Origin: Streptacidiphilus sp. ASG 303
Lineage (GTDB): Bacteria > Actinomycetota > Actinomycetes > Streptomycetales > Streptomycetaceae
Assembly (NCBI RefSeq): GCF_020991365.1
Contig: NZ_JAJLRA010000039.1
Span: 3,298-40,828, forward strand
DNA length: 37,531 nt
Direction: 5' to 3'
In this document: one piece after another, positions 1-37,531 of the stretch
How the letters are laid out: every line of letters begins with the position of its first letter
Numbering within the stretch: the stretch's first letter is position 1
Made by a program: the position numbers and the translations under genes
The notes under the pieces: model-generated
What the model saw: the letters and a program-made list of their open reading frames with translations, nothing else
Database searches by the model: none
Told to the model about the DNA's origin: nothing

Positions 1-23
1 TGCAGGCCGTCGGACGGCCTGCA
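1..23. terminator. Hairpin terminator at the window edge
   Basis: Perfect inverted repeat: TGCAGGCCGT, a 3-nt CGG loop, then ACGGCCTGCA. It lies about 70 nt past the stop of the minus-strand gene ending at 92, so it probably ends the DUF4193/hypothetical transcript. It has no U-tract, as is common in high-GC actinobacteria. It could also serve a plus-strand gene outside the window. Confidence 0.65.
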
Positions 24-91
24 CAGGGCCCGCGGGCACAGAGACGGGCAGGGGAGGCCCGGCGGCCCGGCTGCGGGGCGGTGTGCGGTCC

Positions 92-967
92 TCAGCGGTC
101 GCCGGGCAGGGCGCGGTCCCAGTAACCGGGGTCGGCGGGGGTGCGCCTGCGCAGGTCGTGGCGGACCTCGTCGGAGACCCTGCGGGTGTCGCGGCTGTTG
201 ATGGTGGCGCCGATGCCGGCGCCGATCAGCAGGGGCGTCAGCGACGGCACCCGGCGCAGGGTGTGCCGGGTGAGGCGGCGGCGCAGCTGCTGCTTGAGCT
301 CCCCGCTGAGCCGGAGCGCGGCCATGCCCACCGGCCGGGTGACGTCGATGCCGCGGCGGTTGGTCCAGGCGTTGACGTAAGCGCCCGCGCGGTCGGTGGC
401 GCCTCCGGGGGCGCGCATGCCGTAGGCCTCGTGGAGCTCGGCGATGAGCTTCACCTCGATCGCGGCCACGGCGAGGGTCTCGGCGGCGATCTCGAGGACC
501 ATCGTGGGGGGTGTGGGCAGCATGGCGGCGGCCCCGACGCCCGCACCGACGGCGGCGGAGGCGCGGACGGCGCCTGCGGTGAGGCGGTCGGCGAGCTCCT
601 CGGCGTCGCCGGCCTCGGGGTGCTGGGCGCGCAGGGTGGCCAAGTCGCGGACGGGGATGCGCGGCGCCGCGTCGAGGAGGCGGTCGCTCAGTCCCCTGGC
701 CCCGAGGGCCGCGCCGCGTGCGGCGGTGCGGCCGCCGCGGCCCAGTCCGCGGGCCAGCGCGCCTGCGAGCGAGGCCAGGCGCTGCCGGCCCCGCTCGCGA
801 CGGTGGGACGGCTCCGCCGCGGCGGTACCGTCCCAGTGCTCCATCTCCGCGGCGATCGATGCGATCTCTTCCGCCGCTTCTTCGGCCGCCCGGTCGGCGG
901 CCTCACCTGCCTCCGGTCCGGACTTCCGGAACCGGTGGGCGCTGCTGAGTCTCCGGATGCGTGCCAT
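92..967 (-). CDS. Conserved hypothetical actinobacterial protein
   Basis: A 291-residue protein of unknown function. The N-terminal ~60 residues are charged and Ala/Glu-rich (possible coiled coil). The centre has a hydrophobic Ala/Gly stretch (around GAGVGAAAMLPTPPTMVLEI) followed by a helical segment with VAAIEVKLIAELHEAYG. The C-terminal third is basic and contains a second short hydrophobic patch (LLIGAGIGATINSRDT). The pattern resembles EcsC-like or other membrane-associated proteins, but I cannot assign a family. The ATG start is supported by GGAGAG just upstream. It begins 21 nt after the DUF4193 stop, on the same strand, so the two genes are very likely co-transcribed. Codon use is normal for the window, which supports real coding. 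Confidence 0.8.
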   Translation of the reverse strand: MARIRRLSSAHRFRKSGPEAGEAADRAAEEAAEEIASIAAEMEHWDGTAAAEPSHRRERGRQRLASLAGALARGLGRGGRTAARGAALGARGLSDRLLDAAPRIPVRDLATLRAQHPEAGDAEELADRLTAGAVRASAAVGAGVGAAAMLPTPPTMVLEIAAETLAVAAIEVKLIAELHEAYGMRAPGGATDRAGAYVNAWTNRRGIDVTRPVGMAALRLSGELKQQLRRRLTRHTLRRVPSLTPLLIGAGIGATINSRDTRRVSDEVRHDLRRRTPADPGYWDRALPGDR

Positions 968-988
968 GGCTCTCCGGTTACCCGCCGA

Positions 989-1288
989 TCAGGCGGCGCA
1001 GTCCCGGCAGATGGGGTTGCCGTTCTTCTCCGATGCCAGCTGGCTGCGGTGGTGCACCAGGAAGCAGCTCATGCAGGTGAACTCGTCGGCCTGGCGCGGC
1101 AGCACCCGGACCGACAGCTCCTCGTTGGAGAGGTCGGCGCCGGGCAGTTCGAGGCCCTCCGCCTGCTCGAACTCGTCGACGTCGACAGAGCTCGACGTCT
1201 TCTCGTTCCTGCGGGCCTTCAGTTCCTCGATGCTGTCCTCGTTGAGGTCGTCATCGGTCTTGCGTGGGGTGTCGTAGTCCGTTGCCAT
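989..1288 (-). CDS. DUF4193 domain-containing protein
   Basis: A 99-residue acidic protein matching the actinobacterial DUF4193 family from its first residues (MATDYDTPRKTDDDLNEDS). It ends in a zinc-ribbon-like pair of CxxC motifs: CMSC around residue 74 and CRDC at the extreme C-terminus. I chose the ATG at 1288 rather than an in-frame ATG 51 nt upstream, because the family starts at MATDYDTP and GGAGGGGGAG precedes it. Function is unknown; the cysteine pairs suggest metal binding. It is the first gene of a two-gene minus-strand unit with the hypothetical gene ending at 92. In many actinobacteria the neighbours are DUF3093 and dut (from memory); neither is in this window. Confidence 0.92.
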   Translation of the reverse strand: MATDYDTPRKTDDDLNEDSIEELKARRNEKTSSSVDVDEFEQAEGLELPGADLSNEELSVRVLPRQADEFTCMSCFLVHHRSQLASEKNGNPICRDCAA

Positions 1289-1764
1289 ATCACTCTCCCC
1301 CTCCGGGTGTCTGCGGTATCTCCAGCGCACGTAACGCATGGGAGGCCGGACTTGTGCCCGACCCGAGGCGGAGATTTTGCCTTACTTCAAGGCCTGTTAC
1401 TCAATCGACACCCAATCGCACCCCCGAAGAGGTGACGGCGGCGGGCGCCGGTGGAGGGTCGCGGGGGGATGCGGGAGGGGCGCCCCGCCGGGCCCACTGT
1501 GCACTTACCGTGATCGAGGCAGAGGGAAACGTTCCATCGGAAACCGTCGCGAAGGCGGTGAATCCAGGGCTTCCGGCCCAGCACGGCCCACACGGGACCC
1601 GGGAGACGGCAGGGCACTCACGGTCACCTTCGGTGACGGTCGCCGACCGCCCCCGGGTGACCCTCCGCGCCCGCCCGGACGCCGGGGGCGACCGGGTGTG
1701 ACCTTGGTCACCTTGGCTCGGTGTCCGGACAAATCATGGAAAAAAACCCCGGGAGGAGAGGTCC
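1289..1764. other. 476-bp intergenic region, DUF4193 leader and desaturase 3' flank
   Basis: No convincing gene. Positions 1370-1430 are AT-rich for this genome and probably hold the DUF4193 promoter; on the minus strand a TTGAGT lies 19 nt before CAAAAT, a weak match. Positions 1623-1637 hold GTCACC-TTC-GGTGAC and 1698-1711 hold GTGACC-TT-GGTCAC: two inverted repeats using the same half-site. A 76-codon minus-strand ORF (1387-1617) has no family likeness and is treated as chance. Confidence 0.6.
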
Positions 1765-1770
1765 TCACCC
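1742..1770 (-). terminator. Weak terminator after the desaturase gene
   Basis: On the minus strand, just past the TGA, GAGGA and TCCTC can pair around a CCTC loop. This is followed by CCGGGG and a run of Ts. Such a T-tract is unusual in this GC-rich window and favours a real terminator, but the stem is short. Confidence 0.35.
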
Positions 1771-2736
1771 CTCGGCACGGGCGGCCCGGCGGGCCAGGAG
1801 TGCGGCGCGGCGCTCGTCGAACCGGGCCGCCTGGCCGTCCAGCCCGTCGAGGAAGGCCCCGAGCTCCTCCTGGGCCCGCAGCCCCTCCGGACCGAGGCCG
1901 CCGCGCTCCATGACCTTCAGGTGCCGCAGCACCGGCTGCAGCACGTCGTCGTGGTGGATGCGCAGGTTGTAGACGCCGCCGACGGCGATCCGGACGGCGG
2001 CACGCTCGAAGCCGGGCATGCCGTGGCCCGGCATGCGGAAGCCGGTCACGACGTCGGCGACGGCCCGCATCGCCTGGTCGGGGGCCAGCTCCAGGGCCGC
2101 GAGCAGCAGGTTCCGGTAGAAGACCATGTGGAGGTTCTCGTCGGTGGCGATCCGGGCCAGCAGACGCTCGCAGACGGGGTCGCCGGAGAAGGTCCCCGTG
2201 TTGCGGTGCGAGATGCGGGTGGCGAGCTCCTGGAAGGCCACGTACGCCACCGAGTGCAGCATGCTGTGCCGGTTGTCGGACTCGAACCCGGCGGACATGT
2301 GGTCCATGCGGGCCCGCTCCAGGGCCACCGGGTCGACGGCCCGGGTGGTGAGGAGGTAGTCGCGGATGGCGATGCCGTGCCGGCCCTCCTCCGCGGTCCA
2401 GCGGTGCACCCAGGTGCCCCAGGCGCCGTCGCGGCCGAACATGGTCGCGATCTCGTGGTGGTAGCTGGGGAGGTTGTCCTCGGTGAGCAGGTTGACCACC
2501 AGGGAGACGCGGCCCACGTCGGTCAGCCCGGACTGCTCGGGCGCCCACGCCTCACCGCCCAGGACGCCGTCGAAGTCGCGGCCCGCGCTCCACGGCACGT
2601 ACTCGTGGGGCATCCACTCCTTGGCCACCCTGAGGTGGCGGTCGAGCTCCTGCTCCACCACCTCCTCCAGGGCGTGCAGCAGCCGGACGTCGGTCCAGGC
2701 GGTCGAGTCGCTCTGCTGGCTGGGGGCGATGGTCAC
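1765..2736 (-). CDS. Acyl-ACP desaturase (soluble di-iron, type 2)
   Basis: A 323-residue soluble stearoyl-ACP-desaturase-type enzyme, which introduces a double bond into ACP- or CoA-bound acyl chains using O2 and reduced ferredoxin. Both halves of the di-iron site are visible: Glu86 with E117-x-x-H120 (in TAEEGRHG), and Glu170 with E200-x-x-H203 (in TDENLHM). Spacing of about 30 residues between the Glu and each ExxH matches the family. The start is the GTG at 2736 (VTIAPSQQ), with AGGAG 9-10 nt upstream; the longer frame upstream is unlike the family. It appears monocistronic, with an operator-like promoter region at 2766-2819. Its in vivo substrate and electron donor are not encoded nearby. 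Confidence in the family is high and in the exact substrate low. Confidence 0.92.
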   Translation of the reverse strand: MTIAPSQQSDSTAWTDVRLLHALEEVVEQELDRHLRVAKEWMPHEYVPWSAGRDFDGVLGGEAWAPEQSGLTDVGRVSLVVNLLTEDNLPSYHHEIATMFGRDGAWGTWVHRWTAEEGRHGIAIRDYLLTTRAVDPVALERARMDHMSAGFESDNRHSMLHSVAYVAFQELATRISHRNTGTFSGDPVCERLLARIATDENLHMVFYRNLLLAALELAPDQAMRAVADVVTGFRMPGHGMPGFERAAVRIAVGGVYNLRIHHDDVLQPVLRHLKVMERGGLGPEGLRAQEELGAFLDGLDGQAARFDERRAALLARRAARAEG

Positions 2737-2765
2737 GGCGGTGGGCTCCTGCGGCGGCTCGGCAC

Positions 2766-2819
2766 ACCTACGGATCCGTAGGTTACGCCACCGTAAGTTG
2801 AAGCGACCGGAAATGACAA
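2766..2819 (-). promoter_or_regulatory. Desaturase promoter with two operator-like palindromes
   Basis: Positions 2766-2783 read acctacggatccgtaggt, a perfect 18-bp palindrome. Directly next to it, 2783-2796 is TTACG-CCAC-CGTAA. On the minus strand a TTGTCA (-35-like, 2819-2814) is followed after 17 nt by TTACGG (2796-2791), so the second palindrome covers the likely -10 and the first lies just downstream of it. This placement suits repression. Palindromes of this shape are typical of TetR-family operators; the regulator itself is not in the window. The symmetry is observed; the promoter and repressor are inferred. Confidence 0.6.
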
Positions 2820-2935
2820 GCGGTGTGCCAGGGGCAGCGGGGCGGCGGTCCCGGCGGGCGGCGGAGCAGGCCGGCCCGCGGGGACGGGCGCACGGGGGGA
2901 CGGGGCTCGCGGGGGCGTGCTGCAGGCGCACGGGA

Positions 2936-2967
2936 GCGCCCCCGGAGCGCGGTGGCTCCGAGGGCGC
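2936..2967 (-). terminator. Terminator of the cutRS operon
   Basis: Inverted repeat GCGCCCCCGGAGC / GCTCCGAGGGCGC with one mismatch and a 6-nt loop, 43 nt beyond the cutS stop on the minus strand. It has no U-tract. Confidence 0.7.
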
Positions 2968-3009
2968 GGGAGGGTGCGGAAGGAGGTGCGGGCGGGCGCC
3001 CGGGCGCCG

Positions 3010-4380
3010 TCAGGCGCCGGGGATGTACACCCGCACGTCCAGGCCGCCTCCGGGGCGCGGAACGGCCTCGATGGAGCCGCCGTGCGCCCGGACGACCGAG
3101 CGGACGATGGAGAGGCCGAGGCCCACGCCCTTGTCGCTGCGGGTCCGCTCGGCGCTCTTCACCCGGCGGAACGGCTCGAAGATGTGCTCCATCTCGTACC
3201 CGGGGATGACCGGGCCGGTGTTGGACACCACGAGTTCGCCGCCGCCGGGCACCGCCGCCGTGGAGACCTGCACCCAGCCGTCGGGGGTGTTGTAGCGCAC
3301 GGCGTTCTGCACCAGGTTGAGGGCGATGCGCTCCAGGAGCACGCCGTTGCCGGAGACGGTGGCCGGGGCGAGCGAGGTCCGCAGCGCGACCCGGCGGGAC
3401 TCCGCCTCCGCCCGGGTCTGCTCCAGCGCCTGGGAGGCCACCTCGGCGAACTCCACCGGCCGCCGGTCGGTGATCTCGTTGTCGCTGCGGGCGAGCAGCA
3501 GCAGGCCCTCGACGAGCTGCTCGCTGCGCTCGTTGGTGGCCAGCAGCGTCCTGCCGAGCTGCTGGAGCTCGGGCGACGCCTCCGGGTCGGAGAGCTGGAC
3601 CTCCAGCAGCGTCCGGTTGATCGCCAGCGGGGTGCGCAGCTCGTGGGAGGCGTTGGCGACGAACTTGCGCTGCGAGTCGAAGGAGCGGTCGAGCCGGTCC
3701 AGCATCTCGTCGAAGGTGTCGGCCAGCTCCTTGAGCTCGTCGTCGGGGCCGTCCAGCTCGATCCTGCGGTGCAGGTCGGAGCCGGCGACCTCGCGGGCGG
3801 TGCGGGTGATCCTGCCGAGGGGGCTGAGGACCCGGCCGGCGACGGCGTAGCCCAGGGCGAAGGCGGCCACCGCGAGGCCCACCAGGACGGTGATGGACCT
3901 GCGCAGCAGGGCGTCCAGCGCGGCGTGCTGGGCCTGGGCCTGCCAGAGCTCGATCTGCTCCTGGAACTGCTGGGGGGTCCAGACCTGGTTGGTGCGCGGG
4001 TCGATCACGCGGGTGTTCTCGGGGATGGTCGTCATGGGGAGCTGCGCGCCGACCTGGAGGGCCTGCCGGGCCAGCATGTAGATCACCAGGACCAGCAGCA
4101 CCCCGGCCATCAGGAACATCCCGCCGTACAGCAGGGTGAGCCGGATCCGGATGGTGGGCCGGAAGGGCAGCCAGCCGAGGCCGGAGCCCGGGGTGTGCCG
4201 CCCGGGGCCCGGCGCCGCGGACGCGGCCGTGCGCGGCGGGTGGTCGGGGCGCGGGGGCGCCGCCGGGACGGCGCGGGCGGGGCCCGCGGCGGGGCCGGAC
4301 GCCGCGGTGGAACCGGAGGCGGTCCCGCCGTCCGCGGCGCGGGCGGGGTCCGAGGGGGCGGCGGGGTGCCGGGTGGACAT
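3010..4380 (-). CDS. cutS: CutS-like sensor histidine kinase
   Basis: A 456-residue membrane histidine kinase paired with CutR. Layout: Pro/Ala-rich cytoplasmic tail (1-78), first membrane segment (81-103), short extracellular sensor (about 104-160), second membrane segment (162-182), HAMP (to ~234), HisKA with H-box FVANASHELRTP (His246), and HATPase_c with N-box NLVQNAVRYN (355-364) and G2 box KGVGLGLSI (417-425). ATG start with GGAGG 10 nt upstream. It lies 16 nt after cutR, in one operon. CutRS is a conserved Streptomyces system that recent work, as I recall it, ties to secretion or extracytoplasmic redox stress through sensor cysteines. This protein contains no cysteine at all. The N-terminal tail is unusually long and may be partly non-conserved. 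Confidence 0.9.
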   Translation of the reverse strand: MSTRHPAAPSDPARAADGGTASGSTAASGPAAGPARAVPAAPPRPDHPPRTAASAAPGPGRHTPGSGLGWLPFRPTIRIRLTLLYGGMFLMAGVLLVLVIYMLARQALQVGAQLPMTTIPENTRVIDPRTNQVWTPQQFQEQIELWQAQAQHAALDALLRRSITVLVGLAVAAFALGYAVAGRVLSPLGRITRTAREVAGSDLHRRIELDGPDDELKELADTFDEMLDRLDRSFDSQRKFVANASHELRTPLAINRTLLEVQLSDPEASPELQQLGRTLLATNERSEQLVEGLLLLARSDNEITDRRPVEFAEVASQALEQTRAEAESRRVALRTSLAPATVSGNGVLLERIALNLVQNAVRYNTPDGWVQVSTAAVPGGGELVVSNTGPVIPGYEMEHIFEPFRRVKSAERTRSDKGVGLGLSIVRSVVRAHGGSIEAVPRPGGGLDVRVYIPGA

Positions 4381-4396
4381 GGTCGGCGTGCCTCCG

Positions 4397-5050
4397 TCAG
4401 ATCCGGTAGCCGGAGCCGGGCACCGTGACGATCACAGCGGGCTCCCCGAGTTTGCGGCGCAGGGTCATCACGGTGACCCGGACCACGTTGGTGAACGGGT
4501 CGGTGTTCTCGTCCCAGGCCTTCTCCAGCAGCTGCTCGGCCGAGACGACGGCGCCGTTGGCGCGCAGCAGGACCTCCAGCACGGCGAACTCCTTGGGGGC
4601 GAGCTGCACCGGCCGGCCGTCGCGGGTCACCTCGCGGCGGCCCGGGTCGAGGGAGATCCCGGCCCGCTCCAGGACGGGCGGCAGGGCGGTGGTGGTGCGC
4701 CGTCCGAGGGCGCGCACCCGGGCCACGAGTTCGCTGAAGGCGAACGGCTTAGGGAGGTAGTCGTCCGCTCCCAGTTCGAGGCCCTGCACCCGGTCGCTGA
4801 CGTCGCCGGCGGCGGTCAGCATGATCACCCGGGTCGGCAGGCCGGAGTCGACCACGGCGCGGCAGACGTCGTCGCCGTGGACCAGCGGCAGGTCGCGGTC
4901 GAGGACGACGACGTCGTAGTCGTTGACCCCGATCCGCTCCAAGGCGGCCTCCCCGTCGTACACCACGTCCACCGCCATCGCCTCGCGGCGCAGGCCGGTG
5001 GCGACGGCTTCGGCGAGCAGCTGCTCGTCCTCGACGACGAGTACCCGCAA
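4397..5050 (-). CDS. cutR: CutR response regulator (OmpR family)
   Basis: A 217-residue OmpR/PhoB-type regulator, almost identical to CutR as I remember it. Receiver with acidic pocket VEDE (7-10), phospho-acceptor Asp51 (VVVLDRDLP), Thr79 and Lys101 (YLPKPF). The C-terminal winged helix begins near residue 125 and ends in VIVTVPGSGYRI. I chose the TTG at 5050 because the receiver fold begins at LRVLVVEDE and a GGGGAG ribosome site lies just upstream. The open frame continues far upstream without any family likeness. It is the first gene of the cutR-cutS operon. A direct repeat of TAA-containing boxes with an 11-nt period (5159-5175) lies about 110 nt upstream and may be an autoregulatory site. 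Confidence 0.94.
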   Translation of the reverse strand: MRVLVVEDEQLLAEAVATGLRREAMAVDVVYDGEAALERIGVNDYDVVVLDRDLPLVHGDDVCRAVVDSGLPTRVIMLTAAGDVSDRVQGLELGADDYLPKPFAFSELVARVRALGRRTTTALPPVLERAGISLDPGRREVTRDGRPVQLAPKEFAVLEVLLRANGAVVSAEQLLEKAWDENTDPFTNVVRVTVMTLRRKLGEPAVIVTVPGSGYRI

Positions 5051-5500
5051 GGCGGTCTCCCCTTCCCCGGGGGCACCCGGTCGCCCGGGCCCGCCCGGCT
5101 GCTCCGGGCCGGGGCGCGGACGGCCCCGACGGTGCTCCCATCCTGCCTCGCCCGGGTGTAAAGCAGTGGTAAGCGGGCAGGCCGTCGGTGCAGCGACCCC
5201 GACGGAGGCGGTCGGCCCGGCCGGAGCGGCAGGGTCATCCGGCATTTGCCCGGAGGCCGAGGTTTCCGGCGACGCCGCGATGGGGAGGACGACTGCAACC
5301 CGCGATCGCGCCGCCCGGCGGCGGATCGCACCCACCCGCCGTGCGGCCACCGCCGCACCGGGTCGGGAAGCCGATCGTCCGCGGTCGCTGCCCCCCGGGC
5401 CGCGACCGCACCGGGAGCCGCTGTCCGGCGGATCCACTCCCCGGTCCCATGCCGTATCCCGAAGCCCGGGGTCGCCCGACATCCCATAGGGGGTCTGCCG
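5051..5500. other. 450-bp divergent intergenic region, cutR / small ORF
   Basis: Carries the promoters for cutR (minus) and the small plus-strand gene. Notable elements are the TAA direct repeat at 5159-5175 and a 10-bp palindrome CGCGATCGCG at 5302-5311. All six frames are open over long stretches, as expected at this GC content, but none shows a recognisable protein. Confidence 0.55.
5159..5175. promoter_or_regulatory. Candidate OmpR-family direct-repeat box upstream of cutR
   Basis: TAAAGCAGTGG followed by TAAGCG: two TAA-x-GC boxes with an 11-bp period, the spacing used by OmpR/PhoB-type dimers. About 110 nt upstream of the cutR start. That CutR itself binds here is an inference. Confidence 0.35.
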
Positions 5501-5686
5501 ATGGACGCCTTCACCGCCGGCATCCTGCAGCGCATACGGAAGACCGAGCAGGACCTGAACCGCGCCCTGGAGTCCGGGGACGAGTTCCTGGCCGAGGTCG
5601 AGCAGTCCGAGCTCGACGACCTGCGCCGCCTGGCCGCCGAGCACGGCGTCAGCGTCGCGGAGGAGGCCCTGCCCAGGATCGCCTGA
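5501..5686 (+). CDS. Small conserved hypothetical protein
   Basis: A 61-residue acidic, strongly helical protein: MDAFTAGILQRIRKTEQDLN at the start, then a Glu/Leu-rich second helix and a short tail. ATG start with AGGGGG 7-10 nt upstream. It looks like one of the short coiled-coil-like proteins conserved in Streptomyces beside cutRS. No enzymatic motif, signal peptide or membrane segment. It is monocistronic, transcribed away from cutR and followed by a strong terminator. Function unknown. Confidence 0.75.
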   Translation: MDAFTAGILQRIRKTEQDLNRALESGDEFLAEVEQSELDDLRRLAAEHGVSVAEEALPRIA

Positions 5687-5720
5687 GCAGCGGCCGGCCG
5701 CCGCGGCGCGCAAGACCGTA

Positions 5721-5756
5721 CGGGAGCCCCGGACACGTCGGCGTCCGGGGCTCCCG
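5721..5756. terminator. Strong bidirectional terminator
   Basis: Perfect 14-bp inverted repeat CGGGAGCCCCGGAC / GTCCGGGGCTCCCG with an 8-nt loop, between the small plus-strand gene and the convergent phosphatase gene. It is followed at 5790-5814 by a 13-bp direct repeat (CCCGGACGGGCGC and near copy). Confidence 0.8.
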
Positions 5757-5854
5757 CCGTGTGCCGCCGGGGGTCCCGCGGGCGGACGTCCCGGACGGGC
5801 GCCCCGGACGGGCGTCACCGGCGGGTGCCGCGGACGCCGTCCGGGAACGGCGTC

Positions 5855-6670
5855 TCAGTCGTGCCAGGCGCCGAGCTCCTCCAGGAGCTCCTGCAGGGGT
5901 TCCAGCAGTCCGGGCACCGCGGCGACGGCGAGGTCGCCGGACGGCTCCCGGCCCGGGCGGCCGCCCGCCTGCGCGCCCGCCTCGCGGGCGATCAGGACGC
6001 CCGCGGCCATGTCCCAGGGACGCAGACCGCGCTCGTAGAAGGCGTCCAGCCGGCCGCAGGCGAGGTCGCAGAGGTCGACGGCGGCCGCGCCCGCGCGGCG
6101 GATGTCGCGGACCTGCGGCATCAGGCCGGCCAGGACCCGGGCCTGGTGGGTGCGGACCTCCCGGACGTAGTTGAAACCGGTGCCCACCAGGGCCTGGCCC
6201 GGCGCCGGGGCGGGACGGCAGGTGATGCGCCGCCCGTTGAGGTACGCGCCCCCGCCCGCGACGGCGTGGAAGACCTCGTCGCGCGCCGGTACCGCCACCA
6301 CGCCGACCACGGCCCGGCCCTCCAGCTCGGCCGCGATGCTGACCCCCCAGGACGGCAGTCCGTAGAGGTAGTTGACGGTGCCGTCCAGCGGGTCCACCAC
6401 CCAGCGCACACCGCTGCTGCCGGGGCTGCTGGCGCCCTCCTCGCCGAGGAGGCCGTCGTCCGGCCGGCGGGCGGTGACCAGCTCGACGACGAGCTTCTCC
6501 GAGGCGGTGTCCATCTCGGTGACCACGTCGACGGGGCTGCTCTTGGTGGCCGCGACGCCGAGGTCCTCCGGTCGGCCGTCGCGGAGCAGCGCGCCGGCCT
6601 GCCGGGCAGCCTCCAGGGCGGTCTCCAGCAGTTCGGCGGTGAGCCGGGCGTCGGGCTCGGGCTCGGTCAT
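5855..6670 (-). CDS. Inositol monophosphatase family protein
   Basis: A 271-residue lithium-sensitive-phosphatase-fold enzyme (FIG superfamily) that hydrolyses small phosphate monoesters such as inositol-1-phosphate, with Mg2+. Signature motifs in order: GEEG (metal site), WVVDPLDGTVNY (the DPxDGT motif) and WDMAAG near residue 225. ATG start at 6670 with a perfect AGGAGG. Possible substrates include inositol phosphate, histidinol phosphate and PAP; the sequence does not decide. Ferrochelatase lies upstream on the same strand, but two strong hairpins between them argue for separate transcripts. Confidence 0.92.
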   Translation of the reverse strand: MTEPEPDARLTAELLETALEAARQAGALLRDGRPEDLGVAATKSSPVDVVTEMDTASEKLVVELVTARRPDDGLLGEEGASSPGSSGVRWVVDPLDGTVNYLYGLPSWGVSIAAELEGRAVVGVVAVPARDEVFHAVAGGGAYLNGRRITCRPAPAPGQALVGTGFNYVREVRTHQARVLAGLMPQVRDIRRAGAAAVDLCDLACGRLDAFYERGLRPWDMAAGVLIAREAGAQAGGRPGREPSGDLAVAAVPGLLEPLQELLEELGAWHD

Positions 6671-6726
6671 GGCGGTTCCTCCTGGGGTTCGGGGGCCGGG
6701 GCGGCCGCGGCCGCCCGGGGGCAGGT

Positions 6727-6806
6727 CCCGGCCCGGCCCCGGCCCGCCGGACCGGGCCGGGGTCGTCCGGGCGCCCTCCCCGGAGGCCGGGCGCGGGCCT
6801 CCGGGG
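6727..6806 (-). terminator. Double hairpin after ferrochelatase
   Basis: Two stems: CCCCGGAGGCC / GGCCTCCGGGG (6778-6806, 11 bp, 7-nt loop) and CCCGGCCCGG / CCGGGCCGGG (6727-6761). They lie 29-108 nt past the ferrochelatase stop and before the phosphatase ribosome site, so they probably end the ferrochelatase message. Confidence 0.7.
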
Positions 6807-6834
6807 CGTCCGGGCGGGGGTGTCCAGGCGGGGT

Positions 6835-8004
6835 TCAGGCCTGGGCGGCGGCGGGGCGGGGTCCGCGCGGGTTGGGGCAGCAGTCGACCGGGCACACGTC
6901 GTGGCTGGGGCCCAGCGCGCCGAAGGCGCAGCGCGGCGGCCGGGTGCCCCGCTCGGTGGCCGCGCGCTCCAGCACCAGTTCGCGGACGGCGGCGACGAAG
7001 CGGGCGTCGCACCCCACGGTGGCGGCGCGGGCCACGGGCAGGCCGAGCTCCGCGGCCTTGGCGCGGGCCTCGGTGTCGAGGTCGTACTTGACCTCCATGT
7101 GGTCGGAGACGAAGCCGATCGGCACCATCACCGCCGCCTCGGCGCCCTTCGCGTGCAGGGCCTCCAGGTGGTCGCAGACGTCCGGCTCCAGCCACGGGAT
7201 GTGGGGGGCGCCGCTGCGGCTCTGGTAGACGAGCTCCCAGTGGCGGCCGATGATCCCGGTGGCCTCGGCGACCGCGCCGGCCACCAGCCGGGCCACGTCG
7301 AGGTGCTGGGCGACGTACGCGCCGCCGGGGGTGCCCCGGGCCGGGTCGTCCGGGGCGCCGGAGGTCTCGGCCATGGCGGTGGGCACGGAGTGGGTGGTGA
7401 AGACGAGGTGGGCGGTGTCGCGCACCTCGTCGGGCAGCTCCGCGAGGGCGGCCAGGGTGTTCTCCACCATCGGGCCGACGAAGCCCGGGTGGTTGTAGAA
7501 GTGGCGCAGCTTGTCGACGCGCAGCTCGGGCGCGCCCTCGGCGCGGAGCTGCTCCAGGGCGTCGGCGAGGTTCTCCCGGTACTGGCGGCAGCCGGAGTAG
7601 CCGGCGTAGGCGCTGGTGGCGAGGGTGAGGATGCGGCGGTGGCCGGCCTCGGCCATCTCGCGGAGGGCGTCGACGAGGTAGGGGTCCCAGTTGCGGTTGC
7701 CCCAGTACACGGGCAGGTCGAGGCCGTGTGCGGCGAAGTCCTTGCGCAGGGCGGCCAGGAATTCGCGGTTCTGCTCGTTGATGGGGCTGACACCGCCGAA
7801 GAGGAAGTAGTGCTGCCCCACCTCGGCCAGCCGCTCCTTGGGGATGCCGCGGCCGCGGGTGACGTTCTCCAGGAACGGCACCACGTCGTCCGGGCCCTCG
7901 GGCCCGCCGAAGGAGAGCAGGAGCAGGGCGTCGTACGGCGCGGCGTCGGGAGCGGTCTGCAGGGGCTCGGCGTCTGCGGCGCCGGGAGTGCGCGAGTCGG
8001 ACAT
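6835..8004 (-). CDS. hemH: Coproporphyrin III ferrochelatase
   Basis: A 389-residue ferrochelatase inserting Fe2+ into coproporphyrin III (CpfC of the Gram-positive haem route). Family landmarks: [14 protein letters not shown] at the start, [35 protein letters not shown], the catalytic FTTHSVP histidine and the [14 protein letters not shown] segment. The C-terminus carries cysteines (RCAFG, then CPVDCCPN) which, with the SGC cysteine, fit the [2Fe-2S] cluster of actinobacterial ferrochelatases. The start is the ATG at 8004, with AGGA upstream and the family N-terminus following it. It is divergent from the MFS gene across 169 bp. Confidence 0.95.
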
Positions 8005-8173
8005 GGCACCGATCCTGCCACTGCGGACGGCTCCCCGGTGGGCAGGACCGGGCCGGGGCGGGCACCGGGTGCGGGCACCGGGCCCCGGGCCGGGGCGGGC
8101 GGCGGACCGCGGGAAACCCCTTGCAGGACTACGTAAGCTGTGTGGAGCAATCACATTCCTTACCGGAGCCCCC

Positions 8174-9421
8174 GTGCCATCCATGCTGTCGACCTACCGC
8201 CGGATCTTCGCCGCACCCGGCAGCCTGGCCTTCTCCACCACGGGCCTGGTCTCCCGGCTGCCCATCTCGATGAGCGGCGTCGGCATCGTCACCATGCTCG
8301 CCCAGCTGCGCGGCGCCTACGGCCTGGCGGGCGCGGTCTCGGCGACGCTGGCGCTGGCGGCCGCCGCGCTCGGCCCGCAGGTGTCGCGGCTGGTGGACCG
8401 CCACGGGCAGCGGCGGGTGGCGCTGCCCGCGGTCGCGCTGGCCGCGGCGTCGGCCGTGGGGCTGCTGCTCTGCGCCCGGCTGGGGGCGCCCGACTGGACG
8501 CTCTTCGCCTGCGCCGCCGGCATGGGGGCGATGCCGAGCATGGGCTCCCTGGTGCGGGCGCGCTGGGCGCACCTGTACCGCAGCCGGCCGGCGCTGCTGC
8601 ACACCGCCTACTCCTTCGAGTCGGTGATGGACGAGGTGTGCTTCATCGTGGGGCCGATCCTCGCCATCGGGCTGTCCACCTCGGTCTTCCCCGAGGCGGG
8701 CGTGCTGCTGGCGGTGGTGTTCCTGACGGTGGGGACGGCCCTGTTCACCGCCCAGCGGCGGACCGAGCCGCCGGTGCACGCGGCGGAGCACCGCGGGGGC
8801 GGCTCCGCGCTGCGGTCGCGGGGGCTGCAGGTCCTGGTGCTGACCTTCGTCGCCACCGGCGCGATCTTCGGCTCGGTGGAGGTGGTCACCGTGGCCTTCG
8901 CCCAGGAGCGGGGCAGCACGGCCGCCTCCAGCGTGGTGCTGGCGGTGTACGCCTCCGGCTCGTGCGTCGCGGGCATCGTCTTCGGGGCGCTGCGGCCGAC
9001 GGGGCCGATGGCCCGGCGCTTCCTGCTGGGCGTGTCGGTGATGGCGGTGAGTATGCTCCCGCTCCTACTGGTGGGAAACCTCGTGGCGCTGGCGGCGGCG
9101 CTGTTCGTCGCCGGGCTGTCGATCTCCCCGACCATGGTCACCACGATGGGGATGGTGGAGCGGCTGGTGCCGGCCTCCAGGCTCAACGAGGGGATGACCT
9201 GGACGATCACCGGGCTCGCCGTCGGCGTGGCGGCGGGCTCCTCGGTCGGGGGGTGGACGGTGGACCGGGCAGGGGCCTCGGCCGGCTACTGGGTGCCGGT
9301 CGTGGCGGGCTCGCTCGCGGCGCTCACGGCGTTCCTCGGGTCGCGCCGGCTGCGGTCGGCGCCGGAGCAGGAGGCAGAGCGTGTCGAAGACGGCGACCGG
9401 AAGCCGCAGCACCACCCCTGA
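8174..9421 (+). CDS. MFS transporter
   Basis: A 415-residue major facilitator superfamily permease with about 12 hydrophobic segments. The first begins near residue 15 ([18 protein letters not shown]). The conserved loop after segment 2 is [11 protein letters not shown], and the central basic loop ([17 protein letters not shown]) lies near residue 200. The substrate is unknown; this subfamily is a common actinobacterial efflux-type carrier. The GTG at 8174 has GGAG 5 nt upstream; an ATG three codons later is the alternative. The 3' end overlaps the next gene by 41 nt, implying translational coupling and a linked role. A short stretch around 9045-9085 uses unusual codons (AGT, CTA, GGA) for this genome. 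Confidence 0.9.
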
Positions 9422-10721
9422 GCCGTACCGCTGGAGCAACTGGGCGGGCAACCGCAGCGCGCGCCCCGCGCGGGTGGCGGCGCCGTCCTCCGCCGCCGAA
9501 CTGGCCGAGGAGGTGCGGCGGGCCGCCGAGGACGGCCTCGCGGTCAAGGCGGTGGGGTCCGGCCACTCCTTCTCCTCCATCGCCTCCTCCGACGGCGGGC
9601 TGCTGGTGCTCCCGGACCGGCTGACCGCGCTGCGCTCCGTCGACCGCGCGGCGGGCACGGTGACGGTGGAGTCGGGCATGACGCTGGAGCGGCTCAACGT
9701 GCTGCTGGAGGCGGCGGGCCTGTCCCTGACCAACATGGGCGACGTCATGGCGCAGACCGTCGCCGGGGCGATCGGCACCGGCACGCACGGCACCGGCCGC
9801 GACTCCGGTTCGCTGGCGGCGCAGGTCCGCGCCCTCGAGATCGTGCTGGCGGACGGGACCGTGGCGGCCTGCTCCCCCGCCGAGGACCCCGAGCTGTTCG
9901 AGGGCGCCCGGCTGGGGCTCGGCGCGCTGGGCGTGGTCACCGCCGTCACCCTCGCGGTGGAGCCGCTCTTCCTGCTGGCCGCCCACGAGAGGCCGATGCG
10001 CTTCGACGAGGTCCTGGAGGGCTTCGACGACCTGGCGGCGGTCAACGAGCACTTCGAGTTCTACTGGTTCCCGCACACCGACCGGTGCACCACCAAGCGG
10101 AACAACCGCAGCCAGGGGCCGCCCGCGCCGCTGCCGCGGCTGCGGGGGTGGCTGGACGACGAGTTCCTGTCCAACACGGTGTGGGAGGGCGCCTGCCGGG
10201 TGGGGCGGCGGTTCCCCGCGGCCGTCCCGGCCATCGCGCAGGTGGCGGGCCGGGCGTGGTCCGAGCGGCGCTACACGGACGTCGCGTACCGGGTCTTCAC
10301 CAGCCCGCGCCGGGTGCGCTTCACGGAGATGGAGTACGCGGTGCCCCGGGCGGCGGCCGTGGAGGTGCTGCGGGAGCTGCGGGCCCTGGTGGAGCGCTCC
10401 GACTGGCGGATCGGCTTCCCCGTGGAGGTGCGGACCGCGCCGGGGGACGACGTCTGGCTCTCCACCGCGTACGGCCGCGACACCTGCTACGTGGCGGTGC
10501 ACCTGTACCGGGGGACGGCCGAGCAGGGCTACTTCGCCGGGGTGGAGCGGATCATGACGGCGCACGGCGGACGCCCGCACTGGGGGAAGCTGCACACCCG
10601 CGACGCGGAGTACCTCTCCTCGGTGCACCCGCGGCTGGCGGACTTCCGCGCGCTGCGGGACCGGGTGGACCCCGGGCGCCGCTTCGGCAACGCCCACCTG
10701 CGGCGGGTGCTCGGCGACTGA
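9381..10721 (+). CDS. FAD-binding oxidoreductase, aldonolactone/alditol oxidase family
   Basis: A 446-residue flavoprotein of the VAO/PCMH fold with a C-terminal D-arabinono-1,4-lactone-oxidase domain. The FAD domain includes VGSGHSFS, where His62 is the expected site of covalent FAD attachment, and GAIGTGTHGTG for cofactor phosphate binding. The C-terminal domain has HWGKLH and ends in DPGRRFGNAHLRRVLG, both family hallmarks. It likely oxidises a sugar lactone or sugar alcohol with O2, giving H2O2. It could be L-gulonolactone, xylitol or alditol oxidase; the sequence does not decide. GTG start with GGAGG at about 9 nt, inside the end of the MFS gene. Confidence 0.92.
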   Translation: MSKTATGSRSTTPEPYRWSNWAGNRSARPARVAAPSSAAELAEEVRRAAEDGLAVKAVGSGHSFSSIASSDGGLLVLPDRLTALRSVDRAAGTVTVESGMTLERLNVLLEAAGLSLTNMGDVMAQTVAGAIGTGTHGTGRDSGSLAAQVRALEIVLADGTVAACSPAEDPELFEGARLGLGALGVVTAVTLAVEPLFLLAAHERPMRFDEVLEGFDDLAAVNEHFEFYWFPHTDRCTTKRNNRSQGPPAPLPRLRGWLDDEFLSNTVWEGACRVGRRFPAAVPAIAQVAGRAWSERRYTDVAYRVFTSPRRVRFTEMEYAVPRAAAVEVLRELRALVERSDWRIGFPVEVRTAPGDDVWLSTAYGRDTCYVAVHLYRGTAEQGYFAGVERIMTAHGGRPHWGKLHTRDAEYLSSVHPRLADFRALRDRVDPGRRFGNAHLRRVLGD

Positions 10722-11226
10722 CGGGGCGGGGCCTCGTGCCGGGGCACGGGGCCCGAAGGCCCGGGGGCTCAGTGGCCCGGGAGTTCGGGGGCCCGGGAGT
10801 CCGGGGGGCGGAACGGCCGGGACGGGACGGCCGCGACGGCCGGCGCGGGACCCGCTGACCGGTTCGGTGCGCTCCCTGTGTGCAACCGGGGGCGGTGTTG
10901 GCAGAAACGGGCCCCCGGTTGGCCGAAAGATGTGAAGATGATCACCGTCCACCCGTCGGCGGTCGGCCATCGGAGTGGCGGCCCTTGAGATTCCGCGGAT
11001 TCGCGGGAGACTTGAGCGGCGAGCCGGACGGCCGGTGCACCACGGATGGAGTACTGTTCGGGGAGCCTGGCCCGCAGGCTGCCGCCCGACCGACCGTCAC
11101 CCGGACGGGCCGGACGGGTGACGGGGAGGTGGAGGGCGGCACTCGTCCCGGGGCCGCCCGCTCGCGGTGCAGCCCGCCGGGAGCGACTGGAGCGGCACCG
11201 GCCGACGGCGCCGCAAAGAGGTAACC
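10722..11226. other. Long intergenic region before sepH (upstream half)
   Basis: No credible gene. 10735-10748 is CGTGCC-GG-GGCACG, and a GGGCC-CGAA-GGCCC stem follows: likely terminator of the oxidase. 10774-10806 is a 17-nt near-perfect direct repeat with a 16-nt period. 10884-10920 holds a perfect 10-bp inverted repeat, AACCGGGGGC / GCCCCCGGTT, with a 17-nt loop. 10985-11012 reads TTGAGA, 16 nt, GAGACT: a plausible vegetative promoter for sepH, with CCGCG-GATT-CGCGG in the spacer. A 114-codon ORF starting at 10880 has no family likeness. Confidence 0.55.
10735..10766 (+). terminator. Probable terminator of the MFS/oxidase operon
   Basis: Two adjacent short hairpins, CGTGCC-GG-GGCACG and GGGCC-CGAA-GGCCC, starting 13 nt after the oxidase stop. 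No T-tract. Confidence 0.5.
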
Positions 11227-11271
11227 GTGCCACAGCGGCGCGTCGGGGCAGAACCCCGACACGCCGGGTAA
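11227..11271 (+). CDS. Putative 14-codon leader ORF of sepH
   Basis: GTG CCA CAG CGG ... GGG TAA encodes VPQRRVGAEPRHAG, with AAAGAGG five nt upstream, as good a ribosome site as that of sepH. The site and start GAGGTAACCGTGCC (11218-11231) recur exactly at the sepH start (11360-11373), and the peptide start VPQRRV mirrors SepH VPELRV. The ORF runs through a strong hairpin (11237-11265) and stops just after it. It may be a translated leader peptide or a decayed partial duplication of the sepH 5' end; sequence alone cannot tell. Confidence 0.4.
   Translation: MPQRRVGAEPRHAG
11237..11265 (+). promoter_or_regulatory. Hairpin in the sepH leader
   Basis: GGCG-C-GTCGGGG, loop CAGAA, CCCCGAC-A-CGCC: a 12-pair stem with one internal mismatch, 104 nt upstream of the sepH start. 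It has no U-tract. It may be an attenuator-like or RNA-stability element. Confidence 0.5.
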
Positions 11272-11368
11272 CTCTGCAATGTTGTGGCCAGCCGCCCGTC
11301 GGCAGGTCACACTCGTTACGGGAGCAGCGACGCAGGTGACGTCGGCAGGCACCACCCGGGAGGTAACC

Positions 11369-12373
11369 GTGCCCGAACTGCGTGTCGTGGCCGTCAGCAA
11401 TGACGGCACACGGCTGGTGCTCAAGGCTGCCGACAGCACGGAGTACACCCTCCCCATCGACGAGCGGCTGCGCGCCGCCATCCGCGGCGACCGCCCCCGG
11501 CTGGGCCAGATCGAGATCGAGGTGGAGAGCCACCTCCGCCCCCGCGACATCCAGGCGCGCATACGAGCGGGCGCCTCCGCGGAGGAGGTCGCGCAGCTCG
11601 CCGGGATCTCGGTGGACCGGGTCCGCCGCTTCGAGGGTCCCGTGCTGGCCGAGCGCGCCTTCATGGCGGAGCGGGCGCGCAAGACGCCGATCCGGCGGCA
11701 CGGCGAGTCCACCGGACCGCAGCTGGGCGACGCGGTGATGGAGCGTCTGGTCCTGCGCGGCGCCGAGAAGGACAGCGAGCGCTGGGACTCCTGGCGGCGG
11801 GACGACGGCACGTGGGACGTGGTGCTGCGGTACCGCGTCGACGGCGAGCCGCGCAGCGCCTCCTGGACGTACGACCCGCCGCGCCGGCTCGTGCAGGCCA
11901 ACGACGACGAGGCGCGCGCCCTGGTCGGCGAGTCGCCCGAGCGCGGCGAGGACCCGGTCTTCCCGTTCGTGCCGAGGATCGCCCGGCTGCCGCAGGAGCG
12001 CACCGCGCGCCCGGCGCTGGAGCGGCCGTCCCCGGACCGGATCATGGAGCGGCCCGCCGCCGAGGCGCGCGACTCCCTCACCAGCCTGCTGGACGTGGTC
12101 CCCAACTTCCGGGGCGACCTGGTGGTGGACCCGGCCGAGGAGCCGGCCGCGCAGGAGGAGGCGGACGAGTCCGCCGCGGCGGCCCCGGCGGCCAGCGCCG
12201 GCGCGGCCTACGCGGACATCCTGATGCCGCGTGCGGTCGCGCCGCACCGCGACCGCCTGGTCGGCACCACCGACCGGCAGGCGGAGGCGGACGGCGTGCG
12301 GCCCGGGCGGCGTGCGACGGTCCCCAGTTGGGACGAGATCGTCTTCGGCAGCCGCCGCAAGAAGCAGGACTGA
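11369..12373 (+). CDS. sepH: Cell division protein SepH
   Basis: A 334-residue SepH (DUF3071) protein, which in Streptomyces binds FtsZ and promotes filament assembly at septa. The conserved N-terminal domain covers about residues 1-170: PELRVVAVSNDGTRLVLKAA, then the helix-turn-helix-like segment AEEVAQLAGISVDRVRRFEG (about 72-91) and WDSWRRDDGTWDVVLRY. A low-complexity Ala/Glu linker follows, and the conserved tail PSWDEIVFGSRRKKQD closes the protein. The GTG at 11369 has GGGAGGT upstream and matches the family start. The leader is unusually long and carries the short ORF and hairpin listed above. It converges on the sulfurtransferase gene across a C/G-rich spacer. Confidence 0.95.
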   Translation: MPELRVVAVSNDGTRLVLKAADSTEYTLPIDERLRAAIRGDRPRLGQIEIEVESHLRPRDIQARIRAGASAEEVAQLAGISVDRVRRFEGPVLAERAFMAERARKTPIRRHGESTGPQLGDAVMERLVLRGAEKDSERWDSWRRDDGTWDVVLRYRVDGEPRSASWTYDPPRRLVQANDDEARALVGESPERGEDPVFPFVPRIARLPQERTARPALERPSPDRIMERPAAEARDSLTSLLDVVPNFRGDLVVDPAEEPAAQEEADESAAAAPAASAGAAYADILMPRAVAPHRDRLVGTTDRQAEADGVRPGRRATVPSWDEIVFGSRRKKQD

Positions 12374-12519
12374 TCCGCCCCTGACGGACGCCCCCTGCGG
12401 GCGGCCGCACGGAGCGGGGGGCGCGGGGCCCCGGGGCGGGGCCCGGGGCCCCCCCCCCGTTGACCCCCCGGGGGGGTGGGGGCCGGGACCCCGGGGCGGG
12501 GGCGGGCGGGGCCGCGGCC
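12374..12519. terminator. C/G-only convergent terminator region
   Basis: The spacer between convergent sepH and sseA is nearly pure G/C. It contains nested GGGGCCCC-type palindromes, a run of ten Cs (12449-12458) and C6G7 (12464-12476). It can fold in both orientations and probably ends both transcripts. Such homopolymers are also prone to sequencing error. Confidence 0.6.
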
Positions 12520-13371
12520 TCAGCCCGCCTGCGGACCGGTGGCCGCGGGACGGGCCGGGTCGGCCGACCACTCGCTCCACGAGCCGGGGTACAGCGCGGC
12601 GCGCAGACCGGCCGCCTCCATGGCCAGCACCTGGTGGGCGGCGGTGACCCCGGACCCGCAGTAGACACCGGTCTCGGCGGTGTCCGCGCCCAGGGCGCGG
12701 AAGCGGTCGGCGAGCGCGGCCGCGGGCAGGAAGCGGCCGTCCGGACCGAGGTTGGCGGTGGTGGGCGCGCTGACCGCGCCGGGGATGTGCCCGGCGCGGG
12801 GGTCGACCGGCTCGGTCTCGCCGCGGTACCGCTCCCCCGCGCGGGCGTCCAGCAGTAGGCCGGTGCGGGCGAGCCGGGCGGCGCCGTCGGCGTCGAGGAC
12901 GGGCATGCCGCCGGGTGCGGGGGTGAAGTCGCCGTCGCCCGGCGGGGGTTCCTCCGTGGTCAGCGGCAGTCCGGCGGCGGTCCAGGCGGCCAGGCCGCCG
13001 TCGAGGACGCGGACCCGGGTGTGCCCGGCCCAGCGCAGCAGCCACCAGGCGCGGGCGGCCGAGGTCGCCGGTCCCGCGTCGTACACGACCGCGTCGCGGT
13101 CGGCGGAGAGCCCGACGCGGCGCAGGGCGGCGGCCAGCACGCCGGGGTCCGGCAGCGGGTGGCGGCCGGCCGGACCGGGCGGGGCCGCGAGGTCCCGGTC
13201 GAGGTCGAGGTAGTGGGCGCCGGGGAGGTGGCCCGCGCGGTACTCCTGCTCCCCCGGCGGGCCGCCGAGCTGCCAGCGGACGTCGAGCAGGACGGGCGGA
13301 CGCGCGTCCCGGAGGGCCTCGGCGAGTTCGGCGGCCGCGACCAGCGGGTAGGGGGTGGGGTGGCTGTCCAT
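12520..13371 (-). CDS. sseA: 3-Mercaptopyruvate / thiosulfate sulfurtransferase
   Basis: A 283-residue tandem rhodanese protein that moves sulfane sulfur onto a thiol or cyanide acceptor. The N-terminal inactive rhodanese domain (about 8-135) has YRAGHLPGAHYLDLD and VLDGGLAAW. The C-terminal domain (about 155-275) carries the active-site loop CGSGVTA with Cys238; this loop is the mercaptopyruvate-type version rather than CRKGVTA of thiosulfate enzymes. RAGHIPGAVSAP precedes it. The ATG at 13371 follows GGAG at a longish 12-nt spacing, but no better start exists. Transcribed singly, with its own divergent neighbour upstream. Confidence 0.9.
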   Translation of the reverse strand: MDSHPTPYPLVAAAELAEALRDARPPVLLDVRWQLGGPPGEQEYRAGHLPGAHYLDLDRDLAAPPGPAGRHPLPDPGVLAAALRRVGLSADRDAVVYDAGPATSAARAWWLLRWAGHTRVRVLDGGLAAWTAAGLPLTTEEPPPGDGDFTPAPGGMPVLDADGAARLARTGLLLDARAGERYRGETEPVDPRAGHIPGAVSAPTTANLGPDGRFLPAAALADRFRALGADTAETGVYCGSGVTAAHQVLAMEAAGLRAALYPGSWSEWSADPARPAATGPQAG

Positions 13372-13531
13372 GGCGTCATTGTGCTCCGGTGTCCGGGCAC
13401 GGCGCGGACGGCGCTTCTTTTCGCGCTCTTTGCCCGGGTGTCCCGCGCGGCCCGGGGCCCGTGGGGGCGGTGGGTGGCACCATCCGTCCTGGGGCCGAAT
13501 CACGCCGGTACGCCGTGGAGGAGAGCCGCCC

Positions 13532-14284
13532 ATGACCACAGTCGGAACGCGCTGCGTGCAGGGGGCGCCCTGCTGGGTGAGCCTGATGGCGCGTGACGTG
13601 GGGTGCGCCCAGGAGTTCTACGGGTCGCTGCTGGGCTGGGAGTTCACGGCCGGACCGGCCCGGCTGGGCCCGTACGTGCGCGCGACGCTGCGCGGGGTGC
13701 CGGTGGCCGGCATCGGGGTGGTCCCCGAGGGGCCCGGCTTCCCGGTGGAGTGGACCCCGTACTTCGCGGCGGACAGCACGGACCGGACCGCGCAGCGGAT
13801 CCGCGCGTGCGGCGGCACGGTCGCGGTGGGCCCGGTCCAGGCGGACGACGCGGGCCGCCTGGTGATCGCCTCCGACGTGACCGGCGCGGTCTTCGGCGTC
13901 TGGGAGGGCGGTCGGCACCTGGGCTGGCAGGCGGTGGGCGAGCCGGGCGCCCCGGCGTGGACGGAGCTGGTGACACCGGACCGCGGGATGGCGGAGGCCT
14001 TCTACGGCTCGGTGTTCGGGTCGTCCGTGGCGCGGTCCGGGGACGGCTCCGTCCTCCGGGTGGCCGGGCGCGACGTGGCGGGGATCCGGGGCGCGGGCGA
14101 GCTGCGCGGCGGTCCGCCGCGGTGGCGCACGTACTTCGCGGTGGCGGACGCGGACGCCGCGGCGGCGCGGGCCGTGGAGCTGGGCGGGCGGATGCTGGTG
14201 GGGCCGCAGGAGTCGCCGTACGGGCGGGTGGTGCGGCTGGCCGACCCGGAGGGCGGGCACTTCTCGCTGGTGCAGTCCGCCTGA
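13532..14284 (+). CDS. Two-domain VOC (glyoxalase-fold) protein
   Basis: A 250-residue protein made of two vicinal-oxygen-chelate domains (about 12-125 and 138-250). Each begins with the family pattern, e.g. CWVSLMARDVGCAQEFYGS and WTELVTPDRGMAEAFYGSVF, and each ends with D-P/V-G-...-F type strands. Streptomyces homologues are often labelled hydroxylase or glyoxalase; the real substrate is unknown. It resembles small-molecule binding or modifying VOC proteins. ATG start with a strong GGAGGAGAG. Monocistronic, divergent from sseA (160-bp gap). Confidence 0.9.
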   Translation: MTTVGTRCVQGAPCWVSLMARDVGCAQEFYGSLLGWEFTAGPARLGPYVRATLRGVPVAGIGVVPEGPGFPVEWTPYFAADSTDRTAQRIRACGGTVAVGPVQADDAGRLVIASDVTGAVFGVWEGGRHLGWQAVGEPGAPAWTELVTPDRGMAEAFYGSVFGSSVARSGDGSVLRVAGRDVAGIRGAGELRGGPPRWRTYFAVADADAAAARAVELGGRMLVGPQESPYGRVVRLADPEGGHFSLVQSA

Positions 14285-14316
14285 CGGGCCGCCGCGCTCC
14301 TTCCGGAGTGTCGGAC

Positions 14317-14336
14317 CCCGGTGCCGCGGAACCGGG
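14317..14336. terminator. Short convergent terminator
   Basis: CCCGGT / ACCGGG with an 8-nt loop, in the 79-bp gap between the VOC gene (plus) and tdk (minus). Stem only 6 bp. Confidence 0.35.
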
Positions 14337-14363
14337 TGCGGCGGACCCGGGTGTGGCGGACGG

Positions 14364-15035
14364 TCAGGAGAGGGCGCCGTCGCGGTCGTCGGAGCCGAAG
14401 GGCAGGACGTCCGGGGAGATGGCGGCGGCCCGGGCGGTGGCGGCGGTCATCCGGCGCCGGTGGTGGCGGCGGCAGAGCACCTCGTACCCGATCTCGTCAC
14501 TGCTGACCGCGACGTCGCCGACGACCACCTGGGCGCCCTCGACGACCATGACGCCGCCGACGGTGCGGGCGTTGTGGGTGGCGCGGGCGCCGCACCAGCA
14601 CAGCGCCTCGACCTGGAGCACCTCGACCCGGTCGGCGAGCTCGACGAGGCGCTGGGAGCCGGGGAAGAGCCGGGTGCGGAAGTCGGTGGTGATGCCGAAG
14701 GTGTAGACGTCCACGCCGAGCTCGTCGACGACGCGGGCGAGCTGGTCGACCTGGTCCGCGGAGAAGAACTGGGCCTCGTCGCAGATGAGGTAGTCGGCGC
14801 GGCCGCCCGCGGAGAGCAACTGGACGACGTGGGCGTGGAAGTCGAGGTCGTCGGTGACCTCGACGGCACCGGTGGCCAGGCCGAGGCGGCTGGAGAGGGT
14901 GGCGGCGCCGGCCCGGTCGTTGCGGGTGAAGATGATCCCCTGGCGGCCGCGGGCCGCGTGGTTGTGGTCCATCTGCAGGGCAAGGGTCGACTTGCCGCAG
15001 TCCATCGTCCCCGAGAAGAACACCAGCTCGGCCAT
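14364..15035 (-). CDS. tdk: Thymidine kinase (type II)
   Basis: A 223-residue type II thymidine kinase, phosphorylating thymidine with ATP for nucleotide salvage. P-loop GTMDCGKST at residues 9-17; Walker B and catalytic glutamate in ICDEAQFF (Glu87); structural zinc site from CWCG (146-149) and CRRHH (188-192); lasso-loop substrate region around NARTVGG. The ATG at 15035 has no clear Shine-Dalgarno (an AAAGG lies about 14 nt away), so translation may depend on coupling with the upstream gene, whose stop is 65 nt before. Third gene of the DUF5998 - phosphodiesterase - tdk series. Confidence 0.94.
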   Translation of the reverse strand: MAELVFFSGTMDCGKSTLALQMDHNHAARGRQGIIFTRNDRAGAATLSSRLGLATGAVEVTDDLDFHAHVVQLLSAGGRADYLICDEAQFFSADQVDQLARVVDELGVDVYTFGITTDFRTRLFPGSQRLVELADRVEVLQVEALCWCGARATHNARTVGGVMVVEGAQVVVGDVAVSSDEIGYEVLCRRHHRRRMTAATARAAAISPDVLPFGSDDRDGALS

Positions 15036-15100
15036 CAGGGGTGGGGAAACCTTTCTTCCGGGGCGCGGCGGCAGGGTGCCGCCGGGCGGGGAGGACCGCC

Positions 15101-16300
15101 TCAGCGGCGGACCTCCAGGAGGGGGACGTACTGCTCGACCGGGGTCATGGAGCCGTGCAGCCCGACCATGGCGGACTCGTTGGGCTCGCTGCGGGAGGCG
15201 GTCACCGCGACGTCGTCGCAGGCGGCGGCGACCACGTCGCCGATCCGCCGGTACACCCGCTCCTCGACGACCGGGCCGAACCAGCCCGCCTCGATCGCCT
15301 GGTCCCGGGTGGCGACCCACATGCGGTCGCCGAGGACCTCGCTCCACACCGCGTGGACGTCGGCGGCGGCGCCCGGCACGGCGTAGACGTGGCGGGCGCG
15401 GGCCTCGCCGCCGAGCAGGGCGACGCCGGCGCCGAGCTCCCAGTCCTCGTCGAAGTCGATCCGGTCCTCCGGGGCGACGTCGATCATGCCGTGGTCGGCG
15501 GTGACGTACAGCGCGGAGCGGGGCGGCAGCTGCTCGGCCAGGCGCTGGGCGAGCCGGTCGACGGTGTCCAGCATCATGCGCCACTCGTCGGAGTCGACGC
15601 CGTGCCGGTGGCCCATGGAGTCGAGGTCGCTGACGTACGTGTAGACCAGGGCGCGGTCGGCGGCGCCCAGGCACTCGGCGGCGAGGTCCATCCGCTCCTC
15701 GCCGGTGAACCGGCCGAGGAAGGTGCCGCCGGAGAGCGCCACCCGGGTCAGGGGCGTCTGCGCGAAGAGCGGCGAGGAGACCTGGCAGGTCTCCACCCCG
15801 GCCTCGTGGGCCCGCTGGAAGACGGTCGGGTGCGGCTGCCAGGCGGCCGGGTCGACCGGGGGCTGCCAGCGCAGCTGGTTCATCAGCCGGTCCTCGCCGG
15901 GGATGGCGACCGTGTAGCCGGCCAGGCCGTGGGCGCCCGGCGGCAGCCCGGTGCCGACCGAGGCGAGGCTGGTGGCGGTGGTCGCAGGGAAGCCCGCGGT
16001 GAGCGGCCGGCCGGTGCCGTTCAGCGAGGTGCCGAGGAGCGAGGTGAGGAACGGCGCGTACTCGGGGTGGGCGCGCAGCACCTCCCAGCCCAGGCCGTCC
16101 ACCAGGAAGACGCACACCCGGTCGGCGGGCGCCAGCTCCAGGCCGGGGGCGGCGGAGGCGTACGGCGGCACGCCGAGGCCGGCCGCCACGGCGGGCAGCA
16201 GGTCGGCGAGGGAGGCGGTGCCGTAGGCGGGCGCGGGGGCGGCGGCCGGGTCCAGGACGTCGTACGGCTCGGGCGGCGGGGGCAGCAGGGGGCTGGTCAC
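15101..16300 (-). CDS. Alkaline phosphatase superfamily protein (NPP-like)
   Basis: A 399-residue member of the alkaline phosphatase/nucleotide pyrophosphatase superfamily. Metal and catalytic motifs: VFLVDGLGWEVL (Asp68), nucleophile loop GFPATTATSLASVGTG (Thr near 107-108), YTYVSDLDSMGHRHG and the final TADHGM. Likely a two-metal phosphodiesterase or phosphatase; the substrate is unknown and there is no signal peptide. The GTG at 16300 is weakly supported by a GGCCGGA upstream. It follows the DUF5998 stop by 19 nt and precedes tdk by 65 nt, so it sits in the same transcript. Confidence 0.88.
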   Translation of the reverse strand: MTSPLLPPPPEPYDVLDPAAAPAPAYGTASLADLLPAVAAGLGVPPYASAAPGLELAPADRVCVFLVDGLGWEVLRAHPEYAPFLTSLLGTSLNGTGRPLTAGFPATTATSLASVGTGLPPGAHGLAGYTVAIPGEDRLMNQLRWQPPVDPAAWQPHPTVFQRAHEAGVETCQVSSPLFAQTPLTRVALSGGTFLGRFTGEERMDLAAECLGAADRALVYTYVSDLDSMGHRHGVDSDEWRMMLDTVDRLAQRLAEQLPPRSALYVTADHGMIDVAPEDRIDFDEDWELGAGVALLGGEARARHVYAVPGAAADVHAVWSEVLGDRMWVATRDQAIEAGWFGPVVEERVYRRIGDVVAAACDDVAVTASRSEPNESAMVGLHGSMTPVEQYVPLLEVRR

Positions 16301-16319
16301 GGTGCGGTGCGGTCCGGCC

Positions 16320-16910
16320 TCAGGCGCTCTGGGCGATGGTGGCGTCGGACAGGGCGCGGGCGAAGAGCAGCGCCTGCGCGACCGTCTCCGGGCCGTCGCC
16401 GGCCTCGCTGACCCGCAGCGACAGGTCGTCGGCGGTGGAGGAGCCGGTGTAGCCGTGGTCGGCCTCGCAGTCCGGGTCGGAGCAGCCGGCGGGCTCCAGG
16501 TCGATGCGCTGGACGGCGCCCCAGCCGATGGTGAGCACGACCTCGCGGGGCAGCGTGCCGGGGGTGTACGTCTCCGGGTTGGCAACGACGCGGCTGAGCA
16601 CCACCGAGGAGATCCGGTCCAGGCGCACGCTCTCGGTGGAGGTGGTCGCGTAGGGCACCGGGGAGGTGTCGTCGGCGGCCTGCTCGTCGGTGTGGCTGAC
16701 GATGAACCGGGTGGCGGTGAGCACCAGCACGGTCACGTGGCGCCGGACCTCGTTGGCGTCGAAGGTGGTCTCCTGGTGGACCAGGTACGAGCTCATCGGC
16801 TCGGTGCCCACCGCCGACTCCACGGCCTCGGAGACGAGCGCGGGGTAGTAGCCGCTGCGCTCGATCGCGGCGCGCAGGCCCTGCGTGGTGGTCGTGCCGG
16901 TCTTCGCCAT
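16320..16910 (-). CDS. DUF5998 family protein
   Basis: A 196-residue cytoplasmic protein of the actinobacterial DUF5998 family. It begins MAKTGTTTTQGLRAAIERSGYYPALV and contains VTVLVLTATRFIVSHTDEQ and a Cys pair (CSDPDCEADHGYTG near residue 145) that may hold a metal or be an interaction site. I chose the ATG at 16910, with GGAG immediately upstream, over one 30 nt earlier. First gene of the run with the phosphodiesterase-like gene and tdk. Function unknown. Confidence 0.88.
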   Translation of the reverse strand: MAKTGTTTTQGLRAAIERSGYYPALVSEAVESAVGTEPMSSYLVHQETTFDANEVRRHVTVLVLTATRFIVSHTDEQAADDTSPVPYATTSTESVRLDRISSVVLSRVVANPETYTPGTLPREVVLTIGWGAVQRIDLEPAGCSDPDCEADHGYTGSSTADDLSLRVSEAGDGPETVAQALLFARALSDATIAQSA

Positions 16911-16940
16911 GTCTCCATCCTGGCATGCCCGGGGGCGCAT

Positions 16941-16969
16941 CCGGGCCGCGCGGGCGTGGCGCGGCCCGG
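16941..16969 (-). terminator. Terminator of the acetyltransferase gene
   Basis: Perfect 11-bp inverted repeat CCGGGCCGCGC / GCGCGGCCCGG with a 7-nt loop, 55 nt past the stop of the minus-strand gene ending at 17024. Confidence 0.75.
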
Positions 16970-17023
16970 AGGGTCCGGGCTCTTCGGGGGCTGCGGGCCT
17001 CTGACGGGCGCCGCCCAGGAAGG

Positions 17024-19867
<2,844 letters not shown>

Positions 19868-20020
19868 CTCGACAGGCTATCCGGGGAGGAGGGCGGAGGC
19901 AGGCGGCGGCGGGCCGCGGGCACCGGGGCGGGCCGTCCGCCGCCGGGCGGCGGACCGGCCGGGCGGGGCCCGGCGTGCCAGACTGGTGCGGCCAGCGAGG
20001 CTTCCACGGAGGGCAGCACC

Positions 20021-20299
20021 ATGGCCGAGCGCCGCGTGACCGTCGGATGGGCCGAGGGCCTGCACGCCCGCCCCGCCTCGATCCTCGTCCGGGCGGCCAC
20101 CGCGGTCGGCGTGCCGGTGGCCATCGGCCGCCCCGGCGCGCCGCCGGTCAACGCCGCCTCCGTGCTCGGCGTGCTGGCCCTCGGCGCCGGCGCCGGGGAC
20201 GAGGTCGTCCTCTCCTCCGACGCGGACGGCGCCGGCCCGGCCCTGGACCGCCTCGCCCGCCTGGTGCGGGACGGGCTGGACGAGCTGCCGCAGGGCTGA
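20021..20299 (+). CDS. ptsH: Phosphocarrier protein HPr
   Basis: A 92-residue HPr, the general phosphocarrier of the sugar phosphotransferase system, taking phosphate from enzyme I to the EIIA proteins. The phosphorylated histidine is His15 in GWAEGLHARPAS. The region round the regulatory serine reads NAASVLGVLALGAGAGDEV, as in other Streptomyces HPr. ATG start with GGAGG at 8-9 nt. No other pts gene is near, which is normal for Streptomyces. Divergent from the acetyltransferase (153-bp gap) and convergent with rtcB. Confidence 0.95.
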   Translation: MAERRVTVGWAEGLHARPASILVRAATAVGVPVAIGRPGAPPVNAASVLGVLALGAGAGDEVVLSSDADGAGPALDRLARLVRDGLDELPQG

Positions 20300-20353
20300 G
20301 CCGGACGGTGGCGGACCGCCGCGCCCCGGCGCGGGCGGAGGTCCCGGCACCGG

Positions 20354-20372
20354 GGCGGCGGCCCCCGCCGCC
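20354..20372. terminator. Convergent terminator between ptsH and rtcB
   Basis: GGCGGCGG, a 3-nt CCC loop, CCGCCGCC: a compact 8-bp GC hairpin in the 79-bp convergent gap, probably used in both directions. Confidence 0.6.
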
Positions 20373-20378
20373 GGGGCG

Positions 20379-21572
20379 TCAGCCCTTGACGCAGACCACC
20401 TGCTTGAGCTGCGCCACGACCTCGACGAGGTCGCGCTGCTGCTCGATGACCTTCTCGATCGGCTTGTACGCGCCGGGGATCTCGTCGACCACGCCGCTGT
20501 CCTTGCGGCACTCCACCCCCCTGGTCTGGTCCTCCAGGTCCCGGGTGGTGAAGCGCTTCTTGGCGGCGGTGCGGCTCATCCTCCGGCCGGCGCCGTGCGA
20601 GGCCGAGTTGAAGGCGGCGGTGTTGCCGAGCCCGCGGACGATGTACGAGCCGGTGCCCATCGAACCGGGGATGATCCCGTACTCGCCGGAGCCGGCCCGG
20701 ATGGCGCCCTTGCGGGTGACGAGCAGGTCCTCCCCGTCGTACTGCTCCTCCGAGACGTAGTTGTGGTGGCAGGAGATCACCTGGTCGAAGGAGACCTTCG
20801 CCCGGCGGAACTCCCGGCGCACCACGTCCTGGAGGAGCGCCATCATGATCGCCCGGTTGTGCTTCGCGTACTCCTGCGCCCAGAAGAGGTCCCGGCGGTA
20901 GGCCGCCATCTGCGGGGTGTCCGCGACGAACACCGCGAGGTCGCGGTCGGCCAGGCCCTGGTTGTGCGGCAGCGAGCGGGCGACGCCGATGTGGTGGTCG
21001 GCCAGCTCCTTGCCGATGTTGCGCGACCCGGAGTGCAGCATCAGCCACACCGAGCCCTCGGTGTCCAGGCAGACCTCGACGAAGTGGTTGCCGCCGCCCA
21101 GGGACCCCATCTGGGCCAGCGCGCGCTCCCGGCGGAAGCGGACCGCCTCGGCGAGGCCGTCGAAGCGCTCCCAGAAGCCGTCCCAGCCGGCCGTCGGCAG
21201 GCCGTGCAGGCGGCCCGGGTCGACCGGGTCGGCGTGCGCCTGGCGGCCGACCGGGATCGCCTCCTCGATGCGCGAGCGCAGCCGGGAGAGGTCGTCCGGC
21301 AGGTCGCGGGCGGTGAGCGAGGTCTTCACCGCGCTCATCCCGCAGCCGATGTCGACGCCGACCGCGGCCGGGCAGACGGCGTCCTTCATGGCGATGACGG
21401 AGCCGACCGTCGCCCCCTTGCCCAGGTGGACGTCGGGCATGACGGCGAGTCCGCTGATCCAGGGCAGCGAGGAGATGTTGCGCAGCTGCTGCATGGCCTG
21501 GCCCTCGACGGTGGCCGGGTCGGTCCACATGCGGATCGGCACCCGGACGCCGGGAACCTCGGTGTACGACAT
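20379..21572 (-). CDS. rtcB: RNA-splicing ligase RtcB
   Basis: A 397-residue RtcB, the GTP- and Mn2+-dependent ligase that joins RNA 2',3'-cyclic-phosphate or 3'-phosphate ends to 5'-OH ends (tRNA or rRNA repair). Active-site motifs: MPDVHLGKG, VDIGCGM (Cys77, metal), GGGNHFVE (His163), HSGSRNIG (His180), CHHNY (269-271) and SHGAGR, whose His326 is the guanylylation site. Length is typical. ATG at 21572 with GGAGG about 11 nt upstream. No archease or RtcR regulator is adjacent. A 470-nt leader region with strong nested hairpins precedes it. Confidence 0.95.
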   Translation of the reverse strand: MSYTEVPGVRVPIRMWTDPATVEGQAMQQLRNISSLPWISGLAVMPDVHLGKGATVGSVIAMKDAVCPAAVGVDIGCGMSAVKTSLTARDLPDDLSRLRSRIEEAIPVGRQAHADPVDPGRLHGLPTAGWDGFWERFDGLAEAVRFRRERALAQMGSLGGGNHFVEVCLDTEGSVWLMLHSGSRNIGKELADHHIGVARSLPHNQGLADRDLAVFVADTPQMAAYRRDLFWAQEYAKHNRAIMMALLQDVVRREFRRAKVSFDQVISCHHNYVSEEQYDGEDLLVTRKGAIRAGSGEYGIIPGSMGTGSYIVRGLGNTAAFNSASHGAGRRMSRTAAKKRFTTRDLEDQTRGVECRKDSGVVDEIPGAYKPIEKVIEQQRDLVEVVAQLKQVVCVKG

Positions 21573-22043
21573 GGCTGGGACGACCTCCAAGGTCGGTGTG
21601 CCCCCTCTGGCGGGAGCGGACGGGAGTCGCCACGCGTGCGTCCGGCGTGGCCCGGGAAGTCTGCGCACCCCGGGTCCGCCTCCCGAACCTCCCCGGAGGG
21701 AGGCTCCCCCGTGGGAGGCGGGCCCGGGCGCTGCGGGGCGCGCGCCCCTCCTATCGGGGGGCGCGCACCGGATTCGGCGCGGTGCGGCGGAGCCGCGGGG
21801 AGCGGCGGGTGCCGCTGCACCCGCTGCGTGGCTCGACCCGCATGGTTTCCGCCTCCCTCCGCCGAACGGGGGACCGGCTCGGTGCCGTCCCCTGGCCCGT
21901 GTGCCGGGCGCGGACCCATCTACCCACGGCGGCGGGGAGGGCCGCAACGGGATTTCCGGCGCGCCGGGCACGGGCGGCCGACGCGCGGTCCGGGCCGGGA
22001 TCGGGGCCGGTGCGAGAGCCGGGGGCTGGGCCGGACAGCAGAA
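21573..22043 (-). promoter_or_regulatory. Structured non-coding region upstream of rtcB
   Basis: No gene likeness in either strand. Strong secondary structure: CCGCCTCCC (21676-21684) pairs with GGGAGGCGG (21713-21721) around an inner CCTCCC-CGGA-GGGAGG hairpin. GCGCGCCCC / GGGGCGCGC forms a 9-bp stem (21740-21766). GGGGAC..GGC / GCC..GTCCCC forms another at 21869-21892. This could be a long 5' UTR or a small RNA gene. I could not fit it to a riboswitch, tRNA-like or Y-RNA consensus by eye. Confidence 0.45.
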
Positions 22044-22080
22044 GGCCCGGCCCCGGCGGGGACGCCGCCGGGGCCGGGCC
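22044..22080 (-). terminator. Terminator of the M16 peptidase operon
   Basis: Perfect 15-bp inverted repeat GGCCCGGCCCCGGCG / CGCCGGGGCCGGGCC with a 7-nt loop, 12 nt past the last peptidase stop. On the minus strand it is followed by a T-rich TTCTGCTG. Confidence 0.85.
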
Positions 22081-22092
22081 TCCCGGTCGGGG

Positions 22093-23478
22093 TCAGCGGA
22101 CGACGGTGACCTCGCCGATGCCCAGCTCGCCGACCGGTCCGGCGATCTGCGAGGCGTCGCCGACCAGCACGGTGACCAGCCGGTCCGGCGGGAAGGCCGC
22201 GACGACGGCGGCGGTGGCCTCGGCGGTGCCGGTGTCGGCGAGCCGCCGGTAGACCTGGGCCTGGAAGTCGTCGGGCAGCCCCTGCTCGACCTGGTCGGCG
22301 AGGGTGCCGGCGACCGCGGCGGAGGTCTCGTACCTCAGCGGCGCCACGCCCACGAGGTTCTGCACGGCGACGTCCCGCTCGGCGTCGGTGAGGCCCTCGG
22401 CGGCCAGGGTGCGCAGCACGGTCCAGGCGTCGGCGAGCGCCGGGGCGGTGGAGGGGGTGTCCACCGAGCCGGTGATGGCCAGCAGGACGCGGCCGGAGCC
22501 GTCGGGCGCGGAGCGCAGCGGCTGGCTGAGGGCGCGCACGCCGTAGGTGTAGCCCTTCTCCTCGCGCAGGACCTTGTCCAGGCGGGAGGTGAGGGTGCCG
22601 CCGAGGCAGTAGGTGCCGAGGACCTGGGCCGCCCAGACGTCGTCGTGGCGGTCGGGGCCGACGCGGCCGATGAGCAGCTGGGTCTGCACCGAGCCCGGCC
22701 GGTCGACGACGATCACGCGGGCGGCGTCGTCGGCGGTGACGGGGGCGGAGGTGCTGGGCTCGGCCTTGTCGCCGGTCCAGGCGCCGAGGGTGCGGTCGAG
22801 GACGCCGGGCAGGTCGACCCCGTCGAGGTCGCCGACGACGACCGCGGTGGCGGTGGCCGGGCGGACGTGGGCGGCGTAGAAGGCCTGCACGGCGGCGCGG
22901 TCGATGCCGCGGACGGTCTCGGCGGAGCCGGCGCGGGGGCGGGAGAGCCGGTCGGCGCCGTCGAAGAGCTCCCCGTACAGGGCGAGGGCGGCGCGGCGGG
23001 CCGGGTTGGCGAGCTCGTGGACGATCTCGTCGAGGCGGTTGGCGACGAGCCGCTCGATCTCGTGCTCCGGCAGCGCCGGGGCGCGCAGCGCGTCGGCGAG
23101 GAGGGTGAGGCCGCGCTCCAGGCGGGAGGCCGGGACCTCCAGGGAGACCCGGACGCAGGGGTGGTCGGCGTGGGCGTCCATGGTGGCGCCGGCCCGCTCC
23201 AGCTCGCCCGCGAACTCCTCGGCGGTGAGGGTGTCCGTGCCCTGGTTGAGGGCGCGGGCGAGGATCGTCGCCACACCGTCCAGGCCCGCGGGCTCGGCGG
23301 CGAGCGGGGCGTCGAGGAGCACCTCGACGGCGATGAGCTCCTGGCCGGGGCGGTGGCAGTGCAGGACGGTGAGGCCGTTGTCCAGGGTGGTCCGCTCGGG
23401 GGCGGGGAACGCCCACGGCGTGGGGGTGCCCGCCTGCGGGCGGGGGTGGAAGGTCATGGCGGGCTCGATGCCGGTCAT
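22093..23478 (-). CDS. M16 family peptidase, non-catalytic partner subunit
   Basis: A 461-residue M16-fold protein. The zinc-binding HxxEH that belongs after LDGVA is replaced by TILAR (residues 71-75), so this subunit cannot bind zinc. It keeps the R/Y pair typical of the partner subunit in LREEKGYTYGV near residue 320. In heterodimeric M16B enzymes such a protein completes the closed peptidase chamber. Its ATG overlaps the stop of the catalytic subunit (ATGA, 23475-23478), giving strict translational coupling and equal amounts. Cytoplasmic, no signal peptide. Confidence 0.92.
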   Translation of the reverse strand: MTGIEPAMTFHPRPQAGTPTPWAFPAPERTTLDNGLTVLHCHRPGQELIAVEVLLDAPLAAEPAGLDGVATILARALNQGTDTLTAEEFAGELERAGATMDAHADHPCVRVSLEVPASRLERGLTLLADALRAPALPEHEIERLVANRLDEIVHELANPARRAALALYGELFDGADRLSRPRAGSAETVRGIDRAAVQAFYAAHVRPATATAVVVGDLDGVDLPGVLDRTLGAWTGDKAEPSTSAPVTADDAARVIVVDRPGSVQTQLLIGRVGPDRHDDVWAAQVLGTYCLGGTLTSRLDKVLREEKGYTYGVRALSQPLRSAPDGSGRVLLAITGSVDTPSTAPALADAWTVLRTLAAEGLTDAERDVAVQNLVGVAPLRYETSAAVAGTLADQVEQGLPDDFQAQVYRRLADTGTAEATAAVVAAFPPDRLVTVLVGDASQIAGPVGELGIGEVTVVR

Positions 23479-24884
23479 GCGGCGCCTCCCTCGGTGGCGT
23501 CGTCGGAGGCTGCGGGGGCGGCGGGGGCCTCGGCGTCCCCGGCCGCGGAGATCTCGGAGGTGTCGGGGGTGGCGGGTGCCGGCCCGGCCTCGGGGTGGAC
23601 CGGCTCGTAGACGAGGACGGACCGGTTGTCGGGCCGCAGCCGGGCCGCGGCCACGGCACGGACCTCGTCCGCGGTGACCTCCATGACCCGGGAGAGGGCG
23701 GTGTTCACCAGGCCGGGGTCGCCGAAGAGGACGGCGTACCGGCACAGCTCGTCGGCGCGGCCGGAGACGGTCTGCAGCCGGTCCAGCCACTCGCGCTCGA
23801 TCTGGGCCTGGGCGCGCTCCAGCTCCTCGGGGGTGGGGCCCTCGGCGGCGAAGCGGGCCAGCTCCTCGTCGACGGCGGCCTCGACGGCCTCGACGGTGGC
23901 GTCGCCGGAGGTCTTGACGTCCAGCCAGCCCAGGGAGGGGGCGCCGGACAGGCGCAGCAGGCCGAAGCCGGCGGCGACGGCGAGCCGGTCGCGGCGCACC
24001 AGCCGGTTGTACAGGCGGCTGGACTCGCCGGAGCCGAGGACGGTGAGCGCCAGGTCGGCGGCGTCGGCCTCGCGGGTGCCGTCGTGCGGCAGCCGGTAGG
24101 CGGCCATGAGCGCCCGGGAGGGGACCTCCTCGCGGACGGTGAGGCGCAGCTCCTCCCCCGCCGTGTCCGGCAGCGAGCCGTCGCGCGGGGCGGGCTTGCC
24201 GTCGTGGGCGGGGATGCTGCCGAAGTACTTCTCGACCCAGCGCAGGGTCTCCTCGGGGTCGATGTCGCCGACCACGGAGAGCACCGCGTTGTTGGGCGCG
24301 TAGTAGGTGGAGAAGAAGGCGCGGGCGTCGTCGAGGGTGGCGGCGTCCAGGTCGGCCATGGAGCCGATCGGCGTGTGGTGGTAGGGGTGGCCCTCGGGGA
24401 AGGACATCGCGGTGAGCTTCTCGAAGGCGGTGCCGTAGGGCACGTTGTCGTACCGCTGGCGGCGCTCGTTCTTCACCACGTCGCGCTGGTTGTCCAGGCT
24501 CTGCTGGTCGAGGGCGGCGAGGAGCGACCCCATGCGGTCGGCCTCCAGCCAGAGGGCGAGCTCCAGCTGGTGGGCGGGCATGGTCTCGAAGTAGTTGGTC
24601 CGCTCGAAGCTGGTGGTGCCGTTGAGGGAGCCGCCGGCGCCCTGGACGAGCTCGAAGTGGCCGTTGCCGGGGACGTTGGCGGAGCCCTGGAACATCAGGT
24701 GCTCGAAGAGGTGGGCGAGGCCGGTGCGGCCCTGCACCTCGTGGCGCGAGCCGACGTCGTACCAGAGGCACACGGCGGCGACCGGCGTGAGGTGGTCCTC
24801 GGAGAGCACCACGCGCAGGCCGTTGGCCAGGCGGTGCTCGGTGATGGCGAGGCCTCCGGAGGAGGCGGGGGCCGGGTTGGCCAT
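23475..24884 (-). CDS. M16 family zinc peptidase, catalytic subunit
   Basis: A 469-residue M16B (processing-peptidase-like) zinc protease. The inverted zinc motif HLFEH is at residues 58-62, and the third metal ligand Glu140 lies in [10 protein letters not shown], at the usual distance. It cleaves peptides inside a clamshell formed with the non-catalytic subunit encoded immediately downstream. ATG at 24884; AAGGA lies about 12 nt upstream, and the family start [16 protein letters not shown] follows. A Pro/Ala-rich acidic tail (last ~40 residues) is not part of the fold. Divergent from parC over 271 bp. Confidence 0.93.
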
Positions 24885-25155
24885 GCTCGTCGGGTCCTTC
24901 CCGTCGCTGCTCGGTGGTGGTTCCTGCTCGCGGGCGGGGGCGCTGCGCCCTCGTGGTGCCCCATTGTGGTGCAACGGACGGGACGCCCGGAGGTGCCCGC
25001 GCGGGCGGGGTGTTCGCCGCGGGCGGACACCGGGCCCGGGACCGGGGGCCGCGGGGCGGTGGGCGGGGGTGTCGGCGGGAGGGGCCACAATAGGGGTCCC
25101 GCCGTGCCCGCCGCGGCGACGATCGACGCTGAACACGCAAAGGAGCCCGCCCGCG

Positions 25156-27606
25156 ATGGCCCGCCGCAGTTCGCCTACCCCGCCGCCCGGCGACTTCGAG
25201 GAGCGGATCCTCGACGTCGACGTCGTGGACGAGATGCAGGGCTCCTTCCTGGAGTACGCCTACTCCGTCATCTACTCCCGGGCGCTGCCCGACGCGCGCG
25301 ACGGCCTGAAGCCGGTGCACCGCCGGATCGTGTACCAGGCCAACGAGATGGGCCTGCGGCCGGAGCGCAGCCACGTGAAGTCGGCCCGCGTGGTCGGCGA
25401 GGTGATGGGCCGGCTTCACCCGCACGGCGACGCGGCGATCTACGACACGCTGGTGCGCCTCGCACAGCCGTTCTCGATGCGGCTGCCGCTGATCGACGGC
25501 CACGGCAACTTCGGCTCGCTGGGCAACGACGACCCGCCGGCCGCGATGCGGTACACCGAGTCGAGGCTGACCGCCGCCGCGATGGCGATGGTGGAGTCGA
25601 TCGACGAGGACACCGTCGACTTCGGCCCCAACTACGACGGCAGCGAGCGGGAGCCGGTCGTGCTGCCGGCCGCCTTCCCGAACCTGCTGGTCAACGGCGC
25701 CTCCGGCATCGCGGTCGGCATGGCGACCAACATGCCGCCGCACAACCTCTCCGAGGTGGTCGCCGCCGCCCGCCACCTGATCAGGCACCCGGGCGCCGAC
25801 CTCGACACCCTGATGCGGTTCGTCCCCGGACCGGACCTGCCCACCGGCGGCCGGATCGTCGGCCTGTCGGGCATCCGCGACGCCTACGAGTCGGGGCGCG
25901 GCACCTTCAAGATCCGGGCGACCGCGACGGTGGAGAACGTCACCGCGCGGCGCAAGGGGATCGTGGTCACCGAGCTGCCGTACAACGTCGGCCCGGAGAA
26001 GGTGATCTCCAAGATCAAGGACCTGGTCGGCTCGAAGAAGCTCCAGGGCATCGCCGACGTCAAGGACCTCACCGACCGCGAGCACGGGCTGCGGCTGGTG
26101 ATCGAGGTCAAGAACGGCTTCGTGCCCGAGGCCGTGCTGGAGCAGCTGTACAAGCTGACGCCGATGGAGGAGTCCTTCGGCATCAACAACGTGGCGCTGG
26201 TCGACGGCCAGCCGCTGACCCTGGGCCTGAAGGAGCTGCTGGAGGTCTACGTCGACCACCGCTTCGAGGTGGTCCGGCGGCGCAGCGAGTTCCGGCGCGG
26301 CAAGCGGCAGGACCGGCTGCACCTGGTCGAGGGCCTGCTGGTCGCCCTCGTCGACATCGACGAGGTCATCGCCGTCATCCGGGCCAGCGAGAACGCCGCG
26401 CAGGCCAAGGAGCGCCTGATGGAGCGCTTCTCGCTCTCCGAGGTGCAGACCGCCTACATCCTGGACACCCCGCTGCGGCGGCTCACCCGGTTCGACCGGA
26501 TCGAGCTGGAGGCGGAGAAGGAGCGGCTGCAGCGGGAGATCCAGGAGCTGACCGCGATCCTGGAGTCGGACGCCAAGCTGCGCAGCGTCGTCTCCAACGA
26601 ACTCGCCGCCGTGGCCAAGCAGTTCGGCACCGAGCGGCGGACGGTGCTGCTGGAGGCCGGCGCGGTGCCGGCCCCGGCGTCCGTGCCGCTGCAGGTCGCC
26701 GACGACCCCTGCCGGGTGCTGCTCTCCTCCACCGGCCTGCTGGCCCGCACGGCGGACGGCGAGCCGATGGAGCCCGCGGAGCGGCGGGCCCGGCACGACG
26801 TGGTCGTCTCGGCGGTGCCTGCCACCGCCCGCGGCGACGTCGGCGCGGTCACCTCCGCCGGGCGCGTGCTGCGGCTGAGCGTCATCGACCTGCCGGCGCT
26901 GCCGCCGAGCTCCACCGCGCCGAGCCTGGCGGGCGGCGCCGCGGTCGGCGAGTTCCTCGAGCTGGCGGCGGGCGAGCGGGTGCTGGCACTGACCACCCTG
27001 GACGAGTCCTCGCCGGGCCTGGCGCTCGGCACCCTGCAGGGCGTGGTCAAGCGGGTCGTGCCGGACTGGCCCGCCAACAAGGACGAGTTCGAGGTGATCG
27101 GCCTCCGGGAGGGCGACAGCGTCGTCGGCGCGGTGGAGCTGCGCACCGGCGAGGAGGACCTGGTCTTCATCACCTCCGACGCCCAGCTGCTGCGGTACCC
27201 CGCGGGGCAGGTGCGGCCGCAGGGCCGGCCGGCGGGCGGCATGGCCGGCGTGAAGCTGGCCGAGGGCTCCCGGGTGCTCTCCTTCACCGCGGTGGACCCG
27301 GCGGCGGACGCGGTGGTGCTCTCCGTCGCCACGGCCTCCGGGACGCTGGACGGCGGCACCCAGACCACGTGGAAGCTCACCCCCTTCGAGCAGTACCCGC
27401 GGAAGGGGCGCGCCACCGGCGGCGTCCGCTGCCAGCGGTTCCTGCGCGGGGAGGACGCCCTCGCCTTCGCCTGGGCGGGCGCGGCCCCGGCCCGCGCCGC
27501 CACGGCGGCGGGCGCCCCGGTCGACCTGCCGGAGCGGGACCCGCGCCGCGACGGCTCGGGCACGCCGGTCGAGAAGCAGGTCGCGGCGGTCGCCGGACCG
27601 GTCTGA
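25156..27606 (+). CDS. parC: DNA topoisomerase IV subunit A (ParC)
   Basis: An 816-residue type IIA topoisomerase A subunit that breaks and reseals DNA during chromosome decatenation, with ParE. Catalytic Tyr133 in [10 protein letters not shown]; the helix before it is [15 protein letters not shown]; a coiled-coil gate region around 430-470; and a C-terminal beta-propeller. The propeller has no GyrA-box (QRRGGKG), so ParC rather than GyrA. The quinolone-contact position that is Ser83 in E. coli GyrA is Ala93 here. ATG at 25156 with AAAGGAG about 11 nt upstream. The TGA is followed in frame by (P)EAAEAAEVAEAAP, encoded by a 9-bp repeat, which may be a former C-terminal extension. Confidence 0.95.
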
Positions 27607-27608
27607 CC

Positions 27609-27644
27609 GGAAGCGGCGGAAGCGGCGGAAGTGGCAGAAGCGGC
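27609..27644 (+). repeat. 9-bp tandem repeat after parC
   Basis: Four units of GGAAGCGGC (third GGAAGTGGC, fourth AGAAGCGGC) directly after the parC stop, in frame with it. Confidence 0.7.
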
Positions 27645-27688
27645 GCCACGGGCCCCGGCGGCGGGAACGCCGCCGGGGCCCGTGGCGC
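27643..27688 (+). terminator. Very strong terminator of parC
   Basis: Perfect 20-bp inverted repeat GCGCCACGGGCCCCGGCGGC, 6-nt loop GGGAAC, then its complement. It is the longest perfect hairpin in the window. Confidence 0.85.
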
Positions 27689-27865
27689 GGACGGCGCACG
27701 CGGCCGCACCGTGCGGCCCGCCCCGCGCGGGGGCGGGACCGGACGCGCGCGGGGCCGCCGGCCGCGGGCGGGAGGGGCGCCGGCAGCGGGCGGCCCGGGG
27801 CGCCCGGACGGCGCACCGCAGGGCGCATGCGGACGGCGGCCGGGCCCCGGTCGGCGGCGCGGACG

Positions 27866-27871
27866 TAGGGT
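27866..27871 (+). promoter_or_regulatory. -10 element for a possibly leaderless transcript
   Basis: TAGGGT matches the Streptomyces -10 consensus TAGRRT and ends 7 nt before the GTG at 27879, so transcription would begin at or within 1-2 nt of the start codon. No good -35 is seen. Confidence 0.45.
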
Positions 27872-27878
27872 GACGCGG

Positions 27879-28814
27879 GTGAGCACCTGTGCGACCCTCT
27901 CCGCCGAACTGTCCGAGCCGCTGGCCGGGACCGCCGCCACCGCCGCCACCTGGCTCCTGCTGGAGCAGCACGGCCCGTGGGGCGCCAAGGCGCTCACGCA
28001 GAGCCATCTGGACCCCGAGGTCGGCCGGGCACTGGACCGGGCCGCCGACGGGACCGGGGTGCGGGTGGCGCTGATGCGCCGACCCGGACGGCACGCCGAC
28101 CGCCGCACCGGCGGGCGGCACGAGGTGGTCGTCGCCCACACCGCGCCGGGCGCGTCCTGGGTGCGGCGGGAGGCCGTCGCGGACCCGGGCGACCTGCTGG
28201 GCCTGGACTTCGCCGCACTGGGCGCCGGCAGCCACGGCGGCCTGGGCCGCGCGCACGGCGGCGACCCGCTGGCCCTGGTGTGCACTAACGGCCGCCGCGA
28301 CCGCTGCTGCGCCCTGCTGGGCCGTCCCCTCGCGGCGGAACTGGCCGCGTCCGGCCACGGCGAGGTGTGGGAGGTCACCCACCTGGGCGGGCACCGCTTC
28401 TCCCCCACCATGCTGGTGCTCCCCCACGGGTACGCCTACGGCCGGCTGGACGCCGCCTCCGCCAAGGAGGTGCTGGCGGCGACGGCCGAGGGCCGCACGG
28501 CCGTCGAGCGGTGCCGCGGGCGCTCCTGCTGGGACCGTCCCGGCCAGGCCGCCGAACTGGCGGTGCGCAGGCTGGCGGGCGAGGACCGCGCCGAGGTCCT
28601 GGCCGTGGAGCAGCACGAGGAGGCCCCGGGGCTGTGGCGGGTGCGTGTCCGGCACGCCGACGGCCGGGCCTGGGACGTCGGGGTCGTCCGGGGCGTGTCC
28701 GAACCGCCCCGGCCCGAGAGCTGCGGCAAGGCCGCCGGCACTCCGGCCCGGATGGTCGTGCGGACCGTCGCCGCCGTCGCCGTGGCGGACGGCCCGGGGC
28801 GGGAACGGCGCTGA
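27879..28814 (+). CDS. Sucrase/ferredoxin-like [2Fe-2S] protein
   Basis: A 311-residue protein of the Suc_Fer-like family, with a thioredoxin-like ferredoxin fold. Cluster ligands are expected from the cysteines in VCTNGRRDRCCALLG (about 135-145); other family landmarks are the early TCATLS, GHRFSPTMLVLPHG and CRGRSCWDRPGQA. It probably carries a [2Fe-2S] cluster for electron transfer; the partner is unknown. The GTG at 27879 gives the family start (VSTCATLS); another GTG lies 9 nt upstream. A TAGGGT -10 element this close suggests a leaderless mRNA. It stands alone between two strong terminators. Confidence 0.88.
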   Translation: MSTCATLSAELSEPLAGTAATAATWLLLEQHGPWGAKALTQSHLDPEVGRALDRAADGTGVRVALMRRPGRHADRRTGGRHEVVVAHTAPGASWVRREAVADPGDLLGLDFAALGAGSHGGLGRAHGGDPLALVCTNGRRDRCCALLGRPLAAELAASGHGEVWEVTHLGGHRFSPTMLVLPHGYAYGRLDAASAKEVLAATAEGRTAVERCRGRSCWDRPGQAAELAVRRLAGEDRAEVLAVEQHEEAPGLWRVRVRHADGRAWDVGVVRGVSEPPRPESCGKAAGTPARMVVRTVAAVAVADGPGRERR

Positions 28815-28847
28815 GGGCGGGAACCCGGCGCGGCCCGGGACGCGGAC

Positions 28848-28898
28848 GGCCCCCGGCGCCCCCGCCCGCTGTCCGGGCGGCGGGGGCGCCGGGGGGCC
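28848..28898. terminator. Bidirectional terminator
   Basis: GGCCCCCGGCGCCCCCGCC pairs with 28879-28898 (one bulged G) around a 12-nt loop, in the convergent gap between the ferredoxin-like gene and the ABC operon. Confidence 0.8.
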
Positions 28899-28917
28899 GC
28901 CGCGGGTCGGCCGCGGA

Positions 28918-29979
28918 TCAGCCCGCCGCGGCGGCCTTCTCCACGAACTCGGTGGTGTAGGTCCTGCCGAGGTCGATCTGCCTGCCCTTCACCTCCGGGT
29001 TGAAGGAGGAGAGGACGTCGAGGACGGTCTTCGGGCCGTCCGCCGGCATCACGCCGTCCTTGGTGAACATCGGCAGGCTGGTGCCGATGGACTTCGCGTA
29101 CAGCTCCTGGCCGCCCTGCGCGTAGTCGGCGGGCATCTTCGCGGCGATCTCCGCGGGGGTGTGGGAGGACATCCACGCCAGGGTCCTGACGAAGGCGTTC
29201 GCCAGCTTCTGGGTGGTGTCCTTGTGCCCGTTCACCCAGTCCGTGGCCATGTAGAGCGACGAGGACGGGTAGAGGCCGCCGAGGGCCGCCCTGGAGCCCT
29301 CGGGGGTGCGCATGTCGTACAGCACCTTGCCCAGGCCCTTGTCGAGGACGTTGGCGACCGTCGGGTCGGTCGTCATGCCGCCGTCGATGCTGCCCTGCTG
29401 GAGGGCGGCGATGAAGGTCTGCCCGGCGCCGACGGCGACCGGGCTGAAGTCGCCCGCCCCGACGCCGTGCTTGACGGCGAGGTACTTGGTGAGGAAGTCG
29501 GTGGAGGAGCCGAGGCCGGTGATGCCGAGCTTGCGGCCCTTGAATCCGGAGGCGGACGTGACCGACCCGGCGGCCTTGGCGGAGACCAGCTCCACCTCCC
29601 CGGGGGCCTGGGCGAACTGCACCACGGACTCCACCGACTTGCCCTTGGCCTGCAGGTCGATGGTGTGGTCGTAGAAGCCGACGGCGCCCTGGACGTCGCC
29701 CGCGAGCAGCGCGGTGGTGGCGTTGACGCCGGCCGGCTCGGTCATCAGCTCGACGTCGACGCCCTCGGCCCGGAAGTAGCCGAGGCGCTGGGTGAGCATC
29801 GCGGGCAGGTAGATGACCTTGTCGAGGCCGCCGACCATGATCTTGACCTTGGGACCGGCGACGGCCGGTCCGCCGTCCTTCGGCACGGAGGCGCCGGAGG
29901 TGGACGCCGCGTCGTTCGCACAGGCGGCGAGGGACAGGAGCAGGGCGGCCGCGGCCGCGGCGGCGAGGTGTCTGCGCAT
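28918..29979 (-). CDS. ABC transporter substrate-binding lipoprotein (NMT1/THI5-like)
   Basis: A 353-residue secreted lipoprotein. The signal peptide MRRHLAAAAAAALLLSLAAC ends at Cys20 in the lipobox LAAC. The mature part is a NitT/TauT-type periplasmic-binding fold: KVKIMVGGLDKVIYLPAML, GYFRAEGVDVELM, GDVQGAVGFYDHTID, LGITGLGSSTDFLTKYL, QGSIDGGMTTDPT. This family binds pyrimidine (thiamine precursors), taurine, sulfonates, nitrate or aromatic acids; no TPP riboswitch is visible upstream, so the ligand is open. ATG with AAGGG about 10 nt upstream. Third gene of the ABC operon, 62 nt after the permease. Confidence 0.9.
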   Translation of the reverse strand: MRRHLAAAAAAALLLSLAACANDAASTSGASVPKDGGPAVAGPKVKIMVGGLDKVIYLPAMLTQRLGYFRAEGVDVELMTEPAGVNATTALLAGDVQGAVGFYDHTIDLQAKGKSVESVVQFAQAPGEVELVSAKAAGSVTSASGFKGRKLGITGLGSSTDFLTKYLAVKHGVGAGDFSPVAVGAGQTFIAALQQGSIDGGMTTDPTVANVLDKGLGKVLYDMRTPEGSRAALGGLYPSSSLYMATDWVNGHKDTTQKLANAFVRTLAWMSSHTPAEIAAKMPADYAQGGQELYAKSIGTSLPMFTKDGVMPADGPKTVLDVLSSFNPEVKGRQIDLGRTYTTEFVEKAAAAG

Positions 29980-30041
29980 GGTGGGGATGCCCTTCACGGG
30001 TGGGGTGGGGTGACGGGTGGGTGGCGCCGGGGGGAGGGGGT

Positions 30042-30914
30042 TCAGCGGCCGTCGCCGGCGTCGGCCGGCTTCCAGCGGAAGAGCTTCCGCTCGGCGAGGG
30101 TGAGCAGGCCCTCGGTGAGCAGGGCGACCACCGCGAGGATGGTCATGGCCGCGTAGACGCCGGCCGCGTTGAAGGTGCCCTGGGCGGCGGCGACCAGCAG
30201 GCCGAGGCCCTTGGTGGCGCCGATGTACTCGCCGACGATGGCGCCGATCAGGGCGAAGCCGAAGGAGACGTGCAGGGAGGTGAAGATCCAGGAGGTGGCG
30301 GCGGGGACGACCACCTGGAGGGTGACCTGCCGGTTGCGCGCCCCGAGGATGCGGGCGTTGGCCACCAGGTTGCGGTCGACCTCCCGGGCGCCCTGGAAGG
30401 CGTTGAAGAAGACGGGGAAGAAGACCAGCACGACGGCCGAGGCGACCTTGGAGGCGGGGCCCAGGCCGAACCAGATGAGGAAGATCGGTGCCAGCACGAT
30501 CCTGGGGATGGCGTTGAGGACCTTCACGTACGGGCCGAGCACGTCCGCGAGGAACCGGATCCGGCCGAGGGCGATGCCCAGGACCACGCCGGCGACGACG
30601 CCGACGACCCAGCCGAGGAGCGCCTCGTAGAGGGTGTAGCCGATCTGCTCGCCCAGGGAGCCCTGGGCCGTTCCGTGGGCGACCCACTGCCAGATCTGGT
30701 CCCAGATCCTCGACGGCATGGAGAAGTTGAACGGGTCGACGACGCCGGTCCGGGCGGCCGCCTCCCACAGGCCCAGCACACCCGCGAGCACCGCGGCGCG
30801 GGCCGCGTGCACGCCGATCCGGCGGTGGCGGGCGGCCCGCTCCCGGGCCTCGGTCCTGGCGGCGGCCGACGTGTCCCGTACGGGCGCGGCGGCGGGGGCG
30901 GTCTCAAGCGGCAC
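30042..30914 (-). CDS. ABC transporter permease (SsuC/TauC-like)
   Basis: A 290-residue membrane permease of the binding-protein-dependent family with about six membrane segments. A basic N-terminal tail is followed by VLAGVLGLWEAAARTG, and the domain carries the conserved LLGWVVGVVAGVVLGIALG and the EAA-loop region GAREVDRNLVANARILGARN, where the ATPase docks. The GTG start at 30914 has GGAG 7 nt upstream and overlaps the ATPase gene by 11 nt, giving coupled translation. Pairs with the ATPase and the lipoprotein as one importer. Confidence 0.93.
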   Translation of the reverse strand: MPLETAPAAAPVRDTSAAARTEARERAARHRRIGVHAARAAVLAGVLGLWEAAARTGVVDPFNFSMPSRIWDQIWQWVAHGTAQGSLGEQIGYTLYEALLGWVVGVVAGVVLGIALGRIRFLADVLGPYVKVLNAIPRIVLAPIFLIWFGLGPASKVASAVVLVFFPVFFNAFQGAREVDRNLVANARILGARNRQVTLQVVVPAATSWIFTSLHVSFGFALIGAIVGEYIGATKGLGLLVAAAQGTFNAAGVYAAMTILAVVALLTEGLLTLAERKLFRWKPADAGDGR

Positions 30915-31758
30915 TGCCCGCTCCTCTCTCGCGGGTGATGCGCACCTCTTCGCCGAGCGAGGCCCAGATCTCCCGGTAGGTCTCGATGAACCGCGGCTCC
31001 AGCCGCACCGCCTCGACGGTGCGCGGGCGCGGCAGGTCGATGTCGAAGACCTGCTTGACGGTGGCCGGTCCGGCGGTCATCACCACCACCCGGTCGGCCA
31101 GCGCGATCGCCTCCTCCAGGTCGTGGGTGACGAAGACGACCGACGCGCCGGTGCCCGACCACAGCTCGAGCAGCTGGTCGGACACCAGCGCCCGGGTCTG
31201 CACGTCGAGCGCGGAGAAGGGCTCGTCCATCAGCAGGATCCGCGGGTCGTTGACGAGGGTCTGGGCGAGCGCGACCCGCTTGCGCATGCCGCCCGAGAGC
31301 TGGTGGGGGTAGCGGTCCTCGAAGGCCGCCAGGCCGACCCGGGCGAGCCAGTCGCGGGCCCGCTCGCGGGCCTCGGCGGCCGGGACGCCGCGGAAGCGCG
31401 GGCCGGCCGTGACGTTGGACAGCACGGTGCGCCAGGGGAAGACGGCGTCCTGCTGGAAGACGAAGCCGACCTGCGTGCCGATGCCGGCGACCGGCCCGCC
31501 CTGCACCCGCACCTCGCCCTCGCTGGGCTCCTCCAGGCCGCTGACCAGGGTGAGGGTGGTCGACTTGCCGCAGCCGGTGGGGCCGACGACGGCCACGAAC
31601 TCGCCCTGCCGCACGGTCAGGTGCAGGTCGCGGACGGCCGTGTGCAGGCCCCCCGACGGGGTGCGGAAGCGCTTGGTCGCGCCGACCAGCTCGATCGCCG
31701 GGACGTCCCGTCCGGCCGCCGCTCCGCCCGGCGACCCGGGGTCCTTCGCGCCGCTCAT
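30904..31758 (-). CDS. ABC transporter ATP-binding protein (SsuB/TauB-like)
   Basis: A 284-residue ATPase. Walker A GPTGCGKST (about 59-67), Q-loop VFQQDAVFPW, signature LSGGMRKR, Walker B ILLMDEPFSALD, and H-loop VFVTHDLEEA. The VFPWRTVLSNV segment and overall layout are those of nitrate/sulfonate/taurine-type importers. ATG at 31758 with GGAGG close upstream. First gene of the operon ATPase - permease - binding protein, transcribed away from the two-component system, with which it shares a 376-bp regulatory region. Confidence 0.94.
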   Translation of the reverse strand: MSGAKDPGSPGGAAAGRDVPAIELVGATKRFRTPSGGLHTAVRDLHLTVRQGEFVAVVGPTGCGKSTTLTLVSGLEEPSEGEVRVQGGPVAGIGTQVGFVFQQDAVFPWRTVLSNVTAGPRFRGVPAAEARERARDWLARVGLAAFEDRYPHQLSGGMRKRVALAQTLVNDPRILLMDEPFSALDVQTRALVSDQLLELWSGTGASVVFVTHDLEEAIALADRVVVMTAGPATVKQVFDIDLPRPRTVEAVRLEPRFIETYREIWASLGEEVRITRERGAGSAA

Positions 31759-32134
31759 GTACCACCTCCGGTCCCGGCGCCACCGCCGGGAATCGCTGTC
31801 GCCGGGAGGCTAGGAGCGGCACGGCGGGGTGCGGCAGCCTTGCGCGCGTACTGCGGGTTCCTGGCGTTGGCGGCTGTTCTGCTCGTTTTGCTTCCGCTAC
31901 AACAGCGGGAGGCCCCTGGCCGGAAACGCTGCCGAAACATAGGGTGGCCGCCGGTCCGCGCGCGGCCCGCGGCCCGGCAGGGCCCGGAGCTGCACGGCAC
32001 GGCCTCGTAAGGCGCGGCACGGCGTCGTACAGCGCGGCGTCGCATGACGGCATGCACGGCTCCGCGCGGCGGCACACGGGACAGCGGCACACGGGACAGC
32101 GGCACACGGCACGGCGGAGAGGAGGGAGCAGGCG
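31759..32134. promoter_or_regulatory. Divergent promoter region, ABC operon / two-component system
   Basis: 376 bp without a gene. The AT-richest part (31870-31905) contains the inverted repeat CTTCCGCT-ACAAC-AGCGGGAG (31891-31911, one mismatch), a candidate operator midway between the two units. TAGGGT at 31940-31945 matches a -10 element pointing toward the kinase; no clear -35. 31996-32035 is a 20-bp imperfect direct repeat (GGCACGGCCTCGTAAGGCGC and near copy). A 15-bp tandem repeat follows. Confidence 0.5.
32070..32114. repeat. 15-bp tandem repeat in the kinase leader
   Basis: Three units of CGGCACACGGGACAG; the first two are identical, the third is CGGCACACGGCACGG. It ends 20 nt before the kinase start, just upstream of the ribosome site. 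Confidence 0.8.
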
Positions 32135-33853
32135 ATGAGGCGACCGCACTGGCCGCGCCGGGTCTCCGCTCAGCTCCTGCTGAGCCAGACCGTGGTCACC
32201 GTGGGGGTGACCGCCCTCACCGCGGGGCTCTTCCTCGCCCCCGTGAGCGCGGAGCTGGACCGCGCCGCCATGCAGCGCGCCCTGGCCATCGCCCAGGTCA
32301 CCGCCACCGACACGCAGCTCGCGGACGCCGCCGCCCACCGCGACTCCGGCCGTATCCAGCCGGTGGCCGAGCGCATCCGGCGGTCCACGGGCGCCAGCTT
32401 CGTGGTGGTCACCGACGACCGCGGCGTGCGGCTGTCGCACACCGACCCGGACCGGATCGGCCAGCGGGTGAGCACCGACCCCGGGCCGGCGCTGAGCGGG
32501 CGGACGGTGACGGCCATCCAGCAGGGCACGCTGGGCCGCACCGCCCGCGGCAAGGTGCCGCTGCGGCTGGCCGGCGGGCGGATCGTCGGCGAGGTCTCCG
32601 TCGGCATCAGCGACCGCTCGATCCGCAGCCGCCTGGCCTCCATGGTCACCGGCATCCTGCTCTGCGCCGCCGCCGGCCTGGCCGCGGGGACCCTGGCCAC
32701 CGTGCTGCTGGCGCGCCGGCTCGGACGGCGCACCCACGACATCGCCGTCGCCGACATCTCCGCCCTGCTGGTGGAGCGGGAGGCGATGCTGCACAGCATC
32801 CGCGAGGGGATGGTCGCCCTGGACCGGCGGGGGCGGATCCGGCTGGCCAACGACGAGGCCGTGCGGCTGCTGGCGCTGCCCGAGGGGGCCACCGGGACGC
32901 CCGTCGACGAGGTGCTGCCGGCGGGCCGGCTGGCGGACGCGCTCACCGGCCGCAGCACCGGGGAGGACCTGCCCGCCGTGCGCGGGGACCGGGTGCTGGT
33001 GGTCAACCGGATGGACACCGCCGACGGCGGCGCGGTGGTGACCCTGCGGGACCGCACCGAGCTGGAGGAGCTGGTGCGGGAGCTGGACACCACCCGGGGC
33101 CTGACCGACGCCCTGCGGGCCCAGGACCACGAGCACGCCAACCGGATGCACACCCTGCTGGGGCTGCTGGAGCTGGGCCTGCACCGGGAGGCGGTGGAGT
33201 TCATCACCGAGGCCTCGGGAGCCGCGCGGGCGGCCGCCGGGCGGATCGCCGAGCAGGTGCAGGACCCGCACCTGGCCGCACTGCTGGCGGGCAAGGCCGC
33301 GGTGGCCGCCGAACGGGGCACGGCACTCACGATCACGCCCGGCAGCCACCTGCCGGACGCCGCGGTGGACCCGCGCGAACTGGTCACCGTCGTCGGCAAC
33401 CTGGTTGACAACGCCCTGGACGCCGCCGGGTCGGCGGCCCGGCCGCAGGTGGCGGTCACCCTGGTCGCCGAGGGGAGCACGGTCGTGGTCCGGGTCGCGG
33501 ACAGCGGGCCGGGGGTGGCCCCGGAGCTGCGCGAGGCCGTCTTCGCCGAGGGCTGGACCACCAAGGAGGCGCCGGCGCACCGCCCGCGCGGGCTGGGGCT
33601 GGCGCTGGTGCGGCGGCTGGCGGAGCGCTCCGGGGGACGGGTCGCGGTCGGTACGGGGCCGCTCGGCGGGGCGGAGTTCACGGTCGAGCTGCCGGAGGCC
33701 CTGCACCGGCGGTCCACCGGGGCACCGCCGGCCGGCGCGGCGGGGCCGGGGGCCGTGACGGCGGCGGTCTGCGGGGCGGAGGCGGCCTGCGGGCCGGGGC
33801 CGGGGCCGGGGGCCGCGGCGGGGGCGGCCGGCGCGGCGGGGGCGGCGCGGTGA
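32135..33853 (+). CDS. CitA/DcuS-like sensor histidine kinase
   Basis: A 572-residue membrane kinase of the carboxylate-sensing family. First membrane segment 11-34; extracellular PAS/Cache sensor 35-168, with the family stretch TGASFVVVTDDRGVRLSHTD and IGQRVSTD; second membrane segment 169-194; cytoplasmic PAS (about 210-310); SpoB-type dimer domain with LRAQDHEHANRMH (His332 likely phosphorylated); and HATPase with NLVDNALDA, DSGPGV and GLGLALVRR. The last ~40 residues are Ala/Gly/Pro low complexity, unlike the family. ATG with GGAGGGA. Overlaps its response regulator by 4 nt (GTGA). The ligand is probably a C2-C6 carboxylate (inference from family and the neighbouring symporter). Confidence 0.92.
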   Translation: MRRPHWPRRVSAQLLLSQTVVTVGVTALTAGLFLAPVSAELDRAAMQRALAIAQVTATDTQLADAAAHRDSGRIQPVAERIRRSTGASFVVVTDDRGVRLSHTDPDRIGQRVSTDPGPALSGRTVTAIQQGTLGRTARGKVPLRLAGGRIVGEVSVGISDRSIRSRLASMVTGILLCAAAGLAAGTLATVLLARRLGRRTHDIAVADISALLVEREAMLHSIREGMVALDRRGRIRLANDEAVRLLALPEGATGTPVDEVLPAGRLADALTGRSTGEDLPAVRGDRVLVVNRMDTADGGAVVTLRDRTELEELVRELDTTRGLTDALRAQDHEHANRMHTLLGLLELGLHREAVEFITEASGAARAAAGRIAEQVQDPHLAALLAGKAAVAAERGTALTITPGSHLPDAAVDPRELVTVVGNLVDNALDAAGSAARPQVAVTLVAEGSTVVVRVADSGPGVAPELREAVFAEGWTTKEAPAHRPRGLGLALVRRLAERSGGRVAVGTGPLGGAEFTVELPEALHRRSTGAPPAGAAGPGAVTAAVCGAEAACGPGPGPGAAAGAAGAAGAAR

Positions 33854-34539
33854 TCGACGTCCTGGTGGTGGACGACGACTTCCGGGTCGCCGACGTCCAC
33901 GCCGCCTACGTGGCGAAGGTGCCCGGCTTCCGGGTGGTGGCCAAGGCCCACAGCGCGGGCGAGGCGCTCGCCGTGCTGGAACGCCTGCCGGTGGACCTGG
34001 TGCTGCTCGACCACTACCTGCCGGACGGGACCGGCCTGTCGCTGGTGCGGCGGATGCGGGAGCAGAGGCTGCACGGCGACGTGGTGATGGTGACCGCAGC
34101 CCGGGACGTGTCCACGGTGCACGAGGCCATGCAGCACGGAGCACTGCAGTACCTGGTGAAGCCGTTCACCTTCGCCGGGCTGCGGGAGAAGCTGGTCGCC
34201 TACGCCGAGCTGCGCCGCGCCCTGGCCGGCGGGGAGCGGGAGGCCGGGCAGGAGGAGGTGGACCGGCTCTACGGCGCGCTCCGGCGCGCGGGAGGCCCCT
34301 CGGCGACCCTCCCCAAGGGCCACTCGGCCCCGACGGCGCACCTGGTGCTGCGGATGCTGCGGGAGGCGGGCCGGCCGGTGTCCGCGCAGGAGGTGGCGGA
34401 GGCGACCGGCCTCAGCCGCTCCACCGCACAGCGCTACCTGCGGCAGCTGGAGCGCGACGGGCGGCTGCGGCTGACGCTGCGCTACGGCGACACCGGCCGC
34501 CCCGAGCACCGGTACGGGCTGGCCGACGGGCGGCGGTGA
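33850..34539 (+). CDS. CitB/DcuR-like response regulator
   Basis: A 229-residue transcription regulator. Receiver domain 1-120 with VVDDDFR, phospho-acceptor Asp54 (LVLLDHYLPDGTG) and LVKPF. The C-terminal DNA-binding domain (about 165-225) has VSAQEVAEATGLSRSTAQRY and ends with a wing (GRPEHRYGL), the usual CitB-type layout. The GTG start overlaps the kinase stop. It likely activates the divergent ABC operon, the nearby symporter, or both; the inverted repeat at 31891-31911 is a candidate site. Confidence 0.92.
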   Translation: MIDVLVVDDDFRVADVHAAYVAKVPGFRVVAKAHSAGEALAVLERLPVDLVLLDHYLPDGTGLSLVRRMREQRLHGDVVMVTAARDVSTVHEAMQHGALQYLVKPFTFAGLREKLVAYAELRRALAGGEREAGQEEVDRLYGALRRAGGPSATLPKGHSAPTAHLVLRMLREAGRPVSAQEVAEATGLSRSTAQRYLRQLERDGRLRLTLRYGDTGRPEHRYGLADGRR

Positions 34540-34564
34540 CGGGACGGGCTGGCCGGACGGGGCA

Positions 34565-34607
34565 GCCGCCGGGCCGGACGGCCGGGGGTTCCGGCCCCGG
34601 GGGCGGC
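34565..34607. terminator. Convergent terminator, two-component system / symporter
   Basis: Outer stem GCCGCC / GGCGGC encloses CCGGGG / CCCCGG with a 7-nt loop, in the 93-bp gap between the response regulator and actP. Confidence 0.5.
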
Positions 34608-34632
34608 ACGGCCCCACGGGGACGCGGCGGGA

Positions 34633-36264
34633 TCAGACCGCCCCGGCCCCGGTGAGGGAGCGGACCTCCAGTTCGGCGTAGCGGTCGGGATCGGCGGGGG
34701 TGCGGGAGGTGACGGTGCCGAGCCATCCGGCCAGGAAGCCGAGCGGGATGGAGACCACCCCCGGGTTCTCCAGCGGGAACCAGTGGAAGTCGACGGCGGT
34801 GACGAGGGCGTCCGGCCCGCCGGAGACGACCGGGGAGAAGACCACCAGGAGGACCGCGGGGAGCAGTCCGCCGTAGACGGCCCAGACCGCGCCGCGGCTC
34901 GTGAAGCGGCGCCAGAAGAGGGTGTAGAGCAGGGTGGGGAGGTTGGCGGAGGCCGCCACGGCGAAGGCGAGCCCGACCAGGAAGGCGACGTTCTGCCGCT
35001 GCGCGGAGAGGCTCAGGGCGATCGCGAGGGCGCCGACCACCACGGCGGCGAGCCGCGCCACGGCCACCTCCTGACGCTCGGTCACCTGCTTTCCGTCCGG
35101 TCGGCGCAGGGCACGGGCGTAGATGTCGTGGGCGAAGGACGCGGACGAGGCGAGCGTGAGCCCGGCGACCACGGCGAGGATGGTGGCGAAGGCGATCGCG
35201 GAGATCACCGCGAAGAGCACGAGCCCGGCGGTGCCGTCCCCGCCGCCCGTCACCTCCAGAGCGAGCAGCGGCGCGGCGGTGTTCCCCGCCGGGTTGTCGG
35301 CGCGCACGCCGGCGGAGCCGACGAGCGCGGCGGCGCCCAGGCCCAGCACGATGGCCATGAGGTAGAAGCAGCCCACCAGGCCGATGGTCCAGACCGTGGA
35401 GCGGCGGGCGGCCCGGGCGGTGGGGACGGTGTAGAAGCGGGCCAGGATGTGGGGCAGGCCGGCGGTGCCGAGCACGAGGGCGAGGCCGAGGCTGATGAAG
35501 TCCAGGCGGCTGGTGGCGGTGGCGCCGTAGCGGAGGCCGGGCCGGAGGTACGCGTCGCCCGCGCCGCTGCCGCGGGCGGCGGCGCGCATCAGCTCGGCGG
35601 GGTCGCCGTGGAACCGGACCAGGACCAGCACCGTGAGCACGGCGGTGCCGCAGAGCAGCAGGACGGCCTTGACGATCTGGATCCAGGTGGTGGCCTTCAT
35701 GCCGCCGACGGTGACGTACACCACCATCAGGGCGCCCACGCCGACGATGGTCCAACTGCGGGCCGGGCCGTCGCCGGTGCCGAGCAGCAGCGAGACGAGG
35801 CTGCCCGCGCCGACCATCTGGGCGACCAGGTAGAGCAGGGTGACGACCAGGCCGGCGCTGCCGCTCGCGGCACGCACCCGGCGCTCCCGCATCCGGACGG
35901 CGAGGACGTCGGCGAGCGTGTACCGGCCGCAGTTGCGGACCAGTTCGGCGACCAGCATCAGCACGACGAGCCAGGCGACCAGGAAGCCGATGCTGTAGAG
36001 CAGGCCGTCGTAGCCGTAGAGCGCGATGAGCCCGGTGATGCCGAGGAAGGAGGCCGCGGAGAGGTAGTCGCCGGCGAGGGCGAATCCGTTCTGCAGCGGA
36101 CTGAAGGCGCGGCCGCCGACGTAGAAGTCCTCCGCGGCGCGCGTGCGGCGGCCGGCCCACAGGGTGATGGCCAGCGTCACCAGGACGACGCCGGCGAAGA
36201 GCGCGGTGGCCAGGCCGTGGTGCTGGGCGGCCGGGCCTGCCGCGAGTACGGTGCGGCCGCTCAC
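34633..36264 (-). CDS. actP: Cation/acetate symporter (SSS family)
   Basis: A 543-residue sodium:solute symporter with about 13 hydrophobic segments, importing acetate or other short carboxylates with Na+ or H+. Family landmarks: EDFYVGGRAFSPLQNGFALA, SFLGITGLIALYGYDGLLYS, GGMKATTWIQIVKA, GLPHILARFYTVP, SSASFAHDIYA and the late FWRRFTSRGAVW. The GTG start overlaps the stop of the DUF485 gene (GTGA, 36261-36264), the standard yjcH-actP coupling. Glycolate, propionate or pyruvate are possible alternative substrates. Convergent with the CitAB-like system. Confidence 0.93.
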   Translation of the reverse strand: MSGRTVLAAGPAAQHHGLATALFAGVVLVTLAITLWAGRRTRAAEDFYVGGRAFSPLQNGFALAGDYLSAASFLGITGLIALYGYDGLLYSIGFLVAWLVVLMLVAELVRNCGRYTLADVLAVRMRERRVRAASGSAGLVVTLLYLVAQMVGAGSLVSLLLGTGDGPARSWTIVGVGALMVVYVTVGGMKATTWIQIVKAVLLLCGTAVLTVLVLVRFHGDPAELMRAAARGSGAGDAYLRPGLRYGATATSRLDFISLGLALVLGTAGLPHILARFYTVPTARAARRSTVWTIGLVGCFYLMAIVLGLGAAALVGSAGVRADNPAGNTAAPLLALEVTGGGDGTAGLVLFAVISAIAFATILAVVAGLTLASSASFAHDIYARALRRPDGKQVTERQEVAVARLAAVVVGALAIALSLSAQRQNVAFLVGLAFAVAASANLPTLLYTLFWRRFTSRGAVWAVYGGLLPAVLLVVFSPVVSGGPDALVTAVDFHWFPLENPGVVSIPLGFLAGWLGTVTSRTPADPDRYAELEVRSLTGAGAV

Positions 36265-36854
36265 CGCAGCCGGTCCTGGGTGTCCCAGCGCAGGCCCAGC
36301 GCGGCGCGGTCGCGGGTGGCGCGGGCGTTGCGCCCGTACAGCCAGGTGAGCAGGAAGGTGGAGGCGAACTGGAGCAGCCCCAGCAGCCAGGCCAGGTTGA
36401 GCGGGCCGGCGACCTGGCGGCGCATCAGGCCCGGCGCGGTGGTCGCGGCGACGAGGAAGAGCAGGTACCAGAGCAGGAAGAGCACCGACACGGGGAGGAC
36501 GAAGCCGCGGTAGCCGCGGCGGATCTGCCGGAACGCCTCGCTCTGCTGCACTCCGCGGTACACCTCGGCCGGTGCGGGCCGCCACGCCTCCTCGGCACCG
36601 GCCGGGGCACCGGCGGCCCGTGCGTCCGGGCCCTGCACGTCGACGCCCTGCACGTCGACGCCCTCCTCCACGTGGATGTCCTGCACGTCGACGTCCTGCA
36701 CACCGGCGTGCCGCACGTCGGCGTGCCCCGCCCCGGCGGTCCCGGCCCGGACCTCGCCCGACGCGGCGGACCGTCGGCCGGACCCGCCGCCCCGCGGCGC
36801 GGCCTGGGGGCCCGCCGGGCCCGCTGGTGCCTGCTGTCTCGACGGAGTGCTCAA
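36261..36854 (-). CDS. DUF485 membrane protein with repeat-containing N-terminal extension
   Basis: A 197-residue protein. The C-terminal ~100 residues are a normal DUF485 domain (YjcH-like): VQQSEAFRQIRRGYRGFVLP, then two membrane segments (SVLFLLWYLLFLVAATTAP; NLAWLLGLLQFASTFLLTWL). It is the usual small partner of ActP-type symporters. The N-terminal ~95 residues are extra: Gly/Ala/Pro-rich, then a pentapeptide repeat of the type [DG]-V-D-V-Q. TTG start at 36854 with AGGAG 7 nt upstream; a later start nearer the domain cannot be excluded. Coupled to actP by a 4-nt overlap. Confidence 0.85.
   Translation of the reverse strand: MSTPSRQQAPAGPAGPQAAPRGGGSGRRSAASGEVRAGTAGAGHADVRHAGVQDVDVQDIHVEEGVDVQGVDVQGPDARAAGAPAGAEEAWRPAPAEVYRGVQQSEAFRQIRRGYRGFVLPVSVLFLLWYLLFLVAATTAPGLMRRQVAGPLNLAWLLGLLQFASTFLLTWLYGRNARATRDRAALGLRWDTQDRLR
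36632..36724. repeat. In-frame 15-bp minisatellite in the DUF485 gene
   Basis: Units of CCTGCACGTCGACGC: two identical copies (36632-36661), an 18-nt variant (36662-36679), then CCTGCACGTCGACGT, CCTGCACACCGGCGT and GCCGCACGTCGGCGT. All unit lengths are multiples of three. On the minus strand it encodes DVDVQ, GVDVQ and variants. Confidence 0.85.
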
Positions 36855-37001
36855 CGGTCTGCTCCTGGAGTGGGGCGCGCCGCGGACGGCGGACGCGGTG
36901 TCCCTCCCAGGGTGGCCGTCCGGGCGTGCCCGCGCCGTCCGCAGCAGGCATCTTCACCCCATCCGGTGAAGGGCCGGTGACGACGGGTCAGGATCGGCGG
37001 G

Positions 37002-37317
37002 TCAGGCGCGGCGGGAGAGGCCGTGCCGGTAGGCGCAGCCCACCGCCTGGGCGCGGCTGCGCACCCCGCTCCTGGCGAAGAGGTTGGTGATGTGCGTCTT
37101 CACCGTGGCCACGCCGACGAGGAGCTCCGCTGCGATCTCCGCGTTGGAGAGGCCGTCGGCGAGCAGCGCGAGGGCCATGGCGGCGGCCGCCCAGCCGGCG
37201 AGGCGGCCGGTGCCGGAAGGGGCGGCCGCGGCGGACCGGACGGGGCCGGAACTGCCGGACGAGGACCGGGGCCGCCGCCGCGGCGACGGCGGGTACGGGG
37301 ACGGTGCTGCCGCCCAT
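37002..37317 (-). pseudogene. Degenerate LuxR-type helix-turn-helix gene
   Basis: The minus-strand frame from 37178 down to the TGA at 37002 encodes a good LuxR/GerE C-terminal half: LLADGLSNAEIAAELLVG, VATVKTHITNLFARSGVRSR, AQAVGCAYRHG. Its first helix, normally LTPREREVL, is eroded to GWAAAAMAL, and no receiver domain precedes it. A convincing start (ATG at 37317 with AGGAGAGG) exists, but in another frame (offset of one), so an intact gene would need a frameshift. Best read as a decayed regulator; a sequencing indel in this GC-rich stretch is the alternative. It lies upstream of DUF485-actP on the same strand. Confidence 0.55.
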
Positions 37318-37531
37318 CGGACCTCTCCTTGTCGGGCGCTGCGACGCGGACGACGCTACGGGCGGGCGGGCCGGGGCGCCTCGGAGCGGCGGTGGAAGTC
37401 CGGGTGGAGAGCGGGAGCGGCGGCCCTCCCCCCCCCGGGGGGGGGGCCCCCCCCGCCCCGCGGGGCCCGGGGGCCGGGCGCCCCCGCCCCCCCCGGCGGG
37501 CACGGCGGCCCGGCGGGGCGGCGGCTCCCGC
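37318..37531. other. C/G homopolymer block at the window end
   Basis: No gene recognised. 37428-37454 is C9-G10-C8, followed by further C and G runs, with no coding pattern. It may be a real slippage-prone spacer or a poorly resolved assembly edge. Confidence 0.5.

Follow-up and report, generated by a model that had tools for sequence, protein, structure and literature searches.

Bacterial mRNAs with a structured translation-initiation region, in which a conserved RNA surrounds the Shine-Dalgarno sequence and start codon of one gene, include those of autoregulated ribosomal proteins and those controlled by translational riboswitches. Translational attenuators of the erm type use another arrangement, a leader-peptide ORF ahead of mutually exclusive helices. 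A third type of control is transcriptional and is found in the WhiA/WhiB regulon promoters of Streptomyces (excerpts of PMC3781837, PMC4850268 and PMC7968930). According to these excerpts, WhiA binds GACAC, a short motif with many occurrences in these genomes (PMC3781837), and sepH is a direct WhiAB target in S. venezuelae, with WhiA/WhiB binding and whi-dependent transcription reported and a further, WhiAB-independent promoter inferred by the authors (PMC7968930). The excerpts of the three papers describe no conserved sepH leader or start-region RNA structure, and nowhere in its main text does the sepH paper (PMC7968930) use the terms leader, upstream, start codon or translation.

We here analyse the sepH locus in a 37,531-nt stretch of DNA from Streptacidiphilus sp. 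ASG 303 (the window). The sepH coding sequence occupies positions 11369–12373 of the plus strand, as do all features below unless stated otherwise, and encodes a protein of 334 aa, to which the top relatives show 83% identity in their best segment. As in the WhiA/WhiB target promoters, GACAC lies upstream of the gene (11258–11262). The locus is also like the structured initiation regions, with a conserved RNA around the Shine-Dalgarno sequence and start codon, but differs in that only one gene is concerned, the predicted fold takes in 24 codons and there is no Rfam match (a search of 10500–12600 with E up to 5 gave only mir-341, on the minus strand, at 19.5 bits against a cut-off of 90). The likeness to erm-type attenuators is a short ORF before helices that may be mutually exclusive; here, however, neither ORF nor peptide is conserved.

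We put a probability of about 0.55 on the reading that the feature at 11218–11373, described initially as a short ORF mimicking the sepH start, is part of a family-wide cis-regulatory sepH leader with two modules, and is neither a leader peptide nor a duplicated gene start. The upstream module (about −150 to −50 relative to the sepH start), a conserved block with a WhiA motif, would give developmental (WhiAB) input, probably as a second promoter. In the start module (about −34 to +72) the mRNA would fold such that GUCGGCAGGCACCA of the untranslated region (UTR) pairs with codons 16–22, enclosing a small hairpin of the Shine-Dalgarno sequence and start codon together with a hairpin of codons 6–16. 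This fold would set how often ribosomes begin on sepH, and would most likely respond to a binding partner or to folding order during transcription. WhiAB-linked transcription combined with a folded translation-initiation region is the most likely mechanism. The near letter-for-letter conservation of leader and start region across hundreds of species points to an extra layer of cell-division control, perhaps post-transcriptional, that the examined parts of the sepH and WhiAB accounts do not describe. N-terminal tags, codon optimisation or an altered 5′ end of sepH could destroy the element.

A search for SepH gave 492 confirmed stretches, and the leaders of the best 80 of these 492, from records labelled Streptomyces, Kitasatospora, Actinacidiphila and one Saccharothrix, are strikingly alike. 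With stricter filters, under which weak matches can be lost, a covariance model trained on 33 leaders (the window's own and those of 32 loci) matches 394 of 394 Streptomycetaceae genomes, once each, and 28 of 296 genomes in a class-wide sample, all 28 within Streptomycetaceae; among the listed 20 of the 268 class genomes left without a match there is no Streptomycetaceae. Laxer filters likewise gave one match in each of 90 family genomes, and BLAST found no second leader copy in the window's own genome. Over the last 100 nt of the leader, 20 matched genomes show 89.5% identity, against 57.4% for the nrdR leader. The initial annotation was right in marking the sepH leader as a meaningful region, present as it is in every family genome searched, but the working part appears to lie elsewhere than in the ORF.

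Further comparisons use 201 leaders (the window, L001–L080 and L112–L231), 161 of them distinct, a sample richer in divergent forms than the family because the 90 laxer-filter loci were picked for weak scores and genus variety. This sample leaves out one further set of loci. Two SepH genes of one other genus (g71; L098 and L105) share a different, also well conserved leader. In six Streptomyces-type leaders (L031, L164, L166–L168 and L170) the 5′ module (GGTAACC...GACAC) is replaced or rearranged and the 3′ core is almost unchanged. The record titled Saccharothrix sp. ST-888 (L003, NZ_JYJF01000101.1) has a Kitasatospora-like sepH leader, a GTG start and an 83% identical SepH, and its label is probably wrong.

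Within the window, the repeat is as first described. The exact 14-mer GAGGTAACCGTGCC stands at 11218–11231 and again at 11360–11373, 142 nt apart, and the 32-nt copies agree at 26 of 32 positions (81%; about 25 had been counted before). The 14-codon ORF runs from GTG at 11227 through the hairpin to TAA at 11269–11271 and reads VPQRRVGAEPRHAG. The hairpin, reported with 12 pairs, is present, but 11237–11248 with 11254–11265 makes 11 standard pairs and one C·A mismatch, and 12 are reached only when 11236:11266 is counted. Among relatives the picture is another one: the 14-mer is doubled in 4 of the 201 leaders, and the homologous 32-nt segments are identical at a median of 19 of 32 positions, with at least 24 in 8 of the 161 distinct leaders. 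The true sepH start reads GGTCCCCATGCC in most Streptomyces rows, so that only leaders combining AACC with a GTG start show the close mimicry, and going by these alignments the close likeness of both copies is special to a few lineages. A decayed duplication of the sepH 5′ end, one of the two origins proposed at the outset, draws on the 26 shared bases of the window; yet in most relatives the likeness is no better than at chance offsets (when every position in −190 to −60 is tried, the best 32-nt match to the start copy reaches a median of 20, compared with 26 in the window), and the leader segment is conserved in a form other than the window copy, with the consensus GGTAACCGTGCCATAACGGCG. Given the identity in relatives, we rejected the duplication and give it almost no credence.

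The ORF is no better kept. At its aligned start the 161 distinct leaders have GTG in 132, GTC in 8, TTC in 2 and other triplets in the rest. Translation of the 132 GTG leaders would end after two codons in 94 (codon 3 is TAA in 90) and after 14 codons in 6, and in the remainder after 4 to 106 codons or not within the stretch. The usual form in the family is GTG CCA TAA, and the window's CAG in place of the Streptomyces TAA opened the longer frame. Some leaders retain CCATAAC with no GTG before it (GTC in L146, TTC in L150). No conserved leader peptide is found among the 161 distinct leaders, and the leader-peptide reading, the second of the proposed origins, was rejected on this lack of ORF conservation (a 14-codon length in 6 of 161, GTG missing from 29 of 161, variable lengths). 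We judge from the alignments that the start-like copy and its ORF (11218–11271) are incidental, a local accident and not a working part of the region. An in-frame N-terminal extension of sepH from ATG at 11279 was also dismissed, as on inspection the ATG is not kept and Streptomyces leaders have TAG and indels there.

Alignment of upstream regions, suggested earlier as the check, does find the hairpin conserved at its base, though not the ORF. In this leader hairpin (H1, 11237–11265) the basal pairs GGCG:CGCC are formed in 95.7% of alignment cells (7 changed on both sides, 27 broken) and the top pairs in 80.5% (25 both-side changes, 124 broken). The dinucleotide z for −158 to −92 is −2.53 in the window and averages −1.11 over 24 species. 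Just before H1, CCACAGC at 11230–11236 (CCATAAC in Streptomyces) may pair with 11281–11287. CCATAAC:GTTGTGG is formed in 91.3% of cells, with 103 one-side and 3 both-side kept changes and 96 broken cells; these figures argue weakly for pairing because the 3′ strand is all G/T, so that transitions in the other strand cannot break it. For that same 3′ strand, this helix was demoted from main switch to weak rival.

As such it belongs to a translated-leader attenuator, in which a ribosome on the start-like GTG would cover CCATAAC, free GTTGTGGC for pairing with GCCAC and alter access to the sepH start. The consensus fold does contain CCATAAC:GTTGTGG, which excludes GTGGC:GCCAC through shared bases, ACACUC can pair with the Shine-Dalgarno sequence, and most leaders carry the GTG, typically with a stop at codon 3. 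We nevertheless consider attenuation improbable, given the leaders that lack GTG, an ORF of anything from 2 to over 100 codons, the broken CCATAAC pairings and a fold ensemble that is inconsistent between species.

The same GTTGTGGC opens a conserved block at 11281–11313, GTTGTGGC...GTCACACT or GTTGTGGC...GCCACACTC, whose inverted repeat GTGGC:GTCAC would be either a hairpin (P2) or the −35 and −10 of a WhiAB-dependent promoter. P2 is paired in 99.8% of cells in 160 rows, with 43 one-side and 2 both-side kept changes and 2 broken cells; the both-side changes sit in two single sequences (L156 and L215). Folding of −93 to −18 gives no thermodynamic support (mean z +0.45, no better than shuffles), so that a promoter accounts for the block at least as well as an RNA fold does; −60 to +15 likewise has a positive mean z. 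In L163 nine or ten extra bases at about −95 separate GTTGTG from GTGGC, with both P2 arms intact.

That 11258–11320 is a WhiA/WhiB-dependent sepH promoter, and the leader conservation mostly transcriptional, has in our estimate an even chance and is compatible with the RNA-fold explanation. It would be laid out as GACAC, then −35 TTGTGG, then −10 CACACT, with transcription starting near 11320. Apart from the published regulation of sepH and the lack of thermodynamic RNA support for the block, GACAC occurs within −150 to −90 of 132 of the 161 leaders, and the block arms lie 17–18 nt apart in the rows inspected. A purely transcriptional account, however, leaves the invariance from −45 to the start and the stem-following codons unexplained. 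CACACT is by inspection a poor −10 at 20-nt spacing relative to the consensus, a sigma-70 consensus scan of 10720–11420 found no promoter, and GACAC is absent from −150 to −90 in 29 of 161 leaders, with the block persisting in those of the 29 that were inspected (L156, L158, L164 and L196). The leader of nrdR, a footprinted WhiA target, also has another layout; as models of WhiAB promoter layout, ftsW and nrdR were set aside as not informative enough. The nrdR upstream regions (L262–L281) have conserved boxes such as CCACAAGTTGTGG 3′ of a conserved GACAC, which look like NrdR boxes.

Further upstream, a box GGAGTACTGT that begins 321 nt before the sepH start contains the −10-like TACTGT (11052–11057) of a conserved promoter candidate. 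Its GGAGTANTGT is present within 700 nt in 146 of the 161 leaders, 185 to 359 nt before the start, and in 76 of the first 81 examined. Because GGAGTANTGT stands at no fixed distance from the leader core, transcription of the leader is probable, and the candidate fits the suspected second, WhiAB-independent promoter. On inspection, many Streptomyces leaders have a longer box, CCACnnnnGTGGCCCRAATGGAGTACTGT, around the −10 candidate (11040–11057 and homologous sites), and its palindromic part suggests a further regulator site. Between this candidate and the leader core, at 11094–11124 of the window, two 15-nt arms separated by a single base form an inverted repeat (87% complementary). Streptomyces leaders such as L009 (2318–2334) have GTGAC-N7-GTCAC just upstream of the core, at about −183 to −167, with 50 both-side-changed but 207 broken cells. 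It could be an operator or a hairpin, and presumably resembles a BldD-type site.

The strongest constraint is not at the leader ORF but around the sepH start, over about −34 to +72. Folding of −45 to +80 gives one consensus for 105 distinct sequences, predicted to join the 5′ UTR to codons 16–24, with GUCGGCAGGCACCA against codons 16–22, to enclose the Shine-Dalgarno sequence and start and to contain a hairpin of codons 6–16. In 63 sequences 96.8% of 2140 cells pair, compared with 26–48% for slid partners. The outer helix (5′ strand 11335–11338, part of helix 1, partner 11437–11440) has the weakest pairs, the first being unpaired in 18 of the 63, and is mismatched in the window. Inside it, the UTR strand of helices A (GUCGGCAG) and B (GCACCA) at 11341–11354 is almost invariant in the 63 sequences, and all 14 of its bases pair with codons 16–22 in the consensus fold. 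The coding strand of these helices (11415–11434) consists of UGGUGC for B (11415–11420) and CUGCCGAC for A (11427–11434), and CTG16, GTG17 and GCT20 are nearly fixed at the pairing bases. The start hairpin CGGG:CCCG (11357–11375; Shine-Dalgarno 11358–11364, start GTG 11369–11371) is 99.6% paired in the 63 sequences but almost invariant.

Hairpin C, wholly inside sepH (11384–11414), is predicted to pair codons 6–9 with 12–16 around a loop of codons 10–11, with a bulge at the first base of codon 14. It is 98.3% paired in the 63 sequences, its mean pair probability is 0.96 in 40 species and 1.0 in the window, and in 38 of 40 its energy lies below the average of codon randomisations that preserve the protein (mean z −1.82, 25 of 40 below −2). 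In 8 of the 14 species shown, the single-sequence minimum consists of helices A and B plus hairpin C, and the small start hairpin differs between species. The dinucleotide z for −30 to +75 averages −1.76, with 11 of 24 below −2.

Nucleotide constraint in codons 2–24 mostly follows the predicted stems. A single codon is used in at least 92% of sequences at codons 2–4, 6–9, 12–14, 16, 17, 20 and 22, and in 86% at codon 5, including codons rare in later sepH (GAA 14%, ACA 2%, GCT 2%); codons 10, 11, 18, 19 and 25 are variable and unpaired in the fold. Of 13 synonymous stem sites compared across 161 sequences, 12 carry a third base that permits pairing more often than does any other conserved site of the same amino acid in codons 25–190; for codons 14 and 24 there was a single site to compare with. 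Codon 14 itself is ACA in 148, TCA in 12 and GCA in 1. Its third base is A throughout (161 of 161) for three different amino acids, and variation falls on its first base, the predicted bulge, and not on the paired ones. None of 7 SepH genes from other families (the plus-strand ones of 14 loci) has A as the last base of codon 14.

Start-proximal codons might be conserved independently of RNA structure, for example by tuning of early elongation. The control gene nrdR is also more conserved in codons 2–24 (0.756) than in later ones (0.639 and 0.67), with 0.818 for codons 2–24 of sepH; rare codons are conserved (GAA3, ACA14, GCT20), and codons 3–5 are fixed though unpaired in the fold. We rate such an origin as rather unlikely, since the conservation mostly tracks predicted stems and spares loop codons, and codon 14 behaves as its predicted pairing would have it.

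The folded start module is, on these models, supported but not proven: the conserved nucleotide element is firm, the RNA fold likely, and its action on translation inferred. The structure was chosen after the sequences had been seen. A tree-aware covariation test gave no pair with E below 0.05 (lowest 0.13), the top pairs looking like clade markers, and both-side changes occur in 1 of 34 pairs in the 63 sequences; its power is low because the sequences are so alike. Codon 21, paired but variable, breaks helix A in 24 of 63 sequences. Taken whole, the fold has a mean z of −1.26 against same-protein codon randomisation (below −2 in 8 of 40); with permuted codons as the reference the value is −1.05. 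Codon randomisation does not make the Shine-Dalgarno sequence more open (0.45 natively, 0.44 randomised), and the start codon is only slightly less open than after randomisation (0.47 versus 0.55, lower in 28 of 40), so burial is not demonstrated. Helices A and B have mean probabilities of 0.71 and 0.64, and 0.18 in the window, where the best fold (z −1.81) instead pairs ACGCA of the UTR with codons 4–5. In the window, by these predictions, only hairpin C is firm.

We are doubtful of a bolder version, in which the sequence around the sepH start would act as a new RNA switch in the Streptomyces family, with a developmental or cell-state signal switching on translation of this FtsZ regulator atop WhiAB control. 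There, 11341–11354 would either close on codons 16–22 or be held apart by a competing UTR hairpin (CGACG:CGTCG, 11328–11344). That hairpin is almost invariant, with a loop of varying length (L206, L162), but was rejected as a candidate, its mean probability being 0.04 with the coding region present. Finally, CGACACGC of the leader (11257–11264) is perfectly complementary to GCGTGTCG of codons 4–7 (11380–11387), and such a long-range pairing might lie behind the fixed codons 4–5.
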